Assembly (NCBI RefSeq): GCF_013376455.1
Contig: NZ_CP045504.1
Span: 3,431,001-3,495,000, forward strand
Origin: Desulfolutivibrio sulfodismutans DSM 3696
GTDB taxonomy: Bacteria > Desulfobacterota > Desulfovibrionia > Desulfovibrionales > Desulfovibrionaceae
Direction of reading: 5' to 3'
DNA: 64,000 nucleotides
The first letter of the stretch is position 1. Each line of letters begins with the position of its first letter. Shown one piece after another: positions 1-64,000 of this stretch. Under the pieces are notes generated by a model that saw only the letters and a list, made by a program, of their open reading frames with translations, was not told the DNA's origin and ran no database searches. Both the position numbers and the translations under genes were made by a program.

Positions 1-295
1 TTTTCCCGGCCTTGATGCCCTCGCGGATGGCCCGCCACACCCTGGACCGGTTCCCGGCCAGCGGTCCCAGCGGGATCGTCAGGTTCTCGCCCTGGGCCAT
101 CCAGGCGATCTTTTCCGCCGCCGCCCGGCCCACGGCCGCCACCAGCCAATGGTCCGGCGTGAGCGTCTCGGGGCGCGGGATGTAGACCGTCGTGCCGCCC
201 TTGGCTTCGGCCAGGCGGTACGCCGCCACAGGCCCCACCAGGTCGGCGATGGCCGCCAACGTGGGCGGCAGGTCCGCGTCAAACGCCCCGGACAT
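1..295 (-). CDS. mor: Mor/C-type transcription activator, C-terminus cut by window edge
   Basis: This is the Mor family activator of Mu-like phages, which switches on middle or late transcription after replication begins. About 98 codons are visible. Residues 33-40 read GGTTVYIP, the GGxxVYIP strand motif that opens the Mor DNA-binding domain, followed by a helical stretch ending in VWRAIREGIKAGK, the beginning of the helix-turn-helix region. The ATG at 295 is preceded by GGGGAG and starts 2 bases after the gemA stop, so it is the next gene of the same leftward operon. The rest of the protein is outside the window. Confidence 0.8.
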   Translation of the reverse strand, partial: MSGAFDADLPPTLAAIADLVGPVAAYRLAEAKGGTTVYIPRPETLTPDHWLVAAVGRAAAEKIAWMAQGENLTIPLGPLAGNRSRVWRAIREGIKAGK

Positions 296-297
296 GT

Positions 298-768
298 TTA
301 CTCCCCGCCCTCGGTAAACGCGGCGTCCTGCTGATCCTTGCGCCGCAGGTTCTTGCCCAGGGCCGCGATCACGGCCTGGAGCTGCTTGGTGGTGGCCCAT
401 TCCAGCTTTTCCGGGCCGCCCTGGCGTTTGAGGATGGCCAGGGCGTAGTCCCAGGGCACGAACCGGCCCTGGACGTTGGCCGTTTCGGCAAGTAAGGCCT
501 CGATTTTGCCCATGAGCGCCGAGCGGTCGTAGTCGCGCTGCGCGGGCGCGGCCCGGTCGCCACGGCGCCGGGCAGGGGCCTGGAAGCCCCGCCGCGACAG
601 GAACCGCAGCAGATCGTCAAGCTGCTTCATATCCAGTGTGCCCGCCGATTCCGCGCCGTAGCGGCCGTCCAGCATGGCCCGGTAGTCCGGGTCATCCATG
701 CCGAGCTGCTTCTTGGCGATGTGGATTTTGGCCAGCATGCCCTGGCGGCGGGAGGTCGAGCGGTTCAT
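298..768 (-). CDS. gemA: GemA (Mu gp16-like) regulatory protein
   Basis: This 156-residue protein matches the phage GemA/gp16 family, which in Mu modulates host gene expression and DNA topology. The family signature is near the N-terminus: LAKIHIAKKQLGMDD, then YRAMLDGRYG and a small-helix segment ending LLRFLSRRGF. The second half (about residues 85-150) has the usual GRFVPWDYALAILKRQ and KLEWATTKQLQAVIAAL segments. I chose the ATG at 768 because GGAGGC stands 4 bases upstream; an upstream extension in the same frame lacks family similarity. It overlaps the preceding small gene by 4 bases (ATGA), which suggests translational coupling. Confidence 0.85.
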   Translation of the reverse strand: MNRSTSRRQGMLAKIHIAKKQLGMDDPDYRAMLDGRYGAESAGTLDMKQLDDLLRFLSRRGFQAPARRRGDRAAPAQRDYDRSALMGKIEALLAETANVQGRFVPWDYALAILKRQGGPEKLEWATTKQLQAVIAALGKNLRRKDQQDAAFTEGGE

Positions 769-974
769 GCCCGCCTCCGTAGCGCCACGTCCTCGCACCC
801 CGGCAAGAGCGGCCGTTCCGCGACGATGTCGCCCGGGAAAAGGCACACCTCGCGGTCTGCCAATGCGCCGTCAGCACATATCTTGCGGCCAACGCCGCCG
901 CCTCGCGAATACGTGACCATCATCACGATGCGGCCTTTGTGGCGCTTGGACATGACGTAGGGTTGGCAGGGCAT
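765..974 (-). CDS. small phage protein, function unknown
   Basis: This 69-residue basic and hydrophobic protein is not recognised. An AGGGAG sequence lies 6 bases before the ATG at 974, and its stop overlaps the gemA start as ATGA. It has three cysteines (two near the middle and C-terminus) but no clear zinc-binding pair. Support comes from tight packing in the early operon and a proper ribosome binding site rather than homology. Confidence 0.55.
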   Translation of the reverse strand: MPCQPYVMSKRHKGRIVMMVTYSRGGGVGRKICADGALADREVCLFPGDIVAERPLLPGCEDVALRRRA

Positions 975-975
975 G

Positions 976-1164
976 TCATTCTCCCTGTTTTGCGGCCCGG
1001 GCCGCGATCTCGTTGAGACGTTCGGCGCAAATGGCCGCGATGCGCTCGGCCGCGTCCGGCTTGTCCGGATCGGCCAGGAAAAATCCCACCAGCCGCCCGC
1101 GCGCCGTGTCGCGGATGGCGGCCCGGCCGGGGATGGCGGTGGTATCGACGGCGAAGCGGGGCAT
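976..1164 (-). CDS. small phage protein, function unknown
   Basis: This 62-residue protein begins MPRFAVDTTAIPGRAAI. It contains a predicted beta segment (RLVGFFLAD) followed by a helix (DAAERIAAICAERLNEIAARAA). A GGGGGA ribosome site precedes the ATG at 1164, and the ATG overlaps the stop of the upstream gene (ATGA). An in-frame extension to 1254 would overlap the upstream gene by about 90 bases and is less likely. No function can be assigned. Confidence 0.55.
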   Translation of the reverse strand: MPRFAVDTTAIPGRAAIRDTARGRLVGFFLADPDKPDAAERIAAICAERLNEIAARAAKQGE

Positions 1165-1565
1165 CACGCATCCCCCCGGACCAGCGTGATGTCCGTGTTG
1201 TTGCGGATCAGGTGGCGGCGCAACGGCCCAAAGCTCGGCCAATAGGGAAGCCACGCGGTAAATGTCTCTTTATGACGGCTGGGGCGTTTCGCGAGGCGAG
1301 CGATCTTTTTTTCCTGCTCCTGTTGTTTCCTGTTCAATATCGGACGCGTCGAAGGCCGGTAAAACCGCCGTCTCTCCTCGCAATCCTCAAAAAGCCACTG
1401 CCCCTTGAAGTACCCATTGACAAAGGGGACGATGGCATACTTGAGCGTACCTACCGACTCTACTTTCAAGCCAAGCGTAAACCCGTCGCACATCAACTGC
1501 ACATGTCCGTAGGGATGGCTGCACCCCCTCTCAACATAGTCCCAGTCTTCTTTTGTCATCGTCAT
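1164..1565 (-). CDS. conserved Mu-like phage early protein, function unknown
   Basis: This 133-residue protein resembles a family recurrent in early regions of Mu-like phages, recognised by an N-terminal WDYVERGCSHPYGHVQLMCDGF segment and a later NGYFKGQWL segment followed by a very basic region (about residues 65-100). The role is not known. The start at 1565 overlaps the stop of the NUMOD4 gene as ATGA; a second in-frame ATG lies two codons downstream. Composition is less GC-rich than the flanking phage genes. Confidence 0.6.
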   Translation of the reverse strand: MTMTKEDWDYVERGCSHPYGHVQLMCDGFTLGLKVESVGTLKYAIVPFVNGYFKGQWLFEDCEERRRFYRPSTRPILNRKQQEQEKKIARLAKRPSRHKETFTAWLPYWPSFGPLRRHLIRNNTDITLVRGDA

Positions 1566-2074
1566 ATCGCCACCATGTACACCTGAAGTTCCGCCTCCAG
1601 TTCCGCCACCAGCCGCTTGAGCTGCCTGTTTTCGCCTTTCAGAATCGCGTTTTCTTCGGTCATCGTCGCGTCGGTTGTCCGGTGTACACGCTTGGCGCGC
1701 GAATCAAGGGCATCAAGTATTTCTCGCAACCGATCAATCTCGCATTGCTTATCCTCGATTTCGCATTCCAATTCCTCTTTTTCGCGCTCAAGCGCCGCGC
1801 ACCTGTTGTCGTCCGACTCGGCAGGGGCGGGGATGGCCAGGGGAGGGAGTTCCGGGCGGGGAGCCTTTATTGGCTTGGACTCCGACCCGCCCTCGCGGGG
1901 TCCGAAAGCCTGCTCAACCAGCTCAAACGGATAAAAATATCTCCGCTGTTTCCCGTCCCACAGCCCGTAGCGGCGGCCGCTTTTCCCGAGCTGATACCCG
2001 GTGCCCGTCTTGCGGACTGTGCCGGACTCGCTGATTTCGTAGGCCGGATAATTCGGGATGGTGCGCCATTCCAT
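1562..2074 (-). CDS. NUMOD4-domain protein with C-terminal coiled coil
   Basis: Residues 2-47 (EWRTIPNYPAYEISESGTVRK and following) match the NUMOD4 module, a DNA-binding motif normally found beside HNH homing-endonuclease domains in phages. No HNH catalytic block follows. Instead residues about 88-165 form a long charged coiled coil (EREKEELECEIEDKQCEID and onwards). This may be a nuclease remnant or a phage regulator built from the DNA-binding module alone. It is the first gene downstream of hammerhead copy 1; the ribozyme ends 12 bases before its start codon, and the ribosome site is weak (GAGCAAG). Confidence 0.7.
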   Translation of the reverse strand: MEWRTIPNYPAYEISESGTVRKTGTGYQLGKSGRRYGLWDGKQRRYFYPFELVEQAFGPREGGSESKPIKAPRPELPPLAIPAPAESDDNRCAALEREKEELECEIEDKQCEIDRLREILDALDSRAKRVHRTTDATMTEENAILKGENRQLKRLVAELEAELQVYMVAI

Positions 2075-2086
2075 GTCTTGCTCGTT

Positions 2087-2152
2087 GGCTGCTCATCAGG
2101 CCGGACGCGCCACCGTCCGACGACCGCCCCGCAGGGCGGTTTCGCTAAAGCC
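2087..2152 (-). ncRNA. type II hammerhead ribozyme, copy 1
   Basis: On the transcribed minus strand this reads stem II 5' side, GAA, a 7-bp stem III (ACCGCCC/GGGCGGT, loop TGCG), C17, an 8-bp stem I (GTCGGACG/CGTCCGGC, loop GTGGCG), CTGATGA, stem II 3' side. All hammerhead core positions are present, including A15.1-U16.1 and C17. Stem II is open: GC/GC plus an outer GGCT/AGCC after a 3-base bulge. Predicted cleavage is between complements of 2122 and 2121. The stop codon of the upstream gene (2145-2147) lies inside stem II. Confidence 0.88.
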
Positions 2153-2354
2153 TTCCGTCTGGTAAATCGAAGACGTACTTTGCTTTTGTTCTCCAGACAC
2201 GACCACATCTCCTACAACTCACACTGCTGTAATCGCTTCGCGTTGCATGGTATCCAGAGAATGCAGAGCAATGGTATCTTCTCTTAAAAACAAACCACGC
2301 ACGTTCATTCAATGGTTTCTTTCGTTCCTCGCATGTGCATGAGAACCCGCCCAT
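2145..2354 (-). CDS. small phage protein with zinc-ribbon-like cysteines
   Basis: This 69-residue protein has a cysteine pair near the N-terminus (CTC at residues 6-8), a central histidine, and a C-terminal CRRCGRVWRTKAKYVFDLPD segment. It resembles small early phage proteins with a putative metal-binding knuckle; the function is unknown. The ATG at 2354 has an excellent AGGAGGAGGT ribosome site. Its TAG stop is embedded in hammerhead copy 1, so translation termination and ribozyme folding compete for the same bases. Confidence 0.65.
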   Translation of the reverse strand: MGGFSCTCEERKKPLNERAWFVFKRRYHCSAFSGYHATRSDYSSVSCRRCGRVWRTKAKYVFDLPDGRL

Positions 2355-2367
2355 TCGACACCTCCTC

Positions 2368-2619
2368 CTACTGCTCCCGGCGCAGGCTTTGTTCGACGCG
2401 CCGTGAGAAATCCAGCACAGCGGCCACTTTCGCACTATCATCCTGTGCCAAGGCAAGGTTTGGAACGAGCATAATCACGCCATCCCATGCATGCACCGCA
2501 AGATCACGGACGGCACGCTGGAGTTGACACGCATCGCCACTAGCTATTGGGAGCGCACCGTCCGGGCACGTCTCGTTGATGCGAACCACTCCGTTGGTGA
2601 AGCAATATGCGACGGCCAT
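2368..2619 (-). CDS. small conserved Mu-like phage protein, function unknown
   Basis: This 83-residue protein opens MAVAYCFTNGVVRINETCPDGALPIASG, a pattern shared with short proteins encoded near gam in Mu-like phages. It then has a segment with HAWDGVIMLVPN and a helical C-terminus. No catalytic motif is visible. The ribosome site AGGAGA lies just downstream of hammerhead copy 2, so cleavage would leave this gene at the head of a new 5' end. The gap to the following gene is 13 bases. Confidence 0.65.
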   Translation of the reverse strand: MAVAYCFTNGVVRINETCPDGALPIASGDACQLQRAVRDLAVHAWDGVIMLVPNLALAQDDSAKVAAVLDFSRRVEQSLRREQ

Positions 2620-2634
2620 GTGTCTCTCCTCGGC

Positions 2635-2691
2635 TGCTCATCAGGCCGGGACCGCCACGTCCCGACGACCGCCCCGCAGGGCGGTTTCGCA
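2635..2691 (-). ncRNA. type II hammerhead ribozyme, copy 2
   Basis: Transcribed-strand order is TGC, GAA, stem III ACCGCCC/GGGCGGT with TGCG loop, C17, stem I GTCGGGAC/GTCCCGGC with GTGGCG loop, CTGATGA, GCA. Every conserved hammerhead nucleotide is present. Cleavage is predicted between complements of 2667 and 2666. Compared with copy 1, stem I differs at three base pairs and all three changes are compensatory. The upstream gene stop (TAA, 2692-2694) abuts the 5' side; the AGGAGA ribosome site of the downstream gene follows the 3' side almost directly. Confidence 0.9.
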
Positions 2692-2961
2692 TTATTTCTC
2701 TTCATTTGCTTCGAATGCTTCAATGGCTTTGAGTACTCGCGCCGGAAGCACCTTGCAGTACTCCTCCGGAAACCCGAGCCATGCTTTCAAGTGGGCACCG
2801 ACAGCGGCGGCAAGAGCAGCATCACGCAAGGTTTTTCCATACGTTGTGCAGTGCTTGAGTTGATGCTTGTCGTCATACGCGATGATAATGACCTGTTCCT
2901 TGTCATAGTCCTCGGCTATCCGCTTTGCTGCCTCAATTGGCACCGGCACATACTCGGCCAT
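2692..2961 (-). CDS. small conserved phage protein, function unknown
   Basis: This 89-residue protein starts MAEYVPVPIEAAKRIAEDYDKEQVIII and continues with YDDKHQLKHCTTYGKTLRDAALAA. It resembles short phage-encoded proteins of this pattern with no assigned function. The ribosome site GAGGGGG sits between hammerhead copy 3 and the ATG at 2961. Its TAA stop directly abuts hammerhead copy 2, so the gene is bracketed by ribozymes on both sides. Confidence 0.65.
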   Translation of the reverse strand: MAEYVPVPIEAAKRIAEDYDKEQVIIIAYDDKHQLKHCTTYGKTLRDAALAAAVGAHLKAWLGFPEEYCKVLPARVLKAIEAFEANEEK

Positions 2962-2978
2962 GTTTCATCCCCCTCGGC

Positions 2979-3035
2979 TGCTCATCAGGCCGGGACCGCC
3001 ACGTCCCGACGACCGCCCCGCAGGGCGGTTTCGCA
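2979..3035 (-). ncRNA. type II hammerhead ribozyme, copy 3
   Basis: It is identical to copy 2 over the whole ribozyme and a few flanking bases. Core elements on the minus strand: TGC then GAA (3032-3030), stem III with TGCG loop (3029-3012), C17 (3011), stem I with GTGGCG loop (3010-2989), CTGATGA (2988-2982), GCA. Cleavage is expected between complements of 3011 and 3010. The TGA stop of the upstream 44-residue gene (3036-3038) abuts the element, and the next gene starts 17 bases after it. Confidence 0.9.
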
Positions 3036-3170
3036 TCACTCCAGATTTCCCTCCCGCTTCAAGGCGGCGAGTGTGCGATCCGCAGATTCCTCGCCGCCGC
3101 TGTATTCGGCAAAGTCACCCCAATGCTCTTCGAGAGTGGCCACAACCGCCGCATAATCGATGTCATCCAT
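3036..3170 (-). CDS. very small phage protein (44 residues), function unknown
   Basis: The 44-residue product starts MDDIDYAAVVATLEEHWGDF and is acidic and helical. The ATG at 3170 is preceded by GGAGA at good spacing. An upstream in-frame extension would run antisense-like through the preceding gene and is rejected. The stop codon abuts hammerhead copy 3. No homologous function is recognised; the gene is supported by its ribosome site and operon position. Confidence 0.5.
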   Translation of the reverse strand: MDDIDYAAVVATLEEHWGDFAEYSGGEESADRTLAALKREGNLE

Positions 3171-3180
3171 AGCAGGTCTC

Positions 3181-3387
3181 CTATTCCACCCCGGCCATGA
3201 TCCGCCGGGCCGTGGTTTGCAGACACACCACGGACACGCCGCAGGCCGCAGCGTCATGGATGGCCCGGGACAGTTCCTCCGCCCGCTTCTTCCAGGCCAG
3301 GGCCTGGGCCTCGGCCGCCCGCAGCACCCGCATGGGCACATGCCGTTCGACCACCTCGACCGTGCCGCCTTCCGCCTGCCCGCTCAT
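3181..3387 (-). CDS. small phage protein, function unknown
   Basis: This 68-residue protein is mostly helical (RVLRAAEAQALAWKKRAEELSRAI) with two cysteines in the C-terminal half. The ribosome site AGGAGG lies 7 bases before the ATG at 3387, and the ATG overlaps the gam stop as ATGA, implying coupling to Gam translation. Function unknown. Confidence 0.6.
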   Translation of the reverse strand: MSGQAEGGTVEVVERHVPMRVLRAAEAQALAWKKRAEELSRAIHDAAACGVSVVCLQTTARRIMAGVE

Positions 3388-3917
3388 GCCGCAGCCTCCT
3401 TGATTTCCTCGGCCGAAAGCTCGTAGTAGAAGACGTCCTTTTTCGCGCGCCTTGCCCCCACGAGTTCCAGGCGCTCGTCAGGCCACTTCACCATTTCGTC
3501 CCGGTTCAGCTCTTCTTTGATGCGGACGGCACCGGCAAACGGATCGTCGGGCTCTCCGGTAATCAACGTCTTGATCCGCTCCAGGATGCCCGCGAGAGTC
3601 CCCTTGCCCTTGGCCTTTATCTCCGTGGAACGCCGGAAGCCGATGGTCCCGAAATTGAGCTGTCTGCTTCGCGCCTTCTCGAACAATTCATCCTTTTTCG
3701 ATCCCGCGAAGGTGACCAAGGCCGCTTCAATGGCCTTTTTATCCCCCAGCTTGGCCGCCAGCCGCTCCTTGGCCAACGCCTTCATCTTGTCGATGGTCTC
3801 GTTGAGCTTGCCTTCCTCGGCCTCTACGGCCCGCTGGATCTCCGCCAGCCGGGCCAACGCCTTGTCCGCCGCGTCCAGGTCCGCGATCAAAAAGGCCGGA
3901 TTCGGTTTCGTGCGCAT
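3384..3917 (-). CDS. gam: Gam, host-nuclease inhibitor
   Basis: Mu Gam binds double-stranded DNA ends and protects them from host exonucleases such as RecBCD; it is related to eukaryotic Ku. This 177-residue protein has the family length (Mu Gam is about 174). The first 65 residues form the helical stalk (LDAADKALARLAEIQRAVEA onwards), and the middle carries FGTIGFRRSTEIK, the beta-rich DNA-binding part. The ATG at 3917 has AGGAGA 6 bases upstream; the in-frame extension upstream is low-complexity arginine and lysine and is not part of the family. Confidence 0.9.
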   Translation of the reverse strand: MRTKPNPAFLIADLDAADKALARLAEIQRAVEAEEGKLNETIDKMKALAKERLAAKLGDKKAIEAALVTFAGSKKDELFEKARSRQLNFGTIGFRRSTEIKAKGKGTLAGILERIKTLITGEPDDPFAGAVRIKEELNRDEMVKWPDERLELVGARRAKKDVFYYELSAEEIKEAAA

Positions 3918-3927
3918 GTCTGTCTCC

Positions 3928-4119
3928 TTATTTTGCGGGCGTTGCGGCCGGAATCGGCTTCTTTTCCATGGCCACCGCCCGTTCGATCTCTTCCACGGCA
4001 TCCGCCGCGTCGGTCAGTTCGGCCTGGCACACCTTGAGATAGGCCCACACGCCCTCGTTCACCTTGTCCGCCAGGACGCCCAGGCTGTTCCGCACGTTTC
4101 TGATCTTGTCCCCAAGCAT
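3928..4119 (-). CDS. small helical phage protein, function unknown
   Basis: This 63-residue protein, MLGDKIRNVRNSLGVLADKV onwards, is predicted to be almost entirely helical with a proline- and alanine-rich tail. A GGAGGG site precedes the ATG at 4119 by about 6 bases. It lies 10 bases upstream of gam in the same operon. No function is recognised. Confidence 0.6.
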   Translation of the reverse strand: MLGDKIRNVRNSLGVLADKVNEGVWAYLKVCQAELTDAADAVEEIERAVAMEKKPIPAATPAK

Positions 4120-4256
4120 CGCAGTCCCTCCGTAATTTCCCGTTTCGTTTCCCTGGCCTCGCGCCGCATAAGCCGCCCGGCGGTCACGGCCCGCAGTCCC
4201 ATCCGTGCCCGCACTCGCCGCGCCTCACGCTCCACACACCTGACGGCCCTGGTCAT
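4059..4256 (-). CDS. possible small basic phage protein overlapping both neighbours
   Basis: A 65-codon frame opens at an ATG with a good GGAGGC site and encodes an arginine-rich helix (VEREARRVRARMGLRAVTAG). It overlaps the gene upstream by about 30 bases and the gene downstream by about 60 bases in other frames. The stretch 4120-4224 would otherwise be noncoding, which is the main argument for it. The C-terminal third is probably a frame shadow of the next gene, so this call is weak. Confidence 0.35.
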   Translation of the reverse strand: MTRAVRCVEREARRVRARMGLRAVTAGRLMRREARETKREITEGLRCLGTRSETCGTAWASWRTR

Positions 4257-4605
4257 GGTCTGCCTCCAGACGGTGCGGACAGGTCCGACAGGCCCGGAAA
4301 AGCCGCACATAGGTGGGGTTTATGGGGGTGTACGGCCGTTCCTGGTGCTCCCGGCACATGGCCGCGTCGATGTCGCCCAGCACCGGGCAGGCCACGGCCG
4401 TGGCCATGAGGATCTCACGCACCCGGCGTTCCATGCGCGCCATGTCGCCGTAGGCATTGGCCAACACCCGGCACACCGCCGCAGGCGACACCCCGAGCCG
4501 CTTGGCCACGGCCCGGCCCGTGGAGGCGTCGCAGGCCGCCGCCAGGGCCTCGATCCAGTCCGGCGCGAAGCCGTGGGCCTCGCGGGCCTTGGCCAGGGCG
4601 CTCAC
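4225..4605 (-). CDS. phage helix-turn-helix protein with C-terminal CxxC-type knuckle
   Basis: This 126-residue protein carries an HTH at about residues 17-47 (WIEALAAACDASTGRAVAKRLGVSPAAVCRVLANAYG). Its C-terminal half contains CPVLGDIDAAMC and CRTCPH, a cysteine set resembling small Mu-like phage regulators. It starts at GTG 4605, which overlaps the upstream stop as GTGA and is preceded by AGGAGG at 4-base spacing. A longer in-frame ATG extension is a shadow of the upstream gene. It probably acts as a DNA-binding early regulator, but the target is unknown. Confidence 0.65.
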   Translation of the reverse strand: MSALAKAREAHGFAPDWIEALAAACDASTGRAVAKRLGVSPAAVCRVLANAYGDMARMERRVREILMATAVACPVLGDIDAAMCREHQERPYTPINPTYVRLFRACRTCPHRLEADHDQGRQVCGA

Positions 4606-5162
4606 GACGCCTCCTCGGCCGGGGCCGATTCGGCCATGATCTCGCCGGTATTGGCGTCCACCAGCCGCCGGATGCGCTGGATAAGCGGCGCGCGCGCCCC
4701 GGTGCGCATGGCCTCGATGGCCACATACCGTCCGGCCCCGGCCTGCCGCAGGTAACGGCCGCGCGTCAGCCAAACGCAGTAGTAAACGGCCTCGGCCACA
4801 GCCACCGGGGCCTCGGGCAACGAGGCCGTGATCGCCAGATCGCGGGGCGAGAATTCTTTCAGGATGCCCATGGCCCGCCACATGCGCTGCCGTCCGGACG
4901 GCGGCAGGACGCGGCCGTCCTTGGCCACGCGCGGGGCGTCCACGCCCATGTCCCGGGCCAGCCGGTACAGTTTGCGCGTCCGGCCGCGCGGCCCCATGAC
5001 CATCTCGCCGGAGTCGGCCACGATCCCGGCCAGGACCAGGGCCTTGACGTAGTCCGTGGCCGCCGGTTCCGTAGCCTTGGCCGCCCGGGACACGTCCACG
5101 AGGGTGAAGCTGCCGAGCTGGCGCATGGCGGTCCACATGGCGTCACGCTTCGAGATGGCCAT
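4602..5162 (-). CDS. Mu-like phage early protein with winged-helix-like segments
   Basis: This 186-residue protein has two successive helix-turn-helix-like blocks: residues about 3-60 (RDAMWTAMRQLGSFTLVDVSRAA) and about 90-140 (RQRMWRAMGILKEFSPRDLAITA). The duplication suggests a tandem winged-helix architecture. It occupies the position just after MuB seen in many Mu-like phages of proteobacteria. I chose the ATG at 5162 because GGAGG is 8 bases away; a GTG at 5168 overlapping the MuB stop is only 2 bases from that site. The exact role is unknown. Confidence 0.65.
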   Translation of the reverse strand: MAISKRDAMWTAMRQLGSFTLVDVSRAAKATEPAATDYVKALVLAGIVADSGEMVMGPRGRTRKLYRLARDMGVDAPRVAKDGRVLPPSGRQRMWRAMGILKEFSPRDLAITASLPEAPVAVAEAVYYCVWLTRGRYLRQAGAGRYVAIEAMRTGARAPLIQRIRRLVDANTGEIMAESAPAEEAS

Positions 5163-5164
5163 GG

Positions 5165-5935
5165 TCACGACCTCCGGCGCGGGGCCTCGCCCGTATAGAG
5201 CGGACGGCCGCCCCAGGCCGCCCGGTCCATCACGTCCACGCCGTCGAGCTGCCCCTGCTCCTGGATGCGCTCCAGGTTCACGCAGATGCGCCGGATGGAC
5301 CCCCTGGCCGCGGCCACCAGATCGGCCAGCAGGTCATCCGCCACCCGCACCCGGTCGCAGTACATGTCCCGCAAGGCCCGGGCGTCATCCAGGTCCGCCG
5401 GTTGCGCCGCCACCCAATCCAGGATGCGGCCGTGGAAGCGTTCCCAGGCCGCCAGTTTCCCCGGAAGCTGCTCCTCGCCGATGAGCAGGATGGCCGCCCG
5501 CGACGCCTCGTACAGGTCTCGCACCAGCTCCACGGCGTTGCGGTCCACCACATGGTCCATCTCGTCGATGATCAATGGTCGTCCGGAGCGGGCAAGCTGC
5601 TCGGCCGCCTGATCCACCATGGCGCTGATGGTCCGCGCGGGCTGGATGGTGCGGCCCCGGCGGATGTCCATGCTGGTAAGGATCGACTCCAGCATGGCCT
5701 TTTTGGTCCAGGAAGACCGCGCCTCCACGTAGTAGGCGTCGGTGCGGGTGGCCACGTAGGCCGCCGAGGTGGATTTGCCGTAGCCGGACGGCCCATACAG
5801 GACTACCAGCCCCGGCAGATGCCCCGGCCGCTTGGCCGCCTTGTCCAGCGCGCCCAGGCACAAGGCCACGTTTTGCAGGGGGGCCACCCCGCCGGGCAGT
5901 GGGGTGGTGTTGACAAGCGTCTCGGATGTTGACAC
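5165..5935 (-). CDS. MuB-type transposition AAA+ ATPase
   Basis: MuB binds target DNA as an ATP-dependent filament, delivers it to the MuA transpososome and stimulates strand transfer. This 256-residue protein has a Walker A at residues 48-56 (GPSGYGKST) and a Walker B at about 121-125 (LIIDE), within the AAA_22-like fold. It starts at GTG 5935, with a near-perfect AAGGAGG site 7 bases upstream; an upstream in-frame ATG would overlap the transposase. It is followed by the tandem-HTH protein with only a few bases between them. Confidence 0.9.
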   Translation of the reverse strand: MSTSETLVNTTPLPGGVAPLQNVALCLGALDKAAKRPGHLPGLVVLYGPSGYGKSTSAAYVATRTDAYYVEARSSWTKKAMLESILTSMDIRRGRTIQPARTISAMVDQAAEQLARSGRPLIIDEMDHVVDRNAVELVRDLYEASRAAILLIGEEQLPGKLAAWERFHGRILDWVAAQPADLDDARALRDMYCDRVRVADDLLADLVAAARGSIRRICVNLERIQEQGQLDGVDVMDRAAWGGRPLYTGEAPRRRS

Positions 5936-5967
5936 GCTACGACCTCCTTGATTTTGGTCTTTCAGAG

Positions 5968-5991
5968 CGCCCACCGCTGCAACGGTGGGCG
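5968..5991 (-). other. 9-bp hairpin between the muA and muB genes
   Basis: CGCCCACCG and CGGTGGGCG form a perfect 9-bp stem around a 6-base loop in the only sizeable gap between transposase and MuB. On the transcribed strand no uridine run follows it, so it is not a standard intrinsic terminator. It could be an mRNA processing or stability element or an attenuator. It lacks CTGATGA and so is not another hammerhead. Confidence 0.6.
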
Positions 5992-5999
5992 TTCGTCGT

Positions 6000-8177
6000 T
6001 TACTGCGCCCCGGCCGCCTGCCCCGGGACCATCTCCCGCAGCATGGCCTGGGCGGAAAATTCCGATGTCTTGCGGTAGCTCTCCCACCACTTGCGGTCCT
6101 TTTGCGGCACGGCCGCGCCCGCCTGGATGGCCGCGTCAAGCTCACGCCACCGCGCGTACCGCTGGCGCGGCGATTCCGGCAGTTGATGCACCGTGGCCGC
6201 CTGCCGCATATCTTCGGCCAGCGCCGCCCGGGCCGTCCGTTCGGCATCAGTGGCGGGTCTGGGCGCGGGCGCGTCCGTGGCCCGGGCCGCCTGCCCGGCC
6301 TCGCGCAGCATGGGGGTTTCGTGGGGGAGCGTGGGGGGCGGCAGGACGGACAGCTTGCCCGCCTTGGCCGCCGCGTCGTGCAGGATTTCCCGGGCAATGT
6401 CCTTGGTGGAGTGCTTTTTACTGGCGGCCCGCCGTTCCGCCGTCTTCTCGGCAATCGCCGCCTTCTGGGCCGCCTTGGCCGCCGCCGCGACTTCCTGGCG
6501 GGAGATGCCCGCCGTGGCGGGGTCCACCGCCCGGCACACGAATTCCATCTCGCCCGAGGCCGCCTCGGCGAACACGTACACGGCCCCCACGTCGGATTCG
6601 TCCAGCAGCACCCGCACCCGCTGCCCGATGATCGGCCCCAGGGCGGCATGGATGTGCCAGCGCCCGTCGATCTTGAGACCCTTTTTGCGCACCGTGCGCC
6701 AGGAATCCCCGTCCGCCGGGGCGGAGAGCAGCACGTCCAGGGCGCGTTCGTCCGGCCGGGAAACCGGCAGCCGCCAGTCCGCCACCACCTTCAAGGGAGA
6801 CTTGCCGCCCAGCCCCTCGTGGGGGTCGCGGGCATAGATGTCTTCCGCCCAACGGTCGCAAATGGCCTGGAAATCCTCCGGGCTCATGTTTACGGCAACG
6901 GATTCGCCAGATGTTCCAAGGCGTTGCGCGAACGACTTCCGGGCCTCGATGTCCTTGCGTCCGGCCACGTCGTGGCCGATGTACCCGTCCAGGAGTTCGA
7001 CCAGGTCATGGGAAAAAGTCTTGAAACTGCGCTCGATGTGCGGCTTGGCCTCGGGGGTGAACGGCGGGGCGATGCGTTGCGTGATCCCCAGGCCCAGCAG
7101 GGCGTCCGTGATGTGCCGGGACACGTAGTCCGAGCCGTTGTCCGTGACCAGTTCCTCCGGCACTCCCCAGGCCAGGATGGCCTTGCGCAGGCAGGCTGCC
7201 ACGGCCGTGGAGCTGGAACTGCGCGAGATGTGGTAAACCACCCGGCGCGAGTAAACGTCGATGATGGCCACCACGTTGTGCCGCTTCCCGTCGGACAACA
7301 TCACGTCGCCCTTGGTGGAGTCGATCTCCCACCGCTGATTGAGCCGCACAACGTCCGCCGAGGCCGATCCGAACGCGCACTGGTACGTGGAGCGCCACTT
7401 GTCTGGGTTGGAAATTTTAAGAAATGCCGAGCTATTGGCGCGCTTCCAGGTTTCCACAAACCGTTGCAGGGCGCGCAGGCTGGGAGCCTCGGCCTCGCCG
7501 AACCGGGAGATCAACCCGCGCCGGATGTGCTTGGATGAGGCGTGGGGATGGTCCGTGAGCATGGCGGTGATGAACTCGGCCACCTCCGGCCGCGCCGCCA
7601 GCCCCGAGCCGCGCCGGTGTCCGTAGTTGCCCGCAAGCCGGGCCAGCCCGCCGGTGGTGAGCGCCGTTTCCCAATTGCGGAGCGTCCCCGGGGAGACGCG
7701 GGGCACGTCCTCGCGCACGTCCAGGTCCACCGCGATCTGCCCCCGGCTGTACTGCGCCGCGAACACCGCCCGGGCCGTGGACGGGGCCAGTCCCGACGAG
7801 GCCAAAAACTGCTGATAGGCCGCCAGGATGGCCGCCTTGGCCGACGCCCGGCCCTTGGCCGTGTCGTTTAAGCACACATACCGGGCCAGCCCGGACTGCC
7901 GCGCCGCCGTGGCCGCCCGCGCGGCCAGGTTCTCGTCCAGGGAGAGCCGCAAGGCCTCCATTCGCCCGGCCGTGGCCGCCTCCGACGCGGCCACCCCGGC
8001 CAGCGCCACCCGCACGTCCGAGGGCAGGCTGTCCAGGCGGTACAGGCGCTTTTTCCCGCCACGGCCAGGGGATGGAATTTCCTCGTACTGCCAGGATTCC
8101 TTTTTCGCCCTGGTCTCCGCAGCCTGCCGCGATATTTGCAGCGCCTGCGCGATGTTTTTTGCCGTGACCTGGTCCAT
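6000..8177 (-). CDS. MuA-type DDE transposase
   Basis: It catalyses donor cleavage and strand transfer at the phage ends during integration and replicative transposition. The 725-residue product has an N-terminal Mu-type helix-turn-helix (about residues 1-55), further DNA-binding helices to about 250, and an rve/RNase H-like core with catalytic residues D286 (RWEIDSTKG), D346 (VTDNGSD) and E382 (PHIERSF). A mu-C-terminal beta-barrel follows at about 490-560, then an alanine-rich tail that should contact MuB. Length and order fit MuA (663 residues in Mu). The ATG at 8177 has only a weak ribosome site (AAGGGAACGAG). Confidence 0.95.
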   Translation of the reverse strand: MDQVTAKNIAQALQISRQAAETRAKKESWQYEEIPSPGRGGKKRLYRLDSLPSDVRVALAGVAASEAATAGRMEALRLSLDENLAARAATAARQSGLARYVCLNDTAKGRASAKAAILAAYQQFLASSGLAPSTARAVFAAQYSRGQIAVDLDVREDVPRVSPGTLRNWETALTTGGLARLAGNYGHRRGSGLAARPEVAEFITAMLTDHPHASSKHIRRGLISRFGEAEAPSLRALQRFVETWKRANSSAFLKISNPDKWRSTYQCAFGSASADVVRLNQRWEIDSTKGDVMLSDGKRHNVVAIIDVYSRRVVYHISRSSSSTAVAACLRKAILAWGVPEELVTDNGSDYVSRHITDALLGLGITQRIAPPFTPEAKPHIERSFKTFSHDLVELLDGYIGHDVAGRKDIEARKSFAQRLGTSGESVAVNMSPEDFQAICDRWAEDIYARDPHEGLGGKSPLKVVADWRLPVSRPDERALDVLLSAPADGDSWRTVRKKGLKIDGRWHIHAALGPIIGQRVRVLLDESDVGAVYVFAEAASGEMEFVCRAVDPATAGISRQEVAAAAKAAQKAAIAEKTAERRAASKKHSTKDIAREILHDAAAKAGKLSVLPPPTLPHETPMLREAGQAARATDAPAPRPATDAERTARAALAEDMRQAATVHQLPESPRQRYARWRELDAAIQAGAAVPQKDRKWWESYRKTSEFSAQAMLREMVPGQAAGAQ

Positions 8178-8278
8178 ATGTGCCGCTCGTTCCCTTGAAA
8201 GTTTCCCGTGCCCCCTGCTAGGAGGGGACTTGGCTATCGGAGTTGCTCAACCCCTGACCGCACAGGAGGCACGGAAAT

Positions 8279-8647
8279 ATGCTTTCAGCAGAATTCGTCA
8301 GAGATACTTTGTATAATTTCACTATGTATGCTTTTAGCGACTTCAACGCCGATACAAAGAGAACACCTTTTAAGCAAAAAGCGTGGAATTCAGTCTTGGA
8401 AATGCTTGAAACAGAATCATTCATAACCGCAGAAGAAGCCACCATGCTTCCAAAGAAAAAAAAGAAAGCGTTACATGACATCATAATTGCATACATTACT
8501 TTTCTTTCTCTTCCTGATTGGCCGCCATTTCCGCAGGATTTTCTTGACGGTTCTTCCGAAAGGAAACTAAATACTCCAATTCTTCGGTATATGAGGACGC
8601 ATTCTGACCAGATTTTAGACTATTACAGACAAGCTCACGGATATTAG
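8279..8647 (+). CDS. AT-rich cargo (moron) gene, unknown function
   Basis: A 122-residue protein is encoded against the direction of the early operon. Base composition drops sharply here compared with flanking phage genes, a sign of foreign origin. A GGAGG site lies 9 bases before the ATG. The protein is soluble and helical with a lysine run (PKKKKKALHD) in the middle and an aromatic C-terminus (DQILDYYRQAHGY). No known domain is recognised. Position and composition fit a lysogenic-conversion or superinfection-exclusion gene, which is inference. Confidence 0.6.
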   Translation: MLSAEFVRDTLYNFTMYAFSDFNADTKRTPFKQKAWNSVLEMLETESFITAEEATMLPKKKKKALHDIIIAYITFLSLPDWPPFPQDFLDGSSERKLNTPILRYMRTHSDQILDYYRQAHGY

Positions 8648-8699
8648 GAAGGCAAGGGAACTGTTGTCGTGCGGCCGCCCGGAAAGCATCCTCGTGCAT
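8496..8699 (-). CDS. possible small early gene running into the AT-rich cargo
   Basis: A 67-codon frame starts at an ATG coupled to the upstream gene (ATGA) with a strong AGGAGG site. Its first 15 or so residues (MHEDAFRAAARQQFP) are encoded in phage-like GC-rich DNA; the rest reads antisense through the 3' part of the AT-rich plus-strand gene. The original phage gene was probably truncated by insertion of the cargo, leaving a chimeric frame. Either strand could be expressed; homology would decide. Confidence 0.4.
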   Translation of the reverse strand: MHEDAFRAAARQQFPCLPNIRELVCNSLKSGQNASSYTEELEYLVSFRKNRQENPAEMAANQEEKEK

Positions 8700-8905
8700 C
8701 ACGCCGCCTCCTTCCTTTTTCCCAGGTACTCGACCGGACACCCGATCTGCTCCAGGTAGTTGCGCACCACATTCGCCCGTCTCGTCCCGGCCAGACAATG
8801 CGACACATAACTTCTGTCCACACCAGCGGCATGGGCCACGTCGATCATCGTGATCCCGCGCAGCACCAGCCACGCCTTGATCTTACGCCCCTGTATGGCC
8901 GCCAT
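8699..8905 (-). CDS. small helix-turn-helix protein, Ner/Cro-like
   Basis: This 68-residue protein has a single HTH (IKAWLVLRGITMIDVAHAAG then VDRSYVSHCLAG) of the Cro/CI type. In Mu-like phages the second or first leftward early gene is Ner, a small HTH repressor that shuts off early transcription; size and position fit that role. The ATG at 8905 is preceded by GAGAGG. It overlaps the end of the upstream gene by 23 bases. Confidence 0.65.
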   Translation of the reverse strand: MAAIQGRKIKAWLVLRGITMIDVAHAAGVDRSYVSHCLAGTRRANVVRNYLEQIGCPVEYLGKRKEAA

Positions 8906-9347
8906 TGATCCTCTCCAAAAGTTCGCGCTTTTTGCGGCCGCGCCGCCGTTCCTCGACCGCCAAACGCCCATACTCGTAGATCGCCGCACCCTCGGGCGTG
9001 AGCCCCAGCCACCCGGCGGGCAGCGCCGCCTGGAGGATGCCCGCGTCGCCCAGGATGAGCCCCAGGGCCGCTAGATAATCCAGCGGGATGCGCCGCTCGG
9101 CCGCTTTGGACTCGGCCGTCCAATTGTTGATGTGATGGATGCTGATGGCGTCGCCCGTCAGGCGGGAGAGTTCATTGGCGACGTATTCACGGGTAAGGCC
9201 GGAGCGGTCCAGGGCGGCCCGGAAAGCCTCCTGGACGGCGTCCCTGCGGCGCAGGCTCCCGGCCGGAAGCCCGGCCGTGGGAAGGCTGGTCAACGGCAGG
9301 GTCAATTGCACCATGCCCGCGTCCAGTTTTCGCACACATTTTGCCAT
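8883..9347 (-). CDS. first leftward early gene, phage regulatory protein
   Basis: This 154-residue protein contains a segment typical of early proteins from Mu-like phages: FRAALDRSGLTREYVANELSRLTGDAISIHHINNWTAES, which looks like a divergent HTH. The C-terminus is basic (RRRGRKKRELLERI), suggesting DNA binding. It is the promoter-proximal gene of the early operon, starting at ATG 9347 after a GGGGCGGG ribosome site, and faces the operator region shared with the repressor. Confidence 0.6.
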   Translation of the reverse strand: MAKCVRKLDAGMVQLTLPLTSLPTAGLPAGSLRRRDAVQEAFRAALDRSGLTREYVANELSRLTGDAISIHHINNWTAESKAAERRIPLDYLAALGLILGDAGILQAALPAGWLGLTPEGAAIYEYGRLAVEERRRGRKKRELLERINGGHTGA

Positions 9348-9362
9348 TGCCCGCCCCAGTAA

Positions 9363-9441
9363 ACCGGGTTAAAAACCGGTGAAGTCGTCACACCTGTGAC
9401 ACGCCAAGGGCAGGATTAACGTCTTTGACGTTTACAGTCAA
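9363..9441. promoter_or_regulatory. early operator/promoter region between repressor and early operon
   Basis: Three palindromes lie in the divergent gap: ACCGG-type at 9363-9380, a perfect GTCACACCTGTGAC at 9387-9400, and AACGTC-TTT-GACGTT at 9418-9432. A leftward -35 candidate TTGACT (complement of 9436-9441) with 17-base spacing to TAATCC (complement of 9413-9418) would place the third palindrome inside the promoter spacer. The repressor and the small HTH protein are the likely ligands, but which palindrome binds which is unknown. Confidence 0.55.
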
Positions 9442-9520
9442 CGTGTTTGGCGCTTGCAAATTCAAAATTGATGCTATTTTGATAAAAAACGTACAAAATA
9501 CCGGAATAGTTGGATTAAAA

Positions 9521-10288
9521 ATGCCTACTGAAAACGTCAAAAAAGTTGCAAATTCGGTTGCAAACACCCCGGATGAAAATGCAACCGATTTTGTCGGCGT
9601 TTACGGCCGCCTGAAAGATGCAACCGGTGCCAAGACTGACACGGATCTGGCGCACGCCCTCGGTCTGCGGCAATCCAGTGTTTCAAGTGCGAAGAGCAAA
9701 AAAGAGTTACCTCCCGCCTGGATATTTGAAATCGCAAAGCGGTTTAATGTTTCGAGTGATTGGATTCTCTTCGGAAGTGGAGAGATGAATCGTGATAGTG
9801 ATGTGACAAGTTTACAAAACCTTGGATCAGAAACACGCACATCACATAAAGAACCACTAGATGAACCAGGATTTACGTTAATCCCAAAAGTAAAAGCTAG
9901 GCTCAATGCAGGAACAGGAAGCCTGGAAACCAGCGCGGAAACCATTGGCCATTATGCGTTCAAGACACAATTCCTCAAACGGAAAGGAAACTCCACGAGA
10001 ATGGTCCTAATGGACATCCACGGCGACAGCATGGAACCTGTACTCGAAGATCAAGACACCGTGTTGATCGACGAAAGCCAAAACGAAATACTATCCGGCT
10101 GCATGTTCGCTGTCGGCGTCGATAACGAGGTCTTTGTCAAATACGTGGATCGTGAGCCAGGAATGCTGATTCTGCGCAGCCGTAACGAACGTTACAAGCC
10201 CATCGAAGTTCCCATGAGCGGCGACTTGGCCGACACCGTCCGCATCATCGGCCGCGTGGTCTGGTCCTGCCGGGAGTACGGCGGCTAA
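9521..10288 (+). CDS. LexA/CI-type prophage repressor with S24 peptidase domain
   Basis: This 255-residue protein maintains lysogeny. The N-terminal part (about residues 22-85) is an HTH (TDTDLAHALGLRQSSVSSAK). The C-terminal part is a peptidase S24 fold with nucleophile S170 (HGDSMEP) and lysine K207 (VFVKYVD). The Ala-Gly pair at 130-131 (RLNAGTGS) is a plausible RecA-stimulated self-cleavage site, so induction by DNA damage is expected; classical Mu c lacks this domain. I chose ATG 9521, where family similarity begins; an upstream in-frame TTG start is unlikely. Composition is more AT-rich than the host. Confidence 0.88.
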   Translation: MPTENVKKVANSVANTPDENATDFVGVYGRLKDATGAKTDTDLAHALGLRQSSVSSAKSKKELPPAWIFEIAKRFNVSSDWILFGSGEMNRDSDVTSLQNLGSETRTSHKEPLDEPGFTLIPKVKARLNAGTGSLETSAETIGHYAFKTQFLKRKGNSTRMVLMDIHGDSMEPVLEDQDTVLIDESQNEILSGCMFAVGVDNEVFVKYVDREPGMLILRSRNERYKPIEVPMSGDLADTVRIIGRVVWSCREYGG

Positions 10289-10410
10289 CCGTCAAAACTA
10301 TCCGTCGCAACCGCGCCAAAAATTCAAAACTAAACGTCGTCGGCGTCTTCACGCGCCAGTCCATCGCGCCCCCGGCCCTTCACCCCGAAACCCGCACCAT
10401 TAGCCGGTTT

Positions 10411-10460
10411 TCGTCCCGCTATGTCCCGCTTCCTCCCGGCATATCCCGGTTTCCCCGCTA
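10411..10460. repeat. five phased 10-bp repeats near the prophage left end
   Basis: Five consecutive decamers (starting at 10411, 10421, 10431, 10441 and 10451) share the core TCCCG, with C(G/C)T/C after it; the fifth has CCCCG. Exact 10-bp spacing places all cores on one DNA face. The location between repressor and host DNA is where transposase end-binding sites are expected, so these may bind MuA-type transposase or a bending protein. Confidence 0.6.
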
Positions 10461-10586
10461 GTCAAATCTATGTGTCACGGCACACCAGGAGTTGTTCGAA
10501 AGTGATGCGTGTTCAAACGTGCAGCGCAGTTGTCCCGTGTGGCAGGTCTTCGGGCCGTCCCTGCGTTTGCGGGGAGGGGCGCGGCG

Positions 10587-11240
10587 TCAAGCCGGAGAAC
10601 CCCCGGCCAGGCGGCGGCCCAGATCCTGCGCCCTGGCGCAATCCTGGGGGAAGGCCTCCTCGCGGCGTTTGCGCTTGGCCGTCTCATCCCAGACCGTGCA
10701 CAGGTACTTGGAATAGTCCGGAAACTGGTAGGTGTCTTGGCACAGCAACACCTCGCAGGCGCCGAAGGTCCGGGCCATGGGTTCGCGCAGGCGCTTCACG
10801 ATCCGGTCGTAGCCGCGTTCGGCAAAGATCGTTTCCGGCACGTTCATGGTGTAGATCAGGGCCGTGGGGATCTTTTTCGGAAAAATCGAGGGATAGCCCG
10901 GGGTGTAGGACAGGTAGGGAAAAAGCAGGCGCTCGATGAGGCAGCGCGTCATGCCGGACTCGGCGCCGAAATAGATCGGCGTGCCCAGGATCAGGGCGTC
11001 GGCCTGCGCCGCCTCCTCCAGAATCGGGGTCAGCCCGTCCTTGACTGCGCAGCGGCCGTAGCTTTTGCCGCCGATTTTCTTACACTCGAAACAACTGATG
11101 CAGCCCGTATAGTCCAGATCATAGAGATGGACGATCCGCGCCTGCGAGCCAGCCTGCCGCGCCCCGTCCAGGGCGTGTCCGAGCAGGGTGGCGGTGTTGC
11201 CCTTTTTTCGGGGACTGCCGTTTATGGCCAGGATATGCAT
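10587..11240 (-). CDS. flavodoxin-fold NAD(P)H-dependent FMN reductase family protein
   Basis: The 217-residue product begins MHILAINGSPRKKGNTATLL, the FMN phosphate-binding loop (GSPRKKGNT) of the NADPH-dependent FMN reductase/iron-sulfur flavoprotein family. A cysteine-rich segment follows (GCISCFECKK, then RCAVKD), and a TPIYFGAESG loop contacts the flavin ring. It probably transfers electrons from NAD(P)H or an Fe-S centre; the substrate is unknown. The start at 11240 has AGGAGC 4 bases upstream. It is the first chromosomal gene beyond the prophage left end and appears intact. Confidence 0.8.
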   Translation of the reverse strand: MHILAINGSPRKKGNTATLLGHALDGARQAGSQARIVHLYDLDYTGCISCFECKKIGGKSYGRCAVKDGLTPILEEAAQADALILGTPIYFGAESGMTRCLIERLLFPYLSYTPGYPSIFPKKIPTALIYTMNVPETIFAERGYDRIVKRLREPMARTFGACEVLLCQDTYQFPDYSKYLCTVWDETAKRKRREEAFPQDCARAQDLGRRLAGGSPA

Positions 11241-11409
11241 GGGGGCTCCTTTCTTTCCTCCCCCATACGACTCCCCGCCGGGCCGCGCAATCAGGCACAA
11301 AAAAGGAACTGAGTCCCCAGGGAGGAACCCGGCCTCCGGCGGCGGGGCCGGTTTTCATGTCCTGCAGGATCAGGGGACGCGCCTTGCGGTTCATCTCGCC
11401 CCCGCCGGA

Positions 11410-13293
11410 TCAGCCGTCGTCTTCGGCAAGCACCACGATGCGGTCGCCAGGGGCGAAGGTGATGGTGTCCCGGACGCCGGGGTTGAGCCGCACGCCGTAA
11501 TTGGCCCCGGCATCCGAGGCCGTGGCGATGCTCCTCCAGCCGAGGGCCGATTCACCGCGCCGCAGGGCGGCCTGGATCACGGTGGCGAAGTTCACGGGGC
11601 AGCCTTCCCGCACATAGGACGAGGCCGGTTTGAGATACAGTTCCGAGCCCTCGGCCCGAAACAGCTCCCCAAACACCCGGAGCAGCTCGGGATTTTCGCT
11701 GACCTGGGCCAGCATCATGCTCAGGAGCCGGTCGCTGACGATGAAGTCGTCGGCCCGGGCCGCCTGGGCCAGGGCATGGTTGCGGTCGTCGAGGATCTGG
11801 GTGGTGATGGGAAAGTGGCGTCCCAGCCGATCGGCGATGGCCCGCAGATGCAGCAGGATGGCCAGGGTCCGGGCGTCGGCGCTTTGCAGGGGCAGGCTGG
11901 GATCGCTGAAGACCATGACATGGTCGAAATCCTGGGGCGACAGGCTTTGCAGGACATCCGGGTCCGAAACCTCGCCGATCCTGGACTCCACGCGCATGGC
12001 CCGCAGGTTTCCCGGGATGGGGGCGTTGGACGCGAACGCCGGGGCCACGATGAGCGCGTCGGAGCCGGGGGCGGCATATTCGTCGGTGCTGGCGAGAAAC
12101 AAGGGCCCAAGCTGGTTCCAGCCGAGGATGAGCAGGCGCTCCGGCGCGGCCGCGCTGGCTGGAACGTCCGCCAGAACCGAGGCGTCGACGGCAGGGGCGT
12201 CGTCACTCAGGGCGATCATGCTGTCATCCTGGGCCAGACAGATCAGGGCGTCCCCAGGACCGAAAACCGTATCCGCAGGCGGGTTGATGAGCACCTCGCC
12301 GGCCGCCGTGCGCAGGCCCATGGCCGAGCCGTGCCCCATGCTCAGGGCGATGCGGCCATAGGTCTTGCCAGTCAGGCGTTGATCCGCATGCATGTAGATT
12401 TCGTCGCCGGAAAAATCCAAAAGATCGGTGAGAATGGCCGAGAGCCCCGGTTGGCGGCAGGTCTGGGCCATGATCCGGGCCACGATGCCGCCGGCCGGGA
12501 TGAAGACGGCCCGGCCCGCCCCGGCGATGGTCGCGGCGGAGAGGCTGTTGTCGCTGCGCAGCACGGCGGCGATGCCGGGGCCCCCCTCGACGCCGTCCAG
12601 ACGGCGCGACAGGGCGAGCACGGTCTTGAGCACCACCGCGTCAGGATCGTCGGGGTCGGCGGTGATGATCAGGATGGACTTGGCCGCGCCGGGATTGACG
12701 ATGGCCAGGTCATCGACGTCCGTGGGGTCGCCCGTGCGGCAGACGAGGCGTCCCCCCTTGGGCAGCGAGATCTTGTCGCGCAGTTCGTCCTGCATCTCGA
12801 CCTTGTCTCTCTGGGCCATGATAGCGATGCAAAAGGATCCTTGGCTCTCATTGGCCAGGGAAAGCTCCGAGACCAGGGCGAAGATGTGCGGGGACCAGCC
12901 CAAAATGACGCTGTGGCCCGTCTCGGCCACCAATGAGCGGCCTTTGCGCAGTTCCTCCAGCCTGGCCTCCAGCCCCGTGGTCAGCACGCCGATGAGGCTG
13001 CTGAAGATGAACACGCCGCCAGCCGTCACCAAAAGCATCAGCACCAGGTAGCTCCAGTCTCCGCTGTCCCCGGCCAGGGTTCCGGCGTCCATGAGGCGCA
13101 TGAGGTTTCCCCACATGAGCAGCGGCAGCGGTTGGGGCTCCGGGGCGAGATCCAGGAAGACGACAAGGGTGGAGGCGATCAGAATGATGATTGCCGACAT
13201 GGTGAAAAGGCCAAGGATGAGGGCCCCTGACCCGCGCGACATGAACGAATCGAATTTATACCTGAGTGTATCCGTCATGCGTATCCTGTTCAT
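11410..13293 (-). CDS. CASTOR/POLLUX-type ion channel protein with RCK-like domains
   Basis: This 627-residue membrane protein has TM segments at about residues 22-45 and 80-105 (ALILGLFTMSAIIILIAS; YLVLMLLVTAGGVFIFSSLIG). The diagnostic GHSVILGWSPHIFALVSELSLANES stretch of the CASTOR/POLLUX family follows, with two regulatory Rossmann/RCK-like regions. Plant relatives are nuclear-envelope calcium or potassium channels; bacterial members are thought to be cation channels. I chose ATG 13293 with AGGAGC upstream. It stands alone, with 169 bases to the flavoprotein gene downstream. Confidence 0.82.
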   Translation of the reverse strand: MNRIRMTDTLRYKFDSFMSRGSGALILGLFTMSAIIILIASTLVVFLDLAPEPQPLPLLMWGNLMRLMDAGTLAGDSGDWSYLVLMLLVTAGGVFIFSSLIGVLTTGLEARLEELRKGRSLVAETGHSVILGWSPHIFALVSELSLANESQGSFCIAIMAQRDKVEMQDELRDKISLPKGGRLVCRTGDPTDVDDLAIVNPGAAKSILIITADPDDPDAVVLKTVLALSRRLDGVEGGPGIAAVLRSDNSLSAATIAGAGRAVFIPAGGIVARIMAQTCRQPGLSAILTDLLDFSGDEIYMHADQRLTGKTYGRIALSMGHGSAMGLRTAAGEVLINPPADTVFGPGDALICLAQDDSMIALSDDAPAVDASVLADVPASAAAPERLLILGWNQLGPLFLASTDEYAAPGSDALIVAPAFASNAPIPGNLRAMRVESRIGEVSDPDVLQSLSPQDFDHVMVFSDPSLPLQSADARTLAILLHLRAIADRLGRHFPITTQILDDRNHALAQAARADDFIVSDRLLSMMLAQVSENPELLRVFGELFRAEGSELYLKPASSYVREGCPVNFATVIQAALRRGESALGWRSIATASDAGANYGVRLNPGVRDTITFAPGDRIVVLAEDDG

Positions 13294-13693
13294 GTTCGCT
13301 CCTTTTCCGGGTGGCTGCCTATGTTTGTCCATCATTGCATTGGGGAATGCGAAAAGAGCCCCACGGCCATTTCACTGCACGACATTGCAAAAATGACGTA
13401 GAAGTGGCATAAAACCGAACATTTGTGCATACATGAGTGAGGCAAGACATGAGAACGCGTGATACTTTGCGGCCGACGCGGCGATGGCCCGGGAGGGGTG
13501 GTTGCTGGGAGAAGAAAGGGCCACGGTATGCGTGATCATCGTTCCCTTGATATCATGGAATATGCAGGAATGTCATGAAGTTTATCAGGCATATCCGGAA
13601 GGTGCGAACCCGTTTTACACGTCTTGAAAACAGAGGGAATGGCACGGAAAAATCGGGCATGGCCCGTGGCCGACGACGAACTGATCGGAAGCG
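13294..13693. other. intergenic region without a convincing gene
   Basis: About 400 bases between the channel gene and the chemoreceptor terminator. It is less GC-rich than its surroundings and should contain the channel promoter reading leftward. Short frames here have no ribosome site and no protein-like sequence. No tRNA arms or riboswitch pattern were seen. Confidence 0.5.
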
Positions 13694-13732
13694 AAAACGG
13701 CCCACTCCCACAACCGGGGAGACGGGCCGTTC
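13693..13732 (-). terminator. intrinsic terminator of the chemoreceptor gene
   Basis: On the minus strand AACGGCCC and GGGCCGTT pair, with an inner CTCCC/GGGAG stem, and the stem ends in TTTT. It lies 26 bases after the chemoreceptor stop and is a good rho-independent terminator. Confidence 0.75.
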
Positions 13733-13758
13733 TCCTTGCCGCCGTGCCGCCTGGGCGG

Positions 13759-15324
13759 TCAGACGTGGGCGGTGGGGCACAAACCCATGGCCTTGACGCT
13801 GGCGGCCGTGCGCGCCAATTCCCCGTCGCGCAGGGTCGTGGCCGCCAGCTCGCGTACCTGGGTCACCTGTTCGACCAGGCGTTCCAGCTCCCGGCTGGCG
13901 TTTTGCACCTCGTCGTACACCTCCTGGGAGGTGTCCGTGACGTTTAAGGCGCACATGTTGATCTCGAAGCTTGAGGCGCATTGCTGCTCGGCCCGGTGGG
14001 CGATGTCGTCGATCCCCCGGGCGGCGGAGACCATGGCCTCGGCAATGGCCGCAAACGAGTTCTCCACGGACTCGACCAGACCGCAGGAGGAGGAGATGTC
14101 CTCATTGGTCGCGGCCATGGCGTCCACGGCCTTTCGGGAACAGGTCTCGATGGCCTGCACGGCCGTGCGGACCTCCCGGGTGGCCGTGATGGTTTTTCCC
14201 GCCAGTTTGCGGACCTCGTCGGCGACCACGGCGAAGCCGCGTCCCGCCTCTCCGGCCCGGGCGGCCTCGATGGCCGCGTTGAGCGCCAGCAGGTTGGTCT
14301 GGTCGGCGATGTCGGAGATGATGTCGGCCACGTTGCCGATGCTGCCGGCCTCGCCCACCAACTGCGCCAGGATGAGTTGCAGGTTGTCGTAGGAGGCCAC
14401 CACCTTGTGCGTCACCTCGGCGGTGCGTTTGATGGTCCCGGCCCCGTCGCGGGCCTGGTTTTCGGCCCCTATGGCGGTCTGGGCGGTTTCCGCGGCCATG
14501 GTGGCCATCATGCGCACGTTGTCGGTCATCTCCTGCATGGCCTGGGCCACCTGCCCGGCCTGGTCCTTGGAGTCGTGCATGGAGGCGACCAGGGAGACCA
14601 GGCTGTGGCTGATGTCCTTGCTCTGGTTCTCCAGGGCGGCGGCGGCGTCCGTGATGCGGGCGTTGATGTCCCGGATGGTCGCGTGCGCCGTCTCAAGGCT
14701 CGCAACGTCCCGGCAGGCCCCGGTCATATCCTGGAAGAGGCACAGCCAGCAGCCCTCGGCCGTGTCGATTTCGCGCAGATCCACCCGGTACAGGGATTCT
14801 TCGCCCAAAGGACGGGCGACGCGCAAAAGCGATCCGTCATAGTTTCCGGAGCGCAGGTTGTCCCAGGTTCCGGCGCTGGTCCGGGCGCAGAAGGCATCCA
14901 TCGTGTCCTGTCCCGCCATCCCGCGCCCACCGCCCATAAGGGCGGCCATGGACTCGTTGCGCCACTTCAGTTGGCCTGAACAGACGACCGTCATGCACGG
15001 AAGCGGCAGGCGGGCCAGGAGATCCAGGGCTTGGCGCTGCTCCCGGCAGGCTGTGCTCAGACGCCTGTCCAGGCTTTGTATCAGGTTGTCGGTTTCGGCC
15101 TCGACGGGGAGTTCTCCTGCGGGCAAAAGCGCCCGGAGCCTCCCCTGAAGGGTGGACATGGCCCGGCGGCTGGCCGCCCAACTGGCCACGATGGCCGCGA
15201 CGCAGGCCACGGCCAAGGCCGGAACCGCCTTGCTCCATGGCCCGTCGAGAGATCCCGTCACCCCTGCCGCTATGGCCAGGATGACGGCGACGACAGCCGC
15301 AGTGAAGGAGAGTCCGTGTGCCAT
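13759..15324 (-). CDS. methyl-accepting chemotaxis protein
   Basis: The 521-residue chemoreceptor has two TM helices at about residues 6-23 and 34-52 separated by only a short loop, so it lacks a periplasmic sensing domain. A cytoplasmic PAS-like region (about 100-205) follows, with the input probably sensed inside the cell. The signalling hairpin tip is at about 336-376 ([20 protein letters not shown], then [15 protein letters not shown]), the CheA/CheW contact. It starts 6 bases after the hemerythrin stop without a clear ribosome site, suggesting coupled translation. Confidence 0.9.
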
Positions 15325-15330
15325 GGCCGA

Positions 15331-15738
15331 TCAAACGACGCCGGCTTTGTTGAGGAAGGGGCTGTATTTTTTGTCCGTGCCTTTGATGTGGTTCACCAGC
15401 CAGTTGGAGAGGAAGTTCAGGATGTCCATGGACATGGCACACTTGCCGCTCTTGAGGTCTTTTTCCACGGCGATGACCTTGGCCACGAATTTGTCGTGCT
15501 CGGCCTTGTGCGCCGTGTAGTCCGGATAGCCGTGGGTCTTCATGTGCCGCTCCTCCGTGGCGAAATGGCTGGCGGCGTATTTTTTCATCTCGGCGACCAT
15601 CGGCATGGCAAGCGCGTCGGCCTTGCCCTCCTTCATGGCCGTGTGCAGGCGATTGACCATGTCCACCAGCTTTTTATGCTGGTCGTCGATTTCCCGGATA
15701 TTTACCGAAAGACGGTCGTTCCATTCGAGAAGCGCCAT
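15331..15738 (-). CDS. bacteriohemerythrin
   Basis: This 135-residue oxygen-binding protein has the complete di-iron ligand set: H21, H58, E62, H77, H81, H117 and D122. Single-domain bacteriohemerythrins bind O2 reversibly in the cytoplasm and are common in microaerophiles and anaerobes. A strong AGGAGG site precedes the ATG. It is co-transcribed with the chemoreceptor downstream; the pair suggests oxygen-responsive behaviour, with hemerythrin as sensor partner or O2 buffer (inference). Confidence 0.95.
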   Translation of the reverse strand: MALLEWNDRLSVNIREIDDQHKKLVDMVNRLHTAMKEGKADALAMPMVAEMKKYAASHFATEERHMKTHGYPDYTAHKAEHDKFVAKVIAVEKDLKSGKCAMSMDILNFLSNWLVNHIKGTDKKYSPFLNKAGVV

Positions 15739-16134
15739 ACTGAACCTCCTTGTGATTCAAGTTTCCAGAAAGTTCAACGAGTTAGGTAAAACGGATAAGT
15801 AAGACCCGATTTATCCCATATGCACAACCTTGGCAAGGGTCAAAATATCATTAAAACGTCAATAAACCGAAATATAACGGATTATTTGTGAAAAAAAATG
15901 CAAAGCGTCAGGCCCGGAGGCCCTCACACGTCAGGCCAGGGCTGTCTGCGGGGGAGACCCCCCTGGTATGTGGCGGGTTGTATTGATTTGGCGGAAAAAG
16001 GGGTTGTCGCGGGGAGGGGGGCGTGACAGAAGACGGGAGCCGTCCCGCCAGCCGGGCGGCCCGGCAGGGACGCCCCCGGCCGGGCGATGCCCGGATCACG
16101 GGCAGGATTGACCGCAACGGAGAATGCCCGAACC
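15739..16134. other. divergent intergenic region
   Basis: About 395 bases between hemerythrin (leftward) and the MFS gene (rightward). The hemerythrin-proximal half is AT-rich and holds the candidate promoter. The MFS-proximal half is GC-rich; in-frame codons before 16135 could extend that protein but lack hydrophobic or conserved sequence. Confidence 0.5.
15815..15843 (-). promoter_or_regulatory. candidate sigma70 promoter for hemerythrin-chemoreceptor
   Basis: On the minus strand TTGACC (complement of 15838-15843) is followed after 17 bases by TATGGG (complement of 15815-15820), about 75 bases before the hemerythrin start. The surrounding AT-rich DNA fits a promoter, but the -10 match is partial. 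Confidence 0.35.
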
Positions 16135-17319
16135 ATGACCCGATGTACCTGGAAGCGGGCCGACCTGCTCGTGCCCATGGTCATGACCCTGACGGCCATC
16201 GCCACCATCTACGCCCCCCAGCCGCTCCTGCCGCTTCTGGCCGGGGAGTTTCGCCTGAGTCTGGCCACGGCCGCCCTGGCCGTGACGGCCACGCTTTTGC
16301 CCCTGGCCGCCGGGCCGCTCGTGTACGGCTATCTGCTGGAATCGGTCTCGACGCGGCAAACCATGGTGGTTTCCCTGGCGGTCCTGGCCGCCACCCAGGC
16401 CGGGCTGGCCTTTTGCGATTCCTTCGGGGTGTTTCTGGCCCTGCGTTTCGTCCAGGGCATGGCCGTTCCGGCGCTTCTGACCGCGCTTATGACCCACGTC
16501 GCGGCCTCGGCCACGCCGGATCGGGTCCATGCGGTCATGGCCACCTACATCGCGGTGACCACCCTGGGCGGATTTTCCGGGCGTTTTTTCTCGGGGCTTG
16601 CGGCGGCGCAGTGGGGGCGTCGGGCTCCCTTCGCCGTGCTGGCCGCGCTTTTGTGCGGGTGTCTGGCCCTGGCCAGGACGCTTTCGGCCGACGCGCGTAC
16701 GGAATTCGCCAAGCCTTCGCCGGGGATCGTCCGGCAGGTCTTGGCCCGCCCCGGGTTTCTCAAAACCTACCTCATGGCCGCCTGCCTCTTTTTCGTCTTT
16801 ACCGGCATGCTCAACATCCTGCCTTTCCGCCTGACGGAAATAGAGGGGCCGGTCTCCTCGGCGCGCATTGGTTTTATGTATCTGGGCTATCTGGTGGGCA
16901 TCGCCGCTTCCCTGTGGTCGCCCCGGGCGTCGCGGCTTCTGGGCGGGCGCAAGGCCGTGCTCACCGTCGGGTTGGCCGTGGAGGCCGCCTCCGTGCTGGT
17001 CTTCGCCGCGCCTGCGGCCTGGGCCATCTTTTTTTCCGTGGTGGTCCTGTGCGGCGGGATGTTTCTGACCCACGCCGCAGCGCCGGGCATCCTCAACGCG
17101 GCCGTTCCCCGGCAAAAGGGCGTGGTCAACGGGCTGTACCTGGCGTTTTATTACAGCGGCGGGGTGCTGGGCTCCTATCTGCCAGGGCTGGCCCGCGACA
17201 GGCTGGGGTTTTGGGCGGCCGTGGCCCTGCTTTTCGCCGTGGCCCTGTGCGCCCTGGGGCTGGCCGCAAGCCTGGGGCCCGGGATCTTCGACGGCCACCG
17301 CCCCGAAAACCCGGCCTGA
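16135..17319 (+). CDS. major facilitator superfamily transporter
   Basis: The 394-residue inner-membrane protein has about 12 hydrophobic segments in two halves. The N-terminal segment carries TIYAPQPLLPLLAGEF, the pattern of the YnfM/inner-membrane efflux MFS group (IYAxQPLLP). A central loop at about residues 185-205 separates the halves. The substrate cannot be deduced; this subgroup includes drug and sugar efflux proteins. I chose ATG 16135 (GGAG 11 bases upstream) over one 16 codons earlier, because the extra residues are polar. Confidence 0.85.
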   Translation: MTRCTWKRADLLVPMVMTLTAIATIYAPQPLLPLLAGEFRLSLATAALAVTATLLPLAAGPLVYGYLLESVSTRQTMVVSLAVLAATQAGLAFCDSFGVFLALRFVQGMAVPALLTALMTHVAASATPDRVHAVMATYIAVTTLGGFSGRFFSGLAAAQWGRRAPFAVLAALLCGCLALARTLSADARTEFAKPSPGIVRQVLARPGFLKTYLMAACLFFVFTGMLNILPFRLTEIEGPVSSARIGFMYLGYLVGIAASLWSPRASRLLGGRKAVLTVGLAVEAASVLVFAAPAAWAIFFSVVVLCGGMFLTHAAAPGILNAAVPRQKGVVNGLYLAFYYSGGVLGSYLPGLARDRLGFWAAVALLFAVALCALGLAASLGPGIFDGHRPENPA

Positions 17320-17455
17320 AGACCTGACCGGGGCGCGCCGCGTCCCGGGAAGCGCCCGCCTGGAATCGTGGGAAACAATCCCCCTGCCCTGCCGCCCCGG
17401 CGTTCCGGGCCTCCCCGCACCTGGCGGCCCGACGGCCGGGCCGTCCCCCCTGGCC

Positions 17456-19507
17456 TCAGATGCGCACCCGGATGACGCTCAAAAGGTCGTTGGCATAGAC
17501 GCCGTCGCGCTTGTACTCGCGGTATCCGGCGCTGTGGGCGCAGCCCACGGCGTAGAGCCGATCGTCCTCGGCCACCAGATGCGAGGTGAACTGGCCGCAG
17601 GTGAGCTGGCAGAAGATCTGGGACACGTCCACCACGTCGCCGGGCGCGATGTCCGGATTGGTGGAGGCGATGACCAAGCCCCCGGGCGTCACGAACATGC
17701 CCTCCGATCCGTTCAGAATGTCGCCCTGCCCGTCCCGGGGCAGGCAGTCGCGCAGCATGGACAAAAACTGCGGCTCGGAATCGAACACGATGCCGATGCC
17801 GCCGAGCACGGTCCCGGGATCGGCCAGGGAGGTGATGGAGGCGTTGTAGATATAGGTGCGCCGGGGTGCGCCATCAGTGGCGTAGAGATCCGTCGGCTCG
17901 AAACCCGAGACGCAGTAGTGCTGGGAATCGACGAGGCGCAGGGTCCGGGAGACGAAATCGGCCTGAAGGACGCGGCCCACGTGATGGTTCTCGTCGGGGT
18001 TGGAGCAGGCCAGGATCGTACCGCTTGTGTCGTAGACGAAGAGGTTGGTGTACACGGTGTAGAGGCTGTTGATGTAGGCCAGGATCTCGCGCATGCGGTC
18101 GCGCTCGTCGGGCGGAAGGACGGGTTTGTCCAGGAAGTGCCGGAAGTCCGAGGTCAGCGCCCACCAGCGGCAGTCGTTGGCCCGCTCGTAGAGGTTGCGG
18201 TCCATGATGTCGATGGCCAGTTGGGCCAGGAAGCGCACGTCATGCAGGCGCGAGGAGGTCACCAGCTTGAGCAGGGCGTCGGTGGAGGTCTGGAAGACGT
18301 GCTGCACCTGGTCGCCGATCTTTTTGACCTCGTTTAAGACGTAGGGCAGGGCCTGGGCCTCCACCCGCTCCGAGAGATCGGCCTGGAGGGATTTCTTGGC
18401 GGCCATGATCTCGCCGTTTTGCACCACCAGCTCCAGGTCGGACAGCACGTTTTCCGAGGCCTCCTCCACCTGGACCAGACGGCCGGAAAAGATGGCGTTC
18501 TGGCGGATGGTGCGTTCGTCCAGGCCGTGGCCGTTTGATCCGTTGCGAAAGGCCGTGGTCACCCGCTTGGCCACATGGCCGTACCAGGGCAGGCCGAAAA
18601 AGCCCTGGTAGCCGTTGGTGGCCAGGGTCTTGGCCAGATAGGGCTCCCCGGCGATCTGCTCCAGGTGGAAGTCGTCGTTTCGGGCCATGGCATAGGTCCG
18701 CCCGGCCGGGGCCTTGGCCGGGTCGCTGCTGGCGATGGCCTTGCCGGATTCGTCGAGGATCATGATGATGATGTCTTCCGAGGACTGGGCGAGGTTTTCG
18801 AAGATGCCCGCCATTTCCCCGGCGAAATCGAAAACCAGGCACAAAACGCCAAGCGGGACGCCCGAGTCGGGATGGCGGATGGCCTGGGAATAGATGAGCG
18901 CGTCGCCGCGCCCCGGGGCTAGGTCGGATTCCCGGTAGGTCTCCACATAGGAATCGGCGGCCAGGGTTTCCTTGAAAAGCGGATCGGCGGTGCGGGTGAT
19001 GCGGTTTTCGTGGTCCAGGTGGGCCCGCACCCGGCCCTGGTCGTCCAGGACGATGATTTCGTCGTAGACCGTGTACTTTTCCCGGTATTCGCGCAGCCGA
19101 TCCTCGATGATCTGGGCCGCCTCCATGTGGCCCTGCCCGTCGAGGAGGAAGCGCACCAGCTCGTCGTCCGTGGCCAGAAATCCCACGTCGGCGGTGCGCT
19201 CGAAGAGGTTGCGCTTAAGGATGTCGATGGCCACCTGGGCCACGGCGGAGATCTCCAGAACCACTTTTTGGGTGCTTTCCAGAACCAGGGTGTCCAAAAG
19301 GGTGGTCTGCAGGGAGGCGAAATTGTCCTGGGTGGTGATGATGAAGTCGATGAGCGTCTGGGCGATGCGGCTGCAATTGATCTTGCCGGTCAGGGTGGCC
19401 CGGGTCCATTGCCGGTCCAGGCGGGTGAGCACGTTTTGGCATTGGGTCACGGACGCCATGGCCGACAGCAGGGTTTTTTCGTGTTTTTTCACCAGATTTT
19501 TGTCCAC
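17456..19507 (-). CDS. soluble tandem-Cache-domain protein
   Basis: The 683-residue protein has two homologous halves. Each begins with a helical lead-in (VAIDILKRNLFERTADVGFLATDDELVRFL in the first; LAIDIMDRNLYERANDCRWWALTSDFRHFL in the second, at about 90 and 450) followed by a Cache-type sensor (YTVYDEIIVLDDQG; YTVYTNLFVYDTSG). There is no signal peptide or TM helix, so unlike most Cache receptors it appears cytoplasmic. No kinase, GGDEF or MCP output domain is visible. It may be a ligand-binding partner of the chemotaxis system. Confidence 0.75.
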   Translation of the reverse strand: MDKNLVKKHEKTLLSAMASVTQCQNVLTRLDRQWTRATLTGKINCSRIAQTLIDFIITTQDNFASLQTTLLDTLVLESTQKVVLEISAVAQVAIDILKRNLFERTADVGFLATDDELVRFLLDGQGHMEAAQIIEDRLREYREKYTVYDEIIVLDDQGRVRAHLDHENRITRTADPLFKETLAADSYVETYRESDLAPGRGDALIYSQAIRHPDSGVPLGVLCLVFDFAGEMAGIFENLAQSSEDIIIMILDESGKAIASSDPAKAPAGRTYAMARNDDFHLEQIAGEPYLAKTLATNGYQGFFGLPWYGHVAKRVTTAFRNGSNGHGLDERTIRQNAIFSGRLVQVEEASENVLSDLELVVQNGEIMAAKKSLQADLSERVEAQALPYVLNEVKKIGDQVQHVFQTSTDALLKLVTSSRLHDVRFLAQLAIDIMDRNLYERANDCRWWALTSDFRHFLDKPVLPPDERDRMREILAYINSLYTVYTNLFVYDTSGTILACSNPDENHHVGRVLQADFVSRTLRLVDSQHYCVSGFEPTDLYATDGAPRRTYIYNASITSLADPGTVLGGIGIVFDSEPQFLSMLRDCLPRDGQGDILNGSEGMFVTPGGLVIASTNPDIAPGDVVDVSQIFCQLTCGQFTSHLVAEDDRLYAVGCAHSAGYREYKRDGVYANDLLSVIRVRI

Positions 19508-19948
19508 GGGGAAAGCCTCTCATGATCACGCCGGAACAAGAATATGGGGATCTGCGCACCGATGCCGTCAGGATCTCTGTCTCCCGACACGGCCCGGTCG
19601 GTCGGCCTTGGCGCGTCCAACGGCGTACAAAAGGAGCGCGAAGCCGACGAAACGGCCTGGCCGCAGAGGGCCGTTTCCCATCCCTGGGAATGCAAAACGC
19701 CTGATGGATGATTCCTAGCCTCCTTGTGTTGTCCTCCGCACGACAGATGCACGACAATTTAGGTGCATGTGCTGCAAAGCGCGTATTTTTACCGTCAAGG
19801 GTTGGTGAAATGGTCTTCGGTATGGTCGGCAAGCAATAAAACACCTTGGAATCCCTATGGTTCCGCCATCATCCCGGGAAGGGCGAGAACAATCCGGAAA
19901 GGTGTTAACCCAGTGCAAAAATATTCGTGATTAACATAATCGTCAAGA
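19508..19948. other. intergenic region upstream of the tandem-Cache and beta-helix genes
   Basis: It contains a 9-bp inverted repeat (GAAACGGCC 19649-19657, GGCCGTTTC 19669-19677) in the leader side of the Cache gene, then AT-rich DNA from about 19,700. Promoters for both flanking genes should lie here. No protein-like frame was found. Confidence 0.5.
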
Positions 19949-19963
19949 TGAAAATGATTATCA
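19949..19963. promoter_or_regulatory. Fur-box-like operator
   Basis: TGAAAATGATTATCA matches the 7-1-7 Fur consensus TGATAATnATTATCA at 13 of 14 informative positions. It lies 142 bases before the beta-helix protein start, in AT-rich DNA, and is oriented symmetrically. Iron-dependent repression of the downstream gene is a plausible reading. Confidence 0.55.
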
Positions 19964-20104
19964 AATGTGGGCGGGTGGCCTGGGACCATGCGGCGGCGGC
20001 CTGGACAGGGTGGCCCCGGACGGTGGAAACGGCCCGCCGCGCTGGGTGGACAGCCGGCCTGGGCCAGGCTACTTCCGTCACAATCAAAAACCGGGAGAAA
20101 CGTG

Positions 20105-21226
20105 ATGCGCGTCACTATCCTTGCCTCGAATCTTGCGGTCCTGATGGCCTGGCTGGCGGTCGCAGGAGGCCTGGCCGTCGCCCCGGCCTCCGCCCAGGAC
20201 GATCCCTGGCCCCTTTTTCTGCCCGCCATCATCGCCGCCGCGCCCCCCGTGGCTGGGAATCCGGATGGAAACTGCGCGGTCCCGGCCGAGGCGGGGCTCG
20301 AAGACGTGTCCGCGCCGGATCGGACCATCGGCGACGGCACGCCGCAAAGCTGCACCAGCCAGGCCGTGGTCGAGGCCGTGGCCCAGGGCGGGGTCATGGT
20401 CTTCGATTGCGGCCCGGCCCCGGTGACCATCGTCCTGTCCCAGACCGCGAAGATTTTCAACGACACCGGGCCGCGCATCGTCATCGACGGCGGCGGCAAG
20501 GTGACCCTAAGCGGCGGCGGGGTGCGGCGCATCCTGTACATGAACACCTGCGACCAAGCCCAGGTCTGGACCACGCCCCACTGCGACGACCAGGACCATC
20601 CCCGGCTCACGGTGCAGAACCTGACCTTTGTGGACGGCGACGCCACGGGCGAGGAGGACGGCGGCGGGGCCATCTTCGCCCGGGGCGGACGGCTCAAAAT
20701 CGTCAACTGCCGGTTTTTCCGAAACGCCTGCGCCGCAACCGGCCCGGACGTGGGCGGCGCGGCCGTGCGGGCCTTCGACCAGTCCCAGGACTTGCCCCTG
20801 TACGTGACCGGAAGCACCTTCGGCGGCAGGGCGGGCTACGGCAATACGGGGTCCAACGGCGGGGGGATAAGCAGCATCGGGGTGTCGTGGACGGTGCGAA
20901 ACAGCCTTTTTACCCACAACCGGGCCGTGGGCTACGGGGCCAACCCGGCCCGGCCGGGCACCCCGGGCGGCGGCAGCGGCGGGGCCATCTATAATGACGG
21001 CAACACCTTCACCCTTGACCTGTGCGGCACGCGCATCGAGGACAATGCCGCCCGGGAGGGCGGCGGGGCGATTTTTTTCGTCAGCAACGATCTGACCGGA
21101 ACCCTGCGCATCGAAGACTCGGTCCTGCGCAAAAATCCAAGCGAAGGCTTCGAGACGGCGGGCTATCCGGGCATCTTCTATCTGGGGAGCGGCCCGCCCG
21201 TGGTGGTCAATTCCGTCATCGAATAG
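20105..21226 (+). CDS. secreted right-handed beta-helix (polymorphic outer-membrane-like) protein
   Basis: The 373-residue product has a signal peptide (MRVTILASNLAVLMAWLAVAG, cleavage near ASAQD at about residue 31). The mature part is a repeat protein with glycine-rich turns and GGGAIF or GGAIY motifs (about residues 190, 295 and 320), as in parallel beta-helix/Chlamydia POMP-like surface proteins. There is no autotransporter barrel. It probably acts outside the cytoplasm, as an adhesin or polysaccharide-binding protein. GGAG lies 8 bases before ATG 20105; a Fur-like site upstream suggests iron control. Confidence 0.7.
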   Translation: MRVTILASNLAVLMAWLAVAGGLAVAPASAQDDPWPLFLPAIIAAAPPVAGNPDGNCAVPAEAGLEDVSAPDRTIGDGTPQSCTSQAVVEAVAQGGVMVFDCGPAPVTIVLSQTAKIFNDTGPRIVIDGGGKVTLSGGGVRRILYMNTCDQAQVWTTPHCDDQDHPRLTVQNLTFVDGDATGEEDGGGAIFARGGRLKIVNCRFFRNACAATGPDVGGAAVRAFDQSQDLPLYVTGSTFGGRAGYGNTGSNGGGISSIGVSWTVRNSLFTHNRAVGYGANPARPGTPGGGSGGAIYNDGNTFTLDLCGTRIEDNAAREGGGAIFFVSNDLTGTLRIEDSVLRKNPSEGFETAGYPGIFYLGSGPPVVVNSVIE

Positions 21227-21277
21227 CCCGCGCCGGGGGGGCGAAGAGCAATCCTTCCCCTTCGGCCCGGGCGTGGC

Positions 21278-23794
21278 CTAAACCGCCACCACGTTGACCA
21301 GCTTGCCGGGGATCACCACCACCTTGCGGATGGTCTTGCCGTCCAGGTGCCTGGCCACGTTCGGCTCGGCCAGGGCCAGCCTCTCCACCTCAGCCTTGGG
21401 GGTGTCGCGGCCCACGCTGATCTTGCCGCGTAGCTTGCCGTTGACCTGGATCACCACCTCCACCTCGTCGGTCAGAAGGGCCGTGTCGTCATGCACCGGC
21501 CAGGGCCGTCCGGACAGGCTGTCCCCATGCCCCATGGCCTGCCACAGCTCCTCGCAGATGTGCGGGGCCATGGGCGAGAGCACCGTCAGGATCGTGGCCA
21601 TGGCCGAGGACACCACCCTGGCCCCCTTGGACTCGGCGCGCAGGTCCGCCACGTTGGCGAACAGGAAGTTCACGGCCTCCATGGCGGCGGCGATGGCCGT
21701 GTTGAACTGGAAACGCTCCCGGATGTCGCTGCCGGCCTTGTGGGCCAGGAGATGCTCGCGGCGGCGCAACTCCTTGAAAACCGGGGGCAGGGCGGCCAGC
21801 TCGGCCTCGGAGAAGGCCGCGCACGGCGAAGCGGCGCTCAACATCCCGGCCAGCTCCTCGGTGGCCAATCGCCACAGGCGCGACAGAAACCGGGCCGCGC
21901 CGTCGATACCCGTGTCGCTCCAGTCCAGATCCTTTTCCGGGGGCGCGGCGAACAGCGCGAAAAGGCGCACCGTGTCCGCCCCGTACTTTTTGATCATCAC
22001 GTCCGGGTCCACCACGTTGCCCTTGGACTTGCTCATTTTCGAGCCGTCCTTGATGACCATGCCCTGGGTCAGAAGGTGCGAGAAGGGCTCGTCAAAGGCC
22101 ACATAGCCTGCGTCGCGCAGGGCCTTGACGAAAAACCGGGAGTAGAGAAGGTGCAGGATGGCGTGCTCAATGCCGCCGATGTACTGGTCCACGGGCAGCC
22201 AGTAGCCCACCTCGGCCGGATCGAACGGGGCGTCGGCCTTGCGGGCCGAGGCGTAGCGGGCGAAATACCAGGACGACTCGAAAAAGGTGTCGAAGGTGTC
22301 GGTCTCGCGCCGGGCGGCCTGGCCGCACACCGGGCACACGGTGTTCACGAATTCCGGGGTCTCGGGCAGGGGCGAGCGGCCGTCGGGCCGGGTCTTGACC
22401 TCGCGCGGCAATAAAACCGGCAGGTCGGCCTCGGGGACCGGAACCACGCCGCAGGCCGGGCAGTAGATGACCGGGATGGGCGCGCCCCAGTACCGCTGCC
22501 GGGACACGTTCCAGTCGCGCAGGCGGTAGTGGACGCTGCGGCGGCCCATGCCTTTTTCTTCCAGAAAATCCGCGATGCGGGCCTTGGCCGTTTCGTTGTC
22601 AAGCCCCGTGAACTCGCCCGAGTCCACCAGCACGCCCGGGTCGGTGTAGGCCTCGGACATGGAGGCGGCGTCCAGGGGCTCGCCCGGCGGGGTGATGACC
22701 ACCTGCATGGGCAGGCCGTATTTTTTGGCGAATTCGAAATCGCGCTGGTCGTGGGCCGGAACGGCCATGACCGCGCCGGTGCCGTAGCCCATGAGCACGA
22801 AGTTGGCCACATGGATGGGCATTTTTGCGCCGGTGAAGGGGTTTATGCAGAAGGCCCCGGTGAATACGCCCTCTTTTTCCAGGTCGTCGGCCGTGCGCAC
22901 GATGCGGTCCATGTTGCGCACCTTGTCCACGAAGGCCAGCACCTTCTCTTTTTCCGGAGACCCCTCGATCAGCTCCGCCACCAGGGGATGCTCGGCGGCC
23001 AGGCTCATGAACGTGGCCCCATATACCGTGTCCTGCCGGGTGGTGAAGACCGTCACGGCCTTGTGCCCCGAGGCCGTGGGCGTCTCCAGGGGGAAGTCGA
23101 TCTGGGCCCCCACGCTCTTGCCGATCCAGTTGCGCTGCATAGTCAAAACGCGCTCGGGCCAGCCGCCCTCAAGCAGCTTCAGGTCGTCTAAAAGCTCGTC
23201 GGCATAGGCCGTGATGCGCAAAAACCACTGCTCCAGATCCTTTTGCACCACGGGGTTGTCGCACCGCCAGCAGCAGCCCTCGATGACCTGCTCGTTGGCC
23301 AGCACCGTGTGGCAGGTCTGGCACCAGTTTTGCGGGGATTTCTTGCGATAGGCCAGGCCGCGCTTCAGAAAGTCCAGGAAGAACTTCTGCTCGTGGGTGT
23401 AATAGCCGGGATGGCAGGTGGCCAGCTCGCGCCGCCAGTCGTAGGAATAGCCCAGGCGCTTAAGCTGCACGCGCATGGTGTCGATGTTCTCGAAGGTCCA
23501 GGCGGCGGGATGCACGCCGTGCTTGATGGCCGCGTTCTCGGCGGGCATGCCGAAGGCGTCCCAGCCCATGGGATGCAGGACGTTAAAGCCCTCCATGCGC
23601 TTGAAGCGGGCCACCACGTCGCCGATGGAATAGTTGCGCACATGCCCCATGTGGATGCGCCCGGACGGATAGGGGAACATCTCCAGGACGTAGTATTTGG
23701 GCCGGGAGGGGTCGGCCTCCACATGGAAGGTTCCGGTTTTTTCCCAGATTTCCTGCCATTTGCGTTCGACTTCTTGGGGCGCGTACTTGCTCAT
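21278..23794 (-). CDS. leuS: leucyl-tRNA synthetase
   Basis: Class I synthetase charging tRNA-Leu; 838 residues, normal bacterial length. The HIGH motif is HMGH at residues 48-51 ([14 protein letters not shown]), and KMSKS is at 586-590 ([10 protein letters not shown]). The editing CP1 domain (about 220-410), including the TxxDTxxGATF-like segment, is present, with an internal CxxC pair (CQTC and CWRC) in the zinc region. I chose ATG 23794 with AGGAGC 9 bases upstream. The start overlaps the stop of the serine hydrolase gene as ATGA. Confidence 0.97.
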
Positions 23795-25440
23795 GGGCGT
23801 GTGGCTCCTTGGGGCGCGTCGCCGGGTGTGGCGGCCGGTTCGGACGGGCCGGGATCGGCGGCGACTTTGGTGAAAACGATGTCTGCGGCGTTTGGTTCCA
23901 GGGGGATGTCCAGCCTGGTGATGGCGCCGGAGTGGTCCATATGAAATGTGGCGGTAAGGCCGGACGTGGAGTCCCCGGCGGGTTCGGCATCGCCGTTTTT
24001 GGTCGGGGCGTCGGCCGCGTCGGCTTGGGCGGTGCGGAACATGTCGTAGGTGACGTGGACCAGGGGCAGGGTCTCGCCGCCGCACAGGGCCGCAAGCCCG
24101 GCGTCCCGGAGTTCGATGCGCACCTCGCCAAAGGCCGGATGGCGGTAGACGCCGACATAGGCCGAAAGCCCATGCGTGGGCGGCGCGGGATGCTCCGGGA
24201 CGGCCAGCGTCGCCGCCGCCTTGGCCGTGCGGACCTTTGCGGCCTGGGCGCGGTCGGCCTTGGCCCGTTCGGCCCAGGGGAAGGGGGACAGGCCGAGCAG
24301 CCGGTCGTAAATCTGAAAGGCCACGATCTCCGGCAGGGGGGCGCCCATGCGGTTGGTCAGGACCACCACGCCGATGCCGTCGTCGGGCATGAAGGAGGCC
24401 AGGGCCTTGAACCCGTCGATCTCGCCGTCGTGCAGCACCAAAAGATGGCCCCGGTAGGCGCTTACGCCCCAGCCCAGGCCGTAGCCGCCGAAGGGAATCT
24501 CCGGGTTGGGCTGGCCCCGGGGAGTGATGATCTGGGGGGTGTGCATCTCGGTCATGGCCGTCTTGGTGATCAGGGCCTCGTCGCCGACCCGGCCGTCCTG
24601 GAGATGAAAGGCCAGCCAGCGGGCCATGTCCGTGGCCGAGGCGAACATGGACCCGGCCGGGCCGAAGGGGGTGATGTCCGCGAAGGGAATCTCCGCGAAT
24701 CTGCCCCGCCGCAGGACGTAGGGTCTGGCGAAATCCGGCGAGGCCTGCGCCGTCTGGGGCGAAAAGGAGGTGGCGGCCATTCCCAGGGGGGCCAGCAGCC
24801 GCCCGGCCACGAGCGTCTCCCAGGATTGGCCGGAGACGACCTCCGCCAGCCGTCCGGCGGCCACGTACATGAGGTTGCTGTATTCGAATCCGGCCCGCAG
24901 TTCCTTGTTGGGCGGCAGATGGCGCAACAGGGCCACGGCCTCCTCGCGGCTCACCTCCGGCCGCAGGGCCAGGAGGGCGTCGTAGCGGGGCAGCCCCGTG
25001 CGGTGCAGGAGCATGTCCCGGGTGGTGACGTGGGCCGTGGCGTAGTCGTCGTACATGCGAAAGCCGGGCAGGATGTCCCGCACCGGGGTGTCCAGGCTCA
25101 TAGTCCCCTGGTCCGTGAGTAGGGCCAGGGCGGCGGCGGTGAAGGCCTTGGTGCAGGAGCCGATGGCGAACACGGTGTCCGGGGTGACAGGCAGCTTTTT
25201 GTCCGTGTCGCGCAGGCCGAAGCCCTTGGCGTAGACGGTCACGCCGTCCTTGACCACGGCCACGGCCGCGCCGGGAACCTGCCAGTCCCCGAGGGCCTGG
25301 TCGACGAAGGCGTCCAGGCCGTCCAGAACGGCCGCCGTGTCGGTCGGCGCGCCCTGTTCCGCGCCCCGGGCGGCAGGCACGGCGGCCAGGGCCAGGACCG
25401 AGGCCAGAAGGAGCGTCAGGAGGGCAAGCGGCGTGGGCAT
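23791..25440 (-). CDS. exported serine hydrolase, class C beta-lactamase/DD-peptidase fold
   Basis: The 549-residue protein has a signal peptide ([23 protein letters not shown]). It carries the active-site SxxK tetrad S95-x-x-K98 (IGSCTKAF), a YSN motif (Y187-S188-N189) and a later HDGEIDGF box in place of the usual KTG/HTG. The C-terminal 170 residues form a DUF3471-like lipocalin-type domain. Family members are esterases, aminopeptidases or DD-peptidases, and the substrate is unknown. It overlaps leuS by 4 bases, an unusual pairing. Confidence 0.85.
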
Positions 25441-25465
25441 GATCGTCTCCGGCGTCCGGGAGGGG

Positions 25466-25963
25466 TCACAGGCCCTTGCGGATGGTGAATTCGCCATTGT
25501 CCACGGCCCTGGCCACGGCGTCCAGGATGCCGTTGATGAAGGTCGGGGAATTGTCGTCGCCGTAGGTCTTGGCCAGCTCCACGGCCTCGTTGATGGCCAC
25601 CCGCAGCGGGATGTCCTGGCGGTGCAGGATCTCGTGCATGGCCAGCCTCAGGATGGTCAGCTCCACCTTGGCGATGCGGGCGATTTTCCAGTTCTTGGAG
25701 AAGCGGATCACCACCTCGTCGAGTTCCCGTTGGCAGGACCAGGCCCCGAGCACCAGTTCCCAGGCGAAATCGCGGTTTTCCGGTTTGGCCGGGACTTCGT
25801 CGTCCCGGGGGCAGGCCGCAAAACGCCGGGCCAGGGATTTTTCATCGGCCGGGGGTTCGAAATGCAGGCCGTAGAGGATCTCGAAGGCCCGTTTGCGGGC
25901 CTTGCGGCGGCCGCCTTTGGACCCTTCGGGAGCGGACGGGTCCGTCGTGGGGGAGTCAACCAT
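25466..25963 (-). CDS. nusB: transcription antitermination factor NusB
   Basis: NusB, with NusE, binds boxA RNA and supports antitermination of rRNA operons. The 165-residue product has the NusB fold: GRRKARKRAFEILYG near residue 20, then the conserved ILHRQDIPLRVAINEAVELAKTYG and FINGILDAVAR at the C-terminus. ATG 25963 was preferred to a TTG three codons upstream. It is the last gene of the riboflavin cluster after ribH, a common arrangement. Confidence 0.95.
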   Translation of the reverse strand: MVDSPTTDPSAPEGSKGGRRKARKRAFEILYGLHFEPPADEKSLARRFAACPRDDEVPAKPENRDFAWELVLGAWSCQRELDEVVIRFSKNWKIARIAKVELTILRLAMHEILHRQDIPLRVAINEAVELAKTYGDDNSPTFINGILDAVARAVDNGEFTIRKGL

Positions 25964-26066
25964 GTGTTGCAAACTCGGAGCGGGCGAACCGGATGGCCGG
26001 TCCCCGCGGATTTGAAATCGGGTTTGGAAAAAAGGGCCCGGGACGGGGGGCGCGTCGGGCGAGCCG

Positions 26067-26537
26067 CTACAGCTGTTGCAGCACGCGCACCATTTCCAGG
26101 GCGGCGGCCGCCGCCTCCACGCCCTTGTTGCCGCCCTTGCTGCCGGCGCGTTCCACGGCCTGCTCCAGGGTGTCCACGGTCAGCACGCCAAAGCCCACGG
26201 GCACGCCGGATTCCAGCGAGACCATGGCCAGCCCCTTGGCGCATTCCCCGGCCACGAAATCGAAATGCGGGGTGGCCCCGCGAATGACCGCGCCCACGCA
26301 GACTACGGCGTCGTATTCGGCGCTGGCCGCAAGTTTTTTGGCCGCCAGGGGGATTTCGAAGGCCCCGGGCACCCGGACGAGGAGCATGTCTTCGCGTCTG
26401 GCCCCGTGGCGGGTCAGGTAGTCCACGGCCCCGCCCACCAGCTTTTCGGTGATGAAGTCGTTGAAGCGTCCGGCCACGATGGCGAATTTGAGTCCCTCGG
26501 CCTGAAGCTTGCCTTCCACGGTGCGGATGTGTTGCAT
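26067..26537 (-). CDS. ribH: 6,7-dimethyl-8-ribityllumazine synthase
   Basis: It condenses 3,4-dihydroxy-2-butanone 4-phosphate with 5-amino-6-ribitylaminouracil, the penultimate riboflavin step, and usually forms 60-subunit or pentameric cages. The 156-residue protein has [14 protein letters not shown], the [14 protein letters not shown] substrate segment, [16 protein letters not shown] with the catalytic histidine, and [16 protein letters not shown] at the end. ATG 26537 has AAGGAA upstream. It follows ribBA by 40 bases. Confidence 0.96.
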
Positions 26538-26577
26538 GGCGTGCGGTTCCTTGTGTGTATGTGGGGGATGCGGCGGC

Positions 26578-27801
<1,224 letters not shown>

Positions 27802-27867
27802 ATGCTTCCCTCTGCGGGGCGGTCCCGGACGGGTCCGGGAACCCCTGGCGGCCGTTCTGGCGTGAAT

Positions 27868-27894
27868 CTTAAAAAACGCCCTGGCATTTTTTAA
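27868..27894. other. AT-rich perfect inverted repeat between ribE and ribBA
   Basis: CTTAAAAAA and TTTTTTAAG pair perfectly over 9 bp around a GC-rich 9-base loop (CGCCCTGGC or its shift). As RNA this gives an A-U stem too weak for a normal intrinsic terminator, although it contains a uridine run in both directions. It may be a bidirectional terminator, a promoter-operator, or a leader element for ribBA. The rest of the 255-base gap shows nothing clear. Confidence 0.5.
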
Positions 27895-28056
27895 GAAAAA
27901 ATAAATATTCCAATATGTACGTCTCGAAACCCCGAAGTTCGGGCCTCAAGGACGCACGTCCTCATCCGCCCGGCATGGACCGGATCGGAAGGGGCAATAC
28001 TGTAAAGGAGGCCCGGGGGCAAGGCAAGGGCCGCCCGGGGCGTTTCCCGGGGCCGG

Positions 28057-28731
28057 TCAGAATCCGTTGCCGCGCAAAAAGGCCTCGGTCAGGCCGCCTG
28101 CGGCCGCACCGGTCGGCGCGGCCTTCGTCCCGGCCCCGGGTAGGAAGGGGCCGAGCATGCGCCGCACGTATTTGCCGATGAGGTCCGTTTCCATGTTCAC
28201 GGCCGTACCCGGCTTCCAGCCGGAAATGGTGGTGGCCTTCTGCGTCTCGGGGATGATGTTCACGGTCAGAAAGTCCGGGCCGCATTCATTGACCGTCAGG
28301 CTTATGCCGTCCAGGGCCACGGAGCCCTTGGCGACCACCATCTCCCCGTGCTCGGCCGGAAATTTCAGCCGGTAGATGCGTGACTGTCCGGCCGCGACGA
28401 TGGACTCCACCTCGGCCAGGCAGTCCACATGCCCCGACACCAGATGCCCGCCCAGACGGTCGCCCAGGCACAGGGCCCGTTCCAGGTTGACCGTGCTTCC
28501 CGTTTTGAGCAGGCCCAGGCTGCTTCGGGCCAGGGTCTCGGCCGAGGCGTAGGCGGAAAATTCGTTTTTCCCCGCCGTCTCCACGGTCAGGCAGGCCCCG
28601 TTGACGGCGATGGACTCGCCAAGGACGATGTCCGGCAGGGAAAAAAGGGCCGTGATGGACAGGCGCGTTTCGCGGCCCATGCGGGACATGGCGGCCACCC
28701 GCCCACATCCCATGACCAGTCCGGTGAACAT
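28057..28731 (-). CDS. ribE: riboflavin synthase alpha chain
   Basis: It dismutates two lumazine molecules to riboflavin. The 224-residue protein has the two lumazine-binding repeats: MFTGLVMGCGRV with VNGACLTVE, and GHLVSGHVDCLAEV with LDGISLTVN. About 20 C-terminal residues (GTKAAPTGAAAGG) extend beyond the usual length. The ATG at 28731 has AGGAT upstream; a few in-frame upstream residues lack similarity. It heads the riboflavin cluster. Confidence 0.95.
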   Translation of the reverse strand: MFTGLVMGCGRVAAMSRMGRETRLSITALFSLPDIVLGESIAVNGACLTVETAGKNEFSAYASAETLARSSLGLLKTGSTVNLERALCLGDRLGGHLVSGHVDCLAEVESIVAAGQSRIYRLKFPAEHGEMVVAKGSVALDGISLTVNECGPDFLTVNIIPETQKATTISGWKPGTAVNMETDLIGKYVRRMLGPFLPGAGTKAAPTGAAAGGLTEAFLRGNGF

Positions 28732-28779
28732 GCGGTGATCCTTCAAAAAAAAATGATTTGGCGGCCTTTAGGCGGGGGC

Positions 28780-29304
28780 TCAGGCCGAAAGCACCCCTTC
28801 CAGGACCAAAAGCCAGCGTTTCATGGGCAGCCCCGGCCCGAACCCGGTCAGGGCCCCCTTTCTACCCACCACCCGGTGGCAGGGCAGGACCAGGGGAAAG
28901 GGGTTCGTGGCCATGGCCCGTCCGGCGGCCCGGGCCGCCGTGGGACGGCCGGTCATGGCCGCAAGCTCCGAATAAGTGATCACGGTCCCGTGGGCAACCC
29001 GGTACAGGGCGTCCAATGCCTCCTGGTGAAACGGGGTGAGCCGGGAAAAATCCAGGGGGAGATCCGGCCAGCGCACGTCCTCACCGGCCACGTAGCGGGA
29101 AAGCGCTTCCTGCATGGCCCGGCCGGTCTCCGTGACCACATGGGGCACGGCTGGAATGCGTGCGGCGGCCTGCGGCGCGGCCGCTTCCACCGGCCCGGTT
29201 TCGGGGGAGGATCCGTCGGCCCAGCGCAGGGTGATTTCGCGGATCTTTTCTGCGTCCCAATGGATGTCGAGGGCCAGGGGTGCGGCGACGACGGTTTCGA
29301 TCAT
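28780..29304 (-). CDS. ogt: O6-alkylguanine-DNA alkyltransferase
   Basis: A suicide repair enzyme that moves alkyl groups from O6-alkylguanine to its own cysteine. The 174-residue product has the active-site PCHRV with C142, the arginine-finger/HTH region (TYSELAAMTGRPTAARAAGRA) and N133. Upstream in-frame sequence is repeat-derived, so ATG 29304 with CGGAGA is the start. It lies 48 bases before ribE on the same strand and may be co-transcribed. Confidence 0.93.
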   Translation of the reverse strand: MIETVVAAPLALDIHWDAEKIREITLRWADGSSPETGPVEAAAPQAAARIPAVPHVVTETGRAMQEALSRYVAGEDVRWPDLPLDFSRLTPFHQEALDALYRVAHGTVITYSELAAMTGRPTAARAAGRAMATNPFPLVLPCHRVVGRKGALTGFGPGLPMKRWLLVLEGVLSA

Positions 29305-29693
29305 GGCGGTTCTCCGGGGTGAATGGACTTTTTCTCCCCTATCCGGATTTCGGCGGAAAGGCCACTGTCCGGAAGCGGGGCTGGCGGGCCGGGCTCGGAG
29401 GAGACCATCTGTTGTGCGCCTGCTGGCGGGCCGGGCTCGGAGGAGACCATCTGTGTGTGCCTGCTGGCGGGCCGGGCTCGGGGCCTGCGACACGGCGCAC
29501 CCGGCAGGCCATGCGTCGCTTCGCTCGGGCCTGCCGGGCCGCGCCGTGCGCAAACCCCTCGCCCGTCATGGAAGGCATGGCCTGTCGCGGTGAACCGCAA
29601 GAGGTTGGCCGCTTCCCGTTCGGGGATTCCAAGGGGCGAAGCCCTTTGGCCGCCGGAGGCCTCCCCACAACCCACCCCCCACAACCCACCCCC
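29305..29693. other. intergenic region with tandem repeat
   Basis: Between ogt and the radical SAM gene, about 390 bases. Apart from the 41-42-bp repeat it contains GC-rich palindromic DNA and no frame with a convincing ribosome site. Confidence 0.5.
29380..29482. repeat. tandem 41-42-bp repeat (two full and one partial copies)
   Basis: Units begin at 29380, 29422 and 29463 with GCTGGCGGGCCGGGCTCGG; the first two continue with AGGAGACCATCTG and then differ slightly, and the third diverges after about 20 bases. The repeats lie in the noncoding gap upstream of ogt. Confidence 0.85.
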
Positions 29694-32771
<3,078 letters not shown>

Positions 32772-32775
<4 letters not shown>

Positions 32776-33242
32776 ACGCCTTCGCCATCGCCTTCTGGTC
32801 TTTGTTCACCCTGGCGGGCGTCTGGCTGCAAGGCATCATTCCCGGGGTGGACTTCCTGGCCCCAGGGCTTATCCTGTGCCTGCAGGAGGAAAAATGGACG
32901 GTCTCGGCCTGGCTCGGGCTGGCCTGGCTTTTCATCCAGGAGGGCACGGGCAGCCTGGCCTTCGGCACGGGGCTTTTGTGGTATGGGGCGCTGGTCGGGC
33001 TGTATTATTTCGGCCATTGGCTGTTCGAGGCCAAGAATTTCTTGTTCATGTTCATCCTGGGCATCTGCCTTGGGCTCTTGCACCTCATCCTGTCCCACGT
33101 CATGGCCGTGCTCCAGGACTGGACCCTGCCGGCCGACAGGATTTTGGTGGAGGGACTCCTCCAGGCCTTGATTTTTCCCGTGGAATGGGGCCTTGTCTAC
33201 CTGATTTACAACCATCTGCCGGAAAATCCCCATGCGGTTTGA
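32772..33242 (+). CDS. mreD: MreD-like rod-shape membrane protein
   Basis: The 156-residue integral membrane protein has about five TM segments and lies between mreC and mrdA, the conserved mreD position. It starts at GTG 32772, overlapping the mreC stop as GTGA. MreD sequences diverge strongly, so the call rests mainly on topology, length and order. Its end overlaps the mrdA start by 11 bases. Confidence 0.82.
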
Positions 33243-35064
33243 GTCCGAAACCCAGCACGCCCCGCGCTCCGGCCTGATCCTTTTGCAGGTCATGGTCTTC
33301 GGGCTGTTTTGCCTGTTCACCCTGCGGTTTTGGTACCTCCAGGTGCACAAGGGGGAGCAGTTCGCCCAAAAAGCCCTGGACAACCAGATGCGCCAGGTGC
33401 TCATCGATTCGGCCCGGGGCCGGGTGTGGGACAGCACGGGCCGCCCCGTGGCCGTGAGCGAACCCTCTTTCGCCCTGGGGCTGGTGCGCGAGGACTGCGA
33501 GGACGTGGAGGCCACCCTGGCCAAGGTGGCCCAATGGACCGGGGCCGACCCCGCCGCCCTCATGGAGACCTTCAAGCGCGGCAAAAAGCGGGTCAAACCC
33601 TTCGAGCCCCTGATCTTGGTCACCGATCTGTCCTACGAAGCCCTGGCCCACATTGAGGCCAACGACATCTTCTGGCCGGGTCTTGAGATCGTGGTCCGGC
33701 AGAAGCGCCACTATCCCGAAGGGTCGCTGATGGCCCACATCCTGGGATATGTGGCCGAGGCCAACGAAGAGGAGTTGGAAAAAAACCAGGCCTTGTCCCT
33801 GGGCGACTCCGTGGGCAAGCAGGGCCTGGAACTGACCATGGAGAACTGGCTGCGCGGGGCCAAGGGCAAAAAGCAGGTCGAGGTGGACGCCCTGGGCCGC
33901 CAGCACAACGAACAGGTGATCGTGGAGCCGGCGGCGGGCAACAACATCGCCCTGTCCATCGACCTGGATCTGCAACGCCTGGCCGCCGGACTCTTGGACG
34001 GTCAGGCCGGGGCCATCGTGGTGCTCGAGCCGGATTCGGGAAAACTGCTGGCCCTGGTCAGCCAGCCCGCCTACGACAACAACCTGTTCGTTCTGGGCGT
34101 GCCCCAGGACAAATGGTCCGAGCTGCGCGACAACCCCATGCATCCCATCCAGAACCGCACCACCCAGGGCCTGTATCCGCCGGGATCGGTGTTCAAGCTC
34201 CTGGTGGCCGCGGCCGGGTTGTCCGAGGGGTTCATCACGTATAAAGACGGCGTGGTCTGCTCGGGCTCCTACCAGCTTGGCAACCGCAAGTTTCACTGCT
34301 GGAAAAAGGGCGGCCACGGCTATGTGGATCTGCGCCAAGCCCTGGTGCAGTCCTGTGACGTCTATTTCTACAAGCTCGGGGAACGCATGGGCATGGACCG
34401 CATCAACGCCTACGCCAAGGCCAGCGGCTTCGGCGTGCCCACCGGGGTGGATCTGCCCCATGAAAAGGCCGGACTCATCCCGTCGCGGGAGTGGAAGAAA
34501 AAACGTTTCGGCGAGGCCTGGACCCGGGGCGAGACCTTAAACGCCTCTATCGGCCAGGGGTACGTGCTGGTGTCGCCGCTGCAGGTGGCCCGGTACGTCG
34601 GGGCGCTGTTAAACGGCGGCAAGCTCCTCAAGCCCTCCCTGCTGCGCGACGAGCCTCCCGAGATCCAGGGGGTGCTGCCCCTGGCCGACGAACATCGGAG
34701 ATTTTTGGTCGAAACCATGGTGGATACGGTCCAGGGCGGCACGGCCAGACGGCTTTTGCGTCCCGACGCCCGGGTGGGGGGCAAGACCGGGACGGCCCAG
34801 GTGGTCAAACTCATCAATGCCGACCAGCGCCGCAAGGCCGCCGACATGCCCTATAAATACCGGGACCATGCCTGGCTGGCCTCCTTCGGCGAAAAGGACG
34901 GCAAGCGCTACGTGGTGATCGTGCTCGTGGAGCACGGCGGCCACGGCGGCGAGGTGGCCGCCCCCATGGCCAAGGCCGTCTACGACTATCTTTTCGGCCC
35001 GCCCCCGGGAAAAACCGCCGTTCAGGCGGACCCCGTCATCCATCAACTGGAGGCCGGGGACTAA
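33232..35064 (+). CDS. mrdA: penicillin-binding protein 2
   Basis: The class B PBP provides transpeptidation during elongation with RodA. The 610-residue protein has one TM helix (about 14-35), the dimerisation domain, and a transpeptidase domain with nucleophile S319 and K322 (PPGSVFKL), the second motif SCD (VQSCDVYFYK) and KTG (VGGKTGTAQ). Length and motifs are normal. Its ATG overlaps mreD, and it is followed 23 bases later by rodA. Confidence 0.96.
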   Translation: MRFESETQHAPRSGLILLQVMVFGLFCLFTLRFWYLQVHKGEQFAQKALDNQMRQVLIDSARGRVWDSTGRPVAVSEPSFALGLVREDCEDVEATLAKVAQWTGADPAALMETFKRGKKRVKPFEPLILVTDLSYEALAHIEANDIFWPGLEIVVRQKRHYPEGSLMAHILGYVAEANEEELEKNQALSLGDSVGKQGLELTMENWLRGAKGKKQVEVDALGRQHNEQVIVEPAAGNNIALSIDLDLQRLAAGLLDGQAGAIVVLEPDSGKLLALVSQPAYDNNLFVLGVPQDKWSELRDNPMHPIQNRTTQGLYPPGSVFKLLVAAAGLSEGFITYKDGVVCSGSYQLGNRKFHCWKKGGHGYVDLRQALVQSCDVYFYKLGERMGMDRINAYAKASGFGVPTGVDLPHEKAGLIPSREWKKKRFGEAWTRGETLNASIGQGYVLVSPLQVARYVGALLNGGKLLKPSLLRDEPPEIQGVLPLADEHRRFLVETMVDTVQGGTARRLLRPDARVGGKTGTAQVVKLINADQRRKAADMPYKYRDHAWLASFGEKDGKRYVVIVLVEHGGHGGEVAAPMAKAVYDYLFGPPPGKTAVQADPVIHQLEAGD

Positions 35065-35087
35065 GCCCGGCGTCAGCGCGTACCCCC

Positions 35088-36203
35088 ATGTCCCCCATCG
35101 ACCGCAGACTCATCGTCAGCGTCAACTGGCCCCTCCTGATCCTGGCCCTGGCGATCTTCGCCGTGGGCGTCCTCAACCTCTATTCGGCCAGCGGCTTCCG
35201 CATGGGCGAGGAGGTGTCGCTGCAATCGTTTTTCAACAAGCAGATCATCTGGGGCGGCTGCGGCCTGTTCGCCATGCTGCTGGTGGTCCTGGTGGACTAC
35301 AAGCACCTGGGCAACGTGGCTTGGCCGCTTTTTTTCGTGACCATCCTGCTTCTGATCCTGGTGCTTTTGACTGGCAGGACCGTGTCCGGGGCCAGACGGT
35401 GGATCGAGATCGGCAGTTTTAATTTCCAGCCAAGCGAACTGGCCAAGTTCGCGGTGCTCATCCTTGGCGCCAAGCTCTTGGCCAAAAGGTCCGAGAAGCT
35501 CGGCTGGATCGAGTTGTTCGCCGTGGTGGGGCTGGGGCTTGTTCCGGCCCTTTTGGTGGTCGTGGAGCCGGATCTGGGTACGGGCCTGAACATCTTGTTG
35601 CTTTTATGCGGGCTCATTTTGTACCGGGGCATCTCGGGGCCGGTGTTCAAGTCCTTGCTGGTGGCCGTGCCGGTGCTTCTGCCTTGCGGCTGGTTCGTGC
35701 TCAAACCCTACCAGAAGCAGCGCATTCTGACGCTTCTCGATCCGGAAAAGGATCCCCTGGGGACGGGCTACCATATCATCCAGTCGCGTATCGCCATCGG
35801 GTCGGGGCAGATGTGGGGCAAGGGTTTTTTGGAAGGCACCCAGAGTCAGCTGCGATATTTACCTGAAAAACATACAGATTTTGCATTGGCGGTGTTTGCC
35901 GAGGAGTGGGGTTTTGTGGGCTGCATCGCCCTTTTGGTCCTGTTTTGTTTTTTTCTTTTACAGATTTACTCCACGGCCAGAACCTCTAAGGATCGCTTCG
36001 GCAGTTTTTTGGCCGCCGGGGTCTTTTTCTATTTTTTCTGGCAAATCCTCATCAACATGGGTATGGTTTTGGGAATCATGCCGGTGGTGGGAATCCCCCT
36101 GCCGTTTATCAGCTACGGGGGCAGCGCCACCATCGTCAATTTTTGTCTGGTGGGAATCGTCGTCAATGTCTCCATGCGCCGGTTCGTGTTCAAGAAATCG
36201 TGA
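35088..36203 (+). CDS. rodA: RodA, SEDS peptidoglycan glycosyltransferase
   Basis: The 371-residue protein has ten or so TM segments and the SEDS pattern: NLYSASGF early, RWIEIGSFNFQPSELAKFAVL, the conserved AGILLPCG-like region replaced by VAVPVLLPCGWFVL, and the C-terminal GIPLPFISYGGSATIVN motif. It polymerises glycan strands with PBP2. The ribosome site is poor, so translation may be coupled to mrdA, 23 bases upstream. Confidence 0.96.
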   Translation: MSPIDRRLIVSVNWPLLILALAIFAVGVLNLYSASGFRMGEEVSLQSFFNKQIIWGGCGLFAMLLVVLVDYKHLGNVAWPLFFVTILLLILVLLTGRTVSGARRWIEIGSFNFQPSELAKFAVLILGAKLLAKRSEKLGWIELFAVVGLGLVPALLVVVEPDLGTGLNILLLLCGLILYRGISGPVFKSLLVAVPVLLPCGWFVLKPYQKQRILTLLDPEKDPLGTGYHIIQSRIAIGSGQMWGKGFLEGTQSQLRYLPEKHTDFALAVFAEEWGFVGCIALLVLFCFFLLQIYSTARTSKDRFGSFLAAGVFFYFFWQILINMGMVLGIMPVVGIPLPFISYGGSATIVNFCLVGIVVNVSMRRFVFKKS

Positions 36204-36245
36204 GCGTTGCGCCGGTACGGGGATGTGGCGGCAGAAGGGTGTTTA

Positions 36246-36623
36246 ATGGGTAAAAACGAGATCAACGCCTTTCTCGGGGCCGGGACGTCCTACCAGGGTC
36301 GCCTGACATTCCATGGCATTGTGCGCATTGATGGCGAGTTCGACGGGGATATCGTCTCCGACGGCACGCTTATGGTGGGCAAATCCGCCAAGGTGTCGGG
36401 ACGCATCCAGGTGGCCCGGCTTTTTTGCGGCGGCTTGGTGGAGGCCGAGGTGGCGGCGGCAGGCAAGGTGGTGCTGCACGAAGGCGGTATCTTTCGCGGC
36501 GTTTTGCGGACGCCGACGCTGGTGGTCGAGGACGGGGCCAAAATCGAGGGCCAGGTGGTCATGGGCGACTTTTCCGAGCCGCACGCGGCCATTTCATCCG
36601 CCGCCGCCGAACAGCCCGGATGA
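36246..36623 (+). CDS. bactofilin
   Basis: The 125-residue protein has the bactofilin beta-helix core (about residues 12-110): NAFLGAGTSYQGRLTFHGIVRIDGEFDGDI followed by repeated hydrophobic-glycine strands. Bactofilins form nucleotide-free filaments that organise cell-wall enzymes and curvature. ATG 36246 is preceded by AGAAGGG. Its place directly after rodA suggests a cell-shape role in the same operon. Confidence 0.92.
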   Translation: MGKNEINAFLGAGTSYQGRLTFHGIVRIDGEFDGDIVSDGTLMVGKSAKVSGRIQVARLFCGGLVEAEVAAAGKVVLHEGGIFRGVLRTPTLVVEDGAKIEGQVVMGDFSEPHAAISSAAAEQPG

Positions 36624-36690
36624 CCGGGGTTTTCGGCCCGTGGCGCACGCCTGGCAGGCCCGTCAGGAGTCGCTATTTGGGAAAAAAGGC

Positions 36691-36719
36691 TTTACAGGCC
36701 GGGTGAAATCGGCTACAGG
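36691..36719 (+). promoter_or_regulatory. candidate promoter of the ATP synthase operon
   Basis: TTTACA (36691-36696) and TACAGG (36714-36719) are separated by 17 bases, about 48 bases before atpF'. The -35 matches 5 of 6 consensus positions; the -10 is weak. Confidence 0.35.
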
Positions 36720-36766
36720 CGCTCTCTGACTTTGCAAAAAATTTCACAACCTCCCGGAGGGCGTCG

Positions 36767-37192
36767 ATGATTGATCTTGACTACACCTTTCTCGTCCAGC
36801 TCATCAATTTTGTCCTCATCCTGATCCTCTTCAACGTGCTTCTGGTGGCGCCCATCCGGAAAATCATGAAACAGCGCGCTGATTTCATGGGTGCCCAGAT
36901 GGAAAGCATCGAAAAATTCGCCTCGTCGTCGGACAAAAAGCTGGCCGACTACGAAAAGGCCCTGGATGACGCCCGTAAGGCCGCCACGCAGGATCGCCTG
37001 GCCCTGAAGCAGCAGGGGCTCGACCAGGAAAAAGATATTCTGGCCAAAGTCGGGGCGGATGTTGCCGAGTCGCTCGGCAAGGCCCGCACCGAGATCGCCT
37101 CGCAGACCAAGGTCGCCAAGAGCGCCCTGGAAGCTGGCGTGGACGCCATGGCGACAAAGGCCGTTGGCAGGATTTTAGGCGGCGTGGCGTAG
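36767..37192 (+). CDS. atpF': ATP synthase b' subunit
   Basis: One half of the peripheral stalk heterodimer. The 141-residue protein has one N-terminal TM helix (FLVQLINFVLILILFNVLL) and a long charged helix. The second b-type gene directly downstream shows this organism uses a b/b' pair. CGGAGG precedes ATG 36767. It is the first gene of the atp operon here; atpB (a) and atpE (c) are not in the window. Confidence 0.9.
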   Translation: MIDLDYTFLVQLINFVLILILFNVLLVAPIRKIMKQRADFMGAQMESIEKFASSSDKKLADYEKALDDARKAATQDRLALKQQGLDQEKDILAKVGADVAESLGKARTEIASQTKVAKSALEAGVDAMATKAVGRILGGVA

Positions 37193-37240
37193 GGACCGGT
37201 TCGGTCGCCGGGTATTTCCTAAGAGAAAGGGAGGGGTGCA

Positions 37241-37816
37241 TTGAAAGGTTTCATCAAAGTGACCGCCGTGGGGGCGCTGTTGGTTCTGGCCATGGCCGCT
37301 GTCGCGTGGGCGTCGGCCGAAGGTGGCGAGGCGCACGGGCTCAACTGGAAGGATTTCGGGTTCCGCGTCATCAACTTCGTTTTGGTGGTTGGGGTCATCT
37401 GGAAACTGGCCGGGAAAAAGATGGGCGATTTTTTCCGTGGCCGTCGCGTGCAGATTGAAAACCAGCTCTCCGATCTTGAAACCCGTAAAGTCGAAGCCGA
37501 GAAACGCCTAAAGACCATTGAGGCCTCGATCGCCAATCTTGAGGCTGAAAAACGGCAGATCGTGGACGAGTACCGCAAGCAGGGCGAGGCGTTGCGCGAC
37601 TCCATCGTTGCAGCCGCCGAAGAGAAGGCCGTCGCGATTAAGGCCCAGGCCGCCGTGACCGCCGAACAGGAAACCAAACTGGCCGTGGAGCGTCTGCGCG
37701 CCGAGATGGCCGACATGGTTGTGGATGCCGCCCGGGGGATGCTCGCCGGGAAGCTTTCGGAGAAGGATCAGGACAAGCTGGTGGATGAATATTTAACAAA
37801 GGTGGTGTTCAATTGA
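37241..37816 (+). CDS. atpF: ATP synthase b subunit
   Basis: The 191-residue partner of b'. It begins with a signal-like hydrophobic segment (VTAVGALLVLAMAAVAWASA), then a second TM-like segment (FGFRVINFVLVVGVIWKLAG) and the stalk coiled coil. The double hydrophobic start is usual in deltaproteobacterial b subunits. The start codon is TTG at 37241 after GGGAGGGG. The stop overlaps the TTG start of atpH (TTGA). Confidence 0.92.
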   Translation: MKGFIKVTAVGALLVLAMAAVAWASAEGGEAHGLNWKDFGFRVINFVLVVGVIWKLAGKKMGDFFRGRRVQIENQLSDLETRKVEAEKRLKTIEASIANLEAEKRQIVDEYRKQGEALRDSIVAAAEEKAVAIKAQAAVTAEQETKLAVERLRAEMADMVVDAARGMLAGKLSEKDQDKLVDEYLTKVVFN

Positions 37817-38364
37817 CCGGGAACATTATCGCTCGCAGATATGCCAAAGCCCTCTTTTCCCTCGGGCTTGGGCAGGGCGGCGATGCCGTCTCCGCCTACG
37901 GCAAGGATCTGGAAGAGTTGGCTGCGGTCCTGGAGAAAGCGCCTGAGCTTATGCGGGTCTTCGCCAATCCCATCTTCGTCGCCTCTGAAAAGAAGGCGGT
38001 GCTGGACGGGGTGCTGGCCAAGCTCGCCGTAAGCCCCATGGTCAGGAATTTTCTGGGACTCCTGGCTGAGAAGGAGCGTCTGGCCTTCCTGCCCGAGATC
38101 GCGGTCTATTTTCGGACCCTCCTGGACGAAGCCCAGGGAGTGGTGCGCGGCCGGTTGGTCACCGCCCTGAACCTCGCCGAAGCTCGCCGGGATCAAATCA
38201 AATCCAAACTGGAGGCCCAGACCGGCAAGAAGCTGGTCTTGGACTTCGCTGTCGATCCGGAAATCCTTGGCGGCGTCATGCTCAAAGTCGGCGACAAGGT
38301 TCTGGACGCGAGCCTTCGCGCCCAACTGCAGATATTGAAAGAACAAATCAAGAGGGGTGATTAG
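37813..38364 (+). CDS. atpH: ATP synthase delta subunit
   Basis: It joins F1 to the peripheral stalk. The 183-residue protein has the OSCP/delta pattern: [16 protein letters not shown] at the N-terminus and [20 protein letters not shown], then [21 protein letters not shown] near the C-terminus. It starts at TTG 37813, overlapping the atpF stop, which ties its translation to atpF. Confidence 0.95.
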
Positions 38365-38368
38365 GGCC

Positions 38369-39877
<1,509 letters not shown>

Positions 39878-39895
39878 TGCCGGAAGGGGGAAGCC

Positions 39896-40777
39896 ATGCC
39901 TGCGCTGAAAGACGTCAAGGTTAAGATAAACGCGGTCAAAAAGACCAAGCAGATCACCAAGGCCATGAACATGGTGGCCTCGGCGAAACTGCGCAACGCC
40001 CAGGCGCGCATCGAGCGCTTCCGGCCTTACGCCGACAAGTTCTACGAGATGCTCGGCGATCTGGCCAAAGGCGCGGATCCTTCGGTGCATCCGCTTTTGG
40101 AGCCGCACGCGGAGATAAAGACGGTCCTTCTGGTCGTCATCACCTCTGATCGCGGCCTGTGCGGGGCGTTCAACAACACCATCACCACCATGGCCCAGAA
40201 GCTGGCCCGCAAAAAGGCCGCCGAGGGCAAGACCGTCAAGGTCGTGTGCGTGGGACGCAAGTGCCGCGACGCCTTCCGCCGGTCTGAGTTCGAAACGGTC
40301 CAGGCCTACGTCAACGAGATGAACTCGTTCGACTTCACCCTGGCCACCCGGATCGGCTCCGAGGTCATCGGCGGATACGTCGGCGGGAAGTACGACGAAG
40401 TGGTCATGTGCTTTGGCAAGTTCATCAGCCTGGCCCGCCAGGAACCGACCCAGCTCACGGTGCTTCCCCTGTCCCCCGAGGAACAGGCTGACGCGCCGAA
40501 GGAGACCGGGGGCGGTTTGGAGTACATCTACGAACCGTCGGTGGAAGGGCTCCTTGCGGAGCTGTTGCCCCGGTTCATCAACGTCCAGCTCTATCGTGGA
40601 CTGCTTGACACCTCCGCCAGCGAGCATGCCGCACGCATGCGGTCCATGGATAACGCCACCAGAAACTGCGACGACTTGGTGAGCTCGCTCACCCTGGTCT
40701 ACAACAAGGCCCGGCAGGCGGCCATCACCAAGGAACTGATGGATATCGTCGGCGGTTCCGAAGCACTCAAAGGATAG
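39896..40777 (+). CDS. atpG: ATP synthase gamma subunit
   Basis: Central rotor shaft, 293 residues. The N-terminal helix (VKKTKQITKAMNMVASAKLR) and C-terminal helix (SEHAARMRSMDNATRNCDDLV) form the coiled coil, and ITSDRGLCGAFN lies in between. GGGGGA precedes the ATG. Confidence 0.97.
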   Translation: MPALKDVKVKINAVKKTKQITKAMNMVASAKLRNAQARIERFRPYADKFYEMLGDLAKGADPSVHPLLEPHAEIKTVLLVVITSDRGLCGAFNNTITTMAQKLARKKAAEGKTVKVVCVGRKCRDAFRRSEFETVQAYVNEMNSFDFTLATRIGSEVIGGYVGGKYDEVVMCFGKFISLARQEPTQLTVLPLSPEEQADAPKETGGGLEYIYEPSVEGLLAELLPRFINVQLYRGLLDTSASEHAARMRSMDNATRNCDDLVSSLTLVYNKARQAAITKELMDIVGGSEALKG

Positions 40778-40794
40778 GAAGGGGGCTAGTGTAA

Positions 40795-42198
<1,404 letters not shown>

Positions 42199-42203
42199 CT
42201 TCC

Positions 42204-42605
42204 ATGGCACAGTTGCTCCTGGAAATCGTCACTCCGGACAAGCTTGTCCTGAGCCATAGCGTGGATTACGTGGGCGCGCCGGGCCTTCTGGGCGAGTTCG
42301 GCATCCTGCCCAACCACATCCCGTTTCTGTCGGCTCTGGGCATCGGCAGCCTGATGTACAAGATGAGCGGGAAAAACCACTTCGTCTTTGTCTCGGGCGG
42401 ATTTGCCGAAGTCTCCGGCAACAAGGTCACGGTTTTGGCCGAAGTTGCCGAAAAGCCGGAGGACATCGACGTGGAGCGCGCCAGAAAGGCCCAGGAACGG
42501 GCCAAGGCGCGCCTGGACAAGGCCCAGGAAAACATCGACTTCGCCAGGGCCCAGGCCGCATTGCAGCGTTCCATCCTGCGCATGAAGGTGCGCGACGCAG
42601 CATAG
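42204..42605 (+). CDS. atpC: ATP synthase epsilon subunit (operon copy)
   Basis: Regulatory F1 subunit of 133 residues: N-terminal beta barrel ([38 protein letters not shown]) and C-terminal helical hairpin ([20 protein letters not shown]). It closes the atp operon five bases after atpD and is followed by a strong terminator. A second, similar epsilon gene lies at 43230. Confidence 0.96.
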
Positions 42606-42660
42606 CCGGGCCTTTGGGGAGCGCCCGCCCCGGCGGGAAAAGTGAGAGCACGCAATAACG

Positions 42661-42687
42661 GCGGGCCGCTTCGGCGGCCCGCTTTTT
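42661..42687 (+). terminator. intrinsic terminator of the atp operon
   Basis: GCGGGCCGC and GCGGCCCGC form a perfect 9-bp stem with a TTCG tetraloop followed by TTTTT, 55 bases after the atpC stop. Confidence 0.95.
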
Positions 42688-42704
42688 CATTCCCGGGAGC
42701 GCTT

Positions 42705-43094
42705 GTGGTCGTTATTTCCGCCGGCATCGTCTGGTTTCTCTTTTTGCTGATGGCCGTGATTTTGGGGCTGGTGCGAGACCGTGTCCTTGCGCCACGCCTG
42801 GGAGACGCCAGGGTACGACGCCTGATGACGGTGGTCCTGTGTCTTTTGATCTTTCTTTCCACCGGGATTATGGTGCAATATTGGAACGAAGCCACGGTAT
42901 GGACAGCTTTTGCCGTAGGTGTAAGCTGGACAGCAGCCACCTTTGTTTTTGAATGCGCCATGGGACGGGTGGCCATGAAGTTGTCCTGGGACGAAATCCT
43001 GGCCGACTACAATGTGTGTCAAGGCAGATTGTGGCCGCTTGTACTGGTGTCAACCTTGACAGCGCCCGTCGTGTGTTGGTCCACAGTCATGTAA
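42705..43094 (+). CDS. small uncharacterised integral membrane protein
   Basis: The product has about four TM helices (129 residues from GTG 42705). The C-terminal part has FVFECAMGRVAMKLSWDEILADYNVCQGRLWPLVLVSTLTAPVV, a pattern of a common uncharacterised membrane family (E-x-x-x-G-h, then L-x-D-Y-N and GR-h-W-x-L-V-L). A GTG at 42642 would start ahead of the atp terminator, so the later GTG after GGGAGC is preferred. It separates the two epsilon genes. Confidence 0.7.
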   Translation: MVVISAGIVWFLFLLMAVILGLVRDRVLAPRLGDARVRRLMTVVLCLLIFLSTGIMVQYWNEATVWTAFAVGVSWTAATFVFECAMGRVAMKLSWDEILADYNVCQGRLWPLVLVSTLTAPVVCWSTVM

Positions 43095-43229
43095 TTTTTG
43101 ATGAAAGGCAGGTTGTGAGCCCTTTCGTGCCTCTACAAATGATGGTAACCGATTTCAGATGGACACATGTTCGGGACACCCCGGCTGTTCGAAACAGCGG
43201 GAGGCGATCCCCCGGATGAAGGAGGCTCC

Positions 43230-43661
43230 ATGGCCAGGAAATTGTTGCTGGAAGTGGTGACCCCGGAGCGGCTGGTTCTGAAACAAAGCGTGGACTATGT
43301 GGGCGCGCCGGGCCTTTTGGGAGAGTTCGGCCTTCTCCCCGGACACGTGCCGTTTTTGTCCGCCCTGGGCATCGGGAACATGATGTACAAGCAGGATGGA
43401 CGGCCTCATTACCTGTTTGTGGCCGGTGGATTTGTCGAGGTTTCGGGGGATACGGTGACGGTCCTGGCGGAGGTTGCCGAACTGCCCGAGGAGATCGATC
43501 TGGAACGGGCCAAAAAGGCACGGCAGCGGGCCTTGGACCGTCTGGAGGCGGAACGGCGGGAGCGGATCGACTATGCCCGGGCCAAGGCGGCCTTGCAGCG
43601 GTCGATCATGCGCATGAAATGCCGGGAAGAGGCCACGCTGGCAGGTTCCGGCAGCAGATAA
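43230..43661 (+). CDS. atpC: second ATP synthase epsilon subunit
   Basis: The 143-residue protein is closely similar to the operon copy along its length: [44 protein letters not shown], then [39 protein letters not shown]. It lies outside the operon terminator, with a good GAAGGAGGC-type ribosome site before ATG 43230, and runs into glmU. Both copies keep the regulatory C-terminal helices. Likely an alternative inhibitory subunit. Confidence 0.9.
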
Positions 43662-43689
43662 TCATCATGTTGGACGTGGAGGGCGCACG

Positions 43690-45069
43690 ATGACGATGTT
43701 TGCAGGGGTAGGCGGACTGGTTTTGGCTGCGGGCAAGGGAACCCGGATGCATTCCGAGACGCCCAAGGTGCTGCAGACCATCCTGGGCGATCCCATGTTG
43801 TCCTATGTCCTTCGGGCCTGCGCCCCGGTGTGCGAAGACAGGCTCCATGTGGTGGTCGGACACGGGGCGGATACGGTGCGCCAGGCCTTCCCGGAATGGG
43901 AAGGCCGCTTTGTGGTCCAGGACCGGCAGCTTGGAACCGGACACGCCCTGGCCACGGCCCTGCCGGTCCTCGTGGCCGCAGGATATGGGCATGTCCTGGT
44001 GGTCAACGGCGACATGCCGCTTCTGACGACGGATATTCTGGCCGGATTCGTGGCCAAGGCGTTGGAGATGGATTCCGATGTGGCCTTTGCGACCATCGAG
44101 CTTGACCAGCCAGGGGCCTATGGCCGGGTGGTTCGCACCTCGGACGGGGTGCGGATCGTGGAGGCCAAGGACCATGACCCGTCGCGTCACGGGCCTGCCA
44201 CGGGGGAGATCAATGCGGGCCTGTATCTCCTGCGTCTGTCCGTGATCCAAAGACTCGTGCCGCTTTTGCGCAATGAAAATCAAAGCGGCGAATTTTACAT
44301 CACCGATCTGGTGGAGATGGCCGCCCAGTCCGGCGGCGTGGTGGCGGCCATCAAGCGGGGACGGGACGCTGCCCTGCTGGGAGTCAATTCCCCCCGGGAA
44401 CTGTCTCAGGCCGAAGAGGCCTTGCGGGCGGGCCGTGTGGACGACCTGTTCGATCAGGGGGTCTTGGTGCGCAATCCCGGACAGGTCCGGGTGGGGCCGC
44501 GGGTGACCGTCGCCCCGGGGGCGGAGATGACCGGTCCCTGTGAACTGTACGGCGGCACGGCCGTCGGGGCGGGGACGAAGGTGGGGTCCCACGTCTGGAT
44601 ACGCGACTGCACGCTGGCCCCGGGATGTGAAATACTGCCTTTTTCCCACCTGGACGGGGCCACGGTGGGCCCGCTGTGCAAGGTCGGCCCCTTTGCCCGC
44701 CTGCGGGCTGGGGCTGTCCTTTGCGAAGAGGCCAGGGTGGGAAATTTTGTGGAAGTCAAAAAGTCCGTCCTGGGCCGGGGCGTCAAGGCCGGACATCTGA
44801 CCTATCTGGGCGATGCCGAGGTGGGGGCCGGAACCAACGTGGGGGCTGGAACCATCACCTGCAATTATGACGGCAAAAACAAACATGCCACGGTCATCGG
44901 CGAAAACGCGTTCATCGGCAGCAACACCTCCCTGGTGGCGCCCGTGACGATAGGTGCGGATGCGTTGATTGGCGCTGGTTCCGTCATCACCCACGACGTG
45001 CCGGATGGCACGCTTGCCGTAGCCCGGGGGCGTCAGAGCAATATCATGCGAAAACGGCCAGCGTCTTGA
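43690..45069 (+). CDS. glmU: bifunctional GlcNAc-1-P uridyltransferase / GlcN-1-P acetyltransferase
   Basis: Makes UDP-GlcNAc for peptidoglycan and LPS. The 459-residue protein has the pyrophosphorylase motif LAAGKGTRM (residues 12-20), the VVNGDMPLL metal site and a left-handed beta-helix acetyltransferase half with VGNFVEVKKSVLGRGVKAGHLTYLGDAEVG. Starts at ATG 43690; an ATG two codons later is possible. It follows the second atpC by 28 bases. Confidence 0.97.
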   Translation: MTMFAGVGGLVLAAGKGTRMHSETPKVLQTILGDPMLSYVLRACAPVCEDRLHVVVGHGADTVRQAFPEWEGRFVVQDRQLGTGHALATALPVLVAAGYGHVLVVNGDMPLLTTDILAGFVAKALEMDSDVAFATIELDQPGAYGRVVRTSDGVRIVEAKDHDPSRHGPATGEINAGLYLLRLSVIQRLVPLLRNENQSGEFYITDLVEMAAQSGGVVAAIKRGRDAALLGVNSPRELSQAEEALRAGRVDDLFDQGVLVRNPGQVRVGPRVTVAPGAEMTGPCELYGGTAVGAGTKVGSHVWIRDCTLAPGCEILPFSHLDGATVGPLCKVGPFARLRAGAVLCEEARVGNFVEVKKSVLGRGVKAGHLTYLGDAEVGAGTNVGAGTITCNYDGKNKHATVIGENAFIGSNTSLVAPVTIGADALIGAGSVITHDVPDGTLAVARGRQSNIMRKRPAS

Positions 45070-45102
45070 TTTTCGCCGTGGAAGAGGCTAGGAATCATCT
45101 TT

Positions 45103-45279
45103 ATGGATATATTCGAAGCCCTGGAAGATCGCGTGGAGCGCCTTTTAGCCAAGGTCAAGGCCTTGGAGGCCGAGAACAGTTCCCTTCGAGCCGAACTTGA
45201 CGTGGAGCGGCAGGGACGTGATGCGATCACCACCAGGATCGATTCGCTCTTGAAACGGATTCAGGAGGAAATCGCTTAA
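45103..45279 (+). CDS. zapB: ZapB-like coiled-coil division protein
   Basis: A 58-codon gene: MDIFEALEDRVERLLAKVKA then a heptad-rich run to the end (IDSLLKRIQEEIA). Size and all-coiled-coil structure match ZapB, which bridges ZapA and the chromosome at the Z-ring. The next gene is zapA. An AGGAAT site lies about 10 bases upstream of ATG 45103. Confidence 0.75.
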   Translation: MDIFEALEDRVERLLAKVKALEAENSSLRAELDVERQGRDAITTRIDSLLKRIQEEIA

Positions 45280-45355
45280 ACCCCGCCCAGCGCCCTGCCG
45301 TCGGAAGCATGTGTGGGTGGCGGTCTGAGGGGTCGTTTGGCGGGAAAACTGTGAG

Positions 45356-45613
45356 ATGCCCAGCTACAACCTGGAGATCTTGGGCCTTACGCTCTCGTTC
45401 AAGACCGACGCGGAACCGGATCGCGTCGAGGCCGCCAGAATATTGGTGGAGGAACGATGCAAACTGCTCGGATCGGGCGGGAAAGCGCTCGGCAAGGAGA
45501 AGCTTTTGGCGTTCGTGGCCCTTGGATTGGCCGACGACGTGCTTATGTCTAATCAAAGGCTCGATGACGCGAGGGCGCGTATGGTCGGGCTTTTGAAGAA
45601 AATAGAAGAGTGA
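45356..45613 (+). CDS. zapA: cell division protein ZapA
   Basis: The 85-residue protein promotes FtsZ bundling. It has the ZapA N-terminal fold (YNLEILGLTLSFKTDAEPDRVEAARILVEERCKLL) and a C-terminal coiled coil. It follows zapB by 76 bases and immediately precedes 6S RNA, a very common order in proteobacteria (zapA-ssrS). Confidence 0.9.
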   Translation: MPSYNLEILGLTLSFKTDAEPDRVEAARILVEERCKLLGSGGKALGKEKLLAFVALGLADDVLMSNQRLDDARARMVGLLKKIEE

Positions 45614-45648
45614 CCGCCGGGCAGGCGGGATTTTGGCGATGATGTTCG

Positions 45649-45826
45649 TTTCCCTGGAGTGTGCGTGATCGACGATTCATTTTTGAGCCGATACTCAAAA
45701 ATAGGATGCCGCGTGTTACGGTCGGTGTGCGAACCCGGGTCTCACCGGGGGGCCTGAAGGTCGTACCTTGGCGTCCACCTTGGCAACAAGGTTCAAAAAA
45801 ATTGCCGACACGGCGCTCCGGGGAAA
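45649..45826 (+). ncRNA. ssrS: 6S RNA
   Basis: About 178 nt. The ends pair over 13 bp: TTTCCCTGGAGTG (45649-45661) with CGCTCCGGGGAAA (45814-45826), allowing two G-U pairs. Inside lie GAGCCGAT after about 40 nt and a large, mostly unpaired central region, the 6S pattern mimicking an open promoter that binds sigma70-RNA polymerase. Location just downstream of zapA supports the call. Exact ends are approximate by a few bases. Confidence 0.85.
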
Positions 45827-46025
45827 ACGTTTCGGATCCCCGGGTAGAGCCCGACAGCCACGCCACGCGGCCTGGCCGGATTCCGAGACACCCAGATAGT
45901 CGCCGGATTTGCCTGACGCGGCAGGGCTCTCCCCTGCACGAACGCCCACGACTCTCCCCACCAGCGCCGAACCGACGGATCCGTCTCCGGTTTATGCGGA
46001 ACTTTTCCGCTTTGAAGGAGCCGTC

Positions 46026-47585
46026 ATGGATTTTTTTACCGTTTTCATCATCCTCGCGTCCCTGTGCGCCGGAGGCGCTGGCGGATATTACCTCTACCAG
46101 TTCATCTCCCAGAAGACCCTCAAGGAATCCCGCTCCCTGGCCGAGCGCATCCTGGAAGAGGCCAAAAAAGAGGCCCAGGCCCATAAAAAGGAATTTTTGG
46201 TCCAGGCCCAGGACGACCTGTTCCGCCAGAAAAAGGAACTGGAGGCCGAGTACAAGGACCGGGCCCAGACCCTTGAAGCCAAAGAGGCCCAGCTCTCCCG
46301 CAAGCAGGAGAAGCTCGAAGAGAAGCAGGAACAGATCGTGGAGCGGGAAAGCGAGATGTTGGGCGCGGAAAAACGCCTGGCCGGCCTGGAACGCACCCTC
46401 ACCGAGAAGCAGGAGATCCTGGACCGCGCCTCCGAGGAACATCTGCAACGCCTCCAGGAGGTCTCCGGACTCACCGTGGAGGAGGCCAAGAAGCTGGTCA
46501 TGGCCGAGACCGAAAGCCGCACCCGGCACGAGGCGGCCAAGATGATCCGCCAGATCGAGATGGAGGCCCGGGAGACGGCGGATAAAAGCGGCAAGAAGAT
46601 TCTGGCCCTGGCCATCCAGCGGTATGCCGGCGATTTCGTGGCCGAGCAGACCGTCACCGCCGTGACCCTGCCCTCGGAAGAGATGAAGGGGCGCATCATC
46701 GGCCGTGAGGGACGCAACATCCGGGCCCTGGAAGCGGCCACGGGCGTGGACCTGATCATCGACGACACCCCGGAAACCGTCATCCTCTCCGCCTTTTCCC
46801 CCATCCGCCGCCAGGTGGCCAAGATGGCCCTGGAGCGCCTGATCACCGACGGCCGCATCCATCCGGCCCGCATCGAGGACATCGTCAAGAAGGTCGAACA
46901 GGAATTCGAGGTCAAGCTGCGCGAGATCGGCGAACAGGCCACCTTCGACATCGGCGTCCACGGCATCAACCCCGAACTGGTGCGCCTTCTGGGGCACCTG
47001 CAATACCGCACCAGCTATTCCCAGAACGTCCTGCAGCACTCCCTTGAGGTGTCCACCCTGTGCGGCATCATGGCCTCGGAACTGGGCCTGGATGTGAAAA
47101 AGGCCAAGCGGGCGGGACTGCTGCACGACATCGGCAAGGCCGTGGACCACGAGATCGAAGGCCCCCACGCGGTCATCGGGGCGGATCTGGCCAAAAAATT
47201 CGGCGAGGGCGGGGACATCATCCACGCCATCCAGGCCCACCACGAGGACGTACCGCCCAAATCCATCCTGGCCATCCTGGTCCAGGCCGCGGACAGCCTC
47301 TCCGGGGCCCGGCCCGGGGCCCGCAAGGAGCTTCTGGAGAGCTACGTCAAGCGTCTGGAGGAGCTGGAAAATCTGGCCACGGAATTCGAGGGCGTGACCA
47401 AGGCCTACGCCATCCAGGCCGGGCGCGAGATTCGCGTGGTCGTCGATTCCGACGCCATTGACGACGACAAGACGTTTCTTTTGTGCAAGGACATCGCCAA
47501 GCAGATCGAGGACAACCTCACCTATCCGGGACAGATCCGGGTCACGGTCATCCGCGAACGCCGGGCCGTGGGCTACGCAAAATAG
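46026..47585 (+). CDS. rny: ribonuclease Y
   Basis: Membrane-anchored endoribonuclease that initiates mRNA decay. The 519-residue protein has an N-terminal TM helix ([20 protein letters not shown]), a long coiled coil (about 30-190), a KH domain ([26 protein letters not shown], about 220-250) and an HD domain with the HD pair near residue 367 ([12 protein letters not shown]). AGGAG precedes ATG 46026; upstream in-frame sequence is the 6S gene region. Confidence 0.96.
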
Positions 47586-47690
47586 GATTGGCGCACCCTG
47601 GCCGCGCCCGTGGCGCGGTCGGCCCGTATTCGGACGGCCCGTCCCCCCGGGGGGCGGCCGTCCGCAACGCTTCCGGGAGGAAACGTCTCC

Positions 47691-48476
47691 ATGCGCATCC
47701 TGTTTTTGGGCGACATCGTCGGCCGTCCCGGGCGCGACGCGGTGGTGGCCGGTCTTTTCCGGCTGCGCCGGGAACTTGAGGTGGACGTGGTCCTGGCCAA
47801 CGGCGAAAACGCCTCGGGGGGCCTGGGCATCACCGTCAAGGCCGCTTCCCAGCTTTTGGCCTGCGGCGTGGATGTCATCACCTCGGGCAACCATGTCTTC
47901 AAACATCGCGAGATCCAGGTCTATTTCGAGAGCACGGACCGGCTGCTGCGCCCGGCGAACTATCCCCCCGGCACGCCCGGGGCGGGCCTTGGCGTCTACG
48001 GCCTGGACGGCAAGCCGCCGTTTGCGGTCCTAAACCTCCTCGGGCGGACCTACATGAACAGCCTGGACTGCCCCTTCCGAGCCGCCGACGAACTCATCGG
48101 CAAAATTCCCGGCGACGTGCCCGTGCGCCTGCTGGATTTCCACGCCGAGGCCACCTCCGAGAAAAAGGCCATGGCCTATTATCTCGACGGCCGCATAAGC
48201 GCCCTGTGCGGCACCCATACCCACGTCCAGACCAGCGATGCCCAGATCCTGCCCCATGGCATGGCCTACATCACCGACCTGGGCATGAGCGGCCCCATCC
48301 GCTCGGCCATCGGCATGGATCCCCAGGCCGTCATCCGCCGCTACCTCACCGGGATGCCCCAGCGGTTCGTCCTGTCCAAAGGGCCGGTGGAGTTGCAGGG
48401 CGCGGTGATCGATATTGACGCCCAGACCGGGAAGGCCGTACAAATACAGGGATGGCGGCACGCCTGCCAGGAATGA
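47691..48476 (+). CDS. YmdB/TIGR00282-family metallophosphoesterase
   Basis: The 261-residue protein begins MRILFLGDIVGRPGRDAV and has ANGENASGG, SGNHVFKHRE, DFHAEATSEKKA and GTHTHVQTSDAQIL, the metal ligands of the family. Bacillus YmdB is a 2',3'-cyclic-nucleotide phosphodiesterase and often follows rny, as here. GGGAGG stands 10 bases before ATG 47691. Confidence 0.92.
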   Translation: MRILFLGDIVGRPGRDAVVAGLFRLRRELEVDVVLANGENASGGLGITVKAASQLLACGVDVITSGNHVFKHREIQVYFESTDRLLRPANYPPGTPGAGLGVYGLDGKPPFAVLNLLGRTYMNSLDCPFRAADELIGKIPGDVPVRLLDFHAEATSEKKAMAYYLDGRISALCGTHTHVQTSDAQILPHGMAYITDLGMSGPIRSAIGMDPQAVIRRYLTGMPQRFVLSKGPVELQGAVIDIDAQTGKAVQIQGWRHACQE

Positions 48477-48523
48477 GACGGTTGTCCGCCATTTCGCGGC
48501 ACACCTTCGCCCAGGGAGCCAAA

Positions 48524-49054
48524 ATGAAACTTTGCGCCAGTCGGCTGATGCTTTGCGCGGCGGCATGTGCGGCCGTGATGCTGTCAAGTGTCCCGGGGTA
48601 TGCCATAGGGCCGGATCGCCAGTCGGTCTATTTGACCGTGGCGGGCCCCCTGGAAGTCGTGCGCCAGGGAGCGGACCATGTTGTCACGTTGCGGGGGAAA
48701 CCGATCCACCAGAGCAAGGGCGAACCCCTGACGGCCCAATCCTACATGAGCGTCGGGGAGCTCGACGACGGCTTCGACGCCGTACTCCTGCGCCGGGGGC
48801 TTGGAAACGTGGACTGCCCCGTGGTCTACGACCTGATCACCGTGGGCGCGGACGGCAAAAGCGCCTTGGTGCAAAGCTTCAACAGTTGTTCGCGGCTGGC
48901 CGATATCCGGGCCGTGGGCGACAAGCTGTATTTCGTTTTGGAAAACAAGGCCGGGAAGACTGATGTGCTGGAATACAGCGACGATGATCGCAAGCGGTCG
49001 GCGCCGGTCAAACTGAAAAAATCCGCCCTGCCCAAGGCCGAAACCCCCAACTGA
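48524..49054 (+). CDS. exported protein of unknown function
   Basis: The 176-residue product has a signal peptide (LMLCAAACAAVMLSSVPGYA). The mature part has two cysteines (NVDCPVVYD, FNSCSRL) that may form a disulfide. No domain is recognised. CAGGGAGC precedes ATG 48524. It is followed 12 bases later by the SPOR lipoprotein. Confidence 0.7.
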   Translation: MKLCASRLMLCAAACAAVMLSSVPGYAIGPDRQSVYLTVAGPLEVVRQGADHVVTLRGKPIHQSKGEPLTAQSYMSVGELDDGFDAVLLRRGLGNVDCPVVYDLITVGADGKSALVQSFNSCSRLADIRAVGDKLYFVLENKAGKTDVLEYSDDDRKRSAPVKLKKSALPKAETPN

Positions 49055-49066
49055 TTGGACCTGAAC

Positions 49067-49414
49067 ATGACCCGCGCCGTCCTGCCTCTTGTGTTGTGCC
49101 TCGCCCTTGCGGCCGCTTCCTGTGGCTCCGACCCCGTCATCCATGACTGGCAGCGGCCCCACGACACCTATCAGGTGGGAGCCTTCACCAAGTCCGAAAA
49201 CGCCGAGGAACTCAAGGCCGAGCTTGAGAAAAACGGCTTCGCCTCCCGCGTCGAGACCGAGATACGCGGCGGCGTCTTTTATCTCAACGTGCTTGTGGAC
49301 GTGTACAGCCCCGTTCCCGGCGTCGAGGCCAAGCTGGAACGCATAAGCAAGGCCAAGCCCATCCTGCGCTCCAAGGCCCGGGTGGACGCCCCGGCCCAGA
49401 ATTCCGGCAGTTGA
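49067..49414 (+). CDS. SPOR-domain lipoprotein
   Basis: A 115-residue protein with a lipoprotein signal ending AAASC (C19) and a SPOR-like domain (about 33-110: HDTYQVGAFTKSENAEELKAELEKNGFASRVE). SPOR domains bind denuded glycan at division sites. The ATG at 49067 is preferred to a TTG four codons earlier because it gives a normal signal. It ends just before the tyrS region. Confidence 0.8.
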   Translation: MTRAVLPLVLCLALAAASCGSDPVIHDWQRPHDTYQVGAFTKSENAEELKAELEKNGFASRVETEIRGGVFYLNVLVDVYSPVPGVEAKLERISKAKPILRSKARVDAPAQNSGS

Positions 49415-49485
49415 CCACGGCCGCCCTGGCGGCCGATTTCCGCTTACACCCCCACCGGACGGCGAAAGGCCGCCCGCAATCCCCC

Positions 49486-50787
49486 ATGGATCAGCTCATG
49501 TCCCGCAACATCTTTGACGAACTGTCCTGGCGCGGCCTGGTCAACCAGGTGTCCGACGCCGAAACCCTTCGCGAACATCTGGATTCCCCCGGCCGGGTCA
49601 TCTACTGCGGCTTCGACCCCACAGCCGACAGCCTGCACATCGGCAATCTCGTGCCCCTTCTCGGGCTGGCGCGTTTCGCCCTGGCCGGACACCGTCCCCT
49701 GTTTCTGCTCGGCGGGGCCACGGGGCTGATCGGCGATCCCAGCGGCAAGGACAAGGAACGCACCCTCAATGCCGCCGAAAAGGTCCAGGCCTCGGCGGAA
49801 AAGATCAAGACCCAGGCCATGGGCTTTTTTGAGCGCATGGGCGTGGCGGACAACATCGAACCCGTCAACAACCTGGACTGGACCAAAAATCTCTCCATCA
49901 TCGATTTCCTGCGCGACGTGGGCAAACACTTCACGGTCAACTACATGCTGGCCAAGGAGTCCGTGAAGGGTCGCATCAACCGGGAAGAGACCGGCATCTC
50001 CTACACCGAATTCAGTTACATGATCCTGCAGGCCTATGACTTCCGGCATCTCTCCGAGACGCGCGGCTGCACCCTGCAGATCGGCGGCGGCGACCAGTTC
50101 GGCAACATCACCGCCGGGCTCGAATTCATCCGCCGTTCCCGGCCCGCCCCGGCCTTCGCCCTGACCTTCCCGCTGATCACCACGGCCTCCGGGGCCAAGT
50201 TCGGCAAGAGCGAGAAGGGGGCCATCTTCCTCGATAAGAACCTGACCTCGCCCTACGCCTTCTACCAGTACTGGTTCAACACCGATGACCGCGACGTCAT
50301 CAACTATCTCAAGTACTTCACCCTGCTCGACCACGAGAGCATCGAAAGCCTGGCCATCGAACTGGCGGACAACCCCCACCTGCGCCAGGCCCAGAAACGG
50401 CTGGCCCTGGAGGTCACCACCATGATCCACGGCGCAGCCGAGACCCAAAAAGTCCTGGACGCCAGCCAGGCCCTCTTCGGCGCAGGCGACCTCGCCGCCG
50501 CCGATCCCGACACCCTGTGCGCCGCCCTGGAGGCCGCGCCGAGCATGGCCTATCCGTCCCTTTCGGCCATCCCGCCCCTGCCCAAACTCCTGGCCGATCT
50601 GGGACTGTGTCCGTCCAATTCCCAGGCCCGCAAAGACATCAAGGCCGGGGCCATCTCCATCAACGGACAACGCGTCGCCGCCGAAGACCACGCCTACGGC
50701 ACCGACGACCTCCTGGCGGGACGCATCCTGCTGGTGCGCAAGGGCAAGAAAAATTACGGCGTCGTCACCCTGGGCGACGACGCATAA
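49486..50787 (+). CDS. tyrS: tyrosyl-tRNA synthetase
   Basis: Class I synthetase, 433 residues. The HIGH motif is HIGN (residues 51-54, in DPTADSLHIGNLVPLL), KFGKS takes the KMSKS place, and the C-terminal S4-type RNA-binding domain (SNSQARKDIKAGAISINGQ) is present. Starts at 49486 or four codons later at 49498 (GGAT upstream). The upstream frame to 49411 overlaps the lipoprotein and is unlikely. Confidence 0.95.
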   Translation: MDQLMSRNIFDELSWRGLVNQVSDAETLREHLDSPGRVIYCGFDPTADSLHIGNLVPLLGLARFALAGHRPLFLLGGATGLIGDPSGKDKERTLNAAEKVQASAEKIKTQAMGFFERMGVADNIEPVNNLDWTKNLSIIDFLRDVGKHFTVNYMLAKESVKGRINREETGISYTEFSYMILQAYDFRHLSETRGCTLQIGGGDQFGNITAGLEFIRRSRPAPAFALTFPLITTASGAKFGKSEKGAIFLDKNLTSPYAFYQYWFNTDDRDVINYLKYFTLLDHESIESLAIELADNPHLRQAQKRLALEVTTMIHGAAETQKVLDASQALFGAGDLAAADPDTLCAALEAAPSMAYPSLSAIPPLPKLLADLGLCPSNSQARKDIKAGAISINGQRVAAEDHAYGTDDLLAGRILLVRKGKKNYGVVTLGDDA

Positions 50788-50820
50788 ACGGGCGTCGGGG
50801 CTGCAGCCCCGAACCCCGCC

Positions 50821-50841
50821 CGGGGGGAATCATTCCCCCCG
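50821..50841. repeat. perfect palindrome 1 downstream of tyrS
   Basis: CGGGGGGAAT and ATTCCCCCCG flank a single C: a 10-bp perfect palindrome 33 bases after the tyrS stop. Confidence 0.85.
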
Positions 50842-50848
50842 GACCCCC

Positions 50849-50907
50849 CGGTTTCCGGGCGTCGATCCCCGGCGCGCCGCGCCGGGGATCGACGCCCGGG
50901 AAGCCGG
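50849..50907. repeat. large palindrome 2 between tyrS and the prenyltransferase
   Basis: A perfect 20-bp stem (50856-50875 with 50879-50898, 3-base loop GCC) extends imperfectly outward to about 29 bp. No U-run follows. Confidence 0.85.
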
Positions 50908-50976
50908 GATGTCCCGGGAAAGTGATCGCTCCCGCGCGCGGACGCGAAGCGCGATGAAGTTTTTTGAAGAGGGGGT

Positions 50977-51016
50977 CCGGGGGGGAAACTTTTTTTCAAA
51001 AAAGTTTCCCCCCCGG
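50977..51016. repeat. large palindrome 3 just before the prenyltransferase
   Basis: A perfect 19-bp stem with a 2-base loop: CC, seven G, AAAC, six T on the left, mirrored on the right. It lies 16 bases before the start codon at 51033 and could act as a tyrS terminator and as a leader hairpin for the next gene. Confidence 0.9.
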
Positions 51017-51032
51017 CCGCCGGAGGCGCTCC

Positions 51033-51893
51033 ATGAAACGACTCGCCGTGTTGGCCGGGCGGTATGCCCGGCTGGTCAAGATCGAGCATTCGGTGTTCGC
51101 CTTGCCGTTCGCCTATGTGGGGCTGTTTTTGGCCGCCGGGGGCTGGCCGGGATTGGGCAAGTTTTTCTTGCTGACGGTGGCCATGGTGGCGGTGCGTTCC
51201 TATTCCATGGCCATGAACCGGTTGGCGGACCTGCGGTTTGATCGGGAGAATCCGAGGACCAAGCGGCGGGAGCTGGTCACGGGCGAGGTGGGCGTGCCCG
51301 GGGCGGCGCTGTTCACGGCCGGGTGCGCGGCTCTGTTTGTTGCGGCCTGCGCCGGGCTCAATACGCTGTGTCTGGCCCTGTCGCCGGTGGTGCTGGTCTG
51401 GGCCGGGTTCTACAGCCTGACCAAGCGCTTCACCTGGATGTGCCATTTCATTTTGGGTTCGGTTCTGGGGCTGTCGCCTGTGGCCGGCTGGCTGGCCTAT
51501 GAGCCCGCGTTTTCCGTGCGCGCCGTGCTCTTCGGCCTGGGCGTGACCTTCTGGACGGCGGGATTCGATATTTTGTATGCCTGCCAGGATGTGGAATTCG
51601 ACCGGCAGCACGGGCTGAAATCCGTCCCGGCCCGGTTCGGCGTGGGCGCGGCCCTGGCCTTTTCCTCCCTGGCCCATGTCAACGCCGTGATTTTCTATGC
51701 CCTGGCCGGGTGGGCGGCGGGGCTGTCCTGGTTTTATTTCCTTTTTTTCGCGGCCAGCGCCGGGCTGCTTCTGGTCGAACACCTGATCCTGTCGGAAAAC
51801 GACATGTCCCGGGTGAACATGGCCTTTTTCACCATCAACGGGGTGGTGGCCGCCGGGCTCGGCCTGGGGGTGCTTCTGGACATCTTCGTCTGA
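51033..51893 (+). CDS. UbiA-family prenyltransferase, probably MqnP of futalosine menaquinone synthesis
   Basis: The 286-residue membrane protein has eight or nine TM segments and both aspartate-rich motifs: NRLADLRFDREN (NxxxDxxxD) and DVEFDRQHG. It prenylates an aromatic quinone precursor. Organisms of this type use the futalosine pathway, so MqnP is likelier than UbiA, but the window contains no other mqn gene. CGGAGG precedes ATG 51033. Confidence 0.88.
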   Translation: MKRLAVLAGRYARLVKIEHSVFALPFAYVGLFLAAGGWPGLGKFFLLTVAMVAVRSYSMAMNRLADLRFDRENPRTKRRELVTGEVGVPGAALFTAGCAALFVAACAGLNTLCLALSPVVLVWAGFYSLTKRFTWMCHFILGSVLGLSPVAGWLAYEPAFSVRAVLFGLGVTFWTAGFDILYACQDVEFDRQHGLKSVPARFGVGAALAFSSLAHVNAVIFYALAGWAAGLSWFYFLFFAASAGLLLVEHLILSENDMSRVNMAFFTINGVVAAGLGLGVLLDIFV

Positions 51894-52011
51894 TGAACCG
51901 GGAGGCGGCCGCCGTTTGGCGCCGTGGCCGTCTGGACAGCCTGTGGTGGGGACTTTATAGAGAAGGCAGGCCGCGCCATCGACGACGGCCACACAGCACG
52001 GGAGGTGCGTT

Positions 52012-52344
52012 ATGGATCAAAACGCCTGCACGGGCTGCAAGATGAGCCCTTTCACGCTGACCGCCGTGGGACTGACGCTGTTGTTCGTGATTTTCATGTT
52101 CGTCACCGGGGTCATGGTCCGCTGGTGGGTCATGCTGCCTCTGGGCTTTGCGGCCTTTTTCCTGTTCCGGATGCGGCGCGACCAGGCCGAGGGATGCGAG
52201 AAAACGCTCTGCTGCTGGGGCTCTTGGGCCATTGTCGCCCTGCTGCTTTTGCGCGACGCCTGCCTGTCCTCCCGGTTGGCCGGAATCTACGGCGCGGTGG
52301 AGAACGTGGCGGGCGAGGCGGCCAAGTCCGCCCTGAACCTGTAG
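52012..52344 (+). CDS. small membrane protein of unknown function
   Basis: The 110-residue protein has three hydrophobic segments (LTAVGLTLLFVIFMFVTGVMV; MLPLGFAAFFLF; WGSWAIVALLLL) and six cysteines, including CTGC near the N-terminus and CEKTLCC. It is not recognised. GGGAGG stands six bases before the ATG. Confidence 0.65.
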   Translation: MDQNACTGCKMSPFTLTAVGLTLLFVIFMFVTGVMVRWWVMLPLGFAAFFLFRMRRDQAEGCEKTLCCWGSWAIVALLLLRDACLSSRLAGIYGAVENVAGEAAKSALNL

Positions 52345-52383
52345 GCCGGGCCCGGACAACCCAACGCAACACCAGGAGGCGGC

Positions 52384-52953
52384 ATGCGCGGGGCGCGGAT
52401 CGAGCGGATATCCCACCATGCCACGGTGTCCGGCCATGTCCGGGTGGCCGTGGCCGACGACGACCTGATTGTGCGCACCTGCCGCGCGGCCCGGGACAAT
52501 CCCCGGGGCCGGGAGGTCCATCGGTTTCATGCCGCCGACGATGATCCGCTGCAGCGCATGATCAATGCCCTGTGCCCGGGAAGCTACGTGCAGCCGCATC
52601 GCCATGTGGCGCCGGAGAAGGCGGAGAGTTTCGTGATCCTGCGCGGGGCCTTGGGCGTGGTGTTGTTCGATGACGCGGGAAACGCCAGGGAAAAGGACTT
52701 CATCCTGCTTGAGCGGGAGCGCGGCGTGCATCTGGCGGACATCCTGCCCGGGGTCTGGCACACCATTTTCGCCCTGGCCCCGGAAACGGCCGCCTTCGAG
52801 GCCAAGGCCGGGCCATATCTGGCCGAATCGGCCAAGGGGTTCGCGCCGTTCGCCCCGGCCGAGGGAAGCCCCGGGGCTGCGGCCTACCTGATGGCCCTGG
52901 AGGACCGGTTCCGCAGCGTGTGGGGCCTTGCGCCGCGCGCCTGGGGGAAGTGA
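52384..52953 (+). CDS. WbuC-family cupin-fold metalloprotein
   Basis: The 189-residue protein has the WbuC cupin pattern RMINALCPGSYVQPHRHVAPEKAESFVILRG, with histidines of the metal site, and a second strand set with GVWHTIFAL. Members are often near O-antigen genes; here it is not, and its substrate is unknown. GGAGG precedes the ATG. Confidence 0.85.
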   Translation: MRGARIERISHHATVSGHVRVAVADDDLIVRTCRAARDNPRGREVHRFHAADDDPLQRMINALCPGSYVQPHRHVAPEKAESFVILRGALGVVLFDDAGNAREKDFILLERERGVHLADILPGVWHTIFALAPETAAFEAKAGPYLAESAKGFAPFAPAEGSPGAAAYLMALEDRFRSVWGLAPRAWGK

Positions 52954-53051
52954 GTGACTGGAAAGGATTGGCGCTTCTTTGGAGAGCCTTTCGCCGCGCG
53001 CCTGGAGGGGTGGCCAAGAAACCGGGCATGCCGCAAGCGGCGTGGGGAGGC

Positions 53052-54305
53052 TCAGGAGGCCAGCACCCGGTTGCGCCCCGAACGCTTGCACTGATAGAGC
53101 ATGGCGTCGGCGGTGGCCAGCATCTCCTCCAGGGATTTGTGCGGCTCGCAGCATACGCCGATGCTCACCGTGACCGAGATGCTCGCGCCATCCACCCGGG
53201 TGCGTGAGCGTTCGATGCTGCGGCGCAGTTCGTCGAACACGGTAAGCGCCGCCTGCCGGTTCATGTTCACGGCCAGCACGCAGAATTCCTCGCCCCCATA
53301 GCGGGCCACGATGTCCGATCCCCGGAAGCGCCCGGACAGGCCTTCGGCCACATGCTTGAGCACCTCGTCCCCGGCCTTGTGCCCGTGGGTGTCGTTGACC
53401 TTCTTGAAGAAATCGATGTCGATCATGGCCACGGCCAGGGTCATGGAGTCGCGCAGGGCGAGGGAGTGGAATTTTTTCCCGGCGTCGAAGAAATAGCGGC
53501 GGTTGTAGAGGCCGGTGAGGGCGTCGCGGATGGAGGCTTCCTTGAGCTTGCGCACCAGTTCGAGCATGTCCAGGCATTGGGTGACGCGGCAGTAGAACTC
53601 CTCGCTGGCAAAGGGCTTGGCCAGGTAGTCGTTGGCCCCGACCTTGAGGAATCGCGCGGATAAAAGCTCCTCGGTGCTGGCCGAGACGCCGATGATGGCC
53701 AGATCCTCCTTGCGGTGTTCGCGGCGGATGGCCCGGGTGAGTTCCAGGCCGTCCATGCCGGGCATGTGGTATTCGGCGATCAGCAGGCGCAACGCAGGGT
53801 TTCGCGACAACAGGCGCAAGGCCTCCTCACCGTCTGAGGCCTCCATGACCGAGAAGTCGTGGACCTCAAGGAGCCGACGCACATGGCGGCGCAGGGTGGC
53901 CGAATCGTCCGCCACCAGGATGCTTATGTATTTGTTTTTGTAAATGCGCTTGACGAGGTTGCAGACGTAATCCAGGCTGTCGGGGGCCTCCTTGAGCACA
54001 TAGTCCACCACGCGCTTGGCCCAGATGGCGTCGCGGTATTCCTCGTCGAAGGCCCCGGTGTAGACGATGACCGGGATGCCCTTGGCGATGAGGTAGTCCA
54101 CGGTGTGGCCGTCCGGGGAGTCGGGAAGGTGCAGGTCCACCACGGCCACGAAAAAGTCCGGCTGCTCGGGACTTTCCTCAAGAATGTAGACGGTCTCTTC
54201 GTAGGTTGAGGCCCAACTGGTATCGAAGAACAATTCGTCTTCAATTTTACGGATGAGGACGCGGGCGAATACCTTGCTGTCCTCGACGATAAGCACTTTT
54301 TCCAT
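53052..54305 (-). CDS. double-receiver diguanylate cyclase
   Basis: The 417-residue protein has REC1 (about 3-118, acceptor D57 in VVDLHLP), REC2 (about 127-245) and GGDEF (about 255-415). In REC2 the acceptor aspartate is replaced by E178 (LLIAEYHMPGMDG), though K230 (LAKPF) remains. The cyclase site GGEEF (337-341) and inhibitory site RGSD (328-331) are intact, so it should make c-di-GMP under feedback control. It is divergent from the histidine kinase gene, its likely partner. Confidence 0.92.
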   Translation of the reverse strand: MEKVLIVEDSKVFARVLIRKIEDELFFDTSWASTYEETVYILEESPEQPDFFVAVVDLHLPDSPDGHTVDYLIAKGIPVIVYTGAFDEEYRDAIWAKRVVDYVLKEAPDSLDYVCNLVKRIYKNKYISILVADDSATLRRHVRRLLEVHDFSVMEASDGEEALRLLSRNPALRLLIAEYHMPGMDGLELTRAIRREHRKEDLAIIGVSASTEELLSARFLKVGANDYLAKPFASEEFYCRVTQCLDMLELVRKLKEASIRDALTGLYNRRYFFDAGKKFHSLALRDSMTLAVAMIDIDFFKKVNDTHGHKAGDEVLKHVAEGLSGRFRGSDIVARYGGEEFCVLAVNMNRQAALTVFDELRRSIERSRTRVDGASISVTVSIGVCCEPHKSLEEMLATADAMLYQCKRSGRNRVLAS

Positions 54306-54382
54306 GAGTCCATGCCGGGCGGTAGTTGCACATGCCTTGCACCGAGTGTGACAAAGACCACGGGAAAAAGCCAGGACGAATC

Positions 54383-56377
54383 ATGGTCGCTGATAAGGAA
54401 AATACTACGGAGAAAATGGCCGCGCCGAGCCGGGGCGAGACGCTCATGGCCGCCGGGCTGGGCGGGCTGCATCAGGTGTTTTTTGAGCATGCCCTGTCCG
54501 CCATCCTGGTGTTGTCCCGGGAGGGGCTGGTGCTGGATGTGAGCCGGGTGGTGGTCGAGAAGCTCGGCATGCCGCTTACGGCGATTCGCAGGCGGCATGT
54601 GGGGGAGTTCATGCCCGAGCGCGAGGCCCGGGCGCTTTTGCGTCAGGTGGACAGGGTGTTTCGCGGCGGCGCGGCCATCCGCAACGCGGGCATGGTCGTC
54701 AGCCTGGGGCGGGGCGAGATTTCCGTGGCCTCGATCTTTCCCCTGCCGGGCGAGGACGGAAGCGTCCAGGCCGTGTGCGCCATGGCCTCGGACATCGCCG
54801 AACGCCGGGCGGCCGAAGAGGCCTTGCGCCAAAGCGAGGAGAAGTATCGCAGCATCTTCGAAAATTCGGCTGAGGGCATTTTTCAGTTTTATCCCGACGG
54901 CCGGATCATTGAATGCAACCCGGCCATGGCCCGCATCCTGGGCTACGCCTCGCCCGCCGAACTCATCGCCGAGGAGGGCGACATCCTGCGCCGCATCCAT
55001 GTCCAGCAGGAGGCCCGACTGGAATTTTTGCGCACCCTGGCCAAAAACGGCCGGGTGTTCGACTTCGAGGCCCAGGTGTATCGCCGGGACGGACGCCGGG
55101 TGTGGATTTCCACCAACGCCCTGGCGGTCATGGGGCCGGACGGGAAGCTGTTGCGGGTGGAGGGCGCGGCCCGGGACATCACGGCCCGCAAGCGCGCCGA
55201 AGAGGAACGCATGCTTTTGGTGGCCGCCGTGGAGCAGGCCGCCGAGGGCATGGTCATCATCGGCCGGGATTTCAGGGCCCAGTACGCCAACCCGGCCTTT
55301 GCCCGCATCGTGGGCTCGGGCCTGGGAATGGCCGGGGTCGGTGCGGACGAGTTGCAGCGCAGCGTGGATCCGTTTTTGACCGATTCCGTGCGCGGCATCC
55401 TGGCCTTGGGGCTCAAGTGGTCCGGCCGGGCCCGGCAGACCCGCCGCGACGGCAGCCAGTACGTGGCCGAGGTGCTCATCACGCCCATCCGGGACGAGAC
55501 CGCGCGGGTCTGCAACCATGTGGTCCTGGTGCGCGACGTGACCCATGAGATCCGGCTGGAGCGCCGCCTGCGCCAGGCCGAAAAACTGGAGGCCATCGGC
55601 GTGTTGGCCGGGGGCATCGCCCACGACTTCAACAACATCCTGACCCCCATCCTGCTCAATACCGAGGTGGCCCTGTCCGACCTGGACGCAGACCATCCCC
55701 TGCGCCGTCCCCTGACGGACGTGGTGGACGCCGCCGAGCGGGCCAGGGATCTGGTCAAGCAGATCCTGGTCTTTTCCCGGCGCGAGGATGCCGTCAAAAA
55801 CCTCTTGATTTTAAATCCCCTGGTCAAGGAAACCGTGAAGATCATGCGCGGATTGACCCCGGCCAACGTCACTATGGAGGCGGACATCTCGGAGCGCGGC
55901 ATGGCCATCAGGGCCGATCCGGCCCAGGTGCACCAGGTGCTCGTGAATCTGTGCATGAACGCGGCCCATGCCATGACCCCGGACGGCGGGGAGCTGGCCG
56001 TGGCCCTTGAGGTGGTGGGGATCGACGGCGGCGGCGCGGAGGGCGGTTCGGCCCCGGAGACGACGGACCCCCTGTCCGGATTGGGCGAGTCCGTGCGCTC
56101 GGTGCTCGACCTGACGCCCGGGCGTTATGCCGCCCTGTCCGTGCGGGACACGGGGCACGGCATGGACCGGACCATCATGGAACGCATCTTCGAGCCGTTT
56201 TTCACCACCAAGCCGCCGGGCCAGGGCACGGGTATGGGGCTGGCGGCGGTGCATGGCATCGTCAAGGCCTGCGGCGGCGCGGTGACGGTCAGGAGCGTCC
56301 CGGGCCGGGGCAGCGTGTTCGTGGTCTTTTTCCCCCTGGCCGGGGACGCGGAGGCGCAGGTGGAGCAGCCCCGCTGA
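54383..56377 (+). CDS. PAS-domain sensor histidine kinase
   Basis: The 664-residue soluble protein has three PAS domains (about 25-145, 150-275 and 280-395), a HisKA domain with H414 (GGIAHDFNNIL) and a HATPase domain with N-box (LCMNAAHAM), G1 (DTGHGM), F-box (IFEPFFTTK) and G2 (GTGMGLAAV). It lacks a receiver. A start at 54416 is also possible. It is divergent from the double-REC cyclase. Confidence 0.9.
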   Translation: MVADKENTTEKMAAPSRGETLMAAGLGGLHQVFFEHALSAILVLSREGLVLDVSRVVVEKLGMPLTAIRRRHVGEFMPEREARALLRQVDRVFRGGAAIRNAGMVVSLGRGEISVASIFPLPGEDGSVQAVCAMASDIAERRAAEEALRQSEEKYRSIFENSAEGIFQFYPDGRIIECNPAMARILGYASPAELIAEEGDILRRIHVQQEARLEFLRTLAKNGRVFDFEAQVYRRDGRRVWISTNALAVMGPDGKLLRVEGAARDITARKRAEEERMLLVAAVEQAAEGMVIIGRDFRAQYANPAFARIVGSGLGMAGVGADELQRSVDPFLTDSVRGILALGLKWSGRARQTRRDGSQYVAEVLITPIRDETARVCNHVVLVRDVTHEIRLERRLRQAEKLEAIGVLAGGIAHDFNNILTPILLNTEVALSDLDADHPLRRPLTDVVDAAERARDLVKQILVFSRREDAVKNLLILNPLVKETVKIMRGLTPANVTMEADISERGMAIRADPAQVHQVLVNLCMNAAHAMTPDGGELAVALEVVGIDGGGAEGGSAPETTDPLSGLGESVRSVLDLTPGRYAALSVRDTGHGMDRTIMERIFEPFFTTKPPGQGTGMGLAAVHGIVKACGGAVTVRSVPGRGSVFVVFFPLAGDAEAQVEQPR

Positions 56378-57070
56378 TCATTCTCCCGGCGGCAGCGGTA
56401 CGTCCAGGAGGGGACACGCCTTCCAGCCGTCGGCGTCGAAGTGCCACCACTCCGAGGAAATGGGCCGAAACCCGTGCCGGGCCATGGCCTCGGCCAGAAG
56501 TCGGCTGTTGGCCGCAGCCTTGGGGTCGCCGCCGGTGAAATTTCTCGAAGCCCTGGGCGAGAAGTCGTCGAACTCCGTGGGCATGGGCAGCGCCCGGCCC
56601 TCCCCGTCCACCAGCCCCGCATCCACGGCCATGCCCCGGTTGTGCTTGGACCCGGACACGGGTCTGCCGCCCTCTTCCACGGGCCTGCCCACGTAGCCCT
56701 TGTCCGGGGTCACTTCCCAAAAGGTCTTTTGCACGGAAAACGGCCGGTAGCAGTCGTAGAGCACAAGCCCCAGGCCCCGGGTTTGCAGGTCGGCCTGCAC
56801 CGCCGCGAGCCGGATGGCCGCCTCCTGACGCAGAAAACAACGTCCCGAGGGGTAGACCGCCTGGCCGGTGAAGTTGTTCGTCGTGGCGTAGCGCATGTCC
56901 AGACGGATGGTGGGGTCCAGGGCCGTGACCTCCACCAGCCCGGCCCGGGTGAGGGCCGATATCCCGGGGTCAGGCGAGGGCTCGGCGGCCCGGGCCGTGT
57001 CCGGGGTGAAAAGGCCGGGCAGGATGGCCACAAGGATCGCCCACGAGGCGAAACGGCGCGGCAGGGTCAT
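56378..57070 (-). CDS. exported VanX/DdpX-like D-Ala-D-Ala dipeptidase
   Basis: The 230-residue peptidase M15 enzyme has zinc ligands H143 and D150 (SKHNRGMAVD) and H210 with catalytic E207 (SEWWHFD). A signal peptide (ASWAILVAILPGLFTPDTARAA) places it in the periplasm, as expected for peptidoglycan-dipeptide scavenging rather than vancomycin resistance. GGGAGG precedes ATG 57070. It converges with the kinase gene without a gap. Confidence 0.88.
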   Translation of the reverse strand: MTLPRRFASWAILVAILPGLFTPDTARAAEPSPDPGISALTRAGLVEVTALDPTIRLDMRYATTNNFTGQAVYPSGRCFLRQEAAIRLAAVQADLQTRGLGLVLYDCYRPFSVQKTFWEVTPDKGYVGRPVEEGGRPVSGSKHNRGMAVDAGLVDGEGRALPMPTEFDDFSPRASRNFTGGDPKAAANSRLLAEAMARHGFRPISSEWWHFDADGWKACPLLDVPLPPGE

Positions 57071-57415
57071 GCGGACAGGCCTCCCTGGGACGGCGTGCGT
57101 CCCGATTTTACGTGACACCCGCGTCCTGCCGCATTCGCCCCGGATTGTCCATGCCCGGGCGCAGCGGGGGAACGGGCGCCAGAGCCGTCGGCCGAGGTGA
57201 AAGACGTCTCCGATCCTGCGCGGAACAGGCGAAAGGGGCATGGCCTGTCGCTTGGGGAGATGGCTTGTCCGTTCCCGCGCCTGTCCCTGCCCCTGCCCCC
57301 GCCCGGGGGCGGATTTGCGGCGGGATCGCTTGACGCCGGCGGCGCGACGATGAAATACAGGGGTGAGACGGGCCGCTGTCCCCAAACCGGGGGAGGGCCC
57401 GCAAGGAGAACGGCA
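57071..57415. other. divergent intergenic region, dipeptidase/tpx
   Basis: About 345 GC-rich bases that must hold both promoters. A TTGACG at about 57330 is the best -35 candidate for tpx but has no convincing -10. No gene seen. Confidence 0.5.
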
Positions 57416-57934
57416 ATGCGCGAGAAAAAAGGCGTGGTGACCTTTCAGGGCAACCCCCTGACCCTTTTGGGCGAGGATGTGGCCGCAGGGGCCAAGGCTC
57501 CGGACTTTACCGCCCTGACCAACGATCTGGCCCCGGCGCATCTTTCGGATTTCACGGAGAAGGTGCTGGTGGTGGTGTCCGTGCCCTCGGTGGACACCCC
57601 GGTGTGCGACCTGGAGACCCGGCGTTTCAACGCCGAGGCCACGGGCCTTGGCCCCGACGTGCGCATCCTGGTGGTCAGCATGGATCTGCCTTTTGCCCAG
57701 AAACGCTGGTGTGCGGCCGCCGGGGCGGATCGGGTGACGACGCTTTCCGACCACGCCCTGGCCTCCTTCGGGGAGGCCTACGGGGTGCTCATCAAGGAGC
57801 TGCGGCTTCTGGCCCGGGCGGTGTTCGTCGTGAACGCGGCGCGAACCGTGACCTACGTCCAGGTGGTTCCGGAGGTGACTCAGGAACCGGACTACGCCGC
57901 CGTTCTGGCTGCGGCAAAGGCCGCCCTGGCATGA
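57416..57934 (+). CDS. tpx: thiol peroxidase Tpx
   Basis: An atypical 2-Cys peroxiredoxin reducing peroxides with thioredoxin. The 172-residue protein has peroxidatic C64 (SVDTPVCDLETRRFN) and resolving C99 (AQKRWCAAAG). AAGGAGAA precedes ATG 57416; an upstream in-frame extension is not similar. Its stop overlaps the next gene's start (ATGA). Confidence 0.96.
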   Translation: MREKKGVVTFQGNPLTLLGEDVAAGAKAPDFTALTNDLAPAHLSDFTEKVLVVVSVPSVDTPVCDLETRRFNAEATGLGPDVRILVVSMDLPFAQKRWCAAAGADRVTTLSDHALASFGEAYGVLIKELRLLARAVFVVNAARTVTYVQVVPEVTQEPDYAAVLAAAKAALA

Positions 57935-58548
57935 TGCGCGGCTTTTTTTCCCGAACCGCCACGGCGTGTGTGCTGTGCGCGGCGGTTTTGTCGTGCACGG
58001 GATGCGGGGCCTACCGGGCCAACGTGGCCTGTCAGGCCGTGGTGGAGAAGGAAGAGCTGGGCCGGGGCGCGGCCGTGGTTGTCGAGGCCGCCGATGCCCG
58101 GCCGGACGCCACCGTGGGCCAGCGCAATCCGGACTCGAAGATGGCCGGGACCGTGGTCGTGGACCCGGAGGTGGCCCAGCTCCTGCGCCGGGCCGCAGGA
58201 GACGGGCTGGTCGCCAAGGGGTTTTCCCCGGCCGCCCCGTCCGAATCCGTAGTCCGCACCCTGACCGTGGAGCTCGCCACCCTGACCTATACCGGGACGC
58301 CGCGCCTGGGCGGGATCACGGCCGAGGCCCGGGTGGTCCTGAACGTGACCGTGGACAACAACGGGGCGATCCTGAAAAAGGCCTACGACGCCAGCACCCA
58401 GTGGAAGCTTAACGGGGACAATGTGGAGCCGGATTTCGACCGCCTGCTGGGACAGACCCTGTCCAAGGCCGTCTCGAAAATGGCGGGCGATTACGACCTG
58501 CTCAACTTTCTCGTCAAAACCGTGTTGCGGACCCGGGATCTGGGCTAG
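57931..58548 (+). CDS. YajG-like lipoprotein
   Basis: The 205-residue protein has a lipoprotein signal (TACVLCAAVLSCTGCGA, acylation at C22 or C25). The body resembles the YajG family: GTVVVDPEVAQLLRRAAGDGLVAKGF, LTVELATLTY and a conserved C-terminal helix. It is coupled to tpx by an ATGA overlap. Function unknown. Confidence 0.78.
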   Translation: MMRGFFSRTATACVLCAAVLSCTGCGAYRANVACQAVVEKEELGRGAAVVVEAADARPDATVGQRNPDSKMAGTVVVDPEVAQLLRRAAGDGLVAKGFSPAAPSESVVRTLTVELATLTYTGTPRLGGITAEARVVLNVTVDNNGAILKKAYDASTQWKLNGDNVEPDFDRLLGQTLSKAVSKMAGDYDLLNFLVKTVLRTRDLG

Positions 58549-58584
58549 GCCCGCCCGCGCCGCACCGAAAAAGGATTTTTGTTC

Positions 58585-59694
58585 ATGTCGCTTTCCATCG
58601 GCATCGTGGGGCTTCCCAACGTGGGCAAGTCCACCCTGTTCAACGCCCTGACCAAGGCCCAGAACGCCCAGGCCGCCAATTATCCCTTCTGCACCATCGA
58701 ACCCAACACGGCCGTGGTGCCCGTGCCCGACGCGCGGCTTGCGGCCCTGGCGGAGCTGGTGGACCCCAAGGTGGTGACCCCGGCCACGGTGCGCTTCGTG
58801 GACATCGCCGGGCTGGTCAAGGGGGCGAGCCAGGGCGAGGGCCTGGGCAACCGCTTTCTGGCCAACATCCGGGAGACCGGGGTGGTGTTGCATGTGGTGC
58901 GGGCCTTTGCCGAGGACGACGTGGTGCATGTCCACGGCGGCGTGGACCCGGCCCGGGACATGGAGATCATCGAGACCGAACTGATCCTGGCCGACGCCCA
59001 GACCATGGAGACCCGGGTGGAGCGCCTGAAAAAGCAGGCCAAGCCCGGGGGCAAGGACAAGGAGGCGTCCGAGGCCCTGGCCTGCGCGGAAAGGCTTTTG
59101 GCCCACCTCATGACCGGGCAGCCCGCCGCCAGCGTGCCGGATGCGGACGAGCCGGCCATGGCCGCATTTTTGGCCGAGAATAGGCCGATCACCGCCAAAA
59201 AGGTCATCTACTGCGCCAACGTGGACGAGGGCGACATCAGCGGCGAGAGCCCGGCGGCCCAGGCCGTGGCCGAACATGCCGCCGCCCGGGGGGCGGGGTT
59301 CGCCGTGGTCTGCGCCCGCATGGAGGAGGAACTGGCCGGGATGGACGAGGCCGAGCGGCAGGAGTTTCTGGCCTCCTACGGGGTGGTCAAAAGCGGCCTG
59401 GATCAGGTCATCGCCACGGGCTACGAGACGCTTGGGCTCATCAGCTATTTCACGGCCGGACCCAAGGAGGTGCGGGCCTGGACCGTGCGCCGGGGGTCCC
59501 GCGCCCCCCAGGCCGCAGCCGAGATCCATACGGACTTCGAAAAAGGATTCATCCGGGCCGAGATCATCTCCTACGAGGAATACGTGCGCCACGGCTCCGA
59601 GGCCAAGTGTCGCGCCGCCGGGGTCATGCGCCTGGAGGGCAAGGACTACGAGGTGCGCGACGGCGACGTCATCCATTTCCTTTTTAACGTCTGA
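58585..59694 (+). CDS. ychF: YchF/OLA1-family ATPase
   Basis: An OBG-family P-loop NTPase that prefers ATP and associates with ribosomes. The 369-residue protein has GLPNVGKST (residues 9-17), DIAGLVKGAS, and a C-terminal TGS-like domain (FIRAEIISYEEY, KDYEVRDGDVIHFLFNV). A TTG two codons upstream is rejected in favour of ATG 58585 (AAAGGAT). Confidence 0.96.
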   Translation: MSLSIGIVGLPNVGKSTLFNALTKAQNAQAANYPFCTIEPNTAVVPVPDARLAALAELVDPKVVTPATVRFVDIAGLVKGASQGEGLGNRFLANIRETGVVLHVVRAFAEDDVVHVHGGVDPARDMEIIETELILADAQTMETRVERLKKQAKPGGKDKEASEALACAERLLAHLMTGQPAASVPDADEPAMAAFLAENRPITAKKVIYCANVDEGDISGESPAAQAVAEHAAARGAGFAVVCARMEEELAGMDEAERQEFLASYGVVKSGLDQVIATGYETLGLISYFTAGPKEVRAWTVRRGSRAPQAAAEIHTDFEKGFIRAEIISYEEYVRHGSEAKCRAAGVMRLEGKDYEVRDGDVIHFLFNV

Positions 59695-59787
59695 CGGGCG
59701 CCTGTAAAAGGGTGGAATTTTTTTGCACAACTGGATAAACAGGCAGAAATTTCAGCAACATCGAATAGAATAAACGGGCCGTGTATC

Positions 59788-62490
59788 GTGGGCAGACCGA
59801 AAACGACCGTGCAGGGGACGCCGCAGGGCAGTGGCGGGGACCGTGGCCACGAGGCCACATTCCGGGCCGTGTGCGCCGGCTGTGAAGGGTTTTTCGCCTT
59901 TCTCGACGCCGTGGCCGTGGGCCTGGCGGTGGTTGATGAGGCGGGCCGGTTCGTGTGGGTCAACGAGGCCCTCTGCCGCATCCTTGGACTCCCCCGGGAC
60001 AGGCTGTTCGGAGAGGCCTTCATCCGCTTCGTGGCGGACACAAGCGCCGAGCAGGTCATGGCCCTGCACCAGGCCAACCTCGACGGCCAGGGCGGCATTC
60101 CCGCCGAGTGGGTGGTGTTGCGCGAGGACGGCGGCCGGGTGCCGGTGCACGTCTCCCCCGGCCGACTGGTCGGCCCGGACGGCAGCCGCTACGGGGTGAT
60201 CTGCGCCAGCGACCTGCGTCCCCAGGAGGGGAGCCAGGAATCCCTCAAACGCCGGGCCTTCCAACAGGGCATTGTTTCCGAAATCGGACTTTTCGCCCTC
60301 TCCTCCGGCGACATGCCCGGGCTTTTCCGCAAGACCATCCGGCTCATGGCCTCGGTGCTCGACGTGGAGATGGCCGAGTTCATCCGCTTTTTGCCCCCGG
60401 ACGGGGCCATGCGCCTGGAGGTCGGCGTGGGCCGGTCCGACGCCGACGGCAGCCTGTATCCCCCGCCGGAGCCCGGGGGCATGGCCGCGTATGTGCGCTC
60501 CGCAAAAGCCCCGGTGGTCATCAAGGACTACCTGAGGGAAGAGCGGTTTGTCCCGGACCCCTTCTTTCTCGCCGCAGGCATGCGAAGCGGCATCGGCATG
60601 GTGATCCATGGCCGCGACGGGCCCTATGGGGTCATGGGGATACACACCCGGGAGCCCCGGTCTTTTTCCGGGGATGACATCCATTTTCTGCAATCCCTGG
60701 CCAATGTGCTCTCCGAGGCCGTGGCTCGCACCGGGGCCGAGGCCGCCTTGGCCGCCTCCAACCATCTGGGCGGATTGATCCTGGAGGCCGTGGGCGAGGG
60801 CATCTTCGGCATCGACCTCATGGGCCGCATCACCTTCGTCAATCCCGCCACGACCCAGTTGACGGGCTACGCACAGGAGGCCTTGGTCGGCGCCGACCCC
60901 CATGCCCTGTGGCACCATTCCAAACCCGACGGCAAACCCTTTCCCCGGGGAAAAAGCCCCATCCTCAAGGTGCTGGAGGACGGCCGCCGCCGCCATGTCC
61001 GGGAGGACTGGTTCTGGCGTGCCGACGGCCGCATCTTCCCCGTGGATTATGTGGTCACGCCGCTTCTGGCCGATGGGCGCATCAGCGGGGCGGTGGTGGC
61101 CTTTCGGGACATCACCGAGCGCAAAAAGGCCGAAAAGGCCCTGACCTATCAGGCCTACCATGACGAACTGACCGGCCTCTACAACCGGGCCTTTTTCATC
61201 GAGCGCCTGGAACGGGCCATGCGTGGGGCGAAATCCGGCGGAGGCGGGCGTTTTTCGGTCATGTTCCTCGACTTGGACGATTTCAAGTTCGTCAACGACA
61301 GCCTGGGCCACACCGTGGGCGACCGGTTGTTGCGGGGCATCGCCATGCGCCTGTGGAACACCCTGGACCCGGGGGACGTCATCGCCCGGCTTGGAGGCGA
61401 CGAATTCGCGGTCCTGGTGCAGGGCCAGGGCGAGGCCACCCGGGGCCTGGAAACGGCCGGGCGCATCCACGAGGAGCTTAAAAAACCCTCGCGCATCGAC
61501 GAGTTTGAATTTTTCGTCTCGGCCAGCGTGGGCATCGTGGACGACGTGTCCGCCTATGAGGGCGTGGACGAGGTGCTGCGCGACGCGGACACGGCCATGT
61601 TTCAGGCCAAATCCCGGGGCAAGGGCAAAAGCGAGGTCTTCGACCGGGCCATGCATGACCGGGCCAGCGAACGGCTGCACCTGGAGACGGGCTTGCGCCG
61701 GGCCGTGGAGCACGGGGAGCTGTATTTGGCCTACCAGCCCATTTTCCGGCTGGCGGATCGCACCACCGTGAGCTTCGAGGCCCTGGCCCGGTGGCGGCAC
61801 CCCGTGCGGGGTCTTTTGTCTCCGGCGGTGTTTATTCCCGTGGCCGAGGCCTCGGGGCTGATCCTGGCCCTGGGGGACTGGGTGCTGCGCGAATGCTGCA
61901 AACGCATGCGCCTGTGGCTGGACGAACATCCCGGTGCGGCGGACATGTCCATCGCCGCCAACATCTCGGCCAAACAGCTCATGCAGGGGGATCTGGTCGC
62001 CCGGGTGGCCCGCATCCTGGATGAAACCGGGCTCGACCCCCGCCATTTGAAGCTCGAGGTCACCGAGTCGGTGCTCATGGAAAACGCCGAACTGGCTGTG
62101 GACATCCTGGGTCGACTCAGGGATCTGGGCATCCGGCTGGCCGTGGACGATTTCGGCACGGGCTATTCGTCGCTGTCCTATCTGCGCCGGTTTCCCGTGG
62201 ACGCGCTCAAGATCGACCGCTCGTTCGTCTCCAACATGGACGTCAACCCGGAAAAGTTCGAGATCGTGCGGGCCATCGTACAGCTTGGGCGGGCGCTGAA
62301 CCTGGACGTGTGCGCCGAGGGCGTGGAGACCGAGGCCGAACTGGCCGGGCTGGTGTCGCTGGGGTGCGGCCTGGGCCAGGGCTATCTCTATGCCCGGCCT
62401 CTGCCCGCAGATGAGGCCCGGGCGTTTATTCCCCCGCCGGGCGAAGAATGCGACCCCCTTGGGGAAGAGGCCTGTACGAAATTTTCATAA
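59788..62490 (+). CDS. PAS-GAF-PAS-GGDEF-EAL c-di-GMP regulator
   Basis: The 900-residue cytoplasmic protein has a PAS domain (about 35-150), GAF (about 165-320), PAS (about 325-445), GGDEF with LGGDEF near 536, and EAL with E664 (SFEALARW), plus the catalytic NISAKQL, ESVLM and DDFGTGYSSLSYL motifs. Both domains look active, so the protein may switch between making and breaking c-di-GMP. It starts at GTG 59788 without a clear ribosome site. Confidence 0.9.
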   Translation: MGRPKTTVQGTPQGSGGDRGHEATFRAVCAGCEGFFAFLDAVAVGLAVVDEAGRFVWVNEALCRILGLPRDRLFGEAFIRFVADTSAEQVMALHQANLDGQGGIPAEWVVLREDGGRVPVHVSPGRLVGPDGSRYGVICASDLRPQEGSQESLKRRAFQQGIVSEIGLFALSSGDMPGLFRKTIRLMASVLDVEMAEFIRFLPPDGAMRLEVGVGRSDADGSLYPPPEPGGMAAYVRSAKAPVVIKDYLREERFVPDPFFLAAGMRSGIGMVIHGRDGPYGVMGIHTREPRSFSGDDIHFLQSLANVLSEAVARTGAEAALAASNHLGGLILEAVGEGIFGIDLMGRITFVNPATTQLTGYAQEALVGADPHALWHHSKPDGKPFPRGKSPILKVLEDGRRRHVREDWFWRADGRIFPVDYVVTPLLADGRISGAVVAFRDITERKKAEKALTYQAYHDELTGLYNRAFFIERLERAMRGAKSGGGGRFSVMFLDLDDFKFVNDSLGHTVGDRLLRGIAMRLWNTLDPGDVIARLGGDEFAVLVQGQGEATRGLETAGRIHEELKKPSRIDEFEFFVSASVGIVDDVSAYEGVDEVLRDADTAMFQAKSRGKGKSEVFDRAMHDRASERLHLETGLRRAVEHGELYLAYQPIFRLADRTTVSFEALARWRHPVRGLLSPAVFIPVAEASGLILALGDWVLRECCKRMRLWLDEHPGAADMSIAANISAKQLMQGDLVARVARILDETGLDPRHLKLEVTESVLMENAELAVDILGRLRDLGIRLAVDDFGTGYSSLSYLRRFPVDALKIDRSFVSNMDVNPEKFEIVRAIVQLGRALNLDVCAEGVETEAELAGLVSLGCGLGQGYLYARPLPADEARAFIPPPGEECDPLGEEACTKFS

Positions 62491-62637
62491 CCTGACGACG
62501 TCTGTTGTTTTCAAACGCACAGGGTGTTTGTGACCCGCCATGAAGGGCCTGCGGCGGGCTCGAAGCCGACGTATCCCCCTGCGGTCCCTTCCCTTCCGGA
62601 CAATACGGCCTCTCCCTAAAAAGGCTCCTCGTGCCCG

Positions 62638-63414
62638 CTACGGGACGCGGCGGGCTTCCTCCGTGCGGGCCCTCTCCCGCAGCGCCAGCTCAAGCAGGGC
62701 GTTGATCGCCGCCGCCGCCGAGGTGGAGCCGCCCTTGCGGCCGACGACCGTCAGGTAGGGCACGCCCCGGGCCGAGTCTCCGAAATCCGCCAGCAAGGCC
62801 TTGGACTGGGCTGCGTTCACAAATCCCACGGGCAGGCCCGCCACCAGGGCCGGGCGGATGCGTCCGGCCTGCATATGGTCGAGAAGCCGCAAAAGCGCCG
62901 TGGGCGCGTTGCCGATGACGAAAATGACCGGCGCGCCGGACATTCCGGGCACGATCCCCGGGCCGTGGGCCAGGGAGACCGCCAGATCCACGGCGGCGGC
63001 CGTGCGGGTGGTGGCCGCCGCCGTGGCGGCGTCTGTGAACGCCTCTGGGGCCGCCTTTGCGGCCGCCGGTGCGGCGCGCGGGTCGTCGATGAGGCAGGTG
63101 ACCCGGCATCCCAGGGGCGTCAGGCGTCTTTCGGGGATGCCCATGCAGGCCATGCGGGTGTCGGTGACGATGACCGCCCCGGCGGCCAGGGCGGCCAGCC
63201 CCGACTCCACGGCCCGGGGGTGGAGGCGTACCAGCGACAGCAGTTCGAAATCCGCCGTGGCGTGGATCATGCGCCGCACCACCTCCCACTGCGCGCCCGC
63301 AAAAGGCCGGGGCTCGGGAACCTCGGCGTCGATGATGGCCAGGGAGGCCCGTTCGATGTCGTCTGGCCGACGTTCCTGCTGCAAGGGGGCGGGGGGCGGG
63401 GTGCGGTCGTTCAT
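62638..63414 (-). CDS. cbiC: precorrin-8X methylmutase
   Basis: It moves a methyl group from C11 to C12 in cobalamin synthesis. The 258-residue protein has the catalytic histidine H51 (VRRMIHATADFE), VTDTRMACMGI and GLPVGFVNAAQSKALL, typical of CbiC/CobH. No cobalamin riboswitch was seen upstream. ATG 63414 lacks a strong ribosome site. Confidence 0.93.
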   Translation of the reverse strand: MNDRTPPPAPLQQERRPDDIERASLAIIDAEVPEPRPFAGAQWEVVRRMIHATADFELLSLVRLHPRAVESGLAALAAGAVIVTDTRMACMGIPERRLTPLGCRVTCLIDDPRAAPAAAKAAPEAFTDAATAAATTRTAAAVDLAVSLAHGPGIVPGMSGAPVIFVIGNAPTALLRLLDHMQAGRIRPALVAGLPVGFVNAAQSKALLADFGDSARGVPYLTVVGRKGGSTSAAAAINALLELALRERARTEEARRVP

Positions 63415-63520
63415 AGCCGCAAGTGTAGCCGGGTTCGGCCTCGGGGCCAAGGGCGGGCCGCAACGGCCAGCCGCCGGGGCGCCTGGCGGCATGGGGAAGA
63501 TGTGTTATTTCATTCTTCTC

Positions 63521-63549
63521 TTGTGCTACGATAAAAAAGAATGTACACT
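63521..63549 (+). promoter_or_regulatory. candidate promoter of the solute-binding protein gene
   Basis: TTGTGC (63521-63526) and TACACT (63544-63549) have 17-base spacing in a sharply AT-rich patch. A 7-bp inverted repeat, CATTCTT (63511-63517) and AAGAATG (63537-63543), flanks the -35 and could be an operator. Confidence 0.4.
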
Positions 63550-63657
63550 TCATAAATATGTAATTTTTAGAATACGGATCAGATCAGGCGGCTATATTTA
63601 TTGACGGTAACGGGCCGGGCTGGGGCGGAAGGCCGGAAAACTCACTGCGGAGGACGC

Positions 63658-64000
63658 ATGGACAGGCAGGGCATGACAGGGATGCGGAAAGCGGCGTGGG
63701 TGCTGTGCGCGGCATTCGTGCTGGCGGCGTTTGCGACGGGCGCGACGGCCTTCGCCAAGGACAAGCCAGCCGAGCTGGTGTTGGCCGTGGGCGGGGAAAA
63801 CGAGGAGGGCTTTGACCCGCTGGTGGGCTGGGGGCAGTACGGGCATCCGCTGTTCCAGAGCACGCTGCTTAAGCGCGACGTGAACCTCAATATCGTCAAC
63901 GATCTGGCCGAGAGCGCCACGTTAAGCCCGGATGGCCTGGTCTGGACCGTGACCATCCGCAAGGACGCGAAGTTTTCCGACGGCGCGCCCCTGACCGCCG
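63658..64000 (+). CDS. ABC transporter family 5 solute-binding protein, N-terminus only
   Basis: The 114 visible residues show a signal peptide (AAWVLCAAFVLAAFATGATAFA) and the family 5 (peptide/nickel) opening: LVLAVGGENEEGFDPLVGWG, LFQSTLLKRD, NDLAESATLSPDGLVWTVTIRKDAKFSDGAPL. It binds an oligopeptide or metal chelate in the periplasm. Proximity to cbiC could hint at cobalt or nickel, but the visible part cannot tell. GGAGG precedes ATG 63658; the gene continues past the window. Confidence 0.88.
   Translation, partial: MDRQGMTGMRKAAWVLCAAFVLAAFATGATAFAKDKPAELVLAVGGENEEGFDPLVGWGQYGHPLFQSTLLKRDVNLNIVNDLAESATLSPDGLVWTVTIRKDAKFSDGAPLTA

Follow-up and report, generated by a model that had tools for sequence, protein, structure and literature searches.

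The window, i.e. the whole 64,000-nucleotide stretch of the Desulfolutivibrio sulfodismutans DSM 3696 genome that was analysed, contains a Mu-like prophage with genes for a Mu-type transposase, Gam and GemA on the same strand, as identified by Pfam matches. Three hammerhead ribozymes are located between the Gam and GemA genes and alternate there with short ORFs (Table 1). The 44-aa ORF upstream of hammerhead 3 matches neither Pfam nor PHROG families at E values up to 0.1; in L035 and L037, two further prophages of D. sulfodismutans, a homologue of it (family F5) lies ahead of the first hammerhead. The 89-aa ORF corresponds to PHROG 38816 of unknown function (E 1.3e-10) and is matched in 1 of 288 family genomes, namely in D. 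sulfodismutans itself, where it is present in three copies. The 83-aa ORF is matched in 11 of the 288 (D. sulfodismutans included). For the 69-aa ORF no family match was found in Pfam and PHROG up to E 0.1, and the 170-aa ORF matches NUMOD4 (E 8.6e-5) with 23.1 bits, slightly under the cut-off of 23.4. A PADLOC search with seven ORFs gave a best match of only E 0.0099, and the similarity search of the operon against plasmids gave no match.

Table 1. Features of the hammerhead region, in window positions; hammerheads are numbered against the direction of transcription.
Feature	Position	Strand	Evidence and details
Mu A-like transposase, 725 aa	6000..8177	-	rve E 1.6e-15, Mu-transpos_C E 4.2e-9
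Phage_Mu_Gam-like gene	3384..3917	-	PF07352 E 1.2e-30
44-aa ORF upstream of hammerhead 3	3036..3170	-	stop TGA 3038-3036
Hammerhead 3 (first transcribed), type II	2972..3036	-	RF02276 74.1 bits (cmscan); predicted cut 3011/3010
89-aa ORF between hammerheads 3 and 2	2692..2961	-	stop TAA 2694-2692
Hammerhead 2, type II	2628..2692	-	RF02276 74.1 bits (cmscan); predicted cut 2667/2666
83-aa ORF after hammerhead 2, host-nuclease-inhibitor-like	2368..2619	-	PHROG 1518 'host nuclease inhibitor' E 1.6e-14
69-aa ORF upstream of hammerhead 1, containing paired cysteines	2145..2354	-	stop TAG 2147-2145
Hammerhead 1, type II	2083..2147	-	RF02276 63.3 bits (cmscan); predicted cut 2122/2121; stem I different, still paired
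170-aa NUMOD4/HNH-like ORF after hammerhead 1	1562..2074	-	PHROG 6086 HNH endonuclease E 6.2e-8
GemA-like gene, downstream of hammerheads	298..768	-	PF06252 E 3.7e-22
Shared block, outer edge of hammerhead 3 to outer edge of hammerhead 1	2086..3034	-	blastn vs L035, L037

The initial annotation had described three type II hammerheads on the transcribed (minus) strand of the early operon of a Mu-like prophage, with stem II open in all copies and with cuts at the positions given in Table 1. All of this is in agreement with the present analysis. Scoring with the covariance model, which was proposed there as a check, was performed by cmscan over the whole 64-kb window: RF02276 (Hammerhead_II) was matched three times, at full length (1–66 of 66) and on the minus strand only, with scores well over the gathering score of 37. 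The cut positions computed from the sequence are equal to the claimed ones, and the three copies are spaced by 344 and 545 bp. The genome as a whole contains ten RF02276 matches at four places.

The residues G12 A13 A14, the pair A15.1-U16.1, C17 and CUGAUGA are present in all three copies, which thus conform to the conserved type II core (C3 U4 G5 A6 N7 G8 A9, G12 A13 A14, A15.1-U16.1, H17) as given in the accessible text of PMC3088659. The pattern GCGAAAC-N-GTC-N-CTGATGAGNAGCC occurs three times in the 64 kb, precisely at the three hammerheads, and a chance origin of these core patterns is ruled out by its 0 matches in 100 dinucleotide-preserving shuffles of the window. In every copy stem III is formed by 7 bp and stem I by 8 bp, both being closed by a loop, while the open stem II is short (3, 3 and 2 bp, the 2-bp one belonging to copy 1). 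Judged by pairing potential, a loop I–tail pseudoknot may be formed by UGGC with GCCG in copies 2 and 3 (including one G-U pair) or with GCCA in copy 1. Hammerheads 2 and 3 are identical across the 59-base pattern match. Relative to them, copy 1 has three adjacent stem I pairs changed with the pairing preserved. blastn places gaps at this stem I difference, and its alternative reading is that of paired small insertions/deletions.

Stems I and III are part of the MFE structure of every window copy. Stem II appears only in the structures of copies 2 and 3; in copy 1 its region is paired elsewhere. The folding energies of the three window copies are not significantly lower than those of shuffled sequences (z -0.62, -1.37 and -1.21). 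These weak z scores carry little weight either way, the sequence being so G+C-rich.

Covariation of the stems and placement between genes

The loci used for comparison are pattern-scan matches listed from viral and genome collections, together with loci of the relatives, and constitute a sample. The covariation set consists of 250 distinct sequences among the matches listed, for which the search pattern fixes only the core, the first two pairs of stem III and the first pair of stem II. Among the matches listed, pairs 1–6 of stem I form in 92–96% of these 250 sequences (shuffled partners average 48–85%) and pairs 3–6 of stem III in 86–94% (shuffled partners average 47–62%). Every observed pairing value is above the largest of 200 shuffles, where the shuffling ignores relatedness, and each of the ten stem positions shows five or six standard pair types, again among the matches listed. 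Such compensatory changes in the stems indicate that the RNA fold is what is kept.

These data bear on the possibility that the hammerheads are inactive relics carried along with phage genes. The lower score of copy 1 and its 2-bp stem II would suit this explanation, but the cores are intact in 3 of 3 copies, covariation is strong in the 250 sequences (among the matches listed), and the deposited genomes of three Mu-like phages whose hosts are named each contain a hammerhead at a comparable place in the operon. We consider relics most improbable.

The position of the hammerheads relative to the genes is strict. The three stop codons concerned in the window end 3, 3 and 1 nt ahead of G12, and the next starts are found 42, 47 and 47 nt past the predicted cut (for hammerhead 3 this distance is 49 nt if the second ATG, at 2961 behind GGGGG, is used). 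A detector which demands the core and minimal stems, and which gave 0 hits in 0.92 Mb of shuffled sequence, found 363 hits in 268 loci among the matches listed. After removal of loci L001–L034 (which repeat longer stretches), of copies with identical flanks and of hits less than 100 nt from the locus end, 291 distinct hammerheads in 221 loci were retained.

Among the matches listed, 273 of the 291 hammerheads have within 60 nt a stop that terminates an ORF of 30 or more codons. The nearest stop ends 1–5 nt before G12 in 178 of the 291 (61%), as compared with 2.9% of 5820 positions drawn at random from these loci; in none of the 291 does it lie inside the hammerhead core (both among the matches listed). 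A stop less than 30 nt upstream is combined with a ribosome-binding site and an ORF within 45 nt downstream in 216 of the 291, versus 4 of 291 in the antisense control; the other 75 have the upstream stop only (50), the downstream ribosome-binding site and ORF only (15) or neither (10), all counts being made among the matches listed. It follows from this geometry that the upstream product would keep its stop codon and end in a hairpin, and the downstream product would start with a hairpin and keep its ribosome-binding site. The strict order of stop, hammerhead and ribosome-binding site, as read from the sequences, may be new.

A different explanation of the same closeness is translation-gated cleavage, where stem II and the GAA core would be hidden under the terminating ribosome. 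Translation of the upstream gene would then determine whether cleavage occurs, and the ribozyme would act as a sensor and not as a constitutive cutter. The footprint of a terminating ribosome reaches the hammerhead core at such stop distances, and the stop located 1–5 nt from G12 in 178 of the 291 hammerheads (among the matches listed) puts the core in this footprint. However, the placement is explained simply by a stop retained on the upstream product without a wasted spacer. Constitutive cutting is preferred here, and gating appears unlikely.

In some other records the hammerheads are more numerous than in the window. RF02276 is matched at E 0.001 in 17 of 59 genomes and over the cut-off in 16 of the 59 (D. 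sulfodismutans included); hammerhead types I and III (RF00163, RF00008) are matched in 0 of the 59 genomes each, and the controls likewise gave no match. The 57-kb record L086/G059 (IMG/VR 3300017605_000570) harbors 24 RF02276 matches, all over the cut-off, within 7.6 kb (9932–17520). The detector recovers 22 of these 24, with 22 different stem I (8–9 bp) and 18 different stem III sequences, and in 18 of the 22 an ORF of at least 30 codons ends 1–6 nt before G12. Matches at E 0.001 are also numerous in L067 (9, of which 8 are over the cut-off), L155 (9, all 9 over it), L180 (11, 8 over it) and the genome of Streptomyces sp. NRRL F-5123 (9, 8 over it). The first 8000 bases of L155 are those of Streptomyces phage Diane at 100% identity. 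Long arrays with about one predicted hammerhead per gene may be new.

A shared gene block and similarity breaks at hammerheads

The block bounded by the outer edges of hammerheads 3 and 1 is shared with prophages L035 and L037 of the same genome over 951 bp, with 99.5% identity, 1 mismatch and 4 gap openings. The identity begins at GCGAAACC and stops at AGCCA, that is, at both ribozyme edges. The remaining non-hammerhead matches of L035 and L037 to the first 10.5 kb of the window are pieces of 51–651 bp with 74–86% identity. In both prophages the gene upstream of the block is a diverged homologue (family F5), and the gene downstream is a different one. Since L035 resembles L037 at 98.3% over 2050 bp in the block region, the two count as a single comparison. 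To judge from the sequences compared, a shared block with hammerheads at both edges may be new.

The fourth prophage, L036, is related to the window by main flanking matches of 91–95% and by shorter pieces down to 84%. It has one hammerhead: the 44-aa, 89-aa and 69-aa genes are absent together with two hammerheads, and the stop of the 83-aa gene abuts the start of the HNH gene (TAG-ATG). Splitting of the mRNA is therefore dispensable at this direct junction. In other genomes of the family, homologues of the 83-aa gene have an adjoining hammerhead in 4 of 10 fetched 3-kb loci (3 after the gene, 1 before it), so the same gene can have a ribozyme on either side or none. A gene map was drawn for 13 loci picked for having hammerheads and for likeness to the window's group. 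Each of them has at least one hammerhead after a gene of families F0 (Gam), F9 or F3 (HU-like on visual inspection). The number of intervening genes ranges from zero to three, and the content around the hammerheads is variable. In L039 and L083 an additional hammerhead is found between a small regulator-like gene and the transposase.

Similarity breaks were examined at gene junctions of 238 loci, with genes defined by a crude gene caller. Among the matches listed, an informative partner was available for 155 of the 317 hammerhead junctions, for 389 of the 855 other gene junctions up to 3 kb away and for 193 of the 548 farther junctions. The mean break fractions of these three classes, again among the matches listed, are 0.724, 0.567 and 0.358, respectively, where the 'far' class sets accessory against core regions. 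The corresponding p-values of 7e-5 and 2.6e-15 (among the matches listed) are indicative only, locus pairs being non-independent. The excess of breaks at hammerheads above nearby junctions is modest.

The ends of local similarity were examined as well. For matches of at least 85% and at least 150 bp between loci that are not near-identical, with the window's own group and the mosaic L125 left out, 42 of 352 informative ends fall within hammerheads of both loci compared (among the matches listed). Under the null the mean is 2.7, and the highest count reached in 300 draws is 10. At 94%, again without the own group and L125, 6 of 50 ends are in hammerheads versus a null of 0.31 among the matches listed. 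When both are included, 11 of 59 informative ends are in hammerheads and 48 of the 59 are not in a hammerhead in both loci, 23 of 82 ends having been dropped because they are near locus edges (among the matches listed). Since hammerheads are conserved and fill gene borders, part of the excess is expected from general exchange at gene borders. Judged by the mean break fractions (0.724 against 0.567), exchange also takes place at ordinary gene borders. Most of the similarity ends lie outside hammerheads.

The mosaic L125 (IMGVR_UViG_2901954164_000005) shares with the window 6275 bp at 100% identity and, up to hammerhead 1, 1928 bp at 99.95%; from hammerhead 3 onward it is 99.94–99.95% identical to L035/L037. 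If genuine, it would put the crossover in hammerhead 3, past stem I but ahead of a C/T difference that immediately precedes the next ATG. L125 was not accepted as proof of exchange, since it may equally result from a draft assembly of this strain, or of one nearly identical to it, having been joined at the repeat.

The identity of the 951-bp hammerhead-bounded block (99.5%) between divergent prophages, the similarity steps at hammerheads (42 of 352 against a null of 2.7, among the matches listed) and the identity of hammerheads 2 and 3 over 59 bases would also be consistent with elements retained mainly as DNA. In that case they would be near-identical gene-border repeats of ~60 bp for cassette exchange between phages, and the ribozyme activity would be incidental. 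Yet the stems vary by compensated pairs with the fold kept, which is unneeded for DNA homology, and 22 of 22 detected stem I sequences differ in the L086 array; moreover, the stop-flush geometry is left unexplained. Retention mainly as DNA is thus held to be improbable, and the hammerheads are treated below as ribozymes for which a part in exchange is secondary.

Proposed role and relation to known systems

Quite probably, type II hammerheads of this kind cut the operon mRNA into end-capped units and serve secondarily as joints for gene exchange. The three hammerheads would cut the early transcript of the Mu-like prophage during its synthesis, each predicted ribozyme being placed flush behind the stop of one gene and shortly ahead of the ribosome-binding site of the next. 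The upstream product would carry the stop codon and the 7-bp stem III hairpin with a 2',3'-cyclic phosphate end. The downstream product would lead from its 5'-OH straight into the hairpin of stem I (8 bp), behind which its ribosome-binding site is located. Both products should separate fast, because they would be joined merely by the 2–3 bp of stem II and a short pseudoknot. The outcome would be end-capped mRNAs of 344 and 545 nt, plus head and tail pieces.

mRNA units bounded by a stem I hairpin and a stem III hairpin would be expected from the ribozyme architecture, and they fit the observed geometry. According to this model, type II would be the sole circular permutation for which both products end in a closed hairpin and for which nothing but the short stem II and the pseudoknot joins them. 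The sequence, the modelled fold, the geometry, the covariation and the identity of the block are shown by the analysis; cleavage in the cell, fast release of the products and protection of their ends are inferred, as is homologous recombination as the route of exchange. As a by-product, a gene together with its ribozyme would become a self-contained module, and the near-identical ribozyme DNA would offer homology where phages swap gene blocks.

Cleavage by hammerheads leaves a 5'-OH and a 2',3'-cyclic phosphate, and these ends suit ligation. It might be supposed that the 344- and 545-nt segments are ligated by RtcB or by the ribozyme into circular mRNAs, and an RtcB gene is indeed encoded in the host genome (529.6 bits). 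However, 9 of 14 control genomes likewise have RtcB, which makes its presence hardly informative, and a ligated circle would hold an intact hammerhead and could recut itself. In addition, the authors of PMC3088659, according to its accessible text, could detect neither spliced nor circular products. Circular mRNAs are thus very unlikely, and linear end-capped mRNAs are the preferred products.

Tentatively, and with some doubt, the early operons may be regarded as modular twice over: a gene with its ribozyme would be an autonomous end-capped unit, and the DNA of the ribozyme would be a joint for gain, loss and swap of genes. If this is true, arrays in which roughly every gene has a ribozyme of its own, as in the contig with 24 copies, would represent an operon of exchangeable single-gene mRNAs. 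The geometry, the covariation, the hammerhead-edged block and the arrays of 8–24 copies allow what had been a loose association to be framed as a concrete model open to testing. The deposited phages Diane, RcWaterboi, RC1 and RS1 provide laboratory systems for testing it.

The idea of mRNA splitting is not new. It was proposed by Perreault et al. (2011; PMC3088659) for clustered prophage hammerheads, where long phage transcripts are cut to operon- or gene-length mRNAs. The accessible text of that paper describes type II hammerheads with the loop I–tail pseudoknot and prophage clusters flanking genes, including a triple prophage array around ardA in Agrobacterium tumefaciens which cleaves in vitro and in E. 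coli. The window resembles these clusters in the type and the pseudoknot, in having single genes of a prophage operon flanked by several copies and in the splitting role proposed. It differs from them in the Mu-like prophage, in the Desulfovibrionaceae host and in the outer copies, which bound a gene block common to other prophages of the same genome. The array of related type in L086/G059 reaches 24 copies, whereas the accessible text of PMC3088659 makes no mention of arrays of more than three copies or of block exchange.

PMC10085705, citing earlier work, states in its accessible text that hammerhead and twister ribozymes are enriched near Mu-like phage genes and near each other, and that the reason for the association with Mu-like phages is still unknown; unlike the present analysis, that text does not give the operon geometry and the exchange pattern. 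The role of hammerheads in phages and prokaryotes is still called open in the accessible parts of PMC6155905 and PMC10085705, and those of PMC6155905 and PMC7761336 either describe the prokaryotic role as open or link self-cleaving RNAs found in genomes with mobile elements. Judged by title and the start of the abstract, no further paper on phage hammerhead arrays was recognised in a search that was made without preprints and most of the subscription literature.

Among deposited phages, Streptomyces phage Diane (MF766046) is similar to the window in having its nine RF02276 matches on the gene strand. Seven of the nine are fully outside annotated CDS, and one is placed right before an OCR-like antirestriction gene. 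In contrast to the window, an annotated CDS of Diane encloses one of the hammerheads, and another hammerhead shares 15 nt with the end of a CDS; a serine integrase lies alongside the array, no Mu-like gene was seen there, and the scores are lower (37.6–58.2 bits). The Mu-like phages RC1, RS1 and RcWaterboi, with Rhodobacter and Rhodovulum hosts, have one sense RF02276 match in each stretch fetched (65.4, 65.4 and 65.8 bits), compared with three in the window, and in RC1 and RS1, unlike the window, the annotated start of the next gene is inside the ribozyme. In all three phages the hammerhead is located between an HU-like/DNA-binding gene and the next gene inside the operon of transposition genes, a position comparable to that in the window.

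Hammerhead arrays and additional copies

The record L086/L303 (IMGVR_UViG_3300017605_000570) carries 24 type II hammerheads within 7.6 kb (9932-17520), all on the same strand and at a density of about one per small gene. The stem I sequences of the 22 hammerheads found by our pattern search (of 24) are all distinct. In two other comparison loci, L039 and L083, an additional hammerhead is located ~5 kb upstream of the one on the Gam side. The window also contains a 6S RNA.

Positions of the additional hammerheads and of the 6S RNA
Feature	Record	Position	Strand	Score	Location
Hammerhead	L039	7488-7553			between small regulator-like gene and transposase
Hammerhead	L083	4687-4751			between small regulator-like gene and transposase
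6S RNA (RF00013)	window	45648-45828	+	104.4 bits	

A mosaic record

The record L125, with L306 and L307 (IMGVR_UViG_2901954164_000005), is partly of the type of the window's prophage and partly of that of two other prophages of the same genome (L035/L037), the join lying within the hammerhead block. It is either a natural recombinant or an assembly join at the repeat.

Hammerheads in named phages

In phages RC1 (L308) and RS1 (L309) the annotated start (5050) of the gene following the DNA-binding gene is probably misplaced, because it lies inside a hammerhead (4999-5064). Streptomyces phage Diane (L311, MF766046, 41000-50483) has nine type II hammerheads, seven of them entirely clear of annotated CDS, and one directly precedes an OCR-like antirestriction gene.
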